The notes beneath the pieces were generated by a model. That model did no database searches. It saw only the letters and a list, made by a program, of their open reading frames with translations, and was not told the DNA's origin. Shown here piece by piece: positions 1 through 64,000 of a stretch of 64,000 nucleotides of DNA (position 1 is its first letter; the number at the start of each line of letters is the position of its first letter). The DNA comes from Parabacteroides chinchillae (GTDB lineage Bacteria > Bacteroidota > Bacteroidia > Bacteroidales > Tannerellaceae), in assembly GCF_900108035.1 (NCBI RefSeq), contig NZ_FNVS01000006.1, positions 62,001 through 126,000 of the forward strand. Direction: 5' to 3'. Both the position numbers and the translations under genes were made by a program.

Positions 1-348
1 GAAATATTTAACACGCTTATCATAGACAGCCATCAAATCATTGATAAGAGCCTGTCTTTTTGCAGGATCTTTTTCGTTTTCAATCTGCCATCCTACAATT
101 CTCACACCATATAAATAAATATCCTTTGTTGCAGCAGGACATTCATTATACGCAATTTTCCATGACTCCAATGCATCCTTATAGTTTCCTCCTTTAGCAT
201 AAGGAACAAATAAACTGATATTGGTTATGCATCGAACACTATCCTCACCTGATCCGAACTGTGTACCATTATCCACACCTTTCTGTGCATATGCACCTAA
301 TGCTCCTATCGAGCATCCGATTGCAAGCAATAATACTTTGATCTTCAT
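1..348 (-). CDS. Secreted TPR-type protein (3' part beyond window)
   Basis: The frame opens at an ATG at 348 and stays open for 116 codons to the window edge, so only the N-terminal part is seen. It begins with a signal peptide (MKIKVLLLAIGCSIGALGAYA followed by Q). The mature part has a helix pair around YAKGGNYKDALESWKIAYNECP, which resembles a tetratricopeptide repeat. It lies 31 bp downstream of the outer-membrane protein gene and coaX on the same strand, so the three are probably co-transcribed. In Bacteroides a periplasmic TPR protein often follows coaX in an envelope-biogenesis cluster; that is family knowledge, and the specific role here is unknown. Confidence 0.8.
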   Translation of the reverse strand, partial: MKIKVLLLAIGCSIGALGAYAQKGVDNGTQFGSGEDSVRCITNISLFVPYAKGGNYKDALESWKIAYNECPAATKDIYLYGVRIVGWQIENEKDPAKRQALINDLMAVYDKRVKYF

Positions 349-379
349 ATCTATTTTTATATTAAAGTTAACTATTTAA

Positions 380-1663
380 TTAATCGACTTTTCGTTTAAA
401 GAACCATAATTCATTAAATGTATAGTTCACTGTAAACCGGAAATACTGTTCATTAATCATAGTCTTCACTTCGGGACGAATCTTTACATATTCAAAAGAT
501 ACATTCACAAATGAACGGGAATCCACTAATGGCAGTCCAAAACCGACACTTGCACCATATTCGCCATAGCTACCGCTGGCATATCCATTATCTTCCGTCT
601 GGTTAATCTTCAGATAAGAATTACTATAATGGAAACCTGCGCGATATCTCACCTTTGCCAGGAAATTATGATTTTGCACATCCGGTATAAATTCGCCACC
701 TACAGCTACACGGATACGATTTTTAAAATCATCTTTACTATCAAAAAAACGGGCTTTCCCCCATTCTTCGTATAAGAAATCAGCCGCCAAAGTTAATTTA
801 TTTTGTTTTACATACGAAATACCCGCTCCGTACGAATTAGGTAAATCAAATGCCTGATTCGTTATCGTATCAGCAACATTATCAACCACGCCTCCACTGG
901 ATGTTACCTTTTGCAAAGTATTATAAGATTTTGCATTCAAATGGTTATTCGGCGAATAAGCAAAACCCACTGTAATATTTTCGGTTGCACTTATCGGATG
1001 AGTATATTGAATACCAAAATCCAATTTATAATCCCGCACCTGCACCTCTTGCGTACGGACTATATTATATCCCGGACTTGGAAAAGTAACATTTTGTTCA
1101 TGCGTAATGTTTCCAAATAAATATCCGGCATTTAAACCGACAGCCAGTCTTTTCTTCCACAGATCGACAGAAATACCTCCATATGCTTCTGTCAAACCTC
1201 CTTTTCCCACATAAGAAGCTACGGCATCCAAACCATTATCTTTATTATTGATTTTACTTCCGTATTTATATCCTACATAAGAATAAGGCAGCATACCTAC
1301 ACTCATAGCAATACGCCTGGAAATAGGGAATTGCATTGCAATGTACTCCACGTTACCATTTACATTCTTTTGCCTGTTTGTTCCGTCATCATACCAGGAT
1401 AATTGCGCGGATGCACCAAAGTCAAACAAAAAAGTAAGTGAATCCATACTACTGTAAGAAGCAGGATTCATAGGATTTATCTGTTTTGATGAACGTAATC
1501 CATAACCAATACCACCCATTGCACGTCCGGCGCCAAACGAGCGGTCAGCCAGTTCACCATACCCAAAACGAGTATAAGGTGAATTAGTATTGTTCTGTGC
1601 CATTAAAGACAACTGAGTAAATATAAGAATGCTTGTTATTACGACCTTATTAATTTTCAACAT
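380..1663 (-). CDS. Outer-membrane beta-barrel protein (FadL/porin-like, unknown ligand)
   Basis: This 427-residue protein has a clear signal peptide (about residues 1-22, ending LSLMA-Q). The rest is rich in alternating aromatic/polar strands, for example VSFEYVKIRPEV and a final strand YFRFTVNYTFNELWFF, as in outer-membrane beta-barrels. The N-terminal NSPYTRFGYGEL and SYSSMDSLTFLFDFGASA segments resemble Bacteroidetes proteins annotated as hypothetical or FadL-like outer-membrane proteins. Its start overlaps the 3' end of coaX by 14 bp, which implies translational coupling. Substrate and role cannot be read from the sequence. Confidence 0.75.
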   Translation of the reverse strand: MLKINKVVITSILIFTQLSLMAQNNTNSPYTRFGYGELADRSFGAGRAMGGIGYGLRSSKQINPMNPASYSSMDSLTFLFDFGASAQLSWYDDGTNRQKNVNGNVEYIAMQFPISRRIAMSVGMLPYSYVGYKYGSKINNKDNGLDAVASYVGKGGLTEAYGGISVDLWKKRLAVGLNAGYLFGNITHEQNVTFPSPGYNIVRTQEVQVRDYKLDFGIQYTHPISATENITVGFAYSPNNHLNAKSYNTLQKVTSSGGVVDNVADTITNQAFDLPNSYGAGISYVKQNKLTLAADFLYEEWGKARFFDSKDDFKNRIRVAVGGEFIPDVQNHNFLAKVRYRAGFHYSNSYLKINQTEDNGYASGSYGEYGASVGFGLPLVDSRSFVNVSFEYVKIRPEVKTMINEQYFRFTVNYTFNELWFFKRKVD

Positions 1664-2378
1664 TATACTCTAAGATTCTATTTAATCCTGTCAACACTAA
1701 ATTAATGTCTGCAAAGATGGAGTTTTTTAGTCTTCTTTCAAAATAAAACGAATGACCGCCTGTTAAAAAAACCAAAAGTTCAGGATATTTCACTCGTAGC
1801 TCTTCAATGTATCCGTCCATCTCGTAAACAATTCCATTCACAACTCCGGCCTGTATTGCCGTTTCAGTAGAGGTTCCCAGCATAGGAACATTGTCTTGCT
1901 CGGTAACTAAAGGCAACTTCTTCGTAAAAAAGTTCAAGGCTTTAAAACGAGTCGTCATCCCCGGAGATATGTTCCCCCCCAGATAAATACCGGAAGCTTC
2001 AATTAATTCGTAGGTAATAGCTGTCCCTGCATCTATTACCAGTATATCTTTTCCCGGCTGCAGATAATTTGCTCCTACAACTGCAGCTAAACGGTCTTTG
2101 CCCAAAGTAGCCGGAGTTTCATATTGCACAGAGACAGGCAGGGCTACATCTTCATTCAAAAACACAAAATAACGCAACTTACTTCTCAAAAAAGCAAGCA
2201 ATTCTTCATCCGTATCGACTACTGTAGATAAGATACCTTGCGTCAAGTCGTATGCCTCCATAAGCGGAGCTATAACCGAAACACCGAACTCTTTATATAC
2301 AAAAGATGCTTCCATCTTTCCTTTATTATATATAGCAACCTTCGATGACGTGTTCCCTTGTTCTATGATAAGATTCAC
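1650..2378 (-). CDS. coaX: Type III pantothenate kinase
   Basis: CoaX phosphorylates pantothenate in the first committed step of coenzyme A synthesis in the cytoplasm. I place the start at the GTG at 2378 (VNLIIEQGNTSSKVAIY), giving 242 residues, the usual family length. The longer frame to 2459 would add a hydrophobic N-terminus foreign to the family. ASKHA-fold motifs are visible: EQGNT at the first phosphate loop, GKDRLAAVVGA, IDAGTAITYE at the second phosphate loop, GGNISPGM and FLTGGH near the C-terminus. The first-loop acidic residue is Glu where Asp is usual (DxGNT). A TAGTTTTG sequence at 2457-2464 on this strand fits a -7 box. The gene overlaps the downstream barrel gene by 14 bp. 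Confidence 0.9.
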   Translation of the reverse strand: MNLIIEQGNTSSKVAIYNKGKMEASFVYKEFGVSVIAPLMEAYDLTQGILSTVVDTDEELLAFLRSKLRYFVFLNEDVALPVSVQYETPATLGKDRLAAVVGANYLQPGKDILVIDAGTAITYELIEASGIYLGGNISPGMTTRFKALNFFTKKLPLVTEQDNVPMLGTSTETAIQAGVVNGIVYEMDGYIEELRVKYPELLVFLTGGHSFYFERRLKNSIFADINLVLTGLNRILEYNVEN

Positions 2379-2506
2379 TTCGCTGATATTTTCCGCAAAG
2401 AAACATAAAAATGACGAGATAACAACAAGAACAAATAAAAACATTACATTCAAATCCAAAACTAAACCGTAACAAAAACTGTTTAAGCCGAAAATTATTA
2501 ATATAA

Positions 2507-3334
2507 AACGCGCTTCCCATAACCGGTTATCTGGCAGCCGTAGTTACGATTCTGGGAGGTATATTTCTTTTATCATCATCTCCGGATCCATCTTTGTTTG
2601 TTGCCGGACATGTAATATGCGGAGTTGGACTGATTACTGCCTGTGTAGCTACAACTGCAACCTCATCTACCCGTTTTACCTTAATTCAGGTAAATGCAAA
2701 GACAGATGACCCGCATATTCCTAAGCCCTCTTTTTCAAAGAAACAAGCAGTATCACTTATCCTGGTTGCTGTTATTATAGCTTTAGTTGCCTGGATATGG
2801 GCATTTCAACTATTATCCGGAAGCGGACAACATTCGCAATATTCTGTAGCAGGTCATGTAATGGTTGGATTGGCCTGTATATGTACAAGCCTGGTAGCTC
2901 TGGTAAGTACCATTGTCAGACAGATAAGAAACACTTATTCCGACTTTGAGCGGAACTGGTGGCCCGGATTCGTACTGTTTTTCGGCACATTAAGTATTTT
3001 CTGGGGATTAATTATCATGGGGACATATGACCCGGCTGAAGCAACTACCGGATATATCATGGTTGGACTCGGATTGGTTTGTTACAGCATATCCAGTAAA
3101 GTTATCCTTTTAGCCAAAATATGGAAACGGGAATTCAAATTAGCCAACCGTATTCCTTTAATACCCATATTCACAGCACTAGCTTGTTTTTTTCTATCAT
3201 CATACTTATTTGATTTAGCCGAACTGAGCAGCAATTATTTTGTCCCGGCCAGAGTACTGGCCAGTTTAGGAGGAATTTGTTTTACACTGTTCTCTATCGT
3301 TAGTATATTGGAGAGTGGTACATCTTCCCAATAA
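2507..3334 (+). pseudogene. yhiM: 5'-truncated yhiM-like (DUF2776) membrane protein
   Basis: The frame encodes a polytopic membrane protein closely resembling E. coli YhiM (DUF2776). FVAGHVICGVGLITACVAT, YSVAGHVMVGLACICTSLVA, LANRIPLIPIFTALACF and a terminal CFTLFSIVSILE all match remembered YhiM sequence. Homology continues upstream of the first usable start (TTG at 2594) through ITGYLAAVVTILGGIFLL up to an in-frame TAA at 2504-2506, with no start codon between. The first roughly 80-85 residues of the family, including the first FVAGHV-type unit, are missing and coaX upstream DNA takes their place. I read it as a deletion remnant. A shortened product from TTG 2594 (246 residues) cannot be excluded. 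Confidence 0.8.
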
Positions 3335-3394
3335 AGCCGGCACGTTTTATCTTTTCATATCCGTATATTTATAAAAAAGATCGGAACAAATTAT

Positions 3395-3480
3395 TCTTTT
3401 GGGCAGGTAGAATTTAATTTTGCCCCAGGTCAAAATTAATTTCCACCTAGCTCAAAATTAATTTTCAGCCGCCCAAAAGA
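3395..3480. repeat. Three 22-bp direct repeats inside a 10-bp inverted repeat
   Basis: Units at 3405-3426, 3427-3448 and 3449-3470 share an AGGT/AGCT start, a central TCAAAATTAATTT-like core and a C-rich end. The array is bracketed by perfect arms TCTTTTGGGC (3395-3404) and GCCCAAAAGA (3471-3480). It lies between the yhiM remnant and the promoter of the next gene, in a 269-bp gap with no gene. It is not followed by a T-run typical of a terminator. Confidence 0.75.
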
Positions 3481-3576
3481 TTATTTATACGGGATGTTTT
3501 TCTTAAAAACTGCCACACTAAAAAACAAAAGTCCCTATCCTGAAACAGTAATATCACCTAATTAAAAAAATAAATC

Positions 3577-3584
3577 TACCTTTG
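3577..3584 (+). promoter_or_regulatory. Bacteroides-type -7 box for the Lnb-like gene
   Basis: TACCTTTG matches TAnnTTTG exactly and lies 19 bp before the ATG at 3604. No clear TTTG -33 element is present at the expected distance. Confidence 0.55.
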
Positions 3585-3603
3585 TAACATAATAAACAAA
3601 GGA

Positions 3604-4794
3604 ATGAGAAAAATAATATATCTGCTACTCTCCCTGCTTATATACACCTCGGGATATGCTCAATTCAAATTAAGCGACAATGCCCGGATAAGCATATTAA
3701 CAAGTTCGCCGTATGATGATGAGGTATTTACCGTATACGGGCACGCTGCCATACGGGTATTTGACCCGGATCAAAAGCAGGATATAATCTTTAACTATGG
3801 AATATTCGACTTTTCCAAACCAAACTTTATTTATCGTTTTGCCAAAGGAGAGACGGATTATAAACTAGGTGCAATAGATTTCCAAAGTTATGTAATAGAA
3901 TATCAGATGCGGGGCAGCGAAGTAACCGAACAAATTTTAAATCTCACCCCCAAGGAAAAAGACCGCATCCTGCAAGCTTTACTTGAAAACTATAAACCGG
4001 AAAACAGAGTTTACCGTTATAATTTCTTTTTCGATAACTGTGCAACACGTCCCGTTGCCATCATAGAAAAATACATAGATGGCAAAATAATATATAATGA
4101 TCCGCCGGCACCGAAAACATTCCGAGACATGATAAATTATTGTACGCGCAACCATGCCTGGCTGACATTTGGTTGCGATTTAGCCCTTGGCAGTCCAACC
4201 GACCGGAAAGCAACAGCCCACGAAATGATGTTCTTACCAGAGTATTTAAAAGACGAATTTGCCAAAGCTACAATACAGAACCCAGACGGTACAACACGCA
4301 AACTAATATCCGACACAATCCAGATTACAACAGCTGATGAAAACGCCGAAATAAACAATGACGGCTTCTTTACACCCATCGTTTGCAGTTTGGCACTTTT
4401 TTTGCTGGTTGCATTATCGACATATATAGAATGGCGTAAAAAGAAATATTTTCTTATTGTTGACTGTCTTTTGTTTCTGGCTGCCGGATTAGGAGGAGTG
4501 ATTCTGTTTTTCCTCAGTTTCATATCTGTTCATCCGTGCACATGGCCTAACTGGTCGATGATATGGCTACAGCCTTTGGATTTGATTGCTGTCATATTGT
4601 TTTCTGTAAAAAAACTCAAGAAAGCTGCATATTACTATCATTTTATTAACTTTGCGGCGCTTACACTAATGCTGCTGGGATGGCATTTCATCCCGCAACA
4701 TATGAATATGGCGTTCATTCCTTTGGTAGCAACCTTATGGCTACGCTCAGGATTTGGTATTTACAGACTAAAGGACAAACCTATAAAACGATAG
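3604..4794 (+). CDS. lnb: Lnb-type (DUF4105) envelope protein, probable lipoprotein N-acyltransferase
   Basis: The 396-residue protein has a signal peptide (residues 1-20, ending SGYA-Q), a periplasmic N-terminal domain and four to five C-terminal membrane helices (from about residue 258). The periplasmic domain carries family motifs GHAAIRVFDP, YGIFDFSKPNFIYRFAKGETDY and NFFFDNCATRPV, with a His and a Cys placed as in papain-like folds. The family, formerly DUF4105, is now named Lnb N-terminal periplasmic domain. I recall a Bacteroides member being reported as the lipoprotein N-acyltransferase, in a phylum lacking Lnt; this function is inferred, not seen. It is followed after 31 bp by the phosphatase-fold gene and then secA, which fits an envelope-biogenesis neighbourhood. 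Confidence 0.8.
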   Translation: MRKIIYLLLSLLIYTSGYAQFKLSDNARISILTSSPYDDEVFTVYGHAAIRVFDPDQKQDIIFNYGIFDFSKPNFIYRFAKGETDYKLGAIDFQSYVIEYQMRGSEVTEQILNLTPKEKDRILQALLENYKPENRVYRYNFFFDNCATRPVAIIEKYIDGKIIYNDPPAPKTFRDMINYCTRNHAWLTFGCDLALGSPTDRKATAHEMMFLPEYLKDEFAKATIQNPDGTTRKLISDTIQITTADENAEINNDGFFTPIVCSLALFLLVALSTYIEWRKKKYFLIVDCLLFLAAGLGGVILFFLSFISVHPCTWPNWSMIWLQPLDLIAVILFSVKKLKKAAYYYHFINFAALTLMLLGWHFIPQHMNMAFIPLVATLWLRSGFGIYRLKDKPIKR

Positions 4795-4825
4795 GTTGAA
4801 GCCCAATTTGAATATGGAAAATAGA

Positions 4826-6415
4826 ATGAGGAAATTTTTATCGTCGCTTATTGCGATACTAGTGGTTACTAACATGGAGGCACAACAGCATGCTCCCAAA
4901 TTGGTAGTCTGTATCACAGTAGACCAGTTAAGAGGCGATTATATAGAATATTTTTACAACACTTTCGGCGAACGGGGTTTCAAACGTCTGCTAAACGAAG
5001 GAGTTGTTTACAACAATATTCGTTTTGAATTTTCGGATATAGACCAGGCCAGTGCTTTCGCAACGCTGTTTACGGGAAGCAATCCGTGTTTCAGCGGAAT
5101 AACGGGTAACAAGACATTTGATTTTGAGAAAGAACAAGAAATCTCAATCCTGAACGATCCGGAATATCTGGGTAACTATACAAAAGACAACTATTCACCA
5201 AAAAAACTGTTCAGTTCTACTATAGGTGACGAATTAAAGATCGCATCCAAAGGCAGAAGTGACGTATATGCCATTGCCCCCGATGCCGAAGGAGCCATTA
5301 TATCAGCCGGACATGCGGCAAACGGTGCCTTCTGGATGGACAATCTGAACGGCAAATGGGCAACAACCACTTATTATAAAGGCATTCCATGGTATGTAGA
5401 CCGTTACAACAACGGCCCGGAAGCCCTTTCTGCCCGTTTGGAAACAATGGTATGGACCCCATCCCTGCCACTGGAAAAGTACAATGCCTTTCCATACGTA
5501 CTAGACGACCTGCCGTTTCGTTACACATTTAAGGAGAATACGGCAAACTGTTATCCTAATTTTAAAACTTCTCCGTTTATCAATAAAGAGATAAACCGCC
5601 TTGCCCTTCAATTCCTCGAATACGGAGCATTCGGTACACGCAGTTGCCCGGATATGCTGGCTATTACTTATTATGCCGGCAATTACCGCGGAATATTAAA
5701 CAAAGAATACACACGTGAAATACAAGATACGTATTATCAGCTAGACGATGATATTTCCAAACTGCTGGACGCAATCGACAAGAAAGTCGGCCTTAACAAT
5801 ACATTAATCGTATTTACAGGCTCAGGGTATTACAGAAGCGAAGAAGAATACCCCGACGGTTTAATGGTGAACGGAGGAGATTTTCATCCGAAGCGTTGCG
5901 TAGCCCTACTCAATATGTACCTGATGGCTGTTTACGGACAACAGCACAACTGGGTAAAAGGCTATTATAACAATCAGATATATCTAAACCGTAAAGCAAT
6001 TGAAGATGCAAAACTGAACTTGAAGGAGATACAGGAGAAATCGGCCGACTTCCTTCTCGAATTCAGCGGTGTGCAGCATGTTACTACCGATTATGCTTTA
6101 CGTTCGGGCAACTGGAACGAAGGAACGGCAAAATTCCGCCAGGGAACCCATCATCTTGGACGCGGCGATCTGATTATCGAATTGCAACCCGGATGGAAAG
6201 TAAACTACGACAATCCGAAAGAAAAAGTAAAAGTAATACGAAATAACGCTGTTATTACTCCATTGGTATTTATGGGCAACGGCCTCAAGCCGCAACATAT
6301 CTACCGCGAAATAAAAGCCACGGAGGTAGCCCCTACGGTAACCCATATGCTGAGGATCAGGCCGCCAAATGCAACACTCAGCTTACCGTTAAAAGAGCTG
6401 ACAGTCGACAAATAA
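4826..6415 (+). CDS. Secreted alkaline-phosphatase-fold protein, probably catalytically inactive
   Basis: I choose the ATG at 4826 (529 residues) because it starts a signal peptide (MRKFLSSLIAILVVTNMEA-Q); ATG 4814 or TTG 4796 are alternatives. The fold matches the PafA/type I phosphodiesterase family: VVCITVDQLRGDYI at the first metal ligand, ASAFATLFTGSNPCFSGITGN around the nucleophile, and a C-terminal TPLVFMGNGLKPQHI. Most catalytic positions have changed, however. The usual TDYxGH reads TYYAGN, TADH reads TGSG, and the last His before PL is Ile. Only the first Asp remains, and Ser may replace the Thr nucleophile. It sits between the Lnb-like gene and secA; a structural or scaffold role is inferred. 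Confidence 0.8.
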   Translation: MRKFLSSLIAILVVTNMEAQQHAPKLVVCITVDQLRGDYIEYFYNTFGERGFKRLLNEGVVYNNIRFEFSDIDQASAFATLFTGSNPCFSGITGNKTFDFEKEQEISILNDPEYLGNYTKDNYSPKKLFSSTIGDELKIASKGRSDVYAIAPDAEGAIISAGHAANGAFWMDNLNGKWATTTYYKGIPWYVDRYNNGPEALSARLETMVWTPSLPLEKYNAFPYVLDDLPFRYTFKENTANCYPNFKTSPFINKEINRLALQFLEYGAFGTRSCPDMLAITYYAGNYRGILNKEYTREIQDTYYQLDDDISKLLDAIDKKVGLNNTLIVFTGSGYYRSEEEYPDGLMVNGGDFHPKRCVALLNMYLMAVYGQQHNWVKGYYNNQIYLNRKAIEDAKLNLKEIQEKSADFLLEFSGVQHVTTDYALRSGNWNEGTAKFRQGTHHLGRGDLIIELQPGWKVNYDNPKEKVKVIRNNAVITPLVFMGNGLKPQHIYREIKATEVAPTVTHMLRIRPPNATLSLPLKELTVDK

Positions 6416-6473
6416 CGCAGCAGTCAACTCTGCAGATAACTATTTTAGTAAATAACAAAACAACAATACACAC

Positions 6474-9400
6474 ATGGGATTTAATGAATTCATGACGAAG
6501 CTGTTCGGCAACAAGTCGCAGCGAGACCTTAAAGAAATCACACCTTACGTAGAGAAGGTTAAGGCCGTATATCCGTCTATCAAAGCACTTTCAAACGACG
6601 AATTGCGTGCTAAAACGGAAGAGATAAAACAACGCATCCAGGATTATGTAACCGAAGAACGTGCCAAAGTAGAAGAACTTCGCAAAGGCATTGACGATAA
6701 AGAACTGGAAGAACGTGAAGCTATATGGGCGGAAGTAGATAAGATTGAAAAAAGTATCACCGATAAAATGGAGATCGTCCTGGAAGAATCTCTTCCCGAA
6801 GTATTCTCTATTATGAAAGATACGGCACGCCGCTTTACCGAAAACGAAGAAATTGAAGTTACTGCAACTCAGTTCGACCGTGATCTGGCTACCAAACACG
6901 ATTTCGTTCGTATCGAAGGAGACAAAGCGATCTATCAAAACCACTGGAAAGCAGGAGGTAACGAAATCGTTTGGGACATGGTACACTACGATGTACAGTT
7001 GTTTGGTGGCGTGGTTCTGCATAAAGGTAAAATTGCCGAAATGGCAACCGGTGAAGGTAAAACATTGGTAGCAACACTTCCTGTATTCCTGAACGCCTTA
7101 ACCCGCAACGGAGTGCATGTAGTAACCGTGAACGACTATCTGTCAAAACGTGACTCGGAATGGATGGGACCGCTTTACATGTTCCACGGGCTTTCCGTAG
7201 ATTGTATAGACAAGCATCAACCAAACTCCGACGCGCGCCGTGCCGCTTATAATGCCGATATCACATTCGGTACCAACAACGAATTCGGTTTTGACTACCT
7301 GCGCGACAACATGGCTATCAGTCCGAGCGACCTCGTACAACGCAAGCATAACTATGCTATTGTAGATGAGGTAGACTCCGTATTGATTGACGATGCCCGT
7401 ACGCCGCTGATTATATCAGGTCCTATTCCAAAAGGCGAAGAACAACTGTTTGAACAGTTTCGCCCGAATGTGGAAGTAGTTGTGAATACACAGAAGGAGC
7501 TTTGTTCGAAGTTGCTTATCGAGGCAAAGAAAAAGATGGCAAGCAACGATCAGAAGGAAGTGGAAGAAGGAAGCATCCAATTGTATCGTTCCTTCAAAGG
7601 CTATCCCCGTAACAAAGCTTTGATCAAATACCTGAGCGAACAAGGTATCAAAGCGCAGATGCTTAAAACCGAAGAATATTTCATGTCTGAGAACATGCGC
7701 CATATGCACGAGGCTACAGACGAATTGTACTTCGTGATAGACGAAAAGAATAATAGTATCGAACTTACCGATAAAGGTATCGACCTGCTGACAGGTAAAA
7801 CCGACGACCCTCACTTCTTCGTATTGCCCGACATCACTTCCGAGCTATCCCAACTTGAGAACTTCAAAGGATCAGACGAAGAGAAACAGGCAAAGAAAGA
7901 CGAGATACTGGCCAACTATTCTGTAAAAAGCGAACGCGTACATACGATCAACCAATTGCTGAAAGCCTATACCTTGTTTGAGAAGGATGACGAATACGTT
8001 GTTATGGACAACAAAGTATTGATCGTAGACGAACAAACAGGACGTATTATGGATGGACGCCGCTATTCGGACGGTTTGCATCAGGCTATCGAAGCAAAGG
8101 AAGGCGTAAAGGTGGAAGCTGCCACGCAGACATTCGCAACTATTACGTTGCAGAACTACTTCCGTATGTATCATAAGCTATCCGGTATGACCGGTACGGC
8201 CGAAACGGAAGCCGGCGAATTATGGGACATCTACAAACTGGATGTTGTCGTAATACCTACCAACCGCCCTATCGCCCGTAATGACATGAACGACCGTATC
8301 TACAAGACCAAGCGCGAAAAATACAACGCCGTGATCGAAGAAATCGTACATTTGACGGAAATAGGACGCCCTGTATTGGTTGGTACTACATCTGTAGAAA
8401 TTTCCGAGCTGCTGAGCCGTATGCTTACCATGCGTAAGATCAAACACAGCGTACTGAACGCGAAGTTGCACCAGAAGGAAGCCGAGATCGTTGCTACCGC
8501 CGGACAGACAGCTGCCGTTACCATTGCCACCAACATGGCTGGTCGTGGTACCGACATCAAACTCTCACCCGAAGTAAAAGCTGCGGGAGGTTTGGCTATC
8601 ATCGGAACGGAACGCCACGAAAGCCGTCGTGTAGACCGCCAGTTGCGTGGTCGTGCCGGACGTCAGGGTGACCCGGGTTCATCCGTATTCTTCGTATCGT
8701 TGGAAGACGACCTAATGCGTCTGTTCGCTTCCGAAAAGATTGCCGGGCTGATGGATAAGTTAGGATTCAAAGAAGGTGAAGTGCTTGAACACAATATGCT
8801 GAGCAAGTCGGTAGAACGTGCACAGAAGAAAGTGGAAGAAAACAACTTTGGTATCCGTAAACGTTTGCTGGAATATGATGACGTAATGAACTCACAACGT
8901 AACGTAGTTTATACCCGTCGTCGTCACGCATTAATGGGAGAACGTATCGGTCTGGACGTATTGAATACAATCTATGATACGGCTACTGCTATCGTAGAAC
9001 AGCATGCAGAATTCCAGGATTATGAAGGCTTCAAGCTGGAATTATTCAAGACATTTGCTATGGAGAGCCCATTCACCGAAGAAGAATTCAAGAGTACAAA
9101 GCCTGCCCAGTTGACAGAGAAACTGTTTGAAGCCGCATTAGCCCTGTTCAAACGCCGCATGGAACGTATGGCACAGGTTGCCAATCCGGTTATCAAGCAA
9201 GTATATGAAAACCAGGGTGCAATGTACGAAAACATCATGATTCCTATTACAGACGGCAAACGCATGTACAACGTTTCATGTAATCTGAAAGAAGCTTACG
9301 AAACAGAAAGTAAGGTCATCGCCAAGGCATTCCAGAAATCAATCGTGCTGCATACCATCGACGAATCATGGAAAGAACATCTCCGTGAAATGGACGAACT

Positions 9401-9836
9401 GCGCCACTCCGTACAGAATGCCAGCTACGAAAACAAAGATCCGTTGTTGATCTACAAACTGGAATCATACAACCTGTTCAAAGGTATGGTAGACGCAATG
9501 AACCGTAAAACGGCTGCTGTTTTGATGCGCGGTCAGATACCTGTTCGCGAAGAACCGACCGAAGAAGAAAAGCAGGCTATGATGGCTCGCCAGGCTGCTG
9601 CAGAAGCTGCCCGCCAACGCATCGCCGTTCAGCAGGCTACACCCGAACAGCGTCAGGATATGAGCCGATACCGTACGGAAAAAACGGATATCAGTGGCAA
9701 CAACAACCCTGAAGAACGTGCTCCGCAACAACCCCGCAAGGAACCGGTTCGCGCCGAAAAGCGTGTAGGACGCAACGATCCTTGTCCCTGCGGAAGCGGC
9801 AAAAAATACAAAAACTGTCACGGACAGGGTTTATAA
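6474..9836 (+). CDS. secA: Preprotein translocase ATPase SecA
   Basis: SecA drives post-translational export through SecYEG by ATP hydrolysis. The 1120-residue product has the long Bacteroidetes form. Walker [10 protein letters not shown] is at residues 190-198, [14 protein letters not shown] follows, the DEAD-type box is [17 protein letters not shown], and the second helicase half has [13 protein letters not shown] and [15 protein letters not shown]. The C-terminus ends in an Ala/Gln/Arg-rich linker and an intact SEC-C zinc motif [13 protein letters not shown] that binds SecB or ribosomes. The insertion around residues 340-450 ([19 protein letters not shown] region) is typical of the phylum. 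The gene is followed by a strong terminator and was probably read from its own promoter in the 58-bp gap before it. Confidence 0.98.
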
Positions 9837-9878
9837 AGACAATGTAATTTAAACAAAGGCTATTGCTTTTGTTCCGAT

Positions 9879-9916
9879 AAAAAGAGGAAATTTCCAACAA
9901 AGGATTTCCTCTTTTT
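9879..9916 (+). terminator. Rho-independent terminator of secA
   Basis: Arms AAAAAGAGGAAAT (9879-9891) and ATTTCCTCTTTTT (9904-9916) pair perfectly around a 12-base loop; the T-run is part of the right arm. It lies 43 bp after the secA stop. Confidence 0.85.
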
Positions 9917-10018
9917 CTGTTTTTAAACATATATAAAATAGTGGAATCAGGAAATAACACAATGTCAAATATTCTTATTCTGTATATTGCCGGCAAATAA
10001 ACCTCTAAAACTACCACT

Positions 10019-10490
10019 ATGATCATCGGAGTACCCAAAGAGATTAAGAACAACGAGAATCGCGTGGCTCTTACACCTGCCGGAGCAAAAGAATTAGTTA
10101 AAAGAGGCCATACTGTCTATGTACAGCATACGGCGGAAGAAAACAGCGGTTTTCCGGACGCGGCCTACGAGCAGGCGGGAGCGAAAATACTTCCTGCCAT
10201 CGAAGATGTCTATCCAGGAAGGCGCCCGCTTCCTTGAAAAGCCTCAAGGAGGCAAAGGAGTCTTACTGGGAGGCGTGCCCGGTGTAAAATCCGCCAAGAT
10301 ATTAGTGTTAGGAGGAGGAGTTGTAGGCCAGAATGCCGCCTTGATGGCCGCAGGTCTGGGAGCCGACGTTACGATTGCAGATATTTCATTGCCCCATCTC
10401 CGCTATCTGAGTGAAACGATGCCGGCAAATATCAAGACATTATATTCTTCAGCTTATAATTCGGTCTGCCTTATCATCCTGTCTAACTAA
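10019..10490 (+). pseudogene. ald: Alanine dehydrogenase remnant with internal and 3' deletions
   Basis: Intact Ald (about 370 residues) oxidatively deaminates L-alanine with NAD. The ATG at 10019 begins a near-consensus N-terminus (MIIGVPKEIKNNENRVALTP) that matches the family to about residue 65 (IEDVY, near 10211). The sequence then shifts frame and resumes at family residue about 140, with [22 protein letters not shown] and the Rossmann motif [24 protein letters not shown]. Homology ends around IKTLYSSAYN (about 10458) and a stop follows at 10490. Roughly 70-75 central codons and about 160 C-terminal codons are missing, so no active enzyme can be made. No substituted gene or insertion sequence is visible at either break. 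Confidence 0.9.
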
Positions 10491-10615
10491 GCTATAGCAA
10501 ATAAAAAGCATATTTATTCTCATTCAACCTTATGCATATTACCATAACCAATCCAACAAACGCGTATTCGATAATCTCAATTATCTTTATAGAATTTTAA
10601 AAAATAGCAAAATAT

Positions 10616-10646
10616 TTTGTTCCTCTATCTGCACTAAGTACCTTAG
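10616..10646 (+). promoter_or_regulatory. Bacteroides-type promoter for the TPR gene
   Basis: TTTG (10616-10619), a 19-bp spacer, then TACCTTAG (10639-10646), one mismatch from TAnnTTTG. It is 34 bp upstream of the ATG at 10681. Confidence 0.6.
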
Positions 10647-10680
10647 CCTACGTTAACATTTCAAACTATATTTTATTATC

Positions 10681-11421
10681 ATGAAGAAAATTGTTTTATT
10701 ATTGGCTCTATGCCTTAGTGCCGGACATATGTTTGCACAAGATGCCGACAAATTCAGAGAAGCAGGTGATGCTGCCTTAAAAGCTAAAGATTATGCAAAT
10801 GTAGTGACAAACTACAGCAAGTATCTGGAAGCAACCAATTACCAGGATACAGTACGTATTTACAACTGCGGCTTTGCTGCTACCCAGGCAAAGAAACCGG
10901 CAGAAGCAGCCAAATTCTTTGACATGGCCATTAAATACAAATACAATATTGATGATGCTTATCTGGGAAAAGCGATGGCTTTACGCAACCAAAACAAAGC
11001 TGCCGAATTCACAGCTACCGTAGAAGAGGGCATGAAAGCCATACCTGAAAACAATCCCAAGCGTGGCAATCTGGAAAAATTATTGTATGTATATTGCATT
11101 AAATCGGGTCAAGCAGCACAAAAAGCCGGTAAATATGACCAGGCAGAAGAACTATTCAAAGATGTATTGACCGTGTCAAACAAAAAATACAAGACAAATG
11201 CTCTTTACAGTGCAGGAGTTATGTATTACAACAAAGCAGCAAAAGTCCTGCAGGAAGTAACTCCCCTAGCAACCTCGGAGCCGGATAAATATAAGACAGC
11301 CAAAGCAGCAGCCGATGCAGATATGGCAAAAGCCAAAGATTTTATCCAGCAAGCTCTGGCCATTACTCCCGGCGATGCAAACTCTAAGAAAATACTAGAT
11401 GCTATCAATGCAACTAAATAA
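10681..11421 (+). CDS. Periplasmic TPR-repeat protein
   Basis: This 246-residue product starts with a signal peptide (MKKIVLLLALCLSAGHMFA-Q). Lys/Ala-rich helical repeats follow, with TPR character at about residues 25-55 (FREAGDAALKAKDYANVVTNYSKYL), 65-90 (AATQAKKPAEAAKFFDMAI) and 145-230 (AAQKAGKYDQAEELFKDVL and a final helix ending AITPGDANSKKIL). TPRs are protein-interaction scaffolds; no catalytic domain is present and the partner is unknown. The gene stands alone between its own promoter and a strong terminator and is convergent with rseP. Confidence 0.8.
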   Translation: MKKIVLLLALCLSAGHMFAQDADKFREAGDAALKAKDYANVVTNYSKYLEATNYQDTVRIYNCGFAATQAKKPAEAAKFFDMAIKYKYNIDDAYLGKAMALRNQNKAAEFTATVEEGMKAIPENNPKRGNLEKLLYVYCIKSGQAAQKAGKYDQAEELFKDVLTVSNKKYKTNALYSAGVMYYNKAAKVLQEVTPLATSEPDKYKTAKAAADADMAKAKDFIQQALAITPGDANSKKILDAINATK

Positions 11422-11445
11422 ATAAACAGACTATATCTCTTTTTT

Positions 11446-11495
11446 AAAACAAACAAGCCTGCTGGTGATGATAAACCAGCAGGCTTGTTTGTTTT
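11446..11495. terminator. Bidirectional terminator between TPR gene and rseP
   Basis: A perfect 20-bp stem (11446-11465 with 11476-11495; core CAAGCCTGCTGG/CCAGCAGGCTTG) with a 10-base loop is flanked by A and T runs, so it can stop transcription from both sides of this convergent pair. Confidence 0.93.
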
Positions 11496-11512
11496 AAATT
11501 AAATATATAATT

Positions 11513-12841
11513 CTACTTTATAAAGAACCGGAATATATCATTTCCGTTTGCATAGAGCAGCAAAGCAAACAAAATAGCCATACCTGTCATCTGTGCATAT
11601 TCCAAGAATTTATCACTTGGCTTACGACGTGCGATTACCTCATAAAGAAGGAACATCACATGTCCTCCATCCAAAGCCGGAATAGGCAGGATATTCATAA
11701 ATGCCAGAATAATTGAAAGAAATGCAGTACGTTCCCAGAACAAACGCCAGTTCCATTCGGAAGGAAACAGTCCACCTATTGTACCGAATCCGCCCAGGTT
11801 AGAAGCACCTTCTTTTGTAAAGACATACTTCATATCGCTTATATACCCTTTCAGCGTATTAACCCCCAACATAATACCGGCAGGGAATGACTCGAAGAAA
11901 CCATATTTACGTGTTACCGTCTGATAAAGATCTTGCGGAAGCATAATGAATACGCCTAATTTGCCTGCCGAATCCGTTGTTAGCGTAAGGTTTTGGAGTT
12001 GACCGTTACGGAAAAAGCCCAGTTCTATCTCCTTATTTTTATTCTGAGCCAATATTTTAGATGCATCATCAAAAGTAGGGACAGACGTTCCATTAATAGA
12101 AACGATGCTATCTTTTGGCTGCAGGCCTGCAATTGCGGCAGGAGTATTTCCAGATTCCACTTCACGTACAATCATAGGTATACGGAATGGATCTGCAAAC
12201 CCCTTTTTATCATGCATAACACGCTGCATCATATCTTCCGGCATAGCAATAACAGTTTCCACGCCATCACGCAAAACAGTTACATTTTTTGCATTTACCA
12301 CCGCACGGAAAGCCGCTTCGTTATATCGTTCCAGATCAACATCATCGGCTTTTAATAAAATATCGCCATCACGAAAACCTATCTCCTGGAAAGTTTCGCT
12401 GTAGTTCATACCCATTTTCATGTTCTTTAATGGCAAGTAGGTATCTCCCCATGTGAAAAGAACCATCGAGTAGATGAACAACGCTAACAAAAAGTTGAAT
12501 AGCACCCCGGCTACCATAATCATCAATCTCTGTCCGGCTGATTTGGAACGGAACTCATACGGTTTTGCCGGCTGAGCCATCGCCTCTTTATCCATACTTT
12601 CATCAATCATACCGGATATTTTACAATACCCTCCCAACGGCAACCAGCCGATACCATATTCCGTATCACTGTTCTTTGGCTTAAATTTGAAGAGTGAGAA
12701 CCACGGATCAAAGAACAAGTAGAACTTTTCCACACGTACCTTGAATATCCGGGCAAAAATAAAATGCCCGAACTCGTGTACCAACACTAAAATCGACAAG
12801 CTCAGAATCAGTTGCAACGCCTTAATCAAAAATGTTTCCAT
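11513..12841 (-). CDS. rseP: Site-2 intramembrane zinc protease RseP
   Basis: RseP cleaves transmembrane anchors such as anti-sigma factors and signal-peptide remnants within the inner membrane. The 442-residue protein shows the zinc motif HEFGH at residues 22-26 in the first helix, two PDZ-like regions (about 130-210 and 215-290, with the second containing AGLQPKDSIVSINGT), and the second active-site motif ILPIPALDGGHVM near residue 385 supplying the third ligand Asp. It is the last gene of the leftward DUF4290-murA-rimM-M23-dxr-rseP cluster, 32 bp after dxr, an order familiar from Bacteroidales. Confidence 0.96.
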   Translation of the reverse strand: METFLIKALQLILSLSILVLVHEFGHFIFARIFKVRVEKFYLFFDPWFSLFKFKPKNSDTEYGIGWLPLGGYCKISGMIDESMDKEAMAQPAKPYEFRSKSAGQRLMIMVAGVLFNFLLALFIYSMVLFTWGDTYLPLKNMKMGMNYSETFQEIGFRDGDILLKADDVDLERYNEAAFRAVVNAKNVTVLRDGVETVIAMPEDMMQRVMHDKKGFADPFRIPMIVREVESGNTPAAIAGLQPKDSIVSINGTSVPTFDDASKILAQNKNKEIELGFFRNGQLQNLTLTTDSAGKLGVFIMLPQDLYQTVTRKYGFFESFPAGIMLGVNTLKGYISDMKYVFTKEGASNLGGFGTIGGLFPSEWNWRLFWERTAFLSIILAFMNILPIPALDGGHVMFLLYEVIARRKPSDKFLEYAQMTGMAILFALLLYANGNDIFRFFIK

Positions 12842-12873
12842 CTATTATCTGTTCTGTTATTAAATTGTTCTTG

Positions 12874-14025
12874 TTATTTTATCATAGAAGCCGTAAGACG
12901 CCGGGCTTCTTCATCTGTTGCCACATAATCTTCATAAGAAGGTGCTGCAACGAAAGTAGCCCGTTCCATTGTCTTTTCAATTATATCACTCATCTGAAGA
13001 AAACCTATTTCATCCCGCAAAAAAGAAGCAACAACCACTTCGTTTGCCGCATTCAATATACAAGGCATATTTCCACCTTTTCCGACAGCCTCAAAAGCAA
13101 ACGCCAGATTACGAAAACGCTTCATATCCGGTTCTTCAAATGTAAGTGTCGAATATTGGCTGAAATCCAGACGCGGAGCCATACTTTTCATGCGCTTCGG
13201 AAAAGAAAATGCATAAGCAATAGGCAACTTCATATCCGGAGTGCCCAACTGTGCAATAACCGCCCCATCCTCAAACTGTATCATTGAATGAATAACAGAC
13301 TGCGGATGAACAACAACCTGTATCTGATCCGGCGACACACCAAACAACCATTTCGCTTCAATCATCTCGAAGCCTTTATTCATCATTGAAGCAGAATCGA
13401 TGGTTATCTTTGCCCCCATTGTCCAGTTAGGATGTTTTAAGGCCTGTACTTTAGTAACATGGGCCAATTCATCCAATGTCTTTGTTCTGAATGGTCCGCC
13501 CGATGCTGTCAGAAGTATCTTCTCCAGCGGATTATCATACCCACAAGCTAAACACTGAAAAATGGCTGAATGTTCGGAATCAACCGGCAAGATAGGTACT
13601 TTATGCTCGGTAGCCAGACTGTTAATCAATTCGCCGGCAACAACCAGAGTTTCTTTATTAGCCAAAGCAATGGCTTTACCGGCTTTAATAGCGGCAATTG
13701 TAGGCTTCAAACCCGAATATCCCACCATAGCTGTAAGAACCATATCTATAGGTTCTGCCTGTACAACTTGTGCTATTGCTTCCGATCCTGCCCATACTTT
13801 GATAGGCAAGTCTTCAAGCGCCTCTTTCAGTTCCGGATATTTTTGTTCATTAGCTATTACTACCACTTCAGGCATAAACTTACGTGCCTGATTAATCAAT
13901 AAGTCCACCTGATTATTAGCAGTCAGGGCATATACCTCAAACAGATCGGCATGCTCGCTCACTACTTCCAAAGCCTGGGTTCCGATAGATCCCGTGGAAC
14001 CCAATATTGCTAATTGTCTTTTCAT
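12874..14025 (-). CDS. dxr: 1-deoxy-D-xylulose 5-phosphate reductoisomerase
   Basis: Dxr converts DXP to 2-C-methyl-D-erythritol 4-phosphate with NADPH and a divalent metal, the second step of the non-mevalonate isoprenoid pathway. The 383-residue product has the NADPH loop GSTGSIG at residues 9-15, the LANKETLVVAGE segment, the metal-binding VDSEHSAIFQC, the flexible-loop region HPNWTMGAKITIDSASMMNKG and the VVHPQSVIHSMI motif. Length and motifs are complete. It lies 6 bp after the M23 peptidase gene in the same operon. Confidence 0.97.
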   Translation of the reverse strand: MKRQLAILGSTGSIGTQALEVVSEHADLFEVYALTANNQVDLLINQARKFMPEVVVIANEQKYPELKEALEDLPIKVWAGSEAIAQVVQAEPIDMVLTAMVGYSGLKPTIAAIKAGKAIALANKETLVVAGELINSLATEHKVPILPVDSEHSAIFQCLACGYDNPLEKILLTASGGPFRTKTLDELAHVTKVQALKHPNWTMGAKITIDSASMMNKGFEMIEAKWLFGVSPDQIQVVVHPQSVIHSMIQFEDGAVIAQLGTPDMKLPIAYAFSFPKRMKSMAPRLDFSQYSTLTFEEPDMKRFRNLAFAFEAVGKGGNMPCILNAANEVVVASFLRDEIGFLQMSDIIEKTMERATFVAAPSYEDYVATDEEARRLTASMIK

Positions 14026-14031
14026 GGATAA

Positions 14032-14907
14032 TTAAAATGCTATATATTCTTCAGGATTGACCGGATTCCCTTTATACCATAGCTCAAAATGCAAATGGGG
14101 TCCTGTTGATAATTTACCAGTATTCCCCACCAAAGCAATGGCTTCGCCTGCTACGACATGATCTCCGGTTTCCTTTAAAAGAAGTTCATTATGCTTATAA
14201 ATGGAAAGAAATCCATTCTTATGTTGTACTTGTATTACATTTCCGTAATTGGGATCATACCCGGTAAAAACAACCGTTCCGTCCAATGTGGATAATACAC
14301 TTTCTTTTGGGGATGATGCAATATCCACCCCAAAATGCCGGATATCCGTCTCATAATGAGAAGAGACAATTCCGTTTGCCGGTTTATAAAAAAAGATTCC
14401 GTCCGTAGGAACGGGATTCGGATTAAGCACTGCCAGGTTATATTTTTCTTCTTCCTCAAAATTCTTGACAAACTTTTCCTCTTCTTTACTACGGGGAATA
14501 TTATAATCGGCATTGGCATGTGCCAGCGAATCAATCTCACGGATAGAATCAATAGGAGCAGTTCCTGTTAGAATACCTACTACATTTCTTAAATACAGGG
14601 ATTGTATAGCCATCATCCGTTCCAAAGAATCCGCACGCAAAGCATTCTGCATAATTTCTTTACGAACCTCTACATCCAGATAGCCCGGAAGATAATTTCG
14701 GATAGGCGTTTTAATGATAATCAGTGCTGTCACACTTACAAGAAAAAATGCAAACACCCCCAATGTCATAAATGCAGAAAGCTGAGACAGCCGGAAAGAC
14801 CAAACCTCCTCCAACGTACCTTCATTGAAAAAAGAAAGTTTGTATTTGAAACGAATCCGGTGCCAGAATGATTTAGTATTTTTCTTCTTTTGTTTTTTTG
14901 ATGCCAT
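14032..14907 (-). CDS. M23 (LytM-type) peptidoglycan endopeptidase
   Basis: The 291-residue protein has a basic cytoplasmic N-terminus (MASKKQKKKNTKSFWHRI), one membrane helix at about residues 48-70, a periplasmic helical linker and a C-terminal M23 domain. Zinc ligands are visible in RHFGVDIAS (His and Asp) and GPHLHFELW (HxH), so it should be an active endopeptidase on peptide crosslinks or an activator of another hydrolase. The domain core YGNVIQVQHKNGFLSIYKH is typical of Bacteroidetes members. It lies between rimM (15 bp) and dxr (6 bp). Its physiological substrate is not known from sequence. Confidence 0.92.
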   Translation of the reverse strand: MASKKQKKKNTKSFWHRIRFKYKLSFFNEGTLEEVWSFRLSQLSAFMTLGVFAFFLVSVTALIIIKTPIRNYLPGYLDVEVRKEIMQNALRADSLERMMAIQSLYLRNVVGILTGTAPIDSIREIDSLAHANADYNIPRSKEEEKFVKNFEEEEKYNLAVLNPNPVPTDGIFFYKPANGIVSSHYETDIRHFGVDIASSPKESVLSTLDGTVVFTGYDPNYGNVIQVQHKNGFLSIYKHNELLLKETGDHVVAGEAIALVGNTGKLSTGPHLHFELWYKGNPVNPEEYIAF

Positions 14908-14922
14908 GTCCTTTTCTTCACT

Positions 14923-15444
14923 TTACAAATCCAACAAGCCCTCAGGAAGAGAAACAACGATGTGTTTATCCGCATGATTTATGCTTGTTATCAATTCTTC
15001 CACAGCCGGGAAAAGAAGTTCTCTCCCTTTATAGTCCACTTTGAAAAGTACATTAACCGTACTTTCATCAACATCTGATATCTCCCCCAGTTCTCCCAGA
15101 TGTTCATCTGCCACGGTATAACCGATAAAACTATCCCACGTCATATTTCCGGTCAGATCGTCATCGCCTATCGCATCCAACGGATAATAAACATCCCTGT
15201 TGACAAACTCCCGGGCAGCATCTTCATTGTCGACGCATTCCAACTTCAACAAAACCACATTATCACTTTTATAGCGAAATTCCTCGATAAAGAAAGGAAC
15301 CAGAATGCCGTCAATATCACAAACAATATAAGGATCGTCTGCATCATCAAAGACATCACTGTTTGTAACCAAGGCCAGTTCTCCCTTAATACCATGCGGT
15401 TTAGCAAACTGTCCTATCTTAAAAACCTCTTCTTCCTTTATCAT
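14923..15444 (-). CDS. rimM: 16S rRNA processing protein RimM
   Basis: RimM binds the 30S subunit near S19 and helps mature the 16S 3' domain. The 173-residue product starts IGQFAKPHGIKGELAL, the RimM N-terminal beta-barrel signature, and has the PRC-barrel half WDSFIGYTVADEHLGELGEI and VVSLPEGLLDL at the C-terminus. It is unusually acidic in the N-terminal domain (DVFDDADDPY). It is encoded 12 bp downstream of murA in the same operon, as in other Bacteroidales. Confidence 0.94.
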   Translation of the reverse strand: MIKEEEVFKIGQFAKPHGIKGELALVTNSDVFDDADDPYIVCDIDGILVPFFIEEFRYKSDNVVLLKLECVDNEDAAREFVNRDVYYPLDAIGDDDLTGNMTWDSFIGYTVADEHLGELGEISDVDESTVNVLFKVDYKGRELLFPAVEELITSINHADKHIVVSLPEGLLDL

Positions 15445-15456
15445 GGCATGTTATCT

Positions 15457-16761
15457 TTAAAGCCGGGTAATCCGGGCACCTATGTTATTCAATCGTTTAT
15501 CTATATTCTGATATCCACGGTCTATCTGGTCGATATTATGAATACGACTGGTTCCTTCCGCACTCATGGCAGCAATCAGCAATGCAATACCCGCGCGAAT
15601 ATCTGGAGATACCATTGTTGCAGCACGCAACTTAAAACGGTTTCCCAGCCCGATTACCGTCGCCCGGTGAGGATCGCATAATATAATTTGTGCACCCATA
15701 TCGATCAGTTTATCTACAAAAAACAAACGGCTCTCAAACATCTTCTGGTGGATAAGCACACTGCCTACCGCCTGCGTTGCCACAACAAGAAAAACACTCA
15801 GCAAGTCCGGCGTAAGGCCAGGCCAGGGAGCATCTGCAATTGTCATGATAGAACCATCTATAAATGTATCAATTTCATACGAATCATGTGTAGGAACATA
15901 AATATCATCACCCTGCTGTTCAACCTGAATACCTAAACGGCGAAAAGATTCGGGGATAATTCCTAATTTATCATATCCTGTATTTTTTATTGTAATGTCA
16001 GACCCTGTCATGGCAGCCATACCAATAAAACTGCCTACTTCAATCATATCGGGCAATATGCGGTGTTCAGTTCCACCTAAAGACTCTACGCCTTCAATAG
16101 TCAACAGATTGGATCCAACCCCCGATATACGGGCTCCCATGCGGTTAAGCATAGCCGAAAGCTGCTGAAGATAAGGCTCGCAGGCTGCGTTATAAATAGT
16201 GGTCACTCCTTCTGCCAGCACTGCTGCCATAAGGATATTTGCAGTTCCGGTTACAGAAGCTTCGTCCAGAAGCATATAAGCACCCTTCAAACGGCGTGCC
16301 TCTATTTCGTACAATTGATGTTCGGCATCATAACTAAAGCAAGCCCCCAATTTCTGAATACCTACAAAATGCGTATCCAAACGACGACGGCCTATTTTAT
16401 CGCCGCCCGGCTTCGGAATCATAGCCTTGCCAAAACGGGCAACCAGCGGACCAACAATCATAACCGAACCACGAAGAGAGGCGCTTTTACGCAAAAAGTC
16501 ATCCGTCTTCAAATAATCCAGATCAATATCATCTGCCTGGAAAGTGTAAGTATCTGCACTTGGATGCTCCACTTTCACATTCATATCCCGTAAAAGTTGT
16601 ATCAGGTTATTTACATCCAATATATCAGGAATGTTATGAATAGTCACCTTTTCCGAGGTAAGCAAGATTGCACAAATCACCTCCAAAGCCTCATTTTTAG
16701 CACCTTGGGGAGTAATTTCTCCGGATAGTTTATAACCTCCTTCTATAACAAATGAGCTCAT
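15457..16761 (-). CDS. murA: UDP-N-acetylglucosamine 1-carboxyvinyltransferase, Asp-type
   Basis: MurA transfers enolpyruvate from PEP to UDP-GlcNAc, the first committed step of peptidoglycan synthesis. The 434-residue protein has the EPSP-synthase fold, with AKNEAL around the substrate-binding Lys22-Asn23 and LVARFGKAMIPKPGG before the active loop. The loop residue that is Cys115 in E. coli is Asp121 here (PGGDKIGRRR; codon 16399-16401). Enzymes with Asp at this place, known from Mycobacterium and Chlamydia, work but are not alkylated by fosfomycin. The start overlaps the DUF4290 stop by 4 bp (ATGA), so translation is coupled. Confidence 0.96.
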   Translation of the reverse strand: MSSFVIEGGYKLSGEITPQGAKNEALEVICAILLTSEKVTIHNIPDILDVNNLIQLLRDMNVKVEHPSADTYTFQADDIDLDYLKTDDFLRKSASLRGSVMIVGPLVARFGKAMIPKPGGDKIGRRRLDTHFVGIQKLGACFSYDAEHQLYEIEARRLKGAYMLLDEASVTGTANILMAAVLAEGVTTIYNAACEPYLQQLSAMLNRMGARISGVGSNLLTIEGVESLGGTEHRILPDMIEVGSFIGMAAMTGSDITIKNTGYDKLGIIPESFRRLGIQVEQQGDDIYVPTHDSYEIDTFIDGSIMTIADAPWPGLTPDLLSVFLVVATQAVGSVLIHQKMFESRLFFVDKLIDMGAQIILCDPHRATVIGLGNRFKLRAATMVSPDIRAGIALLIAAMSAEGTSRIHNIDQIDRGYQNIDKRLNNIGARITRL

Positions 16762-17363
16762 CGACTTTTGCGCGTATAGTTTTTCTTACTATTATTATTA
16801 GAATTACGAGCCAGAATATCACGACTCTCTGTTAGTTTATGCACCTCTTCATCCAAAACAATCTCACCACTGGACAACTCATCGAGATCTTTAAAAATCT
16901 TACGATCATCAACTGATTCTTTATTCCAGGTAAGGAAAGATTTCTTCATTTGGTTTGCCAGCAATTTTATAAGCTGGTCACGCTCTACTCCATTCTCAAA
17001 TTCAGTCGCTTTGCGAATCATCAGTTCCAATGTCTTTCCGTAATGACGGTAGCGAATACGTGAATTGCCATACGGAATACGTGGAGGACGTGAATAAAGA
17101 TTTTCCTTCTTCACGATTTCATACGGATAATCAATATCCAGCTTAAAATCGGCCATAATTGCCAAATGATCCCAAAGAATATGCTTAAAGTCATTTACAT
17201 CACGTAAGTGCGGGAACATATTTCCCATAATATTTATAATCGTATTAGCGCAACGTTTACGTTCTTCCCTATCCTGAATAGAGACACAGTAGTCCACCAT
17301 ATTTTGGATATTACGTCCATATTCCGGCAACGCCAATCTCTTTTCTTCTGTATTGTATTTCAT
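16758..17363 (-). CDS. DUF4290 protein of unknown function
   Basis: This 201-residue, mostly helical and charged protein has no signal peptide or membrane segment. It matches the Bacteroidetes-specific DUF4290 family by its N-terminal YNTEEKRLALPEYGRNIQNMV, the MFPHLRDVNDFKHILWDHLA segment, and PYGNSRIRYRHYGK. It is the first gene of the operon leading into murA and the gene order is conserved in the order, which hints at a role tied to cell-wall or ribosome biogenesis; no activity is known. The basic tail (SKKNYTRKSR) might bind nucleic acid, but that is speculation. Confidence 0.9.
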   Translation of the reverse strand: MKYNTEEKRLALPEYGRNIQNMVDYCVSIQDREERKRCANTIINIMGNMFPHLRDVNDFKHILWDHLAIMADFKLDIDYPYEIVKKENLYSRPPRIPYGNSRIRYRHYGKTLELMIRKATEFENGVERDQLIKLLANQMKKSFLTWNKESVDDRKIFKDLDELSSGEIVLDEEVHKLTESRDILARNSNNNSKKNYTRKSR

Positions 17364-17385
17364 TCCTTCAATATTGTTTAGTTCG

Positions 17386-17393
17386 CAAATTTA
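17386..17393 (-). promoter_or_regulatory. -7 box for the DUF4290-murA-rseP operon
   Basis: TAAATTTG on the minus strand fits TAnnTTTG and lies 22 bp upstream of the ATG at 17363. Confidence 0.5.
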
Positions 17394-17456
17394 CACATTA
17401 TAATTGACTTATAAGGAAGAGCGCTAATAAAAAACTTCTTAATAACTCTTTAACTA

Positions 17457-17487
17457 TTTGTTTTTTAAATTAGAAAATATACCTTCG
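17457..17487 (+). promoter_or_regulatory. Bacteroides-type promoter for the large GH2 gene
   Basis: TTTG (17457-17460), 19-bp spacer, TACCTTCG (17480-17487), one mismatch from consensus, 41 bp before the ATG at 17529. Confidence 0.6.
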
Positions 17488-17528
17488 CCGTTCGTTTCAT
17501 TTACCGAACATTATAGACCACGCACATA

Positions 17529-20117
17529 ATGAAAAAACCGAGTGTAATACTCATGTTGCTCTGTGCAACAGTACTATCTGTACAAGCCCAGAAGTCAATG
17601 GATGAGATAGACAGGGAAAGCTTCAATGCACAGTATAAACCTTTTCAAAAAGCAGGTATATCTGTCACCCTCAAGCCTCAGGCAATTGTACACAGCCAAC
17701 CCACAAAAGACCTGATGCTTAACGGCAACTGGCAATTAGCAAAAGGCGGTAATGAAAAAGAAAGGCTGGGAGGAAACTGGCCCGATGCCATCACAGCCTC
17801 AGTACCGGGCAGTGTGCATGGAAGCCTATGGAAAGCGGGGATAATACCGGATCCTTACCTCAGGCAAAATGATTCTATTGCCACACGACAAAGCTATGAA
17901 GCGGCCTGGTGGTATAAAAAAGAATTTTCCATCACGGATAAACTAAATGCTCCCCGTCTGATATTCGACGGCATTGCAAATAAATGTACGGTCTGGCTGA
18001 ATGGAGTAAAATTAGGCAATCACGAAGGTATGTTTGGTGGTCCATTCTTTGATGTCAATAAGTTATTAAAAGAAAAAAACACGCTTATCGTCAAACTGGA
18101 GCCTATCCCCCGCATATTTGAAGAGAACGACAGTACGCTATCTAACACAAGCTGGAGAAACACCGTCGTATTTAACTGTGTATACGGATGGCATTACTCG
18201 CGAATTCCGTCTTTAGGGATATGGCGCCCTGTCTATATAAAGAACCATGCCAGTGTAGAAATAGAGCATCCCTTTATTGCCACCCGTAGCCTGGATGGAG
18301 ACATGTCACTTCAGCTAACTCTCAGAAGTGCATCAGATAAGCCCAAAGGTACTTTAAAAGTTTCCGTTCTTCCTGACAATTTTGAAGGAGAAGAAACATC
18401 CTTTGATTACAAAATAGCTTCGTCCCGAAAAGAAGAAACAGTTTGTTTTGATTTTAAGATCAAGAATCCCCGCCTATGGTGGCCCAACGGAAAAGGAGAT
18501 CCTAATCTTTATAAATTAAAAATATCTTTCGTACCCGACAATCAGGGGACTGCAGATTATGCTGAGACTTCTTTCGGTATCCGGACAATCAAAATGGCTC
18601 CATCCCCCGAGGGCGTATCACCGGACAGATACAACTGGACTTTCGTCATCAACGATAAACCTATGTTTGTAAAAGGTACCGGATGGTGTACCATGGACCA
18701 ACTTATGGACTTCCCCAGAGAAAAATACGATCACCTGCTTTCTATTGCCAAACAGCAAAATATACAGATGCTTCGAGCCTGGGGCGGCGGTATTCCCGAA
18801 ACAGACGATTTTTATGACCTGTGCAACAGATACGGAATCATGATAATCCAGGAATGGCCAACAGCTTGGGACAGTCACCTCACCCAACCATACAATGTAC
18901 TGAAAGAAACTGTCGAACTAAACACTTTACGCATTCGCAACAATCCTTGTCTTGTTATGTACGGCGGAGGGAACGAATCACCGGCACCATTCGGAGAAGC
19001 AATAGACATGATTGGAAGAACAAGTATAGAACTTGACGGCACACGGCCTTTCCACCGGGGAGAACCCTGGGGAGGAAGTACACACAATTATTATTGTTGG
19101 TGGGAAAGGGCACACCTGAACCATGCCTTGAACATGACATCGCCCTTCTGGGGTGAATTTGGTATTGCCTCTCTACCTCAAAAAGAAAGTGTAATGAAAT
19201 ATCTTTCCGATTCTGAAAAGAACGTATGGCCTCTCGGACAAAAGAGCGATTTTGTCCACCATACCCCTATTTTCGGTATAGCAAGCGATTTACAGAGACT
19301 AGCCCAGTATTCCGGCTATCTGATGCCCGATAACACAATAGATCATTTCATTACCGGCTCGCAGCTCGCCCAAGTAGTTGCTGTCCGTCATACATTAGAA
19401 CGAGCCCGTACACGTTGGCCTGAATCGTCAGGCGCTTTATATTATAAACTAAACGATAATTACCCAGCCGCCTCATGGGCTGCTGTAGACTGGTTCGGAG
19501 CGATTAAACCGGTTCATTATTTTGTGCAGAATTCTTTTGCACCTTTGGCTTCTGTTATTCTGTTTAATCAAACAAATATGTCCAGCCAGGCTGTATCCCT
19601 CCCTGTATTTCTGTTAGACGACAATCTCGATTTAAAAGGAAAAAGCTGGGAAATAAACATTTCCTGTTATAATCATACACTGGCATTGGTTAAACAAAAG
19701 TCATTCCAGGGACAGGATAATCAAAAAGAAGTCAATCAATTAGGATCACTCAACCTGGATACGGATCAAACCCGTTCACCTGCTCTGTTATTCGTTTCCG
19801 AAGTCAGGTCAGAAGATAAACTGCTGTTTCGTACCTTTTACTTTATGAATTTTGAAGTACAGAAAGGCAGCCTTTTCAATCTTCCCCGCACAACTCTTGC
19901 TACCGAACGTTCAGGTAACCGGATAAAAATAACCAACACTGGTAAACTTCCGGCTGTAGGCGTAAATATCCAATGTCCGGAAAATGAATACCGTTTGATT
20001 GTCTCGGAAAACTTCTTCTGGTTAAATCCGGGAGAATCGAAAACGGTAGATGTAAACCTGTCCGAAGAAATAAAAACAGATTGTTGGAATCTGGAAGGTA
20101 ATCCATTCATTAATTAA
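17529..20117 (+). CDS. GH2 glycoside hydrolase, beta-mannosidase/exo-glucosaminidase type
   Basis: The 862-residue secreted enzyme (signal peptide ending SVQA-Q) has a GH2 galactose-binding N-domain (about 60-240), an immunoglobulin-like domain and a TIM barrel. The barrel shows MLRAWGGGIPETDDFYDLC, the acid/base Glu483 in GGGNESPAPF and the nucleophile Glu543 in SPFWGEFGIASLP, so it should be a retaining exo-hydrolase. The motif style is closest to beta-mannosidases and exo-beta-glucosaminidases rather than LacZ; the exact sugar is not certain. It begins the carbohydrate block and has its own promoter and a strong terminator, so it is a single-gene unit. Confidence 0.88.
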   Translation: MKKPSVILMLLCATVLSVQAQKSMDEIDRESFNAQYKPFQKAGISVTLKPQAIVHSQPTKDLMLNGNWQLAKGGNEKERLGGNWPDAITASVPGSVHGSLWKAGIIPDPYLRQNDSIATRQSYEAAWWYKKEFSITDKLNAPRLIFDGIANKCTVWLNGVKLGNHEGMFGGPFFDVNKLLKEKNTLIVKLEPIPRIFEENDSTLSNTSWRNTVVFNCVYGWHYSRIPSLGIWRPVYIKNHASVEIEHPFIATRSLDGDMSLQLTLRSASDKPKGTLKVSVLPDNFEGEETSFDYKIASSRKEETVCFDFKIKNPRLWWPNGKGDPNLYKLKISFVPDNQGTADYAETSFGIRTIKMAPSPEGVSPDRYNWTFVINDKPMFVKGTGWCTMDQLMDFPREKYDHLLSIAKQQNIQMLRAWGGGIPETDDFYDLCNRYGIMIIQEWPTAWDSHLTQPYNVLKETVELNTLRIRNNPCLVMYGGGNESPAPFGEAIDMIGRTSIELDGTRPFHRGEPWGGSTHNYYCWWERAHLNHALNMTSPFWGEFGIASLPQKESVMKYLSDSEKNVWPLGQKSDFVHHTPIFGIASDLQRLAQYSGYLMPDNTIDHFITGSQLAQVVAVRHTLERARTRWPESSGALYYKLNDNYPAASWAAVDWFGAIKPVHYFVQNSFAPLASVILFNQTNMSSQAVSLPVFLLDDNLDLKGKSWEINISCYNHTLALVKQKSFQGQDNQKEVNQLGSLNLDTDQTRSPALLFVSEVRSEDKLLFRTFYFMNFEVQKGSLFNLPRTTLATERSGNRIKITNTGKLPAVGVNIQCPENEYRLIVSENFFWLNPGESKTVDVNLSEEIKTDCWNLEGNPFIN

Positions 20118-20135
20118 AATCGTAAAATGAGAATA

Positions 20136-20179
20136 AAAAAAGATCCCGATGGTTTTTCAAAACCATCGGGATCTTTTTT
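20136..20179. terminator. Bidirectional terminator between GH2 and DUF418 genes
   Basis: Perfect 21-bp arms (20136-20156 and 20159-20179; core GATCCCGATGG/CCATCGGGATC) with a 2-base loop, A-run on the left and T-run on the right, between convergent genes. Confidence 0.95.
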
Positions 20180-20216
20180 ATAAATGCCCGGGATGATCCG
20201 GTAAAAACAGTTTATG

Positions 20217-21425
20217 CTATTTCCGACGCAACGGTACAGGGCGGAGCCAGGTAAGCACTCTCCAAATCCATTCTATCGGACCATAATAAAAATGCTTAAT
20301 CCACCAGTTACTATAAAGTACCTGTACCATACAAAAAACAATCCCAACAAGAGCACTTTGCAAATAGTTCAATTCCACAGCACCATTCAAGCCGAAACCA
20401 TAAAATATAACGACTCCAACCATACTTTGCGCCATATAGTTTGTCACACTCATACGGCCAACAGGAGCTATATAATCCAACACTTTACGACCTCCATATT
20501 GGTAATACATTAAAGTAAGCCCGCAAAAATAAATCATCATCTGCCCCAGGTTTCCATATGTTTTAAACATCGTTTTTCCAACCTGCAAAGCAAAGCCGTC
20601 TACTCCCATTTTCTGTAAAGAATAAGCAATCGTGTAAAACATGGCAAACCATACAACAGCATAAGGAAGCAATAAACGACTATATTTAATCATCTTTTCT
20701 TCACTCTTATGGATTCCTGCACGGCCAATGAGCATACCTACAATAAATAGTCCGAGCAACTGTAAATAACGGAAGTTATTAAAGACCCACAGGATTTTGG
20801 CATATTGACCTTTCCAAAGATTGAAGTCTATCACATCACATAATGACCCGTCAATGAAAATACCGGCACAAACCTCATACAAATGATTCATATACGCAAC
20901 AGCATGAGTTGGTTCATTCGGCACATTGTTTTCAAGTAGGGAAACAAAACTAACAATAGCCGGAATCTGCAAAAACAACAATACCGCCAATACAATCAGC
21001 CAACGTGTCGGAACCTTATAAAGCGGAATAAGCAAAACGCCCAATATGGCATAAACTGCAAAAAATTCCCCGAGATAAATAAGGCCGTTAATATATCCGA
21101 AAACAAGCAATAATGCCAGGCGCCACAAAAAGCGTCCTCTGAAATCAACACCTTTCGATGCCTGAGAGTCCATCTGCATAAAGAAACTCAGTCCGAACAA
21201 AAGGGAAAACATGGCATACGACTTTCCCGAAAAAAGGAAATTAAGAGCATCAAACACAAACGTATCCGCCTGCTGCCAGAATGGATTTTCTACAACCGGA
21301 ACCAACGTCAGATCAAAACGCTCCATACAATGAAGCAGCATAATTCCCATAAGGGCAAAACCACGCAGTGCATCAATTGAAGTGATCCGTTTGACAGGTA
21401 TCACAGGTGATGATATATGAGTCAT
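20217..21425 (-). CDS. DUF418 (YeiB-type) polytopic membrane protein
   Basis: The 402-residue protein has about ten hydrophobic helices. It opens with RITSIDALRGFALMGIMLLHCME, the hallmark of the DUF418/YeiB family related to membrane acyltransferases, and ends in the C-terminal DUF418 region GRMSVTNYMAQSM with WRVLTWLRPVPL. The family resides in the inner membrane; substrate and chemistry are not established. It follows the smaller GH2 gene by 8 bp on the same strand, so the two are probably co-transcribed, which could mean a role in envelope or glycan modification. Confidence 0.9.
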   Translation of the reverse strand: MTHISSPVIPVKRITSIDALRGFALMGIMLLHCMERFDLTLVPVVENPFWQQADTFVFDALNFLFSGKSYAMFSLLFGLSFFMQMDSQASKGVDFRGRFLWRLALLLVFGYINGLIYLGEFFAVYAILGVLLIPLYKVPTRWLIVLAVLLFLQIPAIVSFVSLLENNVPNEPTHAVAYMNHLYEVCAGIFIDGSLCDVIDFNLWKGQYAKILWVFNNFRYLQLLGLFIVGMLIGRAGIHKSEEKMIKYSRLLLPYAVVWFAMFYTIAYSLQKMGVDGFALQVGKTMFKTYGNLGQMMIYFCGLTLMYYQYGGRKVLDYIAPVGRMSVTNYMAQSMVGVVIFYGFGLNGAVELNYLQSALVGIVFCMVQVLYSNWWIKHFYYGPIEWIWRVLTWLRPVPLRRK

Positions 21426-21433
21426 TGCATTAT

Positions 21434-23248
21434 TTACTTGGACAGAGAATTAATAACAGCTTCATTGGCTTTCTTCACGGCAGCTTCATTAATCTTAATA
21501 ACCTTACGGTCATAAGTCATCAAACCGTTCACTTCGCCTTCCACATCTGTTGTTTGTGTATATACAGCAGCAGAGAATCCTCTCGGAACCAAATTTTTCA
21601 ATTGATCTGCATATTTTACATATTCGGCAGTTACTTCGTCACTGTTCTTAAACTGTACATAACCCCAGTTACGTTTATTCCACCATAAATGATTTTCTAT
21701 CGGAAGACCGATTCCACCATATTCGCCTAACACAGTCACACGCTGCGGATCGAACAGGAACATATCGGGTGCAGGATAGTTATGCAAATCCAGGATATCA
21801 CCACAAGGACGATGGTTGCCGCCACTTGCCGGATTCACCAAACGGGAAGGATCGTAAGATTTAGTCCAGTCAACCACTTTTTCAGTATCGAACTGTCCCC
21901 ATGCCTCATTGAAAGGCACCCATACAACTACAGATGGATTAGACATACAGAGATCCATGATTTCTTTCCACTCCTGATAATAATTGTCTTTCGATTCGGT
22001 GGTACGTTCATGGTCTTTCCCACCATTATACACATGATGTTCCCACATATAAGAGCCATGATCACCGCTAGGCATATCCTGCCAAACCAAGATACCTTCC
22101 TTATCACAATGGTAATACCAACGTGCAGGTTCTACCTTTACGTGCTTCCGGATCATATTAAAGCCCCAGTCTTTTGTTTTGATAATATCATAAAGAAGAG
22201 CTTCATCCGTAGGAGCCGTATATAAACCATCAGGCCACCAGCCCTGATCCAACGGACCAAACTGGAACAAATCTTCATTATTCAGCTGCATACGCATGAT
22301 GCCGTTTGCATCTCTCTTTGCAGAGATTTTACGGAAGGCGGTATAAGATTTTACTTCGTCTATCACTTTACCGTTCTTAGACAAAGAAACTTTCATATCA
22401 TACAAATATGGATTCGCAGGACTCCACAAAGTAGGATTCTGCACTGTTAAACGCAATTCTTTTCCTTGCACACCTTTAGCTGTAGCAACTACATTTCCTT
22501 TATCCATCAATTTAACTTCCACAATACCGGCCGGACACTCTACAGAAGTAGCAACCGTTACAGACATAGTCTTCGTATCGATATTCGGAATAGCCTTGAT
22601 CGACTGGATATGATTTGTTGCAACCGGTTCCAACCATACGGTTTGCCAGATACCGGTTACCGGAGTATACCAGATACTTTCGGGGTTTGACACTTGTTTG
22701 CCGCGAGGCTGGTAACCTTTATCGCTCGGATCCCAAACGCGAACCACCAGTTTCTGATTGCTTGTGCCATTCAGGTAAGGAGTAATATTGAAAGAAAACG
22801 GAGTAAATCCTCCTTTATGTGAACCTATCAAAATATCATTTACATAAACATCGGCTTTCCAATCCACTGCCCCGAAGTTTATCATCACGTCTTTATTCTT
22901 CCAGGAAGAAGGAACTGTAAACGAACGTTTATACCATAATTCATTATTTTCACCGACCTCTTTCTGCACACCGGACAAGGAAGACTCCACTGCAAACGGT
23001 ACTAATATTTTTCCATCAAATGAAGCAGGCTCCACTTCACCTTTTGGCTTTATAGCATAATCCCATTCGCCATTCAGGTTCACCCAATCGGCCCGTTCCA
23101 TTTGAGGACGCGGATACTCGGGCAGCACATTTTTCGGATTGATTTGCTCCGCCCATTGTGTCTTGATTTTATCACCTACCGGTTTCCATTGTGCTTGTAC
23201 GCACATTGCCAAAACCAAGGCACAGCCAATTAATACATTCTTTCTCAT
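21434..23248 (-). CDS. GH2 glycoside hydrolase (beta-galactosidase-like), short form
   Basis: The 604-residue secreted protein (signal peptide ending CVQA-Q) has a sugar-binding domain (about 45-210; RADWVNLNGEWDYAI, GAVDWKADVYVND), an Ig-like domain and a GH2 barrel. The acid/base Glu448 is in WVPFNEAWGQFD and the nucleophile Glu509 in VTVLGEYGGIGLP, so both catalytic residues are present. It lacks the extra C-terminal domains of LacZ. Specificity cannot be fixed; beta-galactosidase or beta-glucuronidase-like activity is possible. It overlaps no neighbour and is 8 bp upstream of the DUF418 gene. Confidence 0.88.
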   Translation of the reverse strand: MRKNVLIGCALVLAMCVQAQWKPVGDKIKTQWAEQINPKNVLPEYPRPQMERADWVNLNGEWDYAIKPKGEVEPASFDGKILVPFAVESSLSGVQKEVGENNELWYKRSFTVPSSWKNKDVMINFGAVDWKADVYVNDILIGSHKGGFTPFSFNITPYLNGTSNQKLVVRVWDPSDKGYQPRGKQVSNPESIWYTPVTGIWQTVWLEPVATNHIQSIKAIPNIDTKTMSVTVATSVECPAGIVEVKLMDKGNVVATAKGVQGKELRLTVQNPTLWSPANPYLYDMKVSLSKNGKVIDEVKSYTAFRKISAKRDANGIMRMQLNNEDLFQFGPLDQGWWPDGLYTAPTDEALLYDIIKTKDWGFNMIRKHVKVEPARWYYHCDKEGILVWQDMPSGDHGSYMWEHHVYNGGKDHERTTESKDNYYQEWKEIMDLCMSNPSVVVWVPFNEAWGQFDTEKVVDWTKSYDPSRLVNPASGGNHRPCGDILDLHNYPAPDMFLFDPQRVTVLGEYGGIGLPIENHLWWNKRNWGYVQFKNSDEVTAEYVKYADQLKNLVPRGFSAAVYTQTTDVEGEVNGLMTYDRKVIKINEAAVKKANEAVINSLSK

Positions 23249-23402
23249 GCTAATTCAGATTTATAAGTTAGTAATTAAAAATTTCATTTTAAATAAACTT
23301 CCAGTTCCCGACCTTCTCAGGCGGGGAACGGAAGAATCCATCAATAATGTAAATCAAATTAATCGTATGTACCCAATTTTGGCGTTTTCCACTTGGGTAT
23401 TT

Positions 23403-25937
23403 TTACATTGAAGAAATATCTTTAGCCATTGCTTGCTCCAACATCTTCATAAAATAACCACCCACTACCGAACGGGCACGGAAACCAACCGAATTACCGT
23501 CCGTTGTCTCATGCCAGTCACTCAAAGGCATACGGGTTGTTGTCTCATTCGCATATTTATATACCGGATCAACCAGGCTGTTAAAATCATCCATGTTATT
23601 GGTAAGACAAGCTGTCCAAAGAATCCAGTCGGACTTGGTATATGTCTTACGGATATCCAGAGGCAGGCCATATTTATTCTGTTTTGTCAGATAATAAGCC
23701 ATTTCCTCTGTTGCAATTTCTTCAGGAAAGACATGCAAGCCCAGCAATTTATCCCACACCAAATTATACTTTTGGCTCCAGGTTCCGGGCTGATCAAACG
23801 TGAGACGGTAATGGTCTCCATCGTCCGCCATGTTTACCCATTTTTCCGCCATCTCCCTGGCTGCATTGGTGTACTTATCGGCCACCTCTTTTTCGCCCAG
23901 CATTTCAGCCAGTTTACCATAACCGGCTATACCTATGATAGCTTTGATAGACAGGTTAGTATTATGGGCAAAGTGTCCTGCAAAGTCGTCAGTGCATAAT
24001 TGGTTTTCGGGATCCAAGCCTTCTTTCATCAAATAGTTAGCCCAAACCGTCAGCACATCCCAATGTTTTTTCGCATAGCCGGCATTTCCTTCACGTACAG
24101 CAATAGCTGTAGTTAATATCAACATATTGCCACTTTCCTCAACAGGCATATCCCCTCCGTAAGTTTGCCCGTTAGCCAACGGATAAGTTCCAACATCATG
24201 GGCTGCAAAAGGCTTGTTCCATTTTCCGCTTTCGCTGTAATAGAAAATCGGATTCATCATACCTTTCAATAATTCAGGATTATAAAGTAAAAACAAAGGA
24301 GCAGAAGGATAAGTAATATCCACAGTGCCTATAGAACCATTGCTGAAGTTTTCTTTAGAGAAAAACAACAGGTTGCCTTCCTTATCCTGTATCAGTTTAT
24401 GGGCTGCTATAGCCTGACGGTAAGCCAATGCACACAAATCGGCATATTTTTTCCCTCCGGCATTTTCTGCATCATTCATCATACGGGTATCAAACCCGGC
24501 ACAACGTTTCATGACAGAAGCATAGTCTTTGCCTGCTTTTTCAAAAGCATTATAAATATTCACCTGGCCGTCATGTTTCCAATATGCCATGCGATTATCC
24601 TTAAAATACTGGATAGCATACCCGTCATCATATCCTAGCATAATATATCCGCCAACCGGAGAAACAACATGTCCCAGATTCCGGTTAAAAGCTAAAACAT
24701 TCATATTTTCAGATTCCGGAGCCATATCAGGATTGAACGTGTTGGCCGATAATTCACCAACTTTAATAAAATCACTCTTCATTTTATGATAATCGCCTAT
24801 GGCAAGGGATGTATTTTCAGCATCATTTGCAGCCATATAGAAATATCCCCAGTCTATACGTACATCATCCCCTTTCTTTGCCAATACGGGTTGTTCTATC
24901 GTACCGGTTTTCAAATAAGTGATACCGTCCCGTTCCTCCCTTTCATACGAAACGGGCTGTCCTTCATTGTCTACTGCCCAATGAGGCGTTGCTTCAACAT
25001 ATAACTGTACGTCATGTTCCTTTCCGTCTAAAGATTGTACCTGATAAGAGATATAATTAACCGGAGTAGTCATCAGATCCAAATCGTTCAATAATAACGG
25101 AGAAGTAAAGATCATATCCAGTTGGACAGGACCACATTCAAATGTATAATACGTTTGAGTAGGCAATACGTTGGCAGACGTTTGCCTGGCAACTAAGTCA
25201 AAACTACTGCCTCTATCTTCTTTCCTATATAAACCGAAATCCACATAAGCACCGCCAACTGTATTATGGCAATGTGCTGTTATTATATTTTTTCCCGGTT
25301 TCAGCATTGCTTTCACTTCGGCCGGAAGTTCTATTATCACGTTGTTTTTCCATGTATTTCCGGTATTCACAACTTCTATCCCATTCACATAAAGTTCAAA
25401 AATATCATCATGAGAATATTCCAGGAAGATTGTCTGTCCGTTATAATCATCTTCCGGTAAATCAAAGGTTCTTCTAATCCAAATATCAGGGCTTATCCAG
25501 GAAGTAGAGAGGTTAGGCATTTCAGATGTTCCGAAGGCTGCTTTTCCTTTTGTCCATGATGCATCATTAAAATCCATCGACAACCAGCCGGAAGCAGGTT
25601 CTCTTTCAGTATAAGCAGCATCCCATTTTTCTCTGGCTGCTGTAGGCAATATAGCCTTTAAAGCCATATCCTCTTTGCCCATAAAACGATAAGCCTTGCC
25701 ATCCACACGAACTGCCCCTATTAAAGGATGCTTCTTCCCTGTCCAGTGACGTATGCAATCATCATACAAATGATCCGAAAAAGACCAGGCACTGGTATAA
25801 GGGTCTATTGTAATCAATGGATATGCCGGAGCCCGCAGATCGTTTTTCTTTTCAGGTTGAAAAGAAACTCCCGGATCCGAACAACTGCTAAACAACAGTC
25901 CAACCAGAAATAAAAACAAATAAAAATGCTTTTTCAT
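23403..25937 (-). CDS. DUF4965/DUF1793 (glutaminase A-like) lipoprotein
   Basis: I start at the ATG at 25937 (844 residues) because it opens a lipoprotein signal with lipobox FSSC (Cys19). Order: an N-terminal YPLITIDPYTSAWSFSD segment (DUF4964-like), an inserted beta-sandwich binding domain (about 95-225, with SWISPDIWIRRTFDLP and NIITAHCHNTVGGAYVDFG), a DUF5127 region, DUF4965 (IGTVDITYPSAPLFLLYNPELLKG) and a C-terminal helical DUF1793 domain (DDFAGHFAHNTNLSIKAIIGI, NKYGLPLDIRKTYTKSDWILW). The family includes fungal glutaminase A, but in Bacteroidetes it often sits among glycosidases, and its C-terminal domain resembles an (alpha/alpha)6 barrel. The substrate is unknown. It is divergent from the hybrid sensor gene. 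Confidence 0.85.
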   Translation of the reverse strand: MKKHFYLFLFLVGLLFSSCSDPGVSFQPEKKNDLRAPAYPLITIDPYTSAWSFSDHLYDDCIRHWTGKKHPLIGAVRVDGKAYRFMGKEDMALKAILPTAAREKWDAAYTEREPASGWLSMDFNDASWTKGKAAFGTSEMPNLSTSWISPDIWIRRTFDLPEDDYNGQTIFLEYSHDDIFELYVNGIEVVNTGNTWKNNVIIELPAEVKAMLKPGKNIITAHCHNTVGGAYVDFGLYRKEDRGSSFDLVARQTSANVLPTQTYYTFECGPVQLDMIFTSPLLLNDLDLMTTPVNYISYQVQSLDGKEHDVQLYVEATPHWAVDNEGQPVSYEREERDGITYLKTGTIEQPVLAKKGDDVRIDWGYFYMAANDAENTSLAIGDYHKMKSDFIKVGELSANTFNPDMAPESENMNVLAFNRNLGHVVSPVGGYIMLGYDDGYAIQYFKDNRMAYWKHDGQVNIYNAFEKAGKDYASVMKRCAGFDTRMMNDAENAGGKKYADLCALAYRQAIAAHKLIQDKEGNLLFFSKENFSNGSIGTVDITYPSAPLFLLYNPELLKGMMNPIFYYSESGKWNKPFAAHDVGTYPLANGQTYGGDMPVEESGNMLILTTAIAVREGNAGYAKKHWDVLTVWANYLMKEGLDPENQLCTDDFAGHFAHNTNLSIKAIIGIAGYGKLAEMLGEKEVADKYTNAAREMAEKWVNMADDGDHYRLTFDQPGTWSQKYNLVWDKLLGLHVFPEEIATEEMAYYLTKQNKYGLPLDIRKTYTKSDWILWTACLTNNMDDFNSLVDPVYKYANETTTRMPLSDWHETTDGNSVGFRARSVVGGYFMKMLEQAMAKDISSM

Positions 25938-26056
25938 GATATATATAGTACACAACTTAAATTCATCTCTGTTTTTCCGATAGCAAAAGAACGGTTTTAA
26001 CAGGATGAATGCTTTCAGAAATCATTCAAAAGCTTTCAAACATCATTCATTTGTAG

Positions 26057-26064
26057 TAGATTTG
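26057..26064 (+). promoter_or_regulatory. -7 box for the hybrid two-component gene
   Basis: TAGATTTG fits TAnnTTTG and lies 30 bp before ATG 26095. It supports that start over the upstream in-frame ATG at 26005. Confidence 0.5.
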
Positions 26065-26094
26065 CCCCTGAAAAGCACTTATTTTCCAATACTT

Positions 26095-29000
26095 ATGAAA
26101 TCTTTCATCCTTGTTGTTATAAATATGATTTGTATTCTGTATTGCCAAGGCAGTACGGCCCGCGAACTCTATTTCAAGCATTATAACAACAAACACGGAT
26201 TGTCTCATAACTCTGTTTTTTGCTCTTTGCAAGACCAAAAAGGATTCATGTGGTTCGGAACAGACGACGGCTTAAACCGCTTTGACGGATATACATTTAA
26301 AATTTACAGATATAATTCGTGGGAAGAATCCAGCATTCCGGGCGATCATATTATTTCTTTATCCGAAGGAACAGACGGGAAAATATGGGTCTGCACAAAC
26401 CAGGGTACCTGTTATTACGATTATCATACAAACTCATTTCATCCCCTGACCTTCCCCGGTAGGAACAACCACACCGAATACTTTCAATCCGTGCTGGAAG
26501 ACAAGCGAAACAATTTGTGGTGCATGGAATACAATTATATTGTAAAATATTCTCCAACCGAAAAATCCATACAAGTTTATCCCGCTGAAAAATATTTTCA
26601 CCCTAACAATATGATTCTGTCGGAAGACGGCTATCCTATCTTTTGTGACGACAGCAACATATATTCATACAGGAACGAAACCAACAGTTTTGATATGACC
26701 CCGATTCTGGAAGAAGAAGAAAAGAACCAGCAGATTCATCTTTCTGTCATCTGCCAGATTCCTGAAACCGGCATTTTAATAGGAACAGACAAAGCCGGAC
26801 TAATGCTATTTCATTACCAAACGCAAAAGATCGAAACAATTATTCCCCAAATACAAGTCAGAGCCATTACCGCATTCAATAAAAACACCTTCTGGATTGC
26901 ATCCGAATCGGGGATATACATTTATAACATAATAGATAAAAAAATACAACATCTGCAGAAATCGCTTACTAACGAATACACAATTGCCGATAACGCTGTT
27001 TATGCATTAACAAAAGACAAAGAAGGAGGCATGTGGGTAGGCACATTCTTCGGAGGAATAAATTACCTTCCTAAAGAATACACTGGATTCCGGTATTTTA
27101 TCGGAGGGAAAACACATCCTGGTATGCTGGGAAATGCTGTTCGCGAAATATGCCCTGACAAATACGGGCATTTATGGGTAGGCACAGAAGATAACGGTAT
27201 CAATCGCTATGATCTGCAAACCAACGAGATGGTTAATTTTTCCTTAAACAACCCCAATCACCCTTTATCGGCAACAAACATTCACGGCCTGCTGGCAGAT
27301 GAGAATAAGCTATGGGTTGGTACATTCAATAACGGAATAGACGTACTGGACATTCCGTCGGGCAAAATAATAAAACGTTACACCCGTTCAAATACACAAA
27401 AAGGGTTAATAAGCGATTTTGTCCTTTGTTTCCATAAACTGGACAACGGGAACATGCTCATAGGAACTTCTTCCGGTACGGTTTTCTACAATAAATCGAC
27501 AGACAGTTTCCAGCCGTGGAAAAATATCAGATCATTAGTCCGCCAGATATATGAAGATAAAAAAAGGACGATCTGGATCATTACAAACGATGGCGTATAC
27601 CGATATCTTCCCAAAGAAGACAAGGTTGTTCGTTATACATCCGATTTATCCAAATCCCAGGGATTAGGCAGCAATAACGGAAACTCTGTTTATGAAGACA
27701 GCAGAGGCAGGATATGGATAACCACAAGCAACGGTTTCTCACGCTATGACGACCAAACCGATTCGTTCAACCGGATCACTTCCGAAAACGGTCTGCCCAG
27801 CAACATTATCTATCGCATAGTTGAAGACGATGAACATTTCTTCTGGATTTCAACGGCCAACGGGTTAGTAAAATTTGACCCCGAAACATTTGTAATGCGT
27901 ACTTATACCTATACGGACGGTTTACAGGAAATGCAGTTTAATTTCAGCTCCTCTTTCAAAGCTCCGGACGGAACAATCTATATGGGAACAATTGACGGTA
28001 TGCTGGCCTTCAACCCGAAGCATTTCAGGGCAGATACTTATACCCCTCCCATTTACATTACGAATATCAACATTCCAGGTGATCAAAAGCGGAAATACAA
28101 GGCTAAAATGTCTCCGATTGAAAGCACTTACCAATTAAAACTGCCATACAACATATCTACATTTACGGTTTCATATATAGCTTTAAGCTTTACTTCTCCG
28201 GAAGCAATCGAATATGCCTATAAACTGGAAGGTGTAGACAAAGACTGGATATATATGAATCAAAACAAAGAGGTTACTTTTGCAAATCTTTCTCCCGGCA
28301 GCTATCTGTTCAAAGTAAAATCGACCAACAGCGGCAGTGTGTGGCAAGAAAATGAACAGACACTGCAAATAATCATAACCCCTCCTTTCTGGGCAACCGG
28401 CTGGGCTATGCTGTTATATTTTATTTTAATAATTGCCTGTATAGCTATCTTTTATTATTATAAAAAAGCGAAGTTGATAGAAAAACACCGCATCAACCAA
28501 GAAATATTCGAAAGCAAAAAAGAAAAAGAACTTTACAATGCCAAAATACAATTTTTCACCTTTATCACACATGAAATACGTACCCCGCTGACTCTTATAA
28601 AGGCACCGCTGGAAAAGATATTAAAATCCAACGACGGAAACGCCTCTACCAAAGCAAACCTCGAAATCATCGAAAAGAATACCCAGCGCCTACTTAACCT
28701 CAGCAACCAATTGCTTGATTTCCGGAAAACCGAAAGTAAAGGTTTCCGTCTCAATTACGTGAAAACGGATGTAAAACTTTGGATTGAAAATATTTTGCAA
28801 CCTTTCATGCCCATACTTGAGAAGGAGGAAAAAAAGTTCACCCTCCATATTCCCGAGGAATATATCGCTGCTTATATCGACCGCGAAGCTTTCTCTAAAA
28901 TCATCAGTAACCTGATTGCGAATGCCATCAAATACTCCGATAAAACGGTTTGCCTGGCCCTGACAACTGATAACGAAAAGAAAACTTTTACCGTCTCTGT

Positions 29001-30039
29001 CACCAACGATGGCTTCCTTATTCCTGAAGAAGAAAAAGAAAATATCTTTACACCTTTCTATCGTCTGAAAGAAACAGAAAACAAACAAGGAAGCGGTATA
29101 GGTTTGTCTTTGGCACGCTCGCTGGCCGAATTTCACAGCGGCAATTTGACCTACAGGCACACAACTGATGGCCTGAACTTGTTCTGCCTCACACTGCCCA
29201 CGGAACAAGCAGACGGCTACACAATGGTGGCCGACGAAACCCCTGAAACCTATCCAACTGAAACGATTTCCATTCCGCAAGCCGGTACACCTGTTGTCCT
29301 GATCGTGGAAGACCAAGCCGATATGCGTAAGTTTATTGCACAAGAACTTTCTACCAACTATCAGGTACTGGAAGCTGATAATGGGAAATCCGCACTCGGC
29401 CAACTGAAAGAAAATAATGTAAACCTGATCATAAGCGATGTCATGATGCCGGTAATGGATGGCTTTGAACTATGTAATACGGTAAAGAACGACGTAGACT
29501 ACAGCCATATCCCGTTTATACTTTTAACAGCACAACATAACCTCCAATCCCGTCTGGAAGGTTTAAACAAAGGTGCAGACGCTTATATGGAGAAACCATT
29601 CTCCATCGAATTACTGATTGCACAGATACAAAACCTATTAAAAAGCCGGGAAATACTAAATAAAACGTACCTGGAAAAGCCTCTGGCGCCGGCCTCATCA
29701 TTGGCCGTATCACCCGTAGACGATATTTTCTTAAGCAAATTCAACGCTTACCTGGATGAACACATCACTGATGAAGCCTTGAATGTGGAAATGCTGGCTG
29801 CCGAAATGGGTATGAGTACCTCCAGTTTATACCGAAAGGTAAAAGGGCTTTCCGGAATGTCGCCGGTAGACTTTATAAAGATTTCACGTCTGAAAAAAGC
29901 AGTCCTACTGATGCAAAACGGAGAAACCCGGATGAACGAAATAGCCTTTCAGGTAGGCTTTTCCTCACCTGCTTACTTCTCAACCTGTTTCCAGAAACAA
30001 TACGGCAAATCGCCGTCGGAATTTATAAAATCCAGGTAA
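26095..30039 (+). CDS. Hybrid two-component system regulator (sensor, kinase, receiver, AraC output)
   Basis: Hybrid two-component proteins sense glycan fragments in the periplasm and activate polysaccharide-use genes from one inner-membrane protein. From the ATG at 26095 it has 1314 residues: a signal/anchor segment, two seven-bladed regulator propellers (about 25-690; repeats such as GFMWFGTDDGLNRFDGYTF and GRIWITTSNGFSRYD), a Y_Y_Y domain (about 700-765), one membrane helix (767-790), HisKA with phospho-His826 in THEIRTPLTLI, HATPase (GSGIGLSLARS), a receiver with Asp1115 in ISDVMMPVMDG, and a C-terminal AraC HTH. All key residues are intact. It is flanked by the DUF4965 and GH127 lipoproteins, its likely targets. 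Confidence 0.95.
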   Translation: MKSFILVVINMICILYCQGSTARELYFKHYNNKHGLSHNSVFCSLQDQKGFMWFGTDDGLNRFDGYTFKIYRYNSWEESSIPGDHIISLSEGTDGKIWVCTNQGTCYYDYHTNSFHPLTFPGRNNHTEYFQSVLEDKRNNLWCMEYNYIVKYSPTEKSIQVYPAEKYFHPNNMILSEDGYPIFCDDSNIYSYRNETNSFDMTPILEEEEKNQQIHLSVICQIPETGILIGTDKAGLMLFHYQTQKIETIIPQIQVRAITAFNKNTFWIASESGIYIYNIIDKKIQHLQKSLTNEYTIADNAVYALTKDKEGGMWVGTFFGGINYLPKEYTGFRYFIGGKTHPGMLGNAVREICPDKYGHLWVGTEDNGINRYDLQTNEMVNFSLNNPNHPLSATNIHGLLADENKLWVGTFNNGIDVLDIPSGKIIKRYTRSNTQKGLISDFVLCFHKLDNGNMLIGTSSGTVFYNKSTDSFQPWKNIRSLVRQIYEDKKRTIWIITNDGVYRYLPKEDKVVRYTSDLSKSQGLGSNNGNSVYEDSRGRIWITTSNGFSRYDDQTDSFNRITSENGLPSNIIYRIVEDDEHFFWISTANGLVKFDPETFVMRTYTYTDGLQEMQFNFSSSFKAPDGTIYMGTIDGMLAFNPKHFRADTYTPPIYITNINIPGDQKRKYKAKMSPIESTYQLKLPYNISTFTVSYIALSFTSPEAIEYAYKLEGVDKDWIYMNQNKEVTFANLSPGSYLFKVKSTNSGSVWQENEQTLQIIITPPFWATGWAMLLYFILIIACIAIFYYYKKAKLIEKHRINQEIFESKKEKELYNAKIQFFTFITHEIRTPLTLIKAPLEKILKSNDGNASTKANLEIIEKNTQRLLNLSNQLLDFRKTESKGFRLNYVKTDVKLWIENILQPFMPILEKEEKKFTLHIPEEYIAAYIDREAFSKIISNLIANAIKYSDKTVCLALTTDNEKKTFTVSVTNDGFLIPEEEKENIFTPFYRLKETENKQGSGIGLSLARSLAEFHSGNLTYRHTTDGLNLFCLTLPTEQADGYTMVADETPETYPTETISIPQAGTPVVLIVEDQADMRKFIAQELSTNYQVLEADNGKSALGQLKENNVNLIISDVMMPVMDGFELCNTVKNDVDYSHIPFILLTAQHNLQSRLEGLNKGADAYMEKPFSIELLIAQIQNLLKSREILNKTYLEKPLAPASSLAVSPVDDIFLSKFNAYLDEHITDEALNVEMLAAEMGMSTSSLYRKVKGLSGMSPVDFIKISRLKKAVLLMQNGETRMNEIAFQVGFSSPAYFSTCFQKQYGKSPSEFIKSR

Positions 30040-30167
30040 TAAAATCTGAAACCGGGCGATTTGGCTAGTAGTATTTCCACATTGGCCAATTTCCCGGCTT
30101 ATATTGACGCATATTCAAACACGGGTACTTATAAGTTTATAGTAGGAATTCAGACAGGAAAGGATGC

Positions 30168-30361
30168 GTACACCTACAAAAGTATCACCGGAGCTCCGGC
30201 GAAAGCTCCGTACCCCTACAAAACCATTACCGGAGTAGCTGCGGCCATTTTGTAGGCCTACAAAACCATTACAGACGCGCCGGCAGCCATTTCGTACCCC
30301 TACAAAACCATTGCCGGAGCTCCGGTGATACCTCCGTAGGCCTACAGAGGCTTTACAGACC
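30168..30361. repeat. 42-bp tandem repeat array (four full units and one partial)
   Basis: Units start at 30168, 30210, 30252, 30294 and 30336, each beginning GTAnnCCTACAAAAnnATnn. Units alternate between GTACCCCTAC and the palindrome GTAGGCCTAC at the start, and two carry the palindrome CCGGAGCTCCGG. The array fills most of the 388-bp gap between the stops of the convergent hybrid-sensor and GH127 genes. The remaining sequence on either side shows no gene or terminator. Confidence 0.85.
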
Positions 30362-30427
30362 GGATTTCTCAATTTTCAACCTAATATTAACTCGTTAAAT
30401 TCAAAGTTATCGTAGCAGATACCAAGA

Positions 30428-32446
30428 TTACTTTTCCGACGTAGGAAATGAAGTTATTCTAAGGCGTGCCGCTCCCATAGGGATAAGGGTTATATCGTCA
30501 ACCGTATCAGACTTTTTCGCATTTTCATAAGGCAAAACACCACAAAGGCCATATTCGTCTACCTTCCATCCGGGTACAAGACGTCCTTTAGCTTTAAATT
30601 CCATAGGTACTTTATCAAAAGTAAACGGATTACCGTCTTCCGGCCAATCTTTACGTAGCAACGTGATCGGCGAGTTCGTTAAGAGCGCATAATTCCAGTT
30701 ACTTCCCGGATAAATCTCATAAGTAGGCCAAGCCTCTGCATCTGCCCCTTCCTGCCATCTGGAGTCGCCTATTGCCGTAGCACGGCTATCCAGTTTTTTA
30801 TAATCTTCGTCTATCTTCAATGACAATGTAAGCGGGCCGTAATTCACACTGACACTATTTTTATTAACCTGCCAGTTACGAACGGAATAATCCATCGGGA
30901 TATTCAGTATTACTTCATCGTTTGCATTCCATTCACGATTGATCCGGATATACTTTCCTGCACTCAAGCCGGCATTTACAGGTTTACCATTCACCAAAAC
31001 GGAAGCATTTTTACACCAGGACGGAATACGCAAATAAAGAGGAAATGTTACCGCCTCCGGTGTTTCTATTGAGAAACGGACGGTTTCCTCAAACGGATAA
31101 TTAGTTTGTTCATGCAGGGTAATTTCCGTTCCGTCACCCACTTTTATTTTGGCATGGCATGCATTATAAAGTACGGCAGCAATACCATTATCAGGAGTAG
31201 CCAGAACCAAATGCTCTGTATAATAAGGCCAGCCAAAACCGTGATTATGTTGGCAACAACGGCTACTGAACGGATTCATAGCCAGGAACGGGCCACGGTT
31301 ATCAATACCCGGATGATGGTTTTTGGAATCGCTTATCACATGATTAGGGCAGGTTATATAACGCAATGATTTATAATCGGGCATCATAGAAGCAGGATAA
31401 CTGTTGAATGCAACATCTTCACAGTTTTCAGCCCAATACGGATCGCCGGTAATCAGAAGCATAATTTCATCTGAAGCCATCTGTTCTACAAAACCGCAAG
31501 TCTCCGTTCCTTGTCTAGGGTCAAAGAAACCTGTCCGCGCATTCTCGTCTGCTCCGAACATACCCCCCGGCACCTGGCCGAAAGCCCGGCGTATCAAACT
31601 CTGCACATTATAACTAGCCTCCAACATAGCCGAATCTTTATTAAACAAGAAGTAAGTTGCAGGTTCGCGGAAACACTGGGCAATATTCACATTATGCCAG
31701 TTGGGCAACTCGGTGGATTTAGTCCAGTCGGCTGTATTTTTATGTAACTTTTCTGCCAGAGCCAACAGTTTTTTGTCTCCGGTACGGTTATAAAGCCATA
31801 CTACACTCCACAGATTATCCCCGCCACGGCTGTTCTCCCAGTAACTATACAGAAAATCTTCGTCCGGAACAGTCAGCAAATAATTACAATAGTTGGACAT
31901 AAAATCAATAATCCGTTGATCACCGGAATATTCATAATATGATTGCACAATCCACAGAACGATCATATTCGGCCAAAAATCCTGTTTGCCATCATTCTGA
32001 TGAACCGGACCAAAATTACCGTCTGCCCGCTGGCTTTTCAGTATACCTTCAATCCAGAACTTTGTTTCTTTCAGCATTGCTTCATCCTTCATAATATAAG
32101 AAAGATTGCTGTAACCACGCAACCAGTAGGGAACTTCCTCCCATCCCCACTGCCCTCCGTTTGTCAACCAGGCATTATCGCCTTTTTGCAGCCAGGCACT
32201 GATTTCCCCCAAATGTCCGTTCAAGCCATCTTTTTGTAATTCGAGCTGTTTCAGGAGCCATCCTTCCGGTTCAATACTACCTACCGGTAATTTAATAAAC
32301 TGTTGAGGTTGTAAAGGAGCCTTATTACTCACATAGAACTCGTTCTGAGTAGTTGTCGCCAATCTGTCCATAACTTCCACAGTAGTACTGTCAGGAATGG
32401 AGCAGGCAGACAAAGCAACGGACATAAACACTAATGTCTTCTTCAT
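30428..32446 (-). CDS. GH127-type (DUF1680) beta-L-arabinofuranosidase-like lipoprotein
   Basis: Starting at ATG 32446 (672 residues) gives a lipoprotein signal with Cys15 (ALSAC). The (alpha/alpha)6-barrel family GH127 uses zinc bound by one Glu and three Cys, one of which is the nucleophile. The motif ETC gives Glu315 and Cys317, and SRCCQHN gives Cys397 and Cys398, so the full catalytic set is present. WEEVPYWLRGYSNLSY and NYGPLTLSLKIDE are also typical. Arabinofuranosidase is the best-known activity, but relatives act on other sugars, so specificity is inferred. It faces the hybrid sensor gene across the 42-bp repeat array and shares a divergent upstream region with the next lipoprotein gene. 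Confidence 0.87.
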   Translation of the reverse strand: MKKTLVFMSVALSACSIPDSTTVEVMDRLATTTQNEFYVSNKAPLQPQQFIKLPVGSIEPEGWLLKQLELQKDGLNGHLGEISAWLQKGDNAWLTNGGQWGWEEVPYWLRGYSNLSYIMKDEAMLKETKFWIEGILKSQRADGNFGPVHQNDGKQDFWPNMIVLWIVQSYYEYSGDQRIIDFMSNYCNYLLTVPDEDFLYSYWENSRGGDNLWSVVWLYNRTGDKKLLALAEKLHKNTADWTKSTELPNWHNVNIAQCFREPATYFLFNKDSAMLEASYNVQSLIRRAFGQVPGGMFGADENARTGFFDPRQGTETCGFVEQMASDEIMLLITGDPYWAENCEDVAFNSYPASMMPDYKSLRYITCPNHVISDSKNHHPGIDNRGPFLAMNPFSSRCCQHNHGFGWPYYTEHLVLATPDNGIAAVLYNACHAKIKVGDGTEITLHEQTNYPFEETVRFSIETPEAVTFPLYLRIPSWCKNASVLVNGKPVNAGLSAGKYIRINREWNANDEVILNIPMDYSVRNWQVNKNSVSVNYGPLTLSLKIDEDYKKLDSRATAIGDSRWQEGADAEAWPTYEIYPGSNWNYALLTNSPITLLRKDWPEDGNPFTFDKVPMEFKAKGRLVPGWKVDEYGLCGVLPYENAKKSDTVDDITLIPMGAARLRITSFPTSEK

Positions 32447-32525
32447 GGTCTCTTTGAGAATTAAATTGATTATTAAAAACGGGGTAAAAATACATTTGTT
32501 TCGGCAAACTATAAAATAAATGACG

Positions 32526-32533
32526 TACATTTG
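32526..32533 (+). promoter_or_regulatory. -7 box for the DUF3298 lipoprotein gene
   Basis: TACATTTG fits TAnnTTTG and is 26 bp upstream of the ATG at 32560, in the 113-bp divergent gap. Confidence 0.5.
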
Positions 32534-32559
32534 CATCGCAATATTAAATCTGTTATCCT

Positions 32560-33414
32560 ATGAAAGCGCAATCATATATTAATAGCCTGTGTGTACTTCT
32601 TTTCCTGAGTTTTATGATAACCGGCTGTAAGCCCGGAACTAGAAAAACTGCAGAAAACAATATCCAGTTCGATTCCATCAGTGTAGACAGAACCTATCAT
32701 TTACTGGAAAATCCTGATAACCCGAATTGCAACCTGCAAATCAGTTTTACTTTCCCCGTAAAATATTCAAACAAAGAAATACTTCAAAAAATACAAAAGC
32801 AATTTGTTCTTTCGTGTTTCGGTGACACGTATGAAAATGCAACCCCGCAAGAAGCAATCGAACGTTATACGCAAGATTACTTAAGTGCATACAAAGATCT
32901 GGAAACTGATTTTAAACAGGAATTGGAAAAAGACAAAAACCAACCTGTCGCTTCCTGGTTCTCTTATTACGAAATGGCATCCAATGATATTGTTTATAAC
33001 GAAAACGACATAATAAGCTACACCGTTAACATGGAAAGCTATACGGGCGGCGCTCATGGATCACATTCGCACATGAATCATGTGTTAAACCTGAAGACAG
33101 GCGAGCCCGTCACAGAAGAAGATATATTTGTTGAAAATTTCCAGGACAATTTAAGCCAAATTATTGTAGACAAAATTACCAAACAGAACAATGCCGAAAA
33201 CCCCAAGGAATTAGAAAATGCAGGATTTTTCAGTATCGAAGAAATCTTCCCCAACGGTAATTTCCTGATCGACTCGACCGGCATCACTTACACATTCAAT
33301 GAATATGAAATCGCCGCTTATGTTGTAGGAACAATCAATGTACACCTTCCTTTTGACGAAATAAAACATCTACTCAAGAAGGAAAGTCCTATTGCCGGAT
33401 TAATTGAAAATTAA
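32560..33414 (+). CDS. DUF3298 (RsiV-like) lipoprotein
   Basis: The 284-residue product has a lipoprotein signal peptide with lipobox ITGC (Cys23). The body follows the DUF4163/DUF3298 pattern of secreted RsiV-like proteins: a beta-rich first half, then YTGGAHGSHSHMNHVLNLKTGEPVTEEDIF and a terminal IAAYVVGTINVHLPFDEIKHLL. In Bacillus the related RsiV binds lysozyme; no such role is shown here because this protein lacks an anti-sigma helix. It ends just before rsmG (22 bp to the chosen rsmG start) and may be co-transcribed with it. Confidence 0.82.
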   Translation: MKAQSYINSLCVLLFLSFMITGCKPGTRKTAENNIQFDSISVDRTYHLLENPDNPNCNLQISFTFPVKYSNKEILQKIQKQFVLSCFGDTYENATPQEAIERYTQDYLSAYKDLETDFKQELEKDKNQPVASWFSYYEMASNDIVYNENDIISYTVNMESYTGGAHGSHSHMNHVLNLKTGEPVTEEDIFVENFQDNLSQIIVDKITKQNNAENPKELENAGFFSIEEIFPNGNFLIDSTGITYTFNEYEIAAYVVGTINVHLPFDEIKHLLKKESPIAGLIEN

Positions 33415-33436
33415 TAGTCGAAAACTTACAAACAAA

Positions 33437-34111
33437 ATGGAGATGGAGCAAAATCAACCGGATGACAAATTATCAATTATCAGTTATCAATTATCAGCTA
33501 TCAGTACTTATTTCCCGTCACTAACCATAAATCAAAAAGAACAAATTGTAGCTCTTTTTGATTTATACGCAGACTGGAATTCTAAAATAAATGTCATATC
33601 AAGGAAAGATATTGACAATTTATATCTCCACCACGTACTGCATTCGCTGGGAATTACCAAGATGCTCCATTTCAAGAATGGTTCGTCGGTGATGGACCTA
33701 GGCACCGGCGGAGGTTTTCCCGGGATTCCGTTAGCGATTTTTTTCCCGGAAGTACAATTCCACCTGGTGGACAGTATCGGTAAAAAAATAAAAGTAGGAC
33801 AAGCTGTTGCCGAAAGCATCGGGCTTACAAACGTAACCTTTCGTCATTGCCGGGGAGAGGAAGAAAAGCAGCTTTTCGATTTCGTAGTAAGCCGTGCCGT
33901 AATGCCGCTGGCTGACCTTGCTAAGATTGTACGTAAAAACATACGGAAAGAACAAATGAACGCATTGCCTAACGGACTTATTTGCCTTAAAGGCGGCGAA
34001 CTGCAACATGAGGTTTTACCTTTCCGCAATCAGGCAGTTACAATTGATTTGAAAGCTCATTTTAAAGAAGAATTTTTTGAAACTAAAAAAGTAGTATATA
34101 TCCCTCTATGA
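33437..34111 (+). CDS. rsmG: 16S rRNA m7G527 methyltransferase RsmG
   Basis: RsmG methylates N7 of G527 in 16S rRNA using SAM. The product from ATG 33437 is 224 residues; an upstream TTG at 33404 would overlap the previous stop. Family motifs are LYADWNSKINVISRKDIDNLYLHHVLHSLGI, the SAM loop VMDLGTGGGFPGIPLAIFF and VVSRAVMPLADLAKI. The N-terminus is odd: residues 12-24 are encoded by a 14-bp tandem repeat (33471-33504, TATCAATTATCAG core) more typical of intergenic DNA. The stop overlaps the MBL-fold gene by 4 bp (ATGA). Confidence 0.93.
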   Translation: MEMEQNQPDDKLSIISYQLSAISTYFPSLTINQKEQIVALFDLYADWNSKINVISRKDIDNLYLHHVLHSLGITKMLHFKNGSSVMDLGTGGGFPGIPLAIFFPEVQFHLVDSIGKKIKVGQAVAESIGLTNVTFRHCRGEEEKQLFDFVVSRAVMPLADLAKIVRKNIRKEQMNALPNGLICLKGGELQHEVLPFRNQAVTIDLKAHFKEEFFETKKVVYIPL

Positions 34112-34746
34112 TTTCAATAAAAGCATTTGAAGTAAATTACTTCTCAGAAAACACATACCTTTTGTATGATGAGACAAAAGAAGCAGTCCTCATTGATTGC
34201 GGATGCATACGCCGAAACGAAGAAAAAGAAATAAGTGATTTTGTTGCTCAAAACGGACTGACAATTAAACGTTACCTGTGCACACATTTACACTTAGACC
34301 ATATATTCGGCAATATATTTGTATATAAAACATACGGCCTCAAGCCAGAAGCCCATAAAGCAGACGTAGAAGGCCTGCCCTCTTCCGAAGAACAAGCAAA
34401 ACAGTTCGGATTACCTGCCGGCATACAAGATGTTCCTGTAGAAAAATACCTGGTAGGAGGAGAAATTATTAAATTCGGCAAATCCGAATTACAGGTAATT
34501 ACAGTACCCGGGCACTCTCCGGGAAGTGTATGTTTCTATAACTCCAAAAACGGTTTTGTTATTGTAGGCGATGCCTTGTTTTCGGGAAGTATAGGACGGA
34601 CAGATCTCTGGGGTGGCAATCAGGATGTACTGATTGCAGCCATAAAAAACAAGCTGTTAACATTGCCGGATGAAACAGTTGTTTATCCGGGTCACGGTAC
34701 GGAGACAACCATTATCAACGAGAAATTAAATAATCCTTATTTATAA
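34108..34746 (+). CDS. MBL-fold hydrolase (glyoxalase II-like)
   Basis: The 212-residue cytoplasmic protein has the metallo-beta-lactamase metal motif CTHLHLDHIFG (HxHxDH) near residue 57, a second His in VPGHSPGSVCF, Asp in VIVGDALFSGSIGRTDL and the last His in VYPGHGTETTI. It therefore has the complete dinuclear zinc site of glyoxalase II-like hydrolases. The true thioester or other substrate is not determinable. It starts within the rsmG stop (4-bp overlap), so the two are translated together. Confidence 0.9.
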   Translation: MISIKAFEVNYFSENTYLLYDETKEAVLIDCGCIRRNEEKEISDFVAQNGLTIKRYLCTHLHLDHIFGNIFVYKTYGLKPEAHKADVEGLPSSEEQAKQFGLPAGIQDVPVEKYLVGGEIIKFGKSELQVITVPGHSPGSVCFYNSKNGFVIVGDALFSGSIGRTDLWGGNQDVLIAAIKNKLLTLPDETVVYPGHGTETTIINEKLNNPYL

Positions 34747-34757
34747 GATCAAATATT

Positions 34758-37610
34758 ATGGACACGAACAAATTTGTAAACCGCCATGTAGGCATTTCTA
34801 CGGAAGACGTTCCATCTATGCTGCAGGCTATTGGTGTAAACTCGCTTGACGAATTGATCGACCAGACAATTCCGGCCAACATCCGTCTTAAAGCCCCCCT
34901 GAACCTTCCCGAACCAATGACCGAACGGGAATATGCCGAGCATATTGCCGAATTGGCATCCAAGAACGAAGTATTCACATCTTATATCGGAATGGGATGG
35001 TACGATACTATTTGTCCCGCTCCTATCCAACGTAATGTATTCGAGAATCCGGTTTGGTATACATCTTATACTCCTTATCAAGCAGAAGTCTCTCAGGGAC
35101 GACTGGAAGCTCTAATAAATTTCCAGACAGTTGTCAGCGAATTAACAGGTTTACCTCTGACCAACTGTTCATTGCTTGACGAAGCTACGGCAGCAGCCGA
35201 AGCCGTAACCATGTTCCATGGCGCCCGCAGCCGCGCACAAGTAAAAGCGGAAGCCAACACAGTGTTTGTTGACGAGTGTGTATTTGCGTCCACTCTGGCA
35301 GTGATCCATACACGCATGATACCACAAGGCATCAAAGTTGTCGTAGGTGATTATAAGAAATTCGAACTAACTCCCGACGTGTTCGGTGCCATCGTACAAT
35401 ACCCGAATGCAAATGGCTCTATAGAAGACTACAAAGAATTTGTTGCCCGTGCCAATGCTAACGATACCAAAGTGGGCGTTGCTGCCGACCTGATGAGTCT
35501 TGTATTACTCACTCCTCCGGGAGAATGGGGTGCTGATGCAGTATTCGGTACCACCCAGCGCTTCGGTATCCCTATGTTTTACGGAGGTCCGTCGGCAGCT
35601 TATTTTGCTACGAAAGAGGAGTACAAACGTACTATCCCCGGACGTATCATCGGTATCTCTAAAGATGCATACGGACACCCTGCCTACCGCTTGGCTTTGC
35701 AGACCCGCGAACAACATATCAAACGCGAAAAAGCAACCTCCAATATTTGCACCGCTCAGGCTTTACTTGCAACAATGGCCGGATTCTATGCCGTTTACCA
35801 TGGAGCCGAAGGCCTGAAAAACATAGCCAACCGCATCCACTCTTCCGCAGGATTCCTTGCCGGAGAGTTAGAAAAATTAGGATATAAGCAATTAAACAAA
35901 AATTATTTCGATACATTGATGATCGAACTTCCTGCCAACGTTTCAATCAATGTTCTTCGCGAAATTGCATTGGAATGCAAAGTAAACCTGCGTTACTTCG
36001 AAGGCGGACAAGTTGGTATCAGTGTTGACGAAACAACCCAGCCTACCGATATAGGCGTTCTGTTGTATATCTTCTCTGGCGCAGCAGGCAAAGACTATAT
36101 GTTGAATGAATCTGTTCCTGCAAAACGCTACTTTGACGATAAGTTCGCACGTACTTCCGAATTCCTGCAACAGGATGTATTCAAGAAGTACCATACAGAA
36201 ACGGAACTAATGCGTTATATCACCCGTCTGGGACGTAAGGATGTATCATTGGCACATTCAATGATTTCACTAGGTTCGTGTACGATGAAGCTGAATCCGG
36301 CATCAACCATGCTGCCGCTAAGCCGTGCCGAATTTATGAATATTCACCCTTATGCTCCGGAAGAACAGGTTGAAGGTTACAAAGAACTGATAGAAAACCT
36401 GAGCTCTTATCTGGCAGAAATAACAGGACTTAAAGGAGTTACTTTGCAACCCAACTCAGGAGCAGCCGGAGAATATACCGGTTTGCGCGTAATCCGTGCT
36501 TATCAGGAAAGTATAGGGCAAGGACATCGTAACATCGTACTTTTGCCGGCATCGGCACACGGAACCAATCCGGCCAGCGCTGTTCAATGCGGATTCTCAA
36601 CCGTAACAGTAAAATGCGATGAGAACGGAAACATCGATCTGGAAGATTTTCGTGCCAAAGCAGAAGAAAATAAAGATAATCTGGCTGCCAGTATGATCAC
36701 TTATCCGTCTACCCACGGTATTTTTGAAACAGATATCAAAGAGATGTGCGACATTGTACATGCTTGTGGCGGACAGCTATATATGGATGGTGCAAATATG
36801 AACGCGCAGGTAGGTTTGACAAATCCGGGAACTATCGGCGCAGACGTTTGCCACCTGAACCTTCATAAAACATTCTCATCTCCTCATGGCGGGGGTGGTC
36901 CGGGCGTCGGTCCGATATGCGTTGCAGAACATCTGATACCGTTCTTACCTCAGCACCCTGTCCTTTGGGGAAGCGATCTGAACACTGTTTCTGCCGCTCC
37001 ATATGGTAGTGCAGGAATCCTGCCGATCACATACGGTTACATCCGCATGTTGGGAACAGAAGGTTTGACAACAATTACGAAAACGGCCATCCTGAATGCC
37101 AATTATCTGGCTTCAAAATTCAAAGACACCTACGGCATTGTTTACACAGGAGCAACCGGACGCGTAGGCCACGAGCTGATTCTGGAATGCCGCACAGTGA
37201 AAGAGCGTTCAGGTATCGACGAAGGCGACATAGCCAAACGTTTGATGGACTTTGGCTACCACGCACCCACTCTCTCATTCCCCGTACACGGCACATTGAT
37301 GATAGAACCGACCGAAAGCGAAAGCAAAGCCGAACTGGATCGTTTTGCCGAAGTTATGGAATGTATTTGGGAAGAGATCAAGGAAGTAGAAGAAGGGAAA
37401 GCCTCAAAAGAAGACAACGTACTAAAGAATGCACCGCATCCCGAATATGAAGTAGCTGCCGACGAATGGAAGCACGAATACCCACGTAGCAAAGCTGCAT
37501 TCCCTCTGGAATGGCTGCATGATGGCAAATTCTGGATCAACGTTGCCCGCGTGGATAATGCTTACGGCGACCGCAACCTGATTCCGACGATCTGCTCTTG
37601 CGAAATCTAA
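34758..37610 (+). CDS. gcvP: Glycine dehydrogenase (decarboxylating), P protein
   Basis: GcvP decarboxylates glycine with pyridoxal phosphate and passes aminomethyl to the lipoyl H protein in the glycine cleavage system. The 950-residue product is the fused homodimeric (alpha plus beta) form. RHVGIS and IGMGWYDT mark the N-terminal half; the C-terminal half has SLGSCTMKLNP, LQPNSGAAGEYTGL and the PLP Lys704 in HLNLHKTFSSPHGGGGPG. No gcvT or gcvH is present in the window, so the other subunits are encoded elsewhere. It is followed by two small membrane-protein genes. Confidence 0.97.
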   Translation: MDTNKFVNRHVGISTEDVPSMLQAIGVNSLDELIDQTIPANIRLKAPLNLPEPMTEREYAEHIAELASKNEVFTSYIGMGWYDTICPAPIQRNVFENPVWYTSYTPYQAEVSQGRLEALINFQTVVSELTGLPLTNCSLLDEATAAAEAVTMFHGARSRAQVKAEANTVFVDECVFASTLAVIHTRMIPQGIKVVVGDYKKFELTPDVFGAIVQYPNANGSIEDYKEFVARANANDTKVGVAADLMSLVLLTPPGEWGADAVFGTTQRFGIPMFYGGPSAAYFATKEEYKRTIPGRIIGISKDAYGHPAYRLALQTREQHIKREKATSNICTAQALLATMAGFYAVYHGAEGLKNIANRIHSSAGFLAGELEKLGYKQLNKNYFDTLMIELPANVSINVLREIALECKVNLRYFEGGQVGISVDETTQPTDIGVLLYIFSGAAGKDYMLNESVPAKRYFDDKFARTSEFLQQDVFKKYHTETELMRYITRLGRKDVSLAHSMISLGSCTMKLNPASTMLPLSRAEFMNIHPYAPEEQVEGYKELIENLSSYLAEITGLKGVTLQPNSGAAGEYTGLRVIRAYQESIGQGHRNIVLLPASAHGTNPASAVQCGFSTVTVKCDENGNIDLEDFRAKAEENKDNLAASMITYPSTHGIFETDIKEMCDIVHACGGQLYMDGANMNAQVGLTNPGTIGADVCHLNLHKTFSSPHGGGGPGVGPICVAEHLIPFLPQHPVLWGSDLNTVSAAPYGSAGILPITYGYIRMLGTEGLTTITKTAILNANYLASKFKDTYGIVYTGATGRVGHELILECRTVKERSGIDEGDIAKRLMDFGYHAPTLSFPVHGTLMIEPTESESKAELDRFAEVMECIWEEIKEVEEGKASKEDNVLKNAPHPEYEVAADEWKHEYPRSKAAFPLEWLHDGKFWINVARVDNAYGDRNLIPTICSCEI

Positions 37611-37634
37611 TTTATAACATTATATTTGCAACAA

Positions 37635-37808
37635 ATGAGAAAGGAAATAGGCAAATGGCTGATGGACGTAACGAAGTATGTAGCTACCGCCGTATTGATC
37701 TCTTCTTTTTTAGGAGAGTTTGATGACAAATGGATCATGTACGTAGTTGGTCTAGTCACTGTAGCTTTATGTTTCTCAGTCGGCCTATATTATATTAAAG
37801 ACAGATAA
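37635..37808 (+). CDS. DUF6722 small membrane protein
   Basis: This 57-residue protein, from ATG 37635, has an amphipathic N-terminus (MRKEIGKWLMDVTKYVATAVLISSFLG) and a membrane helix (MYVVGLVTVALCFSVGLYYI). It matches the Bacteroidetes small family DUF6722. It lies 24 bp after gcvP and directly before a 28-codon frame with an AGGAGG-like sequence. Function is unknown; two-helix inner-membrane topology is inferred. Confidence 0.8.
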   Translation: MRKEIGKWLMDVTKYVATAVLISSFLGEFDDKWIMYVVGLVTVALCFSVGLYYIKDR

Positions 37809-37837
37809 GAAAGGAGGATAAAATAGGAGCAATTATC

Positions 37838-37924
37838 ATGATGTCTTTTTTATGCGCAATAGCAATAGGCGCATATATTTTCGCTATTACTCCAGAAGGT
37901 AAAAAATGGATGAAAGAGAATTAA
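37838..37924 (+). CDS. 28-residue single-helix membrane protein
   Basis: An ATG at 37838 (or 37841) opens a 28-codon frame: a hydrophobic stretch MMSFLCAIAIGAYIFAI, then a polar tail TPEGKKWMKEN and TAA at 37922-37924. An AAGGAGGA sequence at 37811-37818 and AGGAG at 37825-37829 precede it, which is unusual in this phylum where Shine-Dalgarno sites are rare. The terminator follows 18 bp after the stop, so the frame fits neatly at the end of the gcvP-DUF6722 transcript. A real small protein is likely but not proven. Confidence 0.6.
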   Translation: MMSFLCAIAIGAYIFAITPEGKKWMKEN

Positions 37925-37942
37925 AAAGTAACATGTAGTACC

Positions 37943-37979
37943 AAAGGCTATCTGGATATTTATATTTTAGATAGCCTTT
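37943..37979 (+). terminator. Terminator of the gcvP-DUF6722 unit
   Basis: Arms AAAGGCTATCT (37943-37953) and AGATAGCCTTT (37969-37979) with a 15-base loop, followed by TTT. Confidence 0.85.
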
Positions 37980-38005
37980 TTTATAAACAACAAATCATAT
38001 CTAAA

Positions 38006-39115
38006 ATGAAAACACTTCTTTTCGCTCTGGCAGCCCTGGCTATGACAGCCTGCTGCAGCAAAGCACCGGAGAAAACGGTAAAAGTCTACGCCTGGCAAGG
38101 CGAAGGACAAGACGCAACCGAACAAACCATTCAGGAAGACTTTAGCAAGTGGCATGCGCACGGAGTAGACGGCATGTGCTACAACGTAGGCTATAACCTT
38201 GAGAAGATACAACGCGCCGCCAAAATAGCAAAAGCTAACGGCATGGAGTATCACGCATGGATCCCCACTATGCTGAATGGCAACGCCGATTCGTCATGGT
38301 ATGCCATAAACCGCAAAGGGGAATCGGCTTACAACGTACAGGCCTATGTTCCTTATTACAAATTCATGTGTCCGAACAATGACAGTGTGATTAATTACAT
38401 TGTTCAGGAATACAGCAACGTGGCCGACATTCCGGAAGTAGATTATATACACCTCGACTATATCCGCTATGTAGACGTGATCCTAGCCAAAGGCTTGTGG
38501 GATAAATACGGACTGGTAATGAACGAAGAGTATCCTACGGCCGACTACTGCTACTGCCCTAAATGCGTAGCCGATTTCAAAGCAGCCACCGGCATCGATA
38601 TCCTGACTGTAGAAGATCCGTCGAAATGTCCGGAATGGGCACAGTTCCGTTGCGATGTAATCACCAACCTGGTAAACAAAATATCCGACGCCGTTCATGC
38701 CAAAGGCAAGAAACTGAGTGCGGCCGTATTCCCCGGCCCGGACTCACATGCCAAATGGATGGTTCGCCAGGAATGGGACAAATGGAATCTGGATGCCGTA
38801 TTCCCGATGAACTATAATGATTTTTATCTGGAACCCGCTTCCTGGCTCGCTCCCATCGTAAAGGAAGAGGTAGAAACGGTTGGCGGTAAATTCCCGGTAT
38901 ACAGTGGCCTGTTTATCTGCCATGACTGGCAAAACAAAGCCAACATCAAAGACCCCGAAGGACACGGCCTGCTGCCCTCCGAAATAGAAGAAGCCGTACG
39001 CGGCTCGATGGAAAACGGTGCTGCAGGAATCACCCTCTTTACGCCCAACAGCATGACGGACGAACACTGGAAAGCGCTCGACAAGGCCATCCATCAGAAC
39101 TACACAAAGAAATAG
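38006..39115 (+). CDS. Glycosyl-hydrolase-like (GHL10/COG1649-type) lipoprotein
   Basis: The 369-residue product has a lipoprotein signal (MKTLLFALAALAMTAC, Cys16). The rest looks like a TIM barrel of the GHL10 group: WHAHGVDGMCYNVG, AKANGMEYHAWIPTM, the strand VDYIHLDYIRYVDV with a conserved Asp, LSAAVFPGP, and VFPMNYNDFYLEPASWLA. A Cys-rich hairpin YCYCPKCVADF is present in the middle, perhaps binding a metal. Family members are thought to act on glycans or peptidoglycan, but biochemistry is thin and no substrate is inferred. It lies 23 bp upstream of a transporter gene, suggesting that the pair handles one nutrient. Confidence 0.78.
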   Translation: MKTLLFALAALAMTACCSKAPEKTVKVYAWQGEGQDATEQTIQEDFSKWHAHGVDGMCYNVGYNLEKIQRAAKIAKANGMEYHAWIPTMLNGNADSSWYAINRKGESAYNVQAYVPYYKFMCPNNDSVINYIVQEYSNVADIPEVDYIHLDYIRYVDVILAKGLWDKYGLVMNEEYPTADYCYCPKCVADFKAATGIDILTVEDPSKCPEWAQFRCDVITNLVNKISDAVHAKGKKLSAAVFPGPDSHAKWMVRQEWDKWNLDAVFPMNYNDFYLEPASWLAPIVKEEVETVGGKFPVYSGLFICHDWQNKANIKDPEGHGLLPSEIEEAVRGSMENGAAGITLFTPNSMTDEHWKALDKAIHQNYTKK

Positions 39116-39138
39116 ATGGAAAAAATAACAATTATCAC

Positions 39139-40527
39139 ATGAATACAACAACAAAGAAAGAGAAAATCAAATTCAGCAAAGCATTCTGGGTAGCCAATAC
39201 CGTAGAACTGTTTGAACGCGCCGCCTACTACGGCGTTTTTATTGTAATAACCCTTTACCTGAGCCGTATCCTCGGGTTCAACGACATTCAGGCAGCCAGT
39301 ATCGCCGGCATATTCTCAGCCTGCCTTTACCTGCTCCCCACCTTTGCCGGGGCACTTGCCGACAAAATAGGCTTCCGCAACTCCATGCTGCTGGCCTTCA
39401 CCCTCCTCACTTGCGGCTATCTGGGACTAGCTCTCTATCCTACCTGGCTTCAATCCGCCGGTCTGGTAGAATACGGAACCACCACTACCTTTACTGGATT
39501 GCCGGAAAGCAACTTCAGCTACGGAATCATCCCCATCATGGCACTGATCGTATGCGGAGGCGCTTTCATCAAAAGCGTTATCTCCGGAACTGTAGCGAAG
39601 GAGACCACCACCGAAACCCGCGCCAAAGGTTTCTCCATCTTCTATGCAATGGTGAATATTGGCGCCTTTTCAGGCAAAACCATCGTAAAGCCCTTACGTG
39701 AAGCACTAGGTAACGAAGGGCTTATCACACTAAACTACTTTTCGGCAAGCATGACATTTCTTGCCTTGCTCGCCATCTGGTTCTTCTACAAAAGCAGCCA
39801 GCACTCCGGCGAAGGAAAAACGTTCCGTCAAATATGGAATGCCCTGATAAAAGTATGCAGCAACGGCCGGCTCCTGATACTGATCCTCATCATTACAGGT
39901 TTCTGGATGGTACAACACCAGCTATATGCCACAATGCCGAAGTACGTCCTCCGTCTGGCAGGCGAAGGAGCATCGCCATCCTGGTACGCCAATGTGAATC
40001 CACTAGTGGTAGTCCTCACCGTAAACCTCGTGACGCAAATGATGCGAAAGAAAACGGCACTCACTTCCATGACCGTCGGCATGTTCATCATGCCTGTATC
40101 TGCCTTGTGCATGGCATACGGAAATATGCTGGAAGGAAACACCACCATCCTGGGCATGCACCCGGTAGCCTTTATGATGGTAATAGGAATTGTATTTCAG
40201 GGATTGGCCGAAACGTTTATCTCACCCCGCTTTCTGGAATATTTCTCCCTGCAGGCTCCTAAAGGGGAAGAAGGGCTTTATCTCGGATTCAGCCACCTGC
40301 ATTCGTTCCTGTCGTCTATTTTCGGATTCGGCCTGTCAGGCTTCCTGTTGAGCAAATATTGCCCTGAACCAGCCCTTTTCAGCACACATGCCGAATGGCA
40401 AGCCGCCAGTGCACATGCGCATTACATCTGGTACTACTTCGGAGCCATTGCTCTGGTATCGGCCATTGCATTGATCGTGTACGGACAAGTGGTGAAGCGG
40501 TTAGATGCGAAAAAAGCAACTATATAA
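39139..40527 (+). CDS. MFS transporter, POT/PTR-like
   Basis: The 462-residue protein has about twelve membrane helices. The N-terminal ELFERAAYYGVFIVITLYL matches the ExxERxxYYG signature of proton-coupled oligopeptide (POT) transporters; the motif-A-like loop GALADKIGFRNSML and IPIMALIVCGGAFIKSVISGTVAKET fit the same group. It likely imports a peptide or related solute by proton symport in the inner membrane. Bacteroidetes relatives are often annotated just as MFS transporters, so the substrate is open. The pairing with the upstream GHL10-like lipoprotein might mean uptake of a glycan-derived product. Confidence 0.85.
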   Translation: MNTTTKKEKIKFSKAFWVANTVELFERAAYYGVFIVITLYLSRILGFNDIQAASIAGIFSACLYLLPTFAGALADKIGFRNSMLLAFTLLTCGYLGLALYPTWLQSAGLVEYGTTTTFTGLPESNFSYGIIPIMALIVCGGAFIKSVISGTVAKETTTETRAKGFSIFYAMVNIGAFSGKTIVKPLREALGNEGLITLNYFSASMTFLALLAIWFFYKSSQHSGEGKTFRQIWNALIKVCSNGRLLILILIITGFWMVQHQLYATMPKYVLRLAGEGASPSWYANVNPLVVVLTVNLVTQMMRKKTALTSMTVGMFIMPVSALCMAYGNMLEGNTTILGMHPVAFMMVIGIVFQGLAETFISPRFLEYFSLQAPKGEEGLYLGFSHLHSFLSSIFGFGLSGFLLSKYCPEPALFSTHAEWQAASAHAHYIWYYFGAIALVSAIALIVYGQVVKRLDAKKATI

Positions 40528-40729
40528 AAATTTAGGATTTTCTTTATAACAGTTTTGTTCAAATCCCATTTTAATTCGGTTAAAGCCCTTAAACAAAACC
40601 TGTATAGACAGAAACAACAAAAAGAAAATCTTAATATTATTTCCCTCAAACATCCAGGCCTCAAAACCGATAGCGGTACTGGAAGAATTTTTAAAAGATA
40701 TCTGTTCCTAAAGTCATCGGGAACATTTG

Positions 40730-40775
40730 AAAAAATCATCCCGATAATTTCAAAAAAACATCGGGATGATTTTTT
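40730..40775 (+). terminator. Terminator downstream of the POT transporter
   Basis: Arms AAAAAATCATCCCGAT (40730-40745) and ATCGGGATGATTTTTT (40760-40775), 14-base loop, ending in a T-run. Confidence 0.88.
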
Positions 40776-40914
40776 TAGTTATTCGTATAAAGATTTGTGC
40801 TAAACACCGAATCAAACAATTTAAATCATTTCAATAAAATAATACGAACATTCCAAAACAGGCAAACATCATGCTCAAAACGCCCTTAAGTGTGCACTTT
40901 TCAGGGGAAAATAC

Positions 40915-40944
40915 TTTGAGTTAAAGAATGTTTGATTAATTTTG
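40915..40944 (+). promoter_or_regulatory. Bacteroides-type promoter of the etf-acd operon
   Basis: TTTG (40915-40918), 18-bp spacer, TAATTTTG (40937-40944), a full match to TAnnTTTG, 74 bp before the chosen ATG at 41019. Its position inside the in-frame extension from 40932 argues against that upstream start. Confidence 0.65.
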
Positions 40945-41018
40945 CAAGCCGCTATTCAGCGACTTATAAAAGAAAGAATAATATATTTCCTCTTGGAAAA
41001 TCTAATATTTCAACAAAT

Positions 41019-41912
41019 ATGAGTTTAAAAATTATTGTATTGGCGAAACAGGTTCCGGACACACGCAACGTGGGGAAGGATGCTATGAAGGCTGACGGAA
41101 CAGTAAACCGCGCTGCCCTTCCGGCTATCTTTAACCCGGAAGACCTGAATGCATTGGAACAGGCATTGCGCCTGAAAGATGCTCACCCCGGGACTACAGT
41201 GACGCTGTTAACCATGGGCCCGGGACGAGCTGCAGAAGTAATCCGCGAAGGTTTGTACCGCGGAGCAGACGGCGGCTATTTGTTAACCGACCGTGCCTTT
41301 GCCGGGGCAGACACATTGGCTACTTCGTATGCATTGGCTACGGCTATAAAGAAAATCAAAGATTATGATATCATCATCGGCGGCCGCCAGGCTATCGACG
41401 GCGATACGGCACAAGTAGGTCCGCAAGTGGCCGAAAAGTTAGGAGTGACACAAATTACATATGCTGAAGAAATTCTGAATGTAGACCAAAAAGCACGCCG
41501 TATCACTGTAAAACGTCATATAGACGGAGGCGTGGAAACTGCAGAAGGTCCACTGCCTATCGTAATCACAGTTAACGGATCGGCAGCACCTTGCCGTCCG
41601 CGCAATGCAAAACTGGTACAAAAATATAAACGTGCATTAGGCGCACAGGAAAAAGCAGCCATCAACCTGGCAACAGAATACATCCCGTATGCCGACCTCT
41701 ACGAAAAATATCCATATCTGAACATCACAGAATGGAGTGTTGCCGATGTGGAAGGCGATGTTGCACAATGCGGCCTGTCAGGCTCCCCTACGAAAGTGAA
41801 AACGATTGAAAACATCGTATTCCAGGCAAAGGAAAGCAAAACGCTGAGCAGCTCGGACAGAGATATTGAAGATATGATTGTTGAACTGTTGGCTAACCAC
41901 ACGATTGGATAA
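41019..41912 (+). CDS. etfB: Electron transfer flavoprotein beta subunit
   Basis: EtfB with EtfA carries electrons from acyl-CoA dehydrogenases to the respiratory chain. I start at ATG 41019 (297 residues) because MSLKIIVLAKQVPDTRNVGKDAM is the normal N-terminus; the longer frame would include the promoter. Other motifs: LNALEQALRLKDAHPGTTVTLLTMGP, YDIIIGGRQAIDGDTAQVGPQ and ETAEGPLPIVITV near the AMP/FAD region. EtfA begins 4 bp after the stop. FixA-type length and sequence suggest the Bacteroidales fermentative/anaerobic-respiration version. Confidence 0.95.
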   Translation: MSLKIIVLAKQVPDTRNVGKDAMKADGTVNRAALPAIFNPEDLNALEQALRLKDAHPGTTVTLLTMGPGRAAEVIREGLYRGADGGYLLTDRAFAGADTLATSYALATAIKKIKDYDIIIGGRQAIDGDTAQVGPQVAEKLGVTQITYAEEILNVDQKARRITVKRHIDGGVETAEGPLPIVITVNGSAAPCRPRNAKLVQKYKRALGAQEKAAINLATEYIPYADLYEKYPYLNITEWSVADVEGDVAQCGLSGSPTKVKTIENIVFQAKESKTLSSSDRDIEDMIVELLANHTIG

Positions 41913-41916
41913 GATT

Positions 41917-42936
41917 ATGAACAATGTATTTGTATATTGCGAGCTTGAAGGCACTACAGTTGCCGACGTAAGCCTCGAACTTCTGACCAAAGGCAGGAAG
42001 TTAGCAAACCAATTAAACTGCCAGCTCGAAGCTATCGTTGCTGGAAAAGGACTGGACGGTGTGGAAAAACAAGTATTGCCTTACGGTGTAGATAAACTGC
42101 ACATATTTGATGCACCGGGATTGTTCCCCTACACATCACTTCCCCACTCTTCCATACTGATAAACCTCTTCAAAGAAGAAAAACCGCAGATTTGCCTGAT
42201 GGGGGCAACCGTTATCGGCCGCGACCTGGGACCCCGCGTTTCTTCAGCCTTAACAAGCGGTCTGACAGCCGACTGTACTTCACTGGAAATAGGTAACCAC
42301 GAAGATAAAAAGGCAGGTATTACATACGAGAACCTGTTATACCAGATACGTCCGGCTTTCGGTGGCAATATAGTTGCTACGATTATCAACCCGGAACATC
42401 GCCCACAAATGGCTACTGTCCGCGAAGGTGTAATGAAGAAAGAAATTCTAGATACACATTATAAAGGTAAAGTAGAAAAGCATGACGTTGCCAAATATGT
42501 ACAGGAAACTGACTACGTAGTAAAAGTAATAGACCGTCATGTAGAAAAAGCCAAGCATAACCTGAAAGGCGCTCCCATTGTTGTAGCCGGAGGTTATGGC
42601 GTTGGTTCAAAAGAAAACTTCGACCTGCTGTTTGACCTGGCAAAAGAACTTCATGCAGAAGTAGGCGCAAGCCGTGCTGCTGTAGATGCAGGCTTTTGCG
42701 ACCATGACCGCCAGATCGGGCAAACCGGTCTTACGGTTCGTCCCAAGCTATATATAGCATGCGGTATTTCCGGACAGATCCAGCACATTGCAGGTATGCA
42801 GGATGCAGGTATCATCATCTCTATCAACAACGACGAAAACGCTCCTATCAACACAATCGCAGATTACGTTATCAACGGTACTGTAGAAGAAGTGCTTCCG
42901 AAGATGATTAAGTATTACAAGCAAAACACGAAGTAA
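41917..42936 (+). CDS. etfA: Electron transfer flavoprotein alpha subunit
   Basis: The ATG at 41917 gives a 339-residue product beginning MNNVFVYCELEGTTVADVSLELLTKGRKLA. The N-terminal domain has VLPYGVDKLHIFDAPG and GATVIGRDLGPRVSSALTSGLTADCT; the C-terminal FAD domain has VVAGGYGVGSKENFDLL, EVGASRAAVDAGF, QIGQTGLTVRPKLYIACGISGQIQH and SINNDENAPINTIADY. These are the full EtfA FAD-binding motifs. It is sandwiched between etfB and the acyl-CoA dehydrogenase with 3-4 bp gaps, so the three are one operon and form one functional unit. Confidence 0.96.
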   Translation: MNNVFVYCELEGTTVADVSLELLTKGRKLANQLNCQLEAIVAGKGLDGVEKQVLPYGVDKLHIFDAPGLFPYTSLPHSSILINLFKEEKPQICLMGATVIGRDLGPRVSSALTSGLTADCTSLEIGNHEDKKAGITYENLLYQIRPAFGGNIVATIINPEHRPQMATVREGVMKKEILDTHYKGKVEKHDVAKYVQETDYVVKVIDRHVEKAKHNLKGAPIVVAGGYGVGSKENFDLLFDLAKELHAEVGASRAAVDAGFCDHDRQIGQTGLTVRPKLYIACGISGQIQHIAGMQDAGIIISINNDENAPINTIADYVINGTVEEVLPKMIKYYKQNTK

Positions 42937-42939
42937 ATT

Positions 42940-44643
42940 ATGGCTAATTTTTATTTAGATAATCCAAGCATGAAGCATCATCTTCATCATCCGTTGATGA
43001 AGCGCATCGTTGAACTGAAGGAACGCGGTTATGCCGACAAAGATCAATTCGATTATGCTCCACAGGATTTTGAAGATGCAATGGACAGCTACGAAAAAGT
43101 ACTGGAAATCGTAGGCGAAATATGCGGTGAGATCATTGCACCCAATGCTGAAGCAGTAGACCATGAAGGCCCCAGTGTTGCAGACGGACGGGTTACATAT
43201 GCAAAAGGCACGCAAGAAAACCTGAACGCTGTCCGCAAAGCAGGACTGATGGGTATTGCAATGCCACGTCGTTATAACGGGTTGAACTTCCCGATCGTTC
43301 CTTACATTATGGCAGCCGATCTGGTCTCACGTGCCGATGCAGGCTTTGAAAACCTGTGGGGATTGCAGGACTGTGCCGAAACATTATATGAGTTCGGTAA
43401 CGAAGACCAGCGCCAGCGTTTCATCCCACGCGTATGTGCCGGCGAGACAATGTCTATGGACTTAACCGAACCGGATGCAGGTTCAGACCTTCAATCCGTA
43501 ATGTTGAAGGCTACTTACAATGAAAAGGATGGTTACTGGTATCTGAACGGTGTAAAACGTTTCATCACAAACGGTGATGCAGATATTCACCTGGTTCTTG
43601 CCCGCTCGGAAGAAGGGACAAAAGACGGCCGCGGTTTGTCAATGTTTATTTATGACAAGCGCAATGGCGGTGTAAACGTTCGCCGTATCGAGAACAAAAT
43701 GGGTATTAAAGGTTCGCCTACCTGTGAGTTGGTATTCAAGAACGCTAAAGCAGAACTTTGTGGAGATCGCAAGTTAGGCCTTATCAAATATGTAATGGCC
43801 CTTATGAACGGTGCCCGTTTAGGTATTATGGCTCAGGCTGTAGGACTAAGTGAAGCGGCTTACCGCGAAGGCTATGCATACGCAACAGAACGCAAACAGT
43901 TCGGCAAAGCTATTATCGAATTTCCAGCCGTATACGAAATGGTTGCATTGATGCGTGCCAAGGCAGATGCTTCACGTGCCATGCTTTACGAAACAGCCCG
44001 TTTTGTAGATGTTTACAAAGCATTGGATGACATCTCGAAAGAACGCAAGCTTACCCCCGAAGAACGTCAGGAACAGAAAAAGTATTCAAAGCTGGCAGAT
44101 GCTTTCACACCGATGGGAAAAGGTATGACTACCGAATATGCCAATCAGAACGCATATGATGCAATCCAGATACACGGTGGTTCGGGCTTCATGAAAGATT
44201 ATGCCTGCGAACGTTTATATCGTGATGCACGTATTACGAATATTTACGAAGGAACAACCCAGTTGCAGGTAGTTGCCGCTATCCGCCACGTGACAACCGG
44301 AACTTATCTGGCCCAGATCCGCGAATACGAAGCAATCAACTACAAGCCGGAATTAGGAGACCTGAAGAATAAACTGCAGGCCATGACCGAAAAGTACGAA
44401 AAGATCGTTGCAATGGTTATCAATACCAAAGACAACGAGTATATCGACTTCCAGGCTCGCCGGATGGTAGAAGCTGCAGCCCATTGTATATTCGGATACC
44501 TGTTGCTTCAGGATGCAAACCAGAACGAAAGCTTCCGTCGCTCTGCCGAAGTCTATATCAACTACGGACAAGCAGAAGTAGACAAAATCGTTTCTTACAT
44601 CAGCAAATTCGACCGCGAAGATCTGGGATATTACAAACAGTAA
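42940..44643 (+). CDS. Acyl-CoA dehydrogenase family protein
   Basis: This FAD enzyme introduces a trans-2,3 double bond into an acyl-CoA and passes electrons to the adjacent EtfAB. The 567-residue protein is longer than the usual 380 because of an N-terminal extension and a C-terminal helical domain (about 455-567). Core motifs: MDLTEPDAGSDLQSVMLKAT, GVKRFITNGDADIHLVLARS, GSPTCELVFKNAKAELCG, ERKQFGKAIIEFPAVYEMVALM and IHGGSGFMKDYACERLYRDARI. The chain length of its substrate is not evident. It is the last gene of the etfB-etfA-acd operon. Confidence 0.93.
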   Translation: MANFYLDNPSMKHHLHHPLMKRIVELKERGYADKDQFDYAPQDFEDAMDSYEKVLEIVGEICGEIIAPNAEAVDHEGPSVADGRVTYAKGTQENLNAVRKAGLMGIAMPRRYNGLNFPIVPYIMAADLVSRADAGFENLWGLQDCAETLYEFGNEDQRQRFIPRVCAGETMSMDLTEPDAGSDLQSVMLKATYNEKDGYWYLNGVKRFITNGDADIHLVLARSEEGTKDGRGLSMFIYDKRNGGVNVRRIENKMGIKGSPTCELVFKNAKAELCGDRKLGLIKYVMALMNGARLGIMAQAVGLSEAAYREGYAYATERKQFGKAIIEFPAVYEMVALMRAKADASRAMLYETARFVDVYKALDDISKERKLTPEERQEQKKYSKLADAFTPMGKGMTTEYANQNAYDAIQIHGGSGFMKDYACERLYRDARITNIYEGTTQLQVVAAIRHVTTGTYLAQIREYEAINYKPELGDLKNKLQAMTEKYEKIVAMVINTKDNEYIDFQARRMVEAAAHCIFGYLLLQDANQNESFRRSAEVYINYGQAEVDKIVSYISKFDREDLGYYKQ

Positions 44644-44666
44644 TAGCCACCAGATATCATCTTATA

Positions 44667-44711
44667 AAAAGTCTTTGCCGGAGTCATAATTGACTACTGG
44701 CAAAGACTTTT
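44667..44711 (+). terminator. Terminator of the etf-acd operon
   Basis: Arms AAAAGTCTTTGCC (44667-44679) and GGCAAAGACTTTT (44699-44711) with a 19-base loop, 24 bp after the stop. The rest of the 270-bp gap to tpx contains only the tpx terminator. Confidence 0.85.
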
Positions 44712-44838
44712 CTTTTACAACATGCCTACCTTTTTACATTTACATACCTACCCCAATTAATTTAGTCGCCATCCTTTTTTCCCTCAGCATCCGTATTAAA
44801 GAAAATTTGATTGAGGCTATTCTTACATAAAAAAACGA

Positions 44839-44866
44839 AGACCGCAGGATTCACATCCGACGGTCT
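44839..44866 (-). terminator. Terminator of tpx
   Basis: On the minus strand AGACCG/CGGTCT arms (44839-44844 and 44861-44866), with additional GGAT/ATCC pairing inside, lead into a T-run (A-run at about 44829-44835 on the plus strand). Confidence 0.6.
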
Positions 44867-44913
44867 CCTACACTAACCCTTAACTTTAACCAATGAAAAA
44901 CAATAATCAATTT

Positions 44914-45414
44914 TTATTTCAAAGCAGCTATTGCCGCTTCATAATTCGGCTCAGTTGTAATTTCAGAAACCAATTCCGTATATACAACCTTACCAGCTTC
45001 GTCTACAACAACCACGCCACGGGCTAATAAACCTTTTAGCGGGCCATCAATAAGAAGCATCCCGTACTTATCTTCAAAACAAGAACAACGGAACATAGAT
45101 AACGGTATAACCTTATCAATGCCTTCCGTAGTACAGAAACGTCCTTGCGCAAATGGTAAATCTTTCGAAACTGCCAAAACCATAGTGTTGGGAAGAGATG
45201 CGGCTTCTTTATTGAACTTCCTTACAGAAGTAGCACATACCGCAGTATCTAAACTCGGAAATATGTTTATTACAATCTTCTTTCCTTTAAGGTCGCTTAA
45301 CGATAATTCCGTTAAATCACTCTTCACACCTTTAAAGTCCGGAGCCTCTGCTCCGACAACCGGTAATGTTCCATTTGTATGGACCTCATTACCTTTTAAC
45401 GTTACTTTTGCCAT
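44914..45414 (-). CDS. tpx: Thiol peroxidase
   Basis: Tpx is an atypical two-Cys peroxiredoxin that reduces peroxides using thioredoxin. The 166-residue protein has the peroxidatic Cys60 in [15 protein letters not shown] and the resolving Cys94 in [10 protein letters not shown], the correct spacing for Tpx. [21 protein letters not shown] is the typical N-terminus. It stands alone, with a TATCTTTG -7 box on its strand at 45452-45459 and its own terminator. OxyR or similar control is plausible but no operator was recognised. Confidence 0.96.
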
Positions 45415-45451
45415 TTTTATGTAGTTTTATGATCACTCCTAAAACTGCTTA

Positions 45452-45459
45452 CAAAGATA
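45452..45459 (-). promoter_or_regulatory. -7 box of tpx
   Basis: TATCTTTG on the minus strand, full match to TAnnTTTG, 37 bp upstream of the ATG at 45414. Confidence 0.6.
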
Positions 45460-45548
45460 AGCAGCTTTGTTTATACGAAACAATAGAAATTAGCTTTTGT
45501 TTCACCGTTTAACTTATTTTAATCAACCTTTCTTATTATAGTTTTTTT

Positions 45549-45556
45549 TATCTTTG
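45549..45556 (+). promoter_or_regulatory. -7 box of rmuC
   Basis: TATCTTTG on the plus strand, 19 bp before the ATG at 45576. Confidence 0.55.
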
Positions 45557-45575
45557 AGCTCTAAATTAAATAAAA

Positions 45576-46838
45576 ATGGATTGGTTAATCATCTGTGGAA
45601 TATTAGTAATTATAGTCATTCAAATACTTCTGCGACCGAAGCAGTTAAAAGAAAAAAACGAAGAATTGGAAAAGCTGCTTAACGAAATGCAACGCTCATT
45701 TGAACGTATAGAAAAGAACTTCAGGGAAGACTTCAGGCTAAACAGGGAAGAAAGCCGGCTGGTTTCGCGAGACAACCGGGAAGAACTTGCCCGTTCCGTG
45801 AACGAATTCAGGGAAACCTTTGAACGAGGTATTGCCTCGTTCAACAACCTTCAACGAGAAAAATTCTCAGCTCTCGACGAACGGCAGCGTCAACTAGTAG
45901 ATAATACGGAAAAAAGATTGGAAGAAATCCGTATCACCGTAGATGAAAAACTACAAAAAACACTAAACGACCGCATCGGCCAATCATTTCGTCTTGTAAC
46001 CGAACAGTTGGAAAATGTTCAGAAAGGATTGGGAGAAATGCAGACACTGGCACAAGATGTAGGCGGACTAAAACGCGTATTAAGTAACGTAAAGACCCGG
46101 GGGAATATAGGAGAAATACAATTAAGTATGTTACTGGAACAAATTCTGGCACCTGAGCAATACGAAGCGAATGTACGAACGCGCAAGGGGTCTGACGCTG
46201 TTGTTGAATTCGCAGTTAAATTACCGGGCAGAGATGATGTGCGCGAATTTGTTTACCTACCGATAGATGCCAAATTTCCAAAAGATATTTACGAGCAACT
46301 TCTCAATGCATACGACAGTTCCGATACGCAGGCAATCGATACGGCAGGCAAATTATTGGAAACAACCATAAAGAAAATGGCTAAAGATATTTCAGATAAA
46401 TACCTTGCCCCTCCGGCTACTACAGATTTCGGCATAATGTTCCTTCCATTTGAAGGCATATATGCAGAAGTGGTTCGCCGTTCGGCGTTATTAGAAGAAT
46501 TGCAAAGGGACTACAAAGTCGTAGTTACTGGTCCCACCACACTTGCCGCCATATTAAACAGCCTCCAAATAGGATTCCGTACATTAGCCATACAAAAGCA
46601 TTCCGGAGAAGTTTGGACTATTTTAGGGGCGGTAAAAAAAGAATTTGAAAAAGTAGGCGGCATGCTTGAAAAAGCACAAAAGAACCTCCAGACAGCCAGT
46701 GGACAAATAGAAGAAGTATTGGGTAAGCGTACCCGTGCTATCCAGCGTAAATTAAAAGATGTTGACACACTAAACGATCGGGAAGCCCGTGCTATTTTGC
46801 CCGAAATTGGTATATTACCCGAAGAAGAAGAGCTATAA
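45576..46838 (+). CDS. rmuC: DNA recombination protein RmuC
   Basis: RmuC is a membrane-anchored nuclease-fold protein that limits DNA rearrangements at short inverted repeats. The 420-residue protein has an N-terminal membrane anchor (WLIICGILVIIVIQILL), a long coiled coil (about 22-150, rich in Glu/Arg/Lys) and the RmuC domain: TRGNIGEIQLSMLLEQILAPEQYE, LPIDAKFPKDIYEQLL, FGIMFLPFEGIYAEVVR and VTGPTTLAAILNSLQIGFRT. The motif set is complete. It is convergent with the histidine kinase gene, only 14 bp apart, and no hairpin terminator is visible there. Confidence 0.94.
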   Translation: MDWLIICGILVIIVIQILLRPKQLKEKNEELEKLLNEMQRSFERIEKNFREDFRLNREESRLVSRDNREELARSVNEFRETFERGIASFNNLQREKFSALDERQRQLVDNTEKRLEEIRITVDEKLQKTLNDRIGQSFRLVTEQLENVQKGLGEMQTLAQDVGGLKRVLSNVKTRGNIGEIQLSMLLEQILAPEQYEANVRTRKGSDAVVEFAVKLPGRDDVREFVYLPIDAKFPKDIYEQLLNAYDSSDTQAIDTAGKLLETTIKKMAKDISDKYLAPPATTDFGIMFLPFEGIYAEVVRRSALLEELQRDYKVVVTGPTTLAAILNSLQIGFRTLAIQKHSGEVWTILGAVKKEFEKVGGMLEKAQKNLQTASGQIEEVLGKRTRAIQRKLKDVDTLNDREARAILPEIGILPEEEEL

Positions 46839-46852
46839 ATCGATAACCTGTG

Positions 46853-48154
46853 TTATCCGAACAAAATCTTAAACCTTGTGAGTCCATCGGAATATGTCCG
46901 CAAAGAGAATGTACAATTATGCTTTAAAAGTACCTCACGAATAAAAATAAGGCCGATACCCTGCCCGTTAGGTTTAGTAGAAAAGAATGGACTGAACAGT
47001 TTCGTTTCCGTCTCTTTGTCGATACCTTTACCGGTGTCGGCTATTTCCAGGCAAACCGGAGAGCCGGATGTAGTGATATAGATTTCACCATCTTGTTCTA
47101 TAGATTCGGCAGCATTTTTTATGATATTTACTAATACCTGTTCAAAAAGGGAAGGGTCTAAATCGGCAACCGGAGATACTTCCGATAACTCCATCCTGAT
47201 CCGTATATTACGATTCTGGCAGATCATTTCCATAAAACGCTTGCAATAACTAACTACTTCATTTAACTGTACCGGCTGTAACTGCGGCTCCGGTATACGC
47301 ACAACGTCCGCAAAATTGGTTATAAACCGGCTCATACTATAACAACGATCCATGGAAACCTGCAACACATCGCCGACTTCAGACATATTATCCATTCCGT
47401 CAATGGCAGACTGCAACGTATCCAATGTAGAGGTAATACCTGCAGTGGTATTATTCACTTCATGAGCTATCATACGAATCACCTTCTCATACGCTTTCTT
47501 TTCGGCCTTAAACACTTCCTGTGTAAGTGTTTCCACCAGATAGAACGGATGATGAAAGCCTCTGTCTACAAACGAAGAATGAGTACATTTATAAATATTA
47601 GCATCATTCAGCCGAACAGTTTGGGAATCATACAACGGAATTTGCAATAGCTCCGAAGCCAATGGGGTATCTATTTCCGACAACTTTTTTCCAACCAGCT
47701 CCAATGATGTGTATGCTCCAAATATCTTACATGCAGCCGGATTAACGGACAAAACTTCGCGATCCAAGTTTAATATGACAACGCCCATAGGCGAGGCATT
47801 GATCAATAAATCCAGAAAATGGTTTTGTTCGCGAAGATGCAGCCGTTCATTCTTTAATTGTTCCATCATCTTGTTGAAAACATCTACTACACGATCGGCT
47901 TCTGTCTGCCCTACACGGCTCAACCGTGAACTAAAGTCCTGCTCCTTCAATAATTCCATACCGTTTCCTATCGTGTGCAACGGCCTGATAATACGACGAT
48001 AGAAAACGAGCATGTATACAACAGTAAGGACAACCAAGCCTTCTACGAAGAAAAACATCGGTTTGGAATATGAGAAAAAGACAAAATAGGTCAGTATTGC
48101 CAATATAATCAGCAATAAAACAGTAAATACCCAAAATAGTCCTTTTACTCTCAT
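46853..48154 (-). CDS. PAS histidine kinase partner of the sigma54 activator
   Basis: The 433-residue membrane sensor has two N-terminal helices (about 6-28 and 34-51) with almost no periplasmic loop, a HAMP-like segment (54-105), a PAS domain (about 112-210; PMGVVILNLDREVLSVNPAACKIFG), the dimerisation helix with phospho-His231 in IAHEVNNTTAGI, and a HATPase with VNIIKNAAESI, IADTGKGID and GQGIGLIFIREV. The layout is that of NtrY/NtrB-type kinases, which signal to NtrC-type regulators. It follows the sigma54 activator gene by 13 bp, so they form a pair. The lack of a loop suggests it senses a membrane or cytoplasmic cue. Confidence 0.93.
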   Translation of the reverse strand: MRVKGLFWVFTVLLLIILAILTYFVFFSYSKPMFFFVEGLVVLTVVYMLVFYRRIIRPLHTIGNGMELLKEQDFSSRLSRVGQTEADRVVDVFNKMMEQLKNERLHLREQNHFLDLLINASPMGVVILNLDREVLSVNPAACKIFGAYTSLELVGKKLSEIDTPLASELLQIPLYDSQTVRLNDANIYKCTHSSFVDRGFHHPFYLVETLTQEVFKAEKKAYEKVIRMIAHEVNNTTAGITSTLDTLQSAIDGMDNMSEVGDVLQVSMDRCYSMSRFITNFADVVRIPEPQLQPVQLNEVVSYCKRFMEMICQNRNIRIRMELSEVSPVADLDPSLFEQVLVNIIKNAAESIEQDGEIYITTSGSPVCLEIADTGKGIDKETETKLFSPFFSTKPNGQGIGLIFIREVLLKHNCTFSLRTYSDGLTRFKILFG

Positions 48155-48167
48155 CCTATAATCTCAA

Positions 48168-49538
48168 CTATTTATCGACAGGAATATCATATTTTTCCAA
48201 CCGGCGATACAAAGCCGCCCTGCTAATACCCAAAGCAGTTGCCACATGAGAAAGATTGCCATTATGCGTTTCCAGTGCCTGAAGTATAGTTTGCTTTTCC
48301 AATTCATCCAGGGTAAGACCTTCAAAAGAAGTAGGGATAGAGCGCTTTGTTTCCATAACATTATGACATTGTCCTTCAAAATCGGACACATCTATAACAG
48401 ATTTACCCGACACCAGCATAGTACGTTCAACCAGATTTTTCAGTTCCCGGATATTACCCGGATAGGGCAAACGTTGTAAATAAGTCAAAGCTTCCGAAGA
48501 AAACCGCACATTAGCCAGACCATTCATCTCCGATTGTCTGTCTGCGAAATAACGGGCTAGCAAAGGTATATCTTCTCTGCGCTCACGTAAGGCAGGCAGA
48601 TGAACAGTAATCAAATTTATACGGTAAAACAGATCTTCTCTGAATGTACGTGCCGCCACCATTTCGGGAAGACTGCAATTAGTGGCGCTTACTACGCGGA
48701 TATCGACTTTCCGGGGACGGCTATCGCCCAATACTTCAAATGTCTGGTCTTGCAACACACGAAGCAACTTTACCTGGCAAGACAACTCCAGATCACCTAT
48801 TTCATCAAGAAATATCGTACCTTTGTTAGCCATCTCAAAACGTCCGGTGCGGTCAATATAGGCATCTGTAAAAGCCCCTTTCTTATGCCCGAACATTTCA
48901 CTTTCAAAAAGGCTTTGCGAAAGACCTCCCAAGTTCACTTTCACAAATGCTTCCTTAGCACGCGGACTATTGGCATGAATCGCTTCCGCTATCAGCTCTT
49001 TACCTGTACCGCTTTCCCCGGTAATCAATACCGATGCATTGGTAGGAGCTATACGTGAAACTGTTCCCAGCACATCCATCAAGGCAGTGCTTTGTCCTAT
49101 AATCTTATCAAAATGAAATTTATTATCAGCATCCGTACGGTTAAGAGGCTCCTTCTTCTCCGTTTTCTGTTCGCAAAGTTCCAAAGCCGTATTAATAGAT
49201 TTCAGAAGCACCAGGTTGTTCCACGGCTTCGTAATAAAATCGAATGCCCCAGCCTGCATTCCCTGTACGGCCAGTGAAATTGATCCCCAAGCCGTCATCA
49301 ATATTACAGGTACATCGGGGCGGAAAATTTTTACTTGCTTCAAGAGTTGTATGCCCTCCTCGCCTGTCGTAGTCATGGTAAAATTCATATCCATCAGTAT
49401 AAGCCGGGGAGCTGTTGCACGCACAATCGCCAAAGCCTCTTTTGGACCCGGCACAGCTTCCGTCTCGTAACCTGCACGTTTCAACAAAAAAGTCAGCGAG
49501 GAACGTACCACGGCGTCATCATCTATAATCAATATCAT
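48168..49538 (-). CDS. NtrC-family sigma54-dependent response regulator
   Basis: The 456-residue protein has a receiver (1-125, acidic pocket IDDD, phospho-Asp50 in LILMDMNF), an AAA+ domain (about 145-370) with Walker A GESGTGKE (174-181), the sigma54-contact loop GAFTDA (221-226), Walker B TIFLDEIGDL, the arginine-finger region FREDLFYRINLITVHLPALRERREDIPLL, and a C-terminal Fis-type HTH (NLSHVATALGISRAALYRRLEKY). It should activate RNA polymerase bound by RpoN. GAFTDA instead of GAFTGA is, as I recall, common in this phylum. It is followed by its kinase and lies next to tolC; two matching sigma54 promoters are found at tolC and the HlyD-type gene. Confidence 0.95.
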   Translation of the reverse strand: MILIIDDDAVVRSSLTFLLKRAGYETEAVPGPKEALAIVRATAPRLILMDMNFTMTTTGEEGIQLLKQVKIFRPDVPVILMTAWGSISLAVQGMQAGAFDFITKPWNNLVLLKSINTALELCEQKTEKKEPLNRTDADNKFHFDKIIGQSTALMDVLGTVSRIAPTNASVLITGESGTGKELIAEAIHANSPRAKEAFVKVNLGGLSQSLFESEMFGHKKGAFTDAYIDRTGRFEMANKGTIFLDEIGDLELSCQVKLLRVLQDQTFEVLGDSRPRKVDIRVVSATNCSLPEMVAARTFREDLFYRINLITVHLPALRERREDIPLLARYFADRQSEMNGLANVRFSSEALTYLQRLPYPGNIRELKNLVERTMLVSGKSVIDVSDFEGQCHNVMETKRSIPTSFEGLTLDELEKQTILQALETHNGNLSHVATALGISRAALYRRLEKYDIPVDK

Positions 49539-49668
49539 AAACTCTTCTGTATTTGATTACAAAGGTAATTTTAATTATTTAATATCGCTTAGCTTAGTAA
49601 TTAAGTAGAATACTTCTTTCTCTATTCTTAACTACTTGACTACTTTAACTTCTAATATTCCCGACTGC

Positions 49669-51156
49669 TTAACTCCTCTTTACGATTTCCTCAAAGTCTG
49701 CATCCAGATTATGCCTGTTAATAAAGTCGTACAACGTCATACTACGGATGTTGTAAAAGTAATACCAGTAGTTATACAGCTCCTGGATATGCTTCTGGCG
49801 CGCATTATCTTTTGAACTCTGCGCATCATTCAAATCGAGAATGTCTATCTTGCCGATCATAAAAGTCTCTATCGAAGTTTTATACCGTTTGCCGGCCAGT
49901 GTATCTACCTCTGCTGCTATTTCAAGCTGGGCAGCCTGGTTATTAAAGTTCTCAACCAATAAGAAGACATTCTGATTAAAATTCATCTGCTCCTGTCGCG
50001 TCTTAGATAAAACGACCTCGCGGTTAGACTCGGCTACTTTTACCTTTCCCTTCCGTTTTCCCCAGTCGAGAAGAGGAATAGTTACTCCAACTTCCACAAT
50101 CTGGTTATCTTTTAAATGGTTATAGGCAGCCCCCATCGTATGGTCTTTTCCTGTATATCCGATGGAAGCAAACAGGTTAATGCTACGGCGATTTCCTTTA
50201 GCTGTAGCTACATCATAGTCAGCCTCTAGCTGGCGACGAAGAATATTCTTTGCCAGAGAGTTATTTTCCTGAGCCTTTTCCAATACTTCATGATAATCCA
50301 TCCGCACGCCCGGCACAGTTTCGGGTACTACCGGAACCACTATATCTTGTTCGCTCAAAGCCAGAAAAGAACGAAGCTGGAACATATTTGCATTAAAACC
50401 GGATTGTGCTTCGGTAAGCAGTCCTTTTGCCTGCAAAGCCGATTGCTTCAAACGCATTAATTCGCTTTCCGAGATATGTCCTATCTTACGTTTCGCCACA
50501 GCAATATCATACAACTTATTGGCATTTTCAAGATTTTGCTGTGCTATATGCATATTCTCCTGGGCAAGCAAAAGACTAAAGAAGTTGTTAATCGTGGTAA
50601 GCGTAACTTTCTCTACGCTCTCAATATAAGATGCTTTTGCCTCCTGATAGCGCACAGGCTCGATACGACGTTTCCATTTTTGATCATTCACTCCGAAAAT
50701 AGGCTGGGTCAAGGTCAAACCAACCGGCACACTCATATATTCGTTATAAGCTCCGGTGCCTAGCTGGCGTGTAAAGTCCAGTGATGTATTCAATGATATC
50801 TTACCGCCTGTCAAGGCTATATTCTGTTCGATGGCAAGTTCTCCGGTCAATCCCAACGAATTATCCTGTACGTATGTATAAGCACCGTCCGATTGCTGAT
50901 ATTTACTATATTTCTTATTATAAGAAGGCAGCGTACCGGTAAACATTACTTCAGGAAGCTGGTCTGCACGGTGCGTACGATATTCCCAGTAAGCCGTACG
51001 CAACTCATTTAATGCAACAGCAGCATCAACAGACTGAATCTGGGCAATAGTAATAGCATCTTTCAACGTAAGCCTCACTATATGTGTATTATCTTCTGCC
51101 CGCAAACAAGCTATGTCAACCAGTAAGCAGGCAATAGCAATATAAACCTTTTTCAT
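49669..51156 (-). CDS. TolC-family outer-membrane channel
   Basis: TolC proteins form the outer-membrane exit duct of tripartite exporters. The start at ATG 51156 (495 residues) gives a signal peptide (MKKVYIAIACLLVDIACLRA-E); the upstream in-frame start lies in the promoter. The body consists of two repeats of long helices typical of OEP/TolC: VRLTLKDAITIAQIQSVDAAVALNELR, VTLTTINNFFSLLLAQENMHIAQQNLENAN and the second-repeat IDILDLNDAQSSKDNARQKHIQELYNYWYYFYNIRSM. A sigma54 promoter lies 29 bp upstream (51185-51199). Its partners are probably the HlyD/FtsX/ABC genes at 54.9-62.0 kb, which carry the same promoter type. Confidence 0.93.
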   Translation of the reverse strand: MKKVYIAIACLLVDIACLRAEDNTHIVRLTLKDAITIAQIQSVDAAVALNELRTAYWEYRTHRADQLPEVMFTGTLPSYNKKYSKYQQSDGAYTYVQDNSLGLTGELAIEQNIALTGGKISLNTSLDFTRQLGTGAYNEYMSVPVGLTLTQPIFGVNDQKWKRRIEPVRYQEAKASYIESVEKVTLTTINNFFSLLLAQENMHIAQQNLENANKLYDIAVAKRKIGHISESELMRLKQSALQAKGLLTEAQSGFNANMFQLRSFLALSEQDIVVPVVPETVPGVRMDYHEVLEKAQENNSLAKNILRRQLEADYDVATAKGNRRSINLFASIGYTGKDHTMGAAYNHLKDNQIVEVGVTIPLLDWGKRKGKVKVAESNREVVLSKTRQEQMNFNQNVFLLVENFNNQAAQLEIAAEVDTLAGKRYKTSIETFMIGKIDILDLNDAQSSKDNARQKHIQELYNYWYYFYNIRSMTLYDFINRHNLDADFEEIVKRS

Positions 51157-51184
51157 GCTCGTATCCGTTTTTGCCACATACAAG

Positions 51185-51199
51185 GCAAAAGCTATGCCA
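51185..51199 (-). promoter_or_regulatory. Sigma54 (-24/-12) promoter of tolC
   Basis: The minus strand reads TGGCATAGCTTTTGC, matching TGGCAnnnnnnTTGC with exact GG-GC spacing. Predicted transcription would start near 51173, 17 bp before the ATG at 51156. The same element with the same surroundings occurs at 62040-62054. Confidence 0.85.
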
Positions 51200-51243
51200 A
51201 AAACGTACCCTATTGATAATCTGAATTGTACTAATCAATGCAC

Positions 51244-51268
51244 TGTTCGGAAACGGACACTGTGTTCG
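51244..51268. promoter_or_regulatory. Upstream activator site for the tolC sigma54 promoter
   Basis: TGTTC-N6-GGACA followed by a third half site TGTTCG lies exactly 44 bp upstream of the -24 element. The copy at 62099-62123 is the perfect TGTTC-N6-GAACA form with the same third half site and spacing. It is the probable binding site of the NtrC-type regulator. Confidence 0.75.
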
Positions 51269-51270
51269 TT

Positions 51271-51300
51271 TTTGAAATCATCAGGAATTATATATCTTTG
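51271..51300 (+). promoter_or_regulatory. Housekeeping promoter of the lemA operon
   Basis: TTTG (51271-51274), 18-bp spacer, TATCTTTG (51293-51300), a full match to the Bacteroides consensus, 27 bp before the lemA ATG at 51328 and directly beside the activator site. Confidence 0.7.
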
Positions 51301-51327
51301 CCCGGCATTCAAATAAAACAATTCACC

Positions 51328-51852
51328 ATGTCGGCAACAACACTCTCCATATTATGTACTATTGTAGTCGTACTCATTTGTACCTTCATATATAACTCCT
51401 TGATCGGCAAAAGAAATCAAGCTGAAAACGCATTCGCTACTATCGATGTAATGCTAAAAAAACGCTACGACCTGATACCCAGCCTCGTCACCGTAGTCAA
51501 GCAATACGCCGCCCACGAGAAAGAACTATTTGCACAGATTGCCGAAACAAGAAGCAAAAATTATGCGGATATGTCGGACAGTGATAAAATGGAACTGGAC
51601 AAATCGTTCGGTCAGGCCAGCGAAAAGCTCATGATCATAGCCGAAAGCTACCCCGAACTGAAAGCTTCCGATAACTTTATGCAGTTGCAACGTGCCATCA
51701 ACGAAACGGAAGAACAGCTCTCTGCCGCACGCCGTGCCTACAATGCTGCCGTAACCGACTACAACAATAAAGTAGAAAGCTTTCCTTCCAACCTGATAGC
51801 AGGCCTGTTTAAGTTCTCGCGCAAAAACGTTTATACATACAATCATGAATAA
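51328..51852 (+). CDS. lemA: LemA family protein
   Basis: ATG 51328 gives a 174-residue product with an N-terminal membrane anchor (ILCTIVVVLICTFIYNSLI) and the LemA helical bundle: RNQAENAFATIDVMLKKRYDLIPSLVTVVKQYA, YPELKASDNFMQLQRAINETEEQLSAARRAYN and the C-terminal FPSNLIAGLF. The upstream in-frame ATG at 51238 is rejected because the promoter lies between. LemA proteins are anchored helical proteins of unclear role. The stop overlaps the DUF3137 start by 8 bp, a pairing common in the phylum. Confidence 0.93.
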   Translation: MSATTLSILCTIVVVLICTFIYNSLIGKRNQAENAFATIDVMLKKRYDLIPSLVTVVKQYAAHEKELFAQIAETRSKNYADMSDSDKMELDKSFGQASEKLMIIAESYPELKASDNFMQLQRAINETEEQLSAARRAYNAAVTDYNNKVESFPSNLIAGLFKFSRKNVYTYNHE

Positions 51853-52777
51853 TATCCTATCTTTTGAAGAAATCATGAACAGGTTGGCTCCGGTTATCCG
51901 CGAACTGGAAGAAACCCGTATCGCCCAGCTTACCGATGCCAAGAAGAAAAGTGCAGTCTGGGGATGCTGTATTATCCTGATAGCAGTAATTATCTCACTG
52001 ATTGCAACATCTGCGCCCGGCCCCGGGGTGTTTTTCGGGCTTTTACTTACCATCCTGGCTACAATGATCATCTTCAACAGCCATTCCAAACGCCTGTCTC
52101 CGAAGTATAAGAAAGAATTGATAGGGAAACTGATAGAAGGAATAGTTGAAAACGGAAGATACGAACCCGATTCCGGTCTGTCTGAAAGCGAATTCAACAG
52201 CACCGGCCTTTTCAACACCCCCGACCGTTACAAAAGCGAAGACCTGATTAGCGGAAAGATAGGAAAGACCCCCTTCTGCTTTGCCGAAGTGCATGCCGAA
52301 GAAAAGCATACTACCACAAACTCGAAAGGACAGACCACTACCACATGGGTTACCCTGTTCAAAGGCTTCATGTTTATTGCCGATTTTAACAAAGACTTCG
52401 CCGCACGCACCCTTGTACACCGTAACTCTTTCCTGAACTTTATGATGGGCAACAGGGTTAAACTGGAAGACCCGGTATTTGAAAAGCATTTCGACGTCTT
52501 TTCGACCGATCAGGTAGAAGCCCGCTATATCCTGTCGCCAGCCATGATGGAGCGGATGATCAAGCTGGATGAACAGTTCGATAACGACCTCCTGTTCAGT
52601 TTCTACCAGTCCAAAGTGGTTATCATGGTGAAGTGCAGCCGCGATCATTTCGAATCCAGTATCCTGCGTCCGGTCAACCAGACGAAAACGCTGCAAGAGG
52701 AGTACAACACAATAGTATCCCTTGTTTCCATCATCGAGGCACTGGATTTAAACACACGCATCTGGAGCAAAGAATAA
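51845..52777 (+). CDS. DUF3137 membrane protein
   Basis: The 310-residue protein has a short cytoplasmic helix, two adjacent membrane helices (about 38-78; IILIAVIISLIATSAPGPGVFFGLLLTILATMIIF as two segments) and a C-terminal cytoplasmic beta-rich domain with ISGKIGKTPFCFAEVHAEEK, LFKGFMFIADFNKDF and the ending SILRPVNQTKTLQEEYNTIVSLVSIIEALDLNTRIWSK. This is the DUF3137 pattern (Galanin-like). It is co-translated with lemA, so both likely act together at the membrane; no function is established. Confidence 0.85.
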   Translation: MNNILSFEEIMNRLAPVIRELEETRIAQLTDAKKKSAVWGCCIILIAVIISLIATSAPGPGVFFGLLLTILATMIIFNSHSKRLSPKYKKELIGKLIEGIVENGRYEPDSGLSESEFNSTGLFNTPDRYKSEDLISGKIGKTPFCFAEVHAEEKHTTTNSKGQTTTTWVTLFKGFMFIADFNKDFAARTLVHRNSFLNFMMGNRVKLEDPVFEKHFDVFSTDQVEARYILSPAMMERMIKLDEQFDNDLLFSFYQSKVVIMVKCSRDHFESSILRPVNQTKTLQEEYNTIVSLVSIIEALDLNTRIWSKE

Positions 52778-52795
52778 CCCTAAAAGAACAAATAA

Positions 52796-53173
52796 ATGAA
52801 GAACGACGGTTTTACATTCAATAAGAGGCTGCAGAGTTTCAAGTACGCATTCAACGGCATACGCCTGCTGATAACCAAAGAACACAATGCCTGGATTCAT
52901 TGCTTTGCTGCAATATGCGTAATCATCGCAGGATTCCTTTTCGACCTTTCGCGCATGGAATGGATTGCGGTCTGCATCGTTATCGGGGCAGTATTAGCTG
53001 CCGAAGCGGTCAATTCGTCCATCGAGGCCCTGGCCGATCTGGTTTCTCCCGGGTACAATGAAGCGGTCAAACGCACGAAAGACCTGGCAGCAGGAGCTGT
53101 ATTGATTACGGCAATAGCTGCAGCAGTGGCAGGGGCAATCATCTTTGTTCCCAAGATGATCGGGATGCCTTAA
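52796..53173 (+). CDS. dgkA: Diacylglycerol/undecaprenol kinase (DgkA family)
   Basis: The 125-residue integral membrane kinase has three helices and the family motif AEAVNSSIEALADLVSPGYNEAVKRTKDLAAGAV, with the catalytic Glu and the Asn-Ser-Ser-Ile-Glu core. Members phosphorylate diacylglycerol or undecaprenol; the shorter Gram-positive-like architecture leaves the lipid open. FTFNKRLQSFKYAFNGIRLLI is the usual N-terminus. It lies 18 bp after DUF3137 and upstream of a PAP2 phosphatase, so the pair could set the phosphorylation state of one lipid. Confidence 0.92.
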   Translation: MKNDGFTFNKRLQSFKYAFNGIRLLITKEHNAWIHCFAAICVIIAGFLFDLSRMEWIAVCIVIGAVLAAEAVNSSIEALADLVSPGYNEAVKRTKDLAAGAVLITAIAAAVAGAIIFVPKMIGMP

Positions 53174-53256
53174 CCCTTTTGCAGGAGGAAGTAATAGTAA
53201 AGCAATATTATCCCCTATTCCCCGTTACATAACGAAGTCTATATCATCTACAACTT

Positions 53257-53817
53257 ATGAAACAAACAATCATAACCCTATTTACCCTCCTCTTTCTTAT
53301 CAGTGGAGTGAACGCTCAAAAGATAGAAGTCGGCGGTAGCCGGAAAGCCGTACGTACATCAGGCGACGTACTGGTGTTTCTTACCCCTGTGGCCAGTCTG
53401 GCCGCTACATTGGCCATACAGGACTGGCAGGGCTTGAAACAAGGAGCATTGTCAGGAGTAACCACCATAGGGCTTACCTACGCGCTGAAATACATCGTTA
53501 AGAAAGAACGGCCGGACCACAGCGACATGCACTCCTTCCCCTCGATGCACACCTCCGTATCGTTTGCAGGAGCAGCCTTTATACAACGCCGCTACGGCTG
53601 GAAATGGGGCGTGCCGGCCTACCTGGTATCTACCTACGTCGGATGGAGCCGCGTATATGGCAAAAAGCACGACTGGTGGGACGTAGCCGCCGGAGCCGCC
53701 ATTGGTGCGGGCAGTGCTTACATCTTTACCCGACCTTTTGCCAGGAAGCACAACCTCTCCATAAGCCCCGTCGCCGGAGACGGGCATTACGGAGTGTATG
53801 CATCGATGACTTTCTAG
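53257..53817 (+). CDS. PAP2-family membrane phosphatase
   Basis: The 186-residue protein has a signal peptide (ending GVNA-Q) and the three PAP2 catalytic motifs: KKERPDHSD, SFPSMHTS and SRVYGKKHDWWDV, with the two His residues and the Asp required for the acid phosphatase cycle. It most likely hydrolyses a lipid phosphate or diphosphate (phosphatidate, undecaprenyl diphosphate) on the periplasmic side. It follows dgkA by 83 bp. The substrate is inferred from the family only. Confidence 0.9.
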   Translation: MKQTIITLFTLLFLISGVNAQKIEVGGSRKAVRTSGDVLVFLTPVASLAATLAIQDWQGLKQGALSGVTTIGLTYALKYIVKKERPDHSDMHSFPSMHTSVSFAGAAFIQRRYGWKWGVPAYLVSTYVGWSRVYGKKHDWWDVAAGAAIGAGSAYIFTRPFARKHNLSISPVAGDGHYGVYASMTF

Positions 53818-53873
53818 TAAGAGGACAATGGACAGGTAAAATACCGCTCACACAACTGCCAACTGTCAACTGC

Positions 53874-53904
53874 TTTGTCCATTGCTACATTTTTCTTACC
53901 TTTA
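53874..53904 (+). promoter_or_regulatory. Promoter of the HU-like DUF4469 gene
   Basis: TTTG (53874-53877), 19-bp spacer, TACCTTTA (53897-53904), one mismatch from consensus, 26 bp before ATG 53931. It shows that the true start is not within PAP2. Confidence 0.65.
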
Positions 53905-53930
53905 CCCCATCACCAAAAACACTAAACAGC

Positions 53931-54728
53931 ATGGATAAAGCATTACCACCTTCGGAACACCGTCCAAAACCTCAAAAGGTATATATCCGCCTGAGCCAAA
54001 GCAATCTGCCCGGACAGGAAGAGACGTTCAAAGGGCACGTAACCCAACGCCCGTCTATCAATGTTGAAGAACTGGCCGAGCGGCTGCACAAGAATGGCTG
54101 CGGGTGCCGGCCCGAAACCCTTATCAGCAACTACCGCCTGATGACGAACGAGATATACAACGCCCTGGAAAGAGGCTACAATGTAGACTTCGACCTGGGC
54201 AGGGTGGAAATATCGGCAAACGGCAGTTTCAATGGCCACTTCGACCGCTTCGACCCGAAGCGCCATCATTGCATCCCTGTCTTCCGCCCCTCGCCCCGCC
54301 TCCGCCAGTTGGCCGGAGACATCCGCGGAGAGGTGTCCGAACTGGGAGCCGTCAATTCTCCCTGGCCAGTCCACGTATCCACCCTGAGTATCATACAGAT
54401 GGAGCAAGCCGGCCAACACGCCCCCGCCCCCATCCCCGCCGGCTACAACGATCCGCTATGGGTGTACGGCCAACGCCTCAAGATAATGGGCGACCTGCCC
54501 GAAGTAGGCGTTTATCTAACCTGTGAAGGAACGGGCGAAACTTGCCTCATCCCTTCCAACAAACTCTATATCAACACAGACAGCGAGTTATGCTTTGCCT
54601 CACCCCTACCGCTAACGGCCGGAGAGTGGACACTGAACGTATGCACGCAATACAACTACCGCTATCGGTTGTACAAGAAGCCTCGTATGGGATCGATTAC
54701 CTTTACCGTATCAAACGATGCTCCCTAG
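53931..54728 (+). CDS. HU-like DNA-binding protein with DUF4469 C-terminal domain
   Basis: The ATG at 53931 gives 265 residues. The N-terminal two-thirds (to about 165) resembles Bacteroidetes HU-like histone-fold variants: INVEELAERLHKNGCGCRPETLISNYRLMTNEIYNALERGYNVDFDLGRVEISANGSF. The C-terminal DUF4469 domain is Ig-like: DPLWVYGQRLKIMGDLPEVGVYLTCEGTGE, and LTAGEWTLNVCTQYNYRYRL. Such proteins are frequent, variable and of unknown target. The stop codon TAG (54726-54728) lies inside the first of four palindromes, so the coding region runs into a repeat array. A longer in-frame extension into PAP2 is rejected because of the promoter at 53874. Confidence 0.85.
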   Translation: MDKALPPSEHRPKPQKVYIRLSQSNLPGQEETFKGHVTQRPSINVEELAERLHKNGCGCRPETLISNYRLMTNEIYNALERGYNVDFDLGRVEISANGSFNGHFDRFDPKRHHCIPVFRPSPRLRQLAGDIRGEVSELGAVNSPWPVHVSTLSIIQMEQAGQHAPAPIPAGYNDPLWVYGQRLKIMGDLPEVGVYLTCEGTGETCLIPSNKLYINTDSELCFASPLPLTAGEWTLNVCTQYNYRYRLYKKPRMGSITFTVSNDAP

Positions 54729-54805
54729 GTAGGGAGATAAATTCTCCCTAGGTAAGGAGAAATGTTCTCCCTAAGTAGGGAGATAACTTCCCCCTAGCTA
54801 GGGAG
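54721..54805. repeat. Four 16-bp palindromes at 23-bp spacing
   Basis: CTCCCTAGGTAGGGAG (54721-54736) and three variants (54744-54759, 54767-54782, 54790-54805) are separated by 7-bp spacers such as ATAAATT. The first unit contains the stop codon of the HU-like gene. Each can form a short hairpin; there is no T-run. Confidence 0.88.
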
Positions 54806-54838
54806 CATTGTCTGCTGGCCTAAGCCCAAGGTATTCGG

Positions 54839-54884
54839 GGTGGTAATGTCACGTACCGTGGGGTAGTAATGTCATGCACCGTGG
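54839..54884. repeat. Two 23-bp direct repeats
   Basis: Units 54839-54861 and 54862-54884 both fit GGTnGTAATGTCAnGnACCGTGG and lie directly before the stop of the leftmost FtsX-like gene. The gap 54729-54890 contains only these and the palindrome array. Confidence 0.8.
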
Positions 54885-54890
54885 AGGCCG

Positions 54891-56150
54891 TTACTCATAG
54901 TGAAGCGCATCCGCCGGCTCCATCCGCGAAGCACAGCGCGAGGGATACCAGCAGGCGCCGATGATGATGAGCGCCAAGACAAGCAAAGTAAGTATACTTA
55001 CCACAGCGAAACGCCAGACCGAGACAGGCAGCACATCTACCGACAGGACTTCCATATAAGCTATATTACCGCAGATAAGAAGAGCCGGCAAGGATGCCAG
55101 AAACAAAAGCAGCAATCCTTCGTTTATCATTAAATGGCAAATACCGCGGTGGGTAGAGCCTACAGCCATACGCAACCCCAACTCTGCACGCCGCCGGTTC
55201 ACACGGAACCAGAAGGTTCCGATTACTGCAAGAAATACGTTAACAAGGAAGAAGCCGGAGATGACAGATAAAACCTTCTGCCCGCTCGATCCTAACGAGT
55301 ATTCCAGGAAAGAGGAACGTATTTCGGTATATGGCTCCACGTCGGACACCCAATAGTTGCCTGCCGTCAGCGAACGTTTCGTTTCTTTCATAAAGCGCTC
55401 GGCAAAACCGGACGGGCTTATTCCGGCACGGGTACGAAAGCAGATCTCCAATGAATTCATATCGTGTTCCTTCAGGTTCAACGTTTCCATGAACCGGTCG
55501 TCCAGCATTTCAAAAACCTGAACGTTGCCACTTGTTGCATACTCGTCGTTACGCAAGGGTTCGGACACGGCTACGATGGGGTAGCTTATCGAATCTGTCA
55601 CATAATAACGCTTGCCTACTACATCCGTCCGCCCGAACAACTCTTTTGCAGTAGTGGCAGATATTACCTTTCCTTCCGGTAGACGCCGGGCCAGTTCTTC
55701 CATGCTTCCTCCCGAAAGAAGGTGGATGCCGAACACCTTAAAATAGTCGGGGCTTACATTCAAATACCGTACATTAACATTTGTGGAATCGTGATGAATC
55801 TGGCTGGTCCAACAACCATAAGTATAGGGTAATGCTACGTAAGACATACAAACGGCCTCTACGTCGGGATGAGCCTTTATCCTCTCTATGATGCGATAGA
55901 CATTCTGCCGGGGTTCATCGCTTCCCGCTTCATATTTGATAAAAGACCGGGCGTTCTGCGGACGCACGGATATTGTTGCCCGGTATACATTTTCCACATT
56001 GAATCCCACCGGACGGCTAGCCAGTATGCCACGCATAAGGAAATAGTCGGTAGTAAACCATAACACAATAAACACGACCAGCAATTCGGCCAACACCCAG
56101 CAATTATTGTACAGGTTTGCCTTAATCAGTTTCAGTATATGTAGTATCAT
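54891..56150 (-). CDS. FtsX-like ABC transporter permease (fourth of the cluster)
   Basis: The 419-residue protein has the MacB/FtsX layout: one N-terminal helix (about 18-38), a large periplasmic domain (40-280, IHLLSGGSMEELARRLPEGKVI) and three C-terminal helices with FWFRVNRRRAELGLRMAVGSTHRGI before the second and a terminal WYPSRCASRMEPADALHYE. ELGLRMAVG and EPADALHYE are FtsX-family marks. It is the last gene of the leftward exporter operon, 20 bp after the previous permease. It probably couples ATP hydrolysis by the shared ATPase to export through the HlyD/TolC duct. Confidence 0.92.
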   Translation of the reverse strand: MILHILKLIKANLYNNCWVLAELLVVFIVLWFTTDYFLMRGILASRPVGFNVENVYRATISVRPQNARSFIKYEAGSDEPRQNVYRIIERIKAHPDVEAVCMSYVALPYTYGCWTSQIHHDSTNVNVRYLNVSPDYFKVFGIHLLSGGSMEELARRLPEGKVISATTAKELFGRTDVVGKRYYVTDSISYPIVAVSEPLRNDEYATSGNVQVFEMLDDRFMETLNLKEHDMNSLEICFRTRAGISPSGFAERFMKETKRSLTAGNYWVSDVEPYTEIRSSFLEYSLGSSGQKVLSVISGFFLVNVFLAVIGTFWFRVNRRRAELGLRMAVGSTHRGICHLMINEGLLLLFLASLPALLICGNIAYMEVLSVDVLPVSVWRFAVVSILTLLVLALIIIGACWYPSRCASRMEPADALHYE

Positions 56151-56170
56151 AAACAGTTCCTCCCCCGTTA

Positions 56171-57484
56171 TTAATTAGCTGTATTAGTCAGTGCGTCCGT
56201 TATGCTTACCTGCAAGGCACGGAAAGCAGGGACTATCGACGACAGCAGGTTCAACACCAGACAAATCATAAAAGCATAGCCAAACACCTGCATATTAATA
56301 AGCATCGGCAGGGAAAGGCTCATATCCATTGTTCCCCCGGACAGCATCATCGTAACGAACGACCCCAGCAATAATCCGCGTAATAACCAAACTAACAAAT
56401 AAGAGAATAACAGTCCGGCAAAGCCGCCCGGCAACATCAACAAGAGGTTCTCGGTGAGAAGCTGCATCAAGAGTGTACCTTTGCGGGCGCCAAATGCCCT
56501 GCGGACGCCTAATTCGGGAATGCGGTCGTGTATATGGAACGTGTTCAGCCCGGACAGATTCAACGCAGGGACCAACAGGAACAGCAGAAGGATGATGAGT
56601 AGCATGAAGAAGGTCTTTTTCCAGTCCTGCATAAACAACGAATAAAGCATGTTCTGAAAATAGAGAAGAGGCTCCGTTCCTTCCAATTGTCCGTCGACCA
56701 ACATTGTGTTGTATTGCTTTATCTGCCGTTGCCATTCATCGCGAAATGCTTTCATATCACCCGGGTTGCGCAACAATATACATACGCTAAACGGCCCTAT
56801 TGATGCTCTTTGCTCTATAGAGGAGAGTTCCGATAAGGCAGGCAGGCTACTGTATGGAACCCAAACATCGGCATAAGCATCCGGCGTAACGGCTGAGACA
56901 TCTGCCACCACCCCGCATACCGAATATTCAACATCATTGAGTAGAATCGTTTCGTTTACTACATCAGTCTTCCCAAATAGCATACGCGCAGTCTTCTCGT
57001 TCACAACAACACGTGAGAGGGAAGAAGAAACAGCCGCTTTATCAAACGGTTTGCCTGCCAGGAAACGATAGCGGAATATCTGCCAGAAACCATCGTCGGT
57101 TGCCATCAGGTTTACTTTAGGCGAAATATCCCCTCCCTGCAACCGGGCATAGCTATCACCTATGATATACCGCAAAGGCAGCGGATCAACCTTTATCGCA
57201 ACAGCTTCCGGCGTTGTCATCGGATATATGCATTCCTTTATTGTTCGTAAGCCGTAGCTATAGGAGCTCCGGCTCATATTACTTTGCACGTATGACAGGC
57301 CATTCAAATAACACATCCTGTCACGGTGTACCTCTGGCGCAATGTTGGCTGTACGGATATGGTAAACAACAGCCATGACCATAACCATGGATATAGCCAG
57401 TCCTGTTCCTATAATGTAAACAGTGCTGAAGAAACGGTTCCGTTCCATCAATTGCCAGGCTTGCCTGAAGTATAGTTTGTACAT
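56171..57484 (-). CDS. FtsX-like ABC transporter permease (third of the cluster)
   Basis: The 437-residue protein has an N-terminal helix (about 20-42; YIIGTGLAISMVMVMAVVY), a MacB-type periplasmic domain with MLFGKTDVVNETILLNDVEYSVCGVVADV, and three C-terminal helices with LSGLNTFHIHDRIPELGVRRAFGARKGTLL and the terminal FRALQVSITDALTN. It differs in its periplasmic part from its neighbours, and forms a pair with the 54891 gene. It is encoded 42 bp after the ATPase gene. The heterodimer with the next permease is inferred from family practice. Confidence 0.92.
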   Translation of the reverse strand: MYKLYFRQAWQLMERNRFFSTVYIIGTGLAISMVMVMAVVYHIRTANIAPEVHRDRMCYLNGLSYVQSNMSRSSYSYGLRTIKECIYPMTTPEAVAIKVDPLPLRYIIGDSYARLQGGDISPKVNLMATDDGFWQIFRYRFLAGKPFDKAAVSSSLSRVVVNEKTARMLFGKTDVVNETILLNDVEYSVCGVVADVSAVTPDAYADVWVPYSSLPALSELSSIEQRASIGPFSVCILLRNPGDMKAFRDEWQRQIKQYNTMLVDGQLEGTEPLLYFQNMLYSLFMQDWKKTFFMLLIILLLFLLVPALNLSGLNTFHIHDRIPELGVRRAFGARKGTLLMQLLTENLLLMLPGGFAGLLFSYLLVWLLRGLLLGSFVTMMLSGGTMDMSLSLPMLINMQVFGYAFMICLVLNLLSSIVPAFRALQVSITDALTNTAN

Positions 57485-57526
57485 GGTATTTTTCGTATTA
57501 TCGGCTATGCCGGTGTTTAATATTAT

Positions 57527-58192
57527 TTACTGTACCTGGCGTCCGTCAAAGAAACGTATGGTTCTGGACGTCTGTTGCGCTTGTTGTTCGTTGTGGGTTA
57601 CCATCACAATGGTGCGGCCGTCTTCCTTATTGAGTTGGTGAAGCAATTCCATCACTTCGATACCCATCTTCGAGTCCAGGTTGCCGGTCGGTTCATCGGC
57701 AAGGATGATGTCGGGATTACCTACAATTGCACGGGCAATGGCCACACGCTGGCACTGACCGCCGGAGAGCTGTGTGGGAAAATGGCGTATGCGGTGCGAA
57801 AGGCCTACCTTTTCGAGTACTGCCTCAGCCGCTTTCCTGCGTTCCGAAGCGGACACTTTGCGGTAGAGAAGGGGAAGCTCCACATTATCGAGCACATTGA
57901 GCGAGTTGATAAGGTGGAACGACTGGAAGACAAAGCCCAGTTGCTTGTTGCGGAAAGCGGCCAGTTCCTTGTCGTTCATGTTAACCGTGTTCACTCCGTT
58001 GATCTCTACTGTTCCCGAAGTAGGCGCATCCAATAACCCCATAATGTTCAGTAACGTGGATTTACCGCACCCCGAAGGGCCCATGATAGATAGAAATTCG
58101 CCGTTGCGTACTTCAAGGTTCACATTTTCCAACGCTACCGTTTCTATCTCTTTTGTACGGTAGATCTTCTCGAGGTTTGTTAGCTTAATCAT
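57527..58192 (-). CDS. MacB/LolD-type ABC ATPase
   Basis: The 221-residue ATP-binding subunit has Walker A GPSGCGKST (38-46), the Q-loop FVFQSFHLIN, the signature LSGGQCQRVAIARAI, Walker B IILADEPTGNLD and the switch His in VMVTHNEQQAQ. It is of the MacB/LolD/FtsE branch that powers mechanotransmission permeases from the inner membrane. It is the only ATPase for four permeases in the cluster and lies between the two permease pairs, so it must serve both or the other pair uses an ATPase elsewhere. Confidence 0.95.
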   Translation of the reverse strand: MIKLTNLEKIYRTKEIETVALENVNLEVRNGEFLSIMGPSGCGKSTLLNIMGLLDAPTSGTVEINGVNTVNMNDKELAAFRNKQLGFVFQSFHLINSLNVLDNVELPLLYRKVSASERRKAAEAVLEKVGLSHRIRHFPTQLSGGQCQRVAIARAIVGNPDIILADEPTGNLDSKMGIEVMELLHQLNKEDGRTIVMVTHNEQQAQQTSRTIRFFDGRQVQ

Positions 58193-58224
58193 TGTTATTA
58201 TGTATTAATAGTTTACTTCTTTGT

Positions 58225-59496
58225 TTATTCATAATGTAACGCTTCCGCCGGTTCTATCTTTGCAATCCTGCGGGCAGGAAACCAGATACCGACAACGATC
58301 ATCAGTCCGAGCAACAGGAAAGTTCCTCCGAAAGTAACGGTAAACCGCCACCAGGTATAAGGCAGGCGCACCGTATCAGGCATATCGAAATAGAGCATAT
58401 TTATAATAAAGATCAACACCAATGGTGCAGTAAAAGCCAATAGTGAAATACCTTCTGCATACAGGAAACCTTCCAGGCGGCTACGGCTGGAACCGACAGC
58501 TACACGCAATCCCATCTCGCCCCGGCGATACTGCGTGCGGAGCCAGAAGGTGCCGATGATACCGAAGAATACATTCAGCAGCATGAAGCAAATCAGGATG
58601 ATCTTCTTCATCATCGCATCCCGTCTGTCTTTCAACATCGTATCCCGGAAGTTGCCCAATGGGGTGACACTCGACGCATAAAGGTTGTTTACTGTCAGGC
58701 GATCATCCATGCCTTGCAGGAAGTTCTCCATATCTTCCGCGCGGAATCCGTCTTTCATCCGGATCAGACATTCCATATTCTGTACCGGTATGTTATTGGC
58801 TTCTTCCACAACGTCCTGGTCTGTCCGCATCAGCAGGTAGAAACAGGGTTCGCTTCTTTCATACTCTGTCCGCCTTATCGGGTTGCACACGGCAGCGATG
58901 GTCATCGTTCCGGTGGACGTTGCACTCCATTTCAGTTTACGTCCCATGCCCGATTGCCCGTTATAGAGTTTCGTCTCCATATCTTTCGAGATAACAAGTT
59001 CTCCCCCATTCTGCTCGACGACTGCACGTAACGTTTTCCCGTCTTCTGATTTAATCCGGAAGACATCGAAGTAGGAAGGCGTCACCCTAAAGCACTGGAA
59101 CTGGTCTGTCACTTCCGTCGTATCGGTAGTTCCGGCTTGTGTGACTGACATCCAAGCGGTAGACCAGGTATACGGGCAGGCTGCATACGAGATACAAGCC
59201 TCATCCACCTGTGGAGCCTGACGGAGATTATCGACCAGCCGTACCAGGTCTTCTCCATCGGAAGTCTCCTTCAACGAATCAGGCACATACCCCGATGTCG
59301 AGGGATTCATCTTCCCCAGGTTCACCCGGTATACATTGCTTATATCGCGCCCCAAGGGAGAGTAATAAGTACAGACGTCCACCAGCAAGGAATCCATTAC
59401 ACTCCAAAGTATGGCCGCCACAACAAGCAGCTCGGCAAATATCCAGCCGTTACTACGGCGCTGGTTCCATATTATCTTAAGGGTATGTATAATCAT
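58225..59496 (-). CDS. FtsX-like ABC transporter permease (second of the cluster)
   Basis: The 423-residue MacB-type permease has an N-terminal helix (WIFAELLVVAAILWSVMDSLL), a periplasmic domain around 40-285, and C-terminal helices with FWLRTQYRRGEMGLRVAVGSSRSRLEGF and the terminal WFPARRIAKIEPAEALHYE, which are the same marks as in the 54891 gene, so these two are paralogues. Its start overlaps the first permease's stop by 4 bp (59493-59496), so these two are translated together. The ATPase gene follows after 32 bp. Confidence 0.92.
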   Translation of the reverse strand: MIIHTLKIIWNQRRSNGWIFAELLVVAAILWSVMDSLLVDVCTYYSPLGRDISNVYRVNLGKMNPSTSGYVPDSLKETSDGEDLVRLVDNLRQAPQVDEACISYAACPYTWSTAWMSVTQAGTTDTTEVTDQFQCFRVTPSYFDVFRIKSEDGKTLRAVVEQNGGELVISKDMETKLYNGQSGMGRKLKWSATSTGTMTIAAVCNPIRRTEYERSEPCFYLLMRTDQDVVEEANNIPVQNMECLIRMKDGFRAEDMENFLQGMDDRLTVNNLYASSVTPLGNFRDTMLKDRRDAMMKKIILICFMLLNVFFGIIGTFWLRTQYRRGEMGLRVAVGSSRSRLEGFLYAEGISLLAFTAPLVLIFIINMLYFDMPDTVRLPYTWWRFTVTFGGTFLLLGLMIVVGIWFPARRIAKIEPAEALHYE

Positions 59497-60758
59497 AATA
59501 CGTCATTGTCTTTTAAGGATGAAACGATTGGCTGGCGGGCAATGCGCGCTGCCGGTATGCCTGCCGAAAGCAAGTTGAGCAACAGGCTGAACAATAAAGC
59601 CACTACAAACACGGCCGGTTGAAAAAGCATATCGCCGTGCAATGCAGTATCGCTATCCTTCAGCAGAAACTCTTTACACAGTGGTAAGAATATGAATGAG
59701 CATGCCAGTCCGGTAAATCCACCGAGAAGTGTAATGAGGCAGTTCTCGTACAACACCTGCCGTAGCAGATTCCCTTTTGTTGCACCAAACGCTTTACGTA
59801 CTCCCATCTCCATACGGCGCTTCTGTACGGCCGAATGCGTAACGCCAAGCAGGTTCAACGCCGGGACGAGAAGCAGGAACAGCAACAAACCACCTGTTTC
59901 GGCCAAATAGTCTTTCAGCTCCACTGTCCGTTGTCCGATCGAGCCGATGGCTACATCGAACTGGCTGATCGGGTTGTTCAAAAAGTTGATCTCTGCCTCC
60001 TGCTTGGTTGCATTGTAAAGAGCGATATGCTTCTTCAGTTCTGCTTTGATGGGGTTGAAGTCGGCGCGTTTTTTAGCCAGCATACATACAGAGAACCATC
60101 CGGACATATTCTCCATAGAACTATTATTCATCAGGTTGATATCTGTTGTATAAGGTATCCAGACATCGCCATAGGCTGTATTAGCGGCACGGCTCACATC
60201 ATCCACTACGCCGCAGATGGTATATTCTTCCATATCTACCATCACCTGCTTGCCCACCACATCGGTCGTACCATATATTTTCCGGGCCGTCGAAGCAGAG
60301 AGTACCAACGCCGGTATAGCCGAATCCATATCGGCCTGCGTAAAGGGTTTACCGGCCAGGAAACGGAATGAAAATATCTTCCAGAAGCCCGGATCAGTGT
60401 AGGTAATGGCATACGCTTTATACATTCTCTTGCCGGGAACAGACAAAGGCTTTGCCCCCAGAGCATAAGCCGAGACGGCTTCGGGAAGTTGCAGCGAATA
60501 AAAACATTCCCTGACAGCCTCTACCGACATACCTCCACGACTCCATCCATTGCTGCTCCGCACCTCTGTTCCTTCATGTACGTAAAGCATACGGTCGCGG
60601 TCGTTCTCCGGGTAAAAGCTAGCGAACTGTATCTGAAACACCAACACAACAATCATAATCATCGCTATCGAAATAGCTGTCCCGGCTATGGAGATCACGG
60701 TAACGAGCCGGTTCTCCTGTAACATCTGAAAAGCCTGTTTCAAGTATTGTTTAATCAT
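59493..60758 (-). CDS. FtsX-like ABC transporter permease (first of the cluster)
   Basis: The 421-residue MacB-type permease has an N-terminal helix (VISIAGTAISIAMIMIVVLVF), a periplasmic domain with STARKIYGTTDVVGKQVMVDMEEYTICGVVDDVSRA, and three C-terminal helices with LLGVTHSAVQKRRMEMGVRKAFGATKGNLLRQV and a terminal IPAARIARQPIVSSLKDND. It is a paralogue of the 56171 permease; both have the LNLLGVTHS/LNLSGLNTF helix region. It begins one base after the HlyD-type gene ends. Together the four permeases look like a duplication of a permease pair on either side of the ATPase. Confidence 0.92.
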   Translation of the reverse strand: MIKQYLKQAFQMLQENRLVTVISIAGTAISIAMIMIVVLVFQIQFASFYPENDRDRMLYVHEGTEVRSSNGWSRGGMSVEAVRECFYSLQLPEAVSAYALGAKPLSVPGKRMYKAYAITYTDPGFWKIFSFRFLAGKPFTQADMDSAIPALVLSASTARKIYGTTDVVGKQVMVDMEEYTICGVVDDVSRAANTAYGDVWIPYTTDINLMNNSSMENMSGWFSVCMLAKKRADFNPIKAELKKHIALYNATKQEAEINFLNNPISQFDVAIGSIGQRTVELKDYLAETGGLLLFLLLVPALNLLGVTHSAVQKRRMEMGVRKAFGATKGNLLRQVLYENCLITLLGGFTGLACSFIFLPLCKEFLLKDSDTALHGDMLFQPAVFVVALLFSLLLNLLSAGIPAARIARQPIVSSLKDNDVL

Positions 60759-60759
60759 A

Positions 60760-62004
60760 TTACTTTAGTTTCAGTTTGTTTTTGTCTTTATAAGATGCCA
60801 TATCGGAGACAACCACCTCATCTCCTTCCTGCAAACCACTTACCACTTCCACATATTCAAAGTTGCTGTCGCCTAGTTGTACTTTACGCTTCAACAACCG
60901 GTCTCCATGTACAACGAAAAGCTCATATTCGCCCTTACCAACATAATACGAAGCATTGGCAATGCGCATCACATCTTCCTTTACGGCATTCATCACATAT
61001 ACGTCGGTCTTTAAACCTGAACGCAGGCGTTTATGATTATCTTGCAGCAACTGCACGGTGAAGGAGATAACGCCATTCTTCGACAAAGGAGTAACATCGC
61101 TTACGGTGCCTTCCAGCTTTTCATTCCCAATCTTGACAACGGCTTTGCTTCCGGCCGCAATGCGGTCGCCATAGGTATCGGCTATCTCGCCCTCTATCTT
61201 GAAATGAGACAGATCGGAAACAATCGCCACTTTTGTACCTTGCCCCACTTGTGCGCCAACTTCGTTGTTTACATAAGTCAGGATCGCTTTGCGGGGCGAA
61301 CGGATTCGGGCATCTTCCAAAGTCCGTTTCGTTTCGGCCAGGCCTTTACGGAATATATTAAGTTCCAGTTCTTTTACTTTCAGGTCGGCTTCGGCAAGTG
61401 CTTTCTCGTTCTCGTATTTCTGTTCGTCTTCTTTCAACTGAAGCTGGCTGACGTTATAGTCGAGTTCTGCCTGGCGAACTTTATCGGTCGTACCGGCTCC
61501 CAGGCTGTCAAGATAACGCTCGTTACGAAGCTCCACTTCTTTGCGGTTTAACGTCATACGCGACACTTTAAGCTTCATATCCATTTCGGAGAGTTTATTG
61601 CGATTGGTAACTTTGAGTTGTTCCAGTTGAAGACGTTTCATCTGCTCTTCATCCAGTAATTTATTATAGTCGGTCTCTGCACTCTGTAAATCCAACTTAA
61701 GGATAGGCGTACCTACATCTACAGAATCTCCCCCCTTTTTATATATCTCTACAATACGGGAATTAATCGGCGAGTTTATTATTTCCTCAAAAGCGGGAAC
61801 CACCTTGCCGGAAGCACTTACCGAGACTTCAATCATACCTTTATCCACTTTGGATAAATTTATATCTTTCCGGTTCAGGCTAGTCTGCATATAAGCAATG
61901 ACACTCCCAACAGCCACGCAAACAATCAGCACAATCCCGCCAACCTTGATAAACTGCTTACGTTGTTCCTTCTTTTGTACTTCTTTTGAAATCTCCCTGT
62001 CCAT
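60760..62004 (-). CDS. HlyD/MacA-type periplasmic adaptor
   Basis: The 414-residue adaptor joins the inner-membrane transporter to a TolC-like channel. It has a cytoplasmic tail, one membrane anchor (about 20-42, VGGIVLIVCVAVGSVIAYM), a biotinyl/lipoyl-like half (GMIEVSVSASGKVVPAFEEIINSPINSRIVEIYKKGGDSVDVGTPILKL), a long alpha-hairpin (about 105-230, LQSAETDYNKLLDEEQMKRLQLEQL), and beta domains ending VVSGLQEGDEVVVSDM. These are the MacA/HlyD features. A sigma54 promoter lies 36 bp upstream (62040-62054). It heads the leftward six-gene transporter operon. Confidence 0.94.
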   Translation of the reverse strand: MDREISKEVQKKEQRKQFIKVGGIVLIVCVAVGSVIAYMQTSLNRKDINLSKVDKGMIEVSVSASGKVVPAFEEIINSPINSRIVEIYKKGGDSVDVGTPILKLDLQSAETDYNKLLDEEQMKRLQLEQLKVTNRNKLSEMDMKLKVSRMTLNRKEVELRNERYLDSLGAGTTDKVRQAELDYNVSQLQLKEDEQKYENEKALAEADLKVKELELNIFRKGLAETKRTLEDARIRSPRKAILTYVNNEVGAQVGQGTKVAIVSDLSHFKIEGEIADTYGDRIAAGSKAVVKIGNEKLEGTVSDVTPLSKNGVISFTVQLLQDNHKRLRSGLKTDVYVMNAVKEDVMRIANASYYVGKGEYELFVVHGDRLLKRKVQLGDSNFEYVEVVSGLQEGDEVVVSDMASYKDKNKLKLK

Positions 62005-62039
62005 ATTTAGTATTGTTTTTATTCTCTGCCGTCACAAAG

Positions 62040-62054
62040 GCAAACTTTGTGCCA
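62040..62054 (-). promoter_or_regulatory. Sigma54 (-24/-12) promoter of the exporter operon
   Basis: The minus strand reads TGGCACAAAGTTTGC, an essentially perfect -24/-12 element (TGGCAC and TTGC with proper spacing). Predicted transcription would start near 62028, 24 bp before the HlyD-type ATG at 62004. Confidence 0.88.
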
Positions 62055-62098
62055 AAAGCGTAACCAACTGATAGTGTGATACCAGTAGAACTGCTAAG

Positions 62099-62123
62099 TG
62101 TTCAATATCGAACAGTGTGTTCG
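62099..62123. promoter_or_regulatory. Upstream activator site for the exporter operon
   Basis: Perfect inverted repeat TGTTC-AATATC-GAACA plus a third half site TGTTCG, exactly 44 bp upstream of the -24 box, as in the copy at tolC (51244-51268). Confidence 0.8.
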
Positions 62124-62223
62124 CTTTTGTGCAAAACTTTTCGCATCGTACACTTGTTTAGGAAAGAAACTAAACGGAACGTTTACACTCCGCTTTTCAT
62201 TAATCGCTAAAACTATCAGATAT

Positions 62224-63069
62224 ATGAACACAAAATTTGCTCTTTTATCCGTCTTTGCAGGGTTAACCCTATTCTTCGCCAGTTGCAGTAAAGATAACGA
62301 CGACAATCATGAAGGTATTATTCCGGTAGAAGACGTAGCCAAAGCATTCAGTCTAAAATACCCGAATGCTAAAGATATTACATTTGAAATAGAAGGAAAT
62401 TATTATGTAGCCGATTTTATGAACGGTACGGTTTCTACCTCTGCCTGGTTTACCGATCAAGGTAAATGGATGATGGAGAAAATTGATATTTTGTACAATC
62501 AGCTTCCGGCCCCTGTAACTGCAGCTCTAAAGGCTGGTGCATACTCTGATTGGAAAGTAGACGAGACCGATCTTATCAATCGAACCGGTATGGGAACTGT
62601 TTACAAAATTGAAGTGGAAAAAGGAAGCATAGAAACCGACTTGTATTATTCCCAATACGGTAACCTGATTAAAACCGTTGACGATGCTTCAAATAACAGC
62701 GATGCTCCTATCGTAATACCGGATGCCGTAACAGAGTTGATGAATCTTACATTCGCCGGAGCCGAACTTCTGGATATCCAACCGAATTCTGAGGGCTATG
62801 AGCTGAATATGCTGGATAACAAAGTCTACAAAATTGCCCAGGTGAATAAAGATTACAGATGGCAGAATACAATGTGGCAAATTGCTCCATCCGAAGTTCC
62901 GTCCATTATTGCAGAAGCATTTGAGAAATCGGTGTATGCTAACGATGAAGTGAAAGCAATCTTTACATTAATCAATGTTGACGGTTCATTCCAACTCTTC
63001 GAAGTCGTACATGGAGGGCAGAATACCTTCGTTACTTTTGATGTATTTGGCAATATTGTCAAGTCTTAA
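62224..63069 (+). CDS. PepSY-like (BLIP-domain) lipoprotein
   Basis: ATG 62224 gives a 281-residue product; the longer frame from 62098 would start inside the activator site. It has a lipoprotein signal peptide with lipobox FASC and two PepSY-like repeats (about 35-150 and 165-280): [30 protein letters not shown] and [26 protein letters not shown]. The family (PepSY_like, formerly DUF2874) is abundant in gut Bacteroidetes, secreted, with unknown ligands. It is divergent from the exporter operon and shares its upstream region; whether the same activator controls it is not shown because no sigma54 promoter faces this gene. Confidence 0.87.
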
Positions 63070-63093
63070 ACTATCTGGTAATACAACCGCCTG

Positions 63094-63159
63094 AAAAAAG
63101 CTGCGCAGTTGCCGACCCAAACCTACAAGGCTTCCTGTTTAAAGCTGCGCAACTTTTTT
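63094..63159 (+). terminator. Hairpin terminator of the PepSY-like gene
   Basis: AAAAAAGCTGCGCAGTT (63094-63110) pairs with AAAGCTGCGCAACTTTTTT (63141-63159) using G-U pairs and ends in a T-run. Confidence 0.65.
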
Positions 63160-63209
63160 AATTCAGGTGCCTATATAAACTTAATTACATGCTTATGTAA
63201 ATTACAACA

Positions 63210-63241
63210 GATGCCTACCGGAATTACTTCCGGTAGGCATC
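63210..63241. terminator. Hairpin between convergent PepSY-like and GH2 genes
   Basis: Perfect 13-bp arms GATGCCTACCGGA (63210-63222) and TCCGGTAGGCATC (63229-63241), 6-base loop. There is no strong T-run; it is placed 21 bp after the GH2 stop on the minus strand. Confidence 0.7.
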
Positions 63242-63261
63242 CTGCTTTATGTAATTGCAAA

Positions 63262-64000
63262 CTATTTACTAATCAATTCGATCTTGGCCCCTTTTACGCC
63301 GGGTGCCGAAGCTTCAAAGAAGATAATACCCGGTTGTTCCGAGGTCTGGACAATAGCAGTTAATTGCCCGCTAAACAATTTCATATGGGGAGCCTGAAAC
63401 GATTCCAGGCTGGCACTATTACCATTAGCTGCCGCATGGTAAGAACCGGCGCCGCGCACTTCAAATTTAATCTGGCGTGTATCATTCGGGCACAAATTGC
63501 CGTCTTTATCCACTACCCTCACATTTATGAATGAAAGGTCTTTACCATCGGCCGTAAGTTGTTTGCGGTCGGCCGTAAGTTCAATATGGTGAGGTTTACC
63601 TGCAGTATGCACTTCCTCTTCGGCAACAGCATTACCATCTTTATCGTAAGCAACCACCTTTAGCGTTCCCGGTTCATATTTGGTATCCATCCACATCAGG
63701 CGGTAACGCTTCTGACGTTCAAAAGCCGCCTTTGCAGCATCAGTATAACTGCTGTCGATACCTATTGACAAATCTTTCGTACGCTTGCCCTGGCTTTTTC
63801 CGTTGATAAAGAGTTCTGCAGACGGATAGTTGGTATAAACAAACACCGGAGTAGTTTCTCCTTCGCGTCCCGACCAGGTCCAATGAGGCAAAATATGCAA
63901 TGTACGCTCTGCTTTATTCCAATGGCTGCGATACAGATAATAACGATCCTTCGGAATACCGGCCAGATCAATGATACCAAACAACGAACTATGGCTTGGC
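63262..64000 (-). CDS. GH2 beta-galactosidase-like enzyme, C-terminal part (5' end beyond window)
   Basis: The frame is open to the edge (SHSSLFGIIDLAGIPKDRYYLYRSHWN) and continues outside. The visible 240+ residues match the end of a GH2 catalytic barrel and the DUF4982-type domain (HILPHWTWSGREGETTPVFVYTNYPSAELFINGKSQG), followed by an Ig-like beta domain (TADRKQLTADGKDLSFINVRVVDKDGNLCPNDTRQIKFEV). This organisation is found in Bacteroidetes secreted beta-galactosidases. The catalytic Glu residues are not in the window. The stop is at 63262-63264. Confidence 0.88.
   Translation of the reverse strand, partial: PSHSSLFGIIDLAGIPKDRYYLYRSHWNKAERTLHILPHWTWSGREGETTPVFVYTNYPSAELFINGKSQGKRTKDLSIGIDSSYTDAAKAAFERQKRYRLMWMDTKYEPGTLKVVAYDKDGNAVAEEEVHTAGKPHHIELTADRKQLTADGKDLSFINVRVVDKDGNLCPNDTRQIKFEVRGAGSYHAAANGNSASLESFQAPHMKLFSGQLTAIVQTSEQPGIIFFEASAPGVKGAKIELISK

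Follow-up and report, generated by a model that had tools for sequence, protein, structure and literature searches.

In IHF-assisted sigma-54 promoters, e.g., nifH and glnHp2, an IHF site is situated between the UAS and the -24/-12 element. BceRS-BceAB systems sense peptides by means of intramembrane-sensing kinases. Where transcription in gut Bacteroidales is treated in a 2025 review and in PMC7366714, the factors considered are sigma-ABfr and ECF factors; RpoN is absent from the main text of this review and of two B. thetaiotaomicron transcriptome papers, one of them PMC7366714. For an RpoN regulon in Bacteroides, only PMC12316311 was found in the open-licence literature, and no description of an activator, enhancer or regulon was found there. 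By statistical means, this paper from 2025 predicts sigma-54 control of COG0577 (FtsX-type) ABC permeases in Bacteroidia, which it calls the first such evidence. Descriptions of a defined sigma-54 control circuit in Bacteroidota are thus far rare, if there are any. The original prediction for the locus presented here, which regarded a specific sigma-54 regulon as rarely described in this phylum, is fair in general, but control of FtsX-type permeases had already been predicted in Bacteroidia in the passages of PMC12316311 concerned.

Two Predicted Sigma-54 Promoter Modules

The window, i.e., the complete analysed stretch of 64,000 nucleotides, contains two modules of 84 bp each, which are 11 kb apart and comprise the following features, listed together with a neighbouring promoter.

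51268-51185, minus strand: module 1, CGAACACAGTGTCCGTTTCCGAACA-N44-TGGCATAGCTTTTGC, before tolC
51263..51268, minus strand: putative third activator half-site CGAACA of module 1
51244..51259, minus strand: putative activator dyad (core UAS) TGTCCGTTTCCGAACA, TGTYC-N6-GRACA
51206..51218, minus strand: IHF-like element TATCAATAGGGTA, WATCARNNNNTTR with 1 mismatch
51185..51199, minus strand: predicted -24/-12 sigma-54 promoter of tolC, TGGCATAGCTTTTGC, GG-N10-GC, ~29 nt 5' of the ATG
51271..51300, plus strand: divergent Bacteroides-type promoter of lemA, predicted from the sequence (TTTG at 51271-51274, TATCTTTG at 51293-51300)
62123-62040, minus strand: module 2, CGAACACACTGTTCGATATTGAACA-N44-TGGCACAAAGTTTGC, before hlyD
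62118..62123, minus strand: putative third activator half-site CGAACA of module 2
62099..62114, minus strand: putative activator dyad TGTTCGATATTGAACA
62061..62073, minus strand: IHF-like element TATCAGTTGGTTA, exact WATCARNNNNTTR
62040..62054, minus strand: predicted -24/-12 sigma-54 promoter of hlyD, TGGCACAAAGTTTGC, ~36 nt 5' of the ATG

The correctly spaced -24/-12 promoter that had been proposed on the minus strand at 51185-51199 is right in sequence and coordinates, and the dyad with a third half-site 44 bp upstream of it was found as described. Its proposed repetition at 62040-62123 in the same order and spacing holds as well, with N44 in both modules and 52 of 84 positions identical in a gapless alignment. 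Both promoters show TGGCAY-N5-TTGC with GG-N10-GC, and RpoN is encoded in the genome (PF04552, E 6e-53). Since the IHF-like element occurs in both modules, each represents a putative unit of enhancer, bending site and -24/-12 promoter.

The predicted lemA promoter reads TTTG-N18-TATCTTTG, the published Bacteroides-type consensus being TTTG / TAnnTTTG (PMC7366714). Its -33 TTTG abuts the third half-site of module 1 (window 51263-51300), and thus activator binding might also affect lemA-DUF3137.

Half-Sites, Genomic Rarity and Conserved Spacing

For 127 module sites, the consensus of the UAS is CGRACA-N3-TGTYCG-N4-CGRACA. The dyad TGTYC-N6-GRACA, the putative cognate UAS, is present in 120 of them, and in case of the third half-site (consensus CGRACA-N3-TGTYCG) a G is found at -19 in 112/127 sites. 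TTGC of the -12 element is invariant in the sequence logo.

A genome-wide search for the pair of UAS and promoter, as suggested along with the original prediction, returned the two window modules only: the pattern GAACA-N30-60-TGGCAYN5TTGC has two matches in the 3.57-Mb genome (control 0). The triple half-site CGAACACASTGTYCG with at most one mismatch is likewise restricted to these two places, the reversed-pattern control giving 3. TGGCAYN5TTGC alone is unspecific, with 24 matches in the genome versus 10 in the reversed control, and hence it is the pairing with GAACA that carries the weight.

Relatives were compared in a family set of 120 genomes, termed Tannerellaceae-like because the regulator orthologues span Parabacteroides, Tannerella-type genomes, Bacteroides, and Phocaeicola. 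In this set, the GAACA-to-TGGCA gap pattern matches 143 times. Gaps of N44 and N45 occur in 37 matches each, compared to 2.3 per other length, which amounts to 74 matches versus approximately 5 (4.6) expected and is far more than chance would give. The module has been conserved in Parabacteroides, Tannerella, Bacteroides, and Phocaeicola and is situated upstream of the same transporter genes across two families. Among 29 loci identified by the pattern only, 14 of the 19 with a gap of 43-45 have hlyD, tolC or a permease gene of the exporter system immediately downstream, in contrast to none of the 10 with other gaps. Of 105 distinct N43-46 sites, a set that includes loci chosen around the regulator and is partly biased by this choice, 97 precede tolC (44), hlyD (34), the ATPase (12), or a permease (7). 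In larger genomes, the genes behind unlinked modules are hlyD or permease genes belonging to this exporter system.

Regulator, Kinase and Exporter Genes

The genes associated with both modules are listed below.

46853..48154, minus strand: histidine kinase (PF02518, PAS, HAMP) with two TM helices, HAMP, PAS, HATPase and almost no periplasmic loop; the HAMP and PAS_9 matches fall just below cut-off
48168..49538, minus strand: NtrC-type response regulator, presumed cognate activator (PF00072, PF00158 E 7e-66, PF02954)
49669..51156, minus strand: tolC-like outer-membrane efflux protein, first gene of the module 1 operon (PF02321 E 1e-38)
54891..57484, minus strand: second pair of FtsX-type ABC permeases (ORFs; linkage conserved in relatives)
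57527..58192, minus strand: stand-alone ABC ATPase of LolD/MacB type (PF00005; TIGR02211 and NF038007 below cut-off)
58225..60758, minus strand: two MacB/FtsX-type ABC permeases, the first (60758-59493) with PF12704 and PF02687, the second (59496-58225) assigned by similarity and ORF
60760..62004, minus strand: HlyD/MacA-type periplasmic adaptor, first gene of the module 2 operon (PF13437, PF16576)

An NtrC-type activator and its kinase had been placed next door in the original prediction, and the profile matches bear this out with a REC, a sigma-54 AAA+ and a Fis-type HTH domain in the regulator and a histidine kinase beside it. By pattern, Walker A is present in 127 and Walker B in 132 of 133 regulator orthologues, and the receiver motifs are conserved in nearly all of them. 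The loop contacting sigma-54 reads GAFTDA instead of GAFTGA in 127/133 orthologues, as it does in a second activator of the genome. The best NCBIfam scores were obtained for AtoC, NtrC, and NtrX, all under their cut-offs; an assignment to NtrC proper (nitrogen regulation) is not reached with 370.9 versus 558.6 bits for TIGR01818. The closest solved structures are 4l4u (NtrC family), 5m7n (listed as nitrogen assimilation regulatory protein), and 1ny5, and the nearest named relative is from Parabacteroides bouchesdurhonensis (93%). Judged from the N-terminal sequences in the window and in relatives, the two TM helices of the kinase are separated by about 5 residues, which fits the intramembrane-sensing type.

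Adaptor, MacB/FtsX permease and TolC-family channel are encoded together, as is characteristic of the MacAB-TolC gene content. The MacB equivalog, a fused ATPase-permease, was not found in the window, where the ATPase is separate and NF007826 scores 66.8 and 227.1 versus 966 bits. Likewise, the cut-offs for the darobactin exporter (DarCD) were not reached (NF038010 74.7 versus 450; NF038007 255.9 versus 375).

Of the 74 genomes that encode a regulator orthologue, 44 carry the module, compared to 4 of the 46 that do not (Fisher p 1.1e-8, uncorrected for phylogeny). The remaining 30 orthologue-bearing genomes lack an exact pattern match, and many of them have GGACA or -12 variants; a few tolC genes in the relatives' loci are devoid of any module. 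Exceptions with a module and without the regulator comprise a locus with only regulator fragments (L243), a genome that is 76% complete, and the genome G024. In case of a further exception, L242 (5300-6700), an internal deletion has removed the regulator gene and joined the start of tolC directly to the end of the kinase gene. This decayed tolC-regulator-kinase operon keeps its promoter module intact.

An IHF-Like Element between Enhancer and Promoter

A conserved WATCAR-N4-TTR block, overlooked in the original prediction, is located at -19 to -7 from TGGCA. Considering 109 non-redundant sites (spacers less than 70% identical to one another), WATCARNNNNTTR occurs at this fixed register with at most one mismatch in 72 and exactly in 30, whereas at each of the other 25 offsets only 0-3 sites match with at most one mismatch. 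Apart from tolerating G as well at its sixth base, the block agrees with the IHF consensus WATCAANNNNTTR given in PMC3281130; IHF of Bacteroidota is poorly defined. The genome contains 15 matches to the HU/IHF family, none of which is assigned as IHF. In other families of the order, the strict combination of IHF and -24/-12 pattern is nearly absent (4 of 295 genomes).

Variant Architectures and Other Sigma-54 Circuits

In some Bacteroides (B. clarus, B. cellulosilyticus type), a gap of N31 is found together with two complete dyads and no IHF-like element. The putative bending element is therefore not universal, and a change in spacing seems to go along with its presence or absence. Such tolC upstream regions occur in L176-L181, L183, L186, L190, L195, L196, L203, L209-L211, and L216 (all Bacteroides), with three or four half-sites, which form at most two dyads, before TGGCAY and a gap 13 bp shorter than N44.

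A sister system (L251-L255), apparently absent from the window's genome, has a regulator of 61-65% identity in an ATPase-permease-permease-regulator-kinase operon of its own, presumably autoregulated, which shares the layout of the window modules and is preceded by a related UAS (GGACA...TGTCCG...TTCGGACA-N44). The common layout indicates that the architecture was inherited by at least two paralogous circuits. Probable sigma-54 promoters of another kind, TGGCAY-N5-TTTGC with a different, TGTCCAAT-type upstream repeat, are present in L046 (own genome, C19:9993), L047, and L058. In L046, a second TolC-like gene and the gene of a second NtrC-type regulator, again with GAFTDA, are oriented divergently. 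Due to these different repeats, several separate sigma-54 circuits with different enhancers probably coexist. A clear IHF-like match is missing at the genome's other sigma-54 promoters.

Upstream of tolC or ATPase genes in L175, L188, L189, L202, L208, and L233 (Bacteroides/Phocaeicola), the dyad is extended into a longer palindrome with co-varying arms (AGAGTG..CACTCT, AGGGTG..CACCCT, TTGCAAGTG..CACTTGCAA), often with a T run on its 3' side. It resembles an intrinsic terminator of the upstream gene that shares bases with the putative activator site. Arm positions 3 and 4 are paired in a fraction of 0.67, compared to 0.39-0.44 after permutation. For the clade of the window modules, a shared-terminator hairpin was rejected due to the lack of covariation in the Tannerellaceae.

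Proposed Mechanism and Alternative Explanations

As far as sequence comparison can tell, the regulatory module is real and conserved, and both modules very probably represent sigma-54 promoters of enhancer type that belong to a single autoregulated regulon for envelope export. The idea of a specific sigma-54 regulon under the adjacent NtrC-type regulator agrees with all comparative tests and gains support from RpoN, the domains, the co-occurrence and the conserved targets. Points against it are the GAFTDA loop, although this is found throughout the lineage, the orthologue-bearing genomes and tolC genes lacking the pattern, the N31 gap of some Bacteroides, and the near absence of the strict IHF plus -24/-12 pattern from other families of the order. 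To the observed architecture, its conservation, the target genes, the linkage to the regulator and the presence of rpoN and HU/IHF genes, we add an inferred chain of phosphorylation, binding, bending, RpoN dependence and pump assembly. The membrane kinase (46853-48154) would sense a signal within or at the inner membrane and phosphorylate the regulator (48168-49538), which would then bind the triple half-site CGRACA-N3-TGTYCG-N4-CGRACA. An IHF/HU-family protein would bend the DNA at WATCARNNNNTTR, such that the AAA+ hexamer could meet RpoN-RNA polymerase waiting at TGGCAY-N5-TTGC, and ATP hydrolysis by the AAA+ ring would open the promoter. As a result, tolC, regulator and kinase genes would be induced in a positive feedback, together with hlyD, the FtsX-type permeases and the ATPase, and the products may form a MacAB-TolC-like tripartite exporter.

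Alternatively, the modules might be sigma-54 promoters that are mainly served by a different NtrC-type activator, the neighbouring one being incidental. The genome indeed encodes eight proteins matching the window regulator at E <= 1e-60, but adjacency and co-occurrence track specifically the orthologues of this regulator, the promoters of L046, L047, and L058 carry the different TGTCCAAT-type repeat, L046 adjoins another activator, and the operon of the sister regulator has its own variant site, so that this alternative is improbable. Ordinary repressor sites or sites of the divergent genes (lemA, PepSY), combined with chance -24/-12 matches, are a highly improbable explanation of the dyads. 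The third half-site abutting the -33 TTTG of the lemA promoter and the 24 genomic occurrences of TGGCAYN5TTGC would be in agreement with it; however, dyad and -24/-12 spacing are kept beside other divergent genes or none at all, as in ATPase- and permease-linked modules, and an invariant TTGC with a fixed gap is unexpected by chance. That the likeness of the modules merely reflects a recent duplication of the upstream region without functional constraint is extremely improbable: although the copies are only 11 kb apart and have 52 of 84 bases in common, only functional columns are shared, and the same columns are kept in genomes with spacers less than 70% identical as well as in the sister system.

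The identity of WATCARNNNNTTR is a separate issue, compatible with the remaining parts of the enhancer-type sigma-54 reading. Its position at -19 to -7 from TGGCA, close to the polymerase, and the poor definition of IHF in Bacteroidota leave room for a role other than IHF/HU binding, either as an extension of the sigma-54 promoter or as the target of a different protein, which we consider doubtful but by no means far-fetched. It matches the published consensus WATCAANNNNTTR apart from the G allowed at the sixth base, occupies the place between enhancer and promoter known from classical sigma-54 promoters with IHF assistance, and is missing both where the gap is N31 and, as a clear match, at the other sigma-54 promoters of the genome, all of which argues for a bending site.

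Beyond the autoregulated export regulon, one may imagine an RpoN regulon, the first defined in Bacteroidota, with a compact unit of enhancer, bending site and promoter, whose intramembrane-sensing kinase would monitor an FtsX-type exporter and whose regulator would govern that same pump, the dyad in Bacteroides being also part of an intrinsic terminator hairpin; as a whole, we regard this as possible, if rather doubtful. The analysis provides a complete predictive sigma-54 module with activator, half-site, spacing, bending element and targets, by which RpoN function in dominant gut commensals becomes testable. It also suggests how gut bacteria may induce an exporter upon envelope or antimicrobial-peptide stress.

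Comparison with Known Systems

The statistical prediction in PMC12316311 corresponds to the window modules in promoter class, permease family and the bacterial class concerned; its passages on this prediction do not name the activator, the enhancer, tolC, hlyD or the bending site described here. With NtrC-, NtrX- and AtoC-type activators, the window regulator shares the REC-AAA+-Fis architecture and a dyad UAS upstream of -24/-12, but differs by its GAFTDA loop and the half-site CGRACA, and compared to NtrC and AtoC its predicted target is an ABC exporter rather than nitrogen or acetoacetate metabolism. Similar to MacAB-TolC and FtsX-type (type VII) ABC systems, the window encodes a HlyD/MacA-type adaptor, MacB_PCD/FtsX permeases and a TolC-family protein. 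In contrast to MacAB-TolC, it has a separate ATPase gene and several different permeases, and the MacA/MacB equivalog cut-offs are not reached. By analogy, the coupling of a two-TM kinase with a minimal loop to FtsX-type permeases resembles BceRS-BceAB, which would suggest sensing through the transporter, although the window combines a predicted sigma-54 activator as regulator with a presumably tripartite pump. The order of UAS, IHF consensus and -24/-12 is the same as in nifH and glnHp2, whereas the window modules are much tighter (UAS 44 bp from -24), the host belongs to the Bacteroidota and the bending protein is putative. The kind of mechanism is known; it is newly resolved in Bacteroidota, and unusually well for this phylum.
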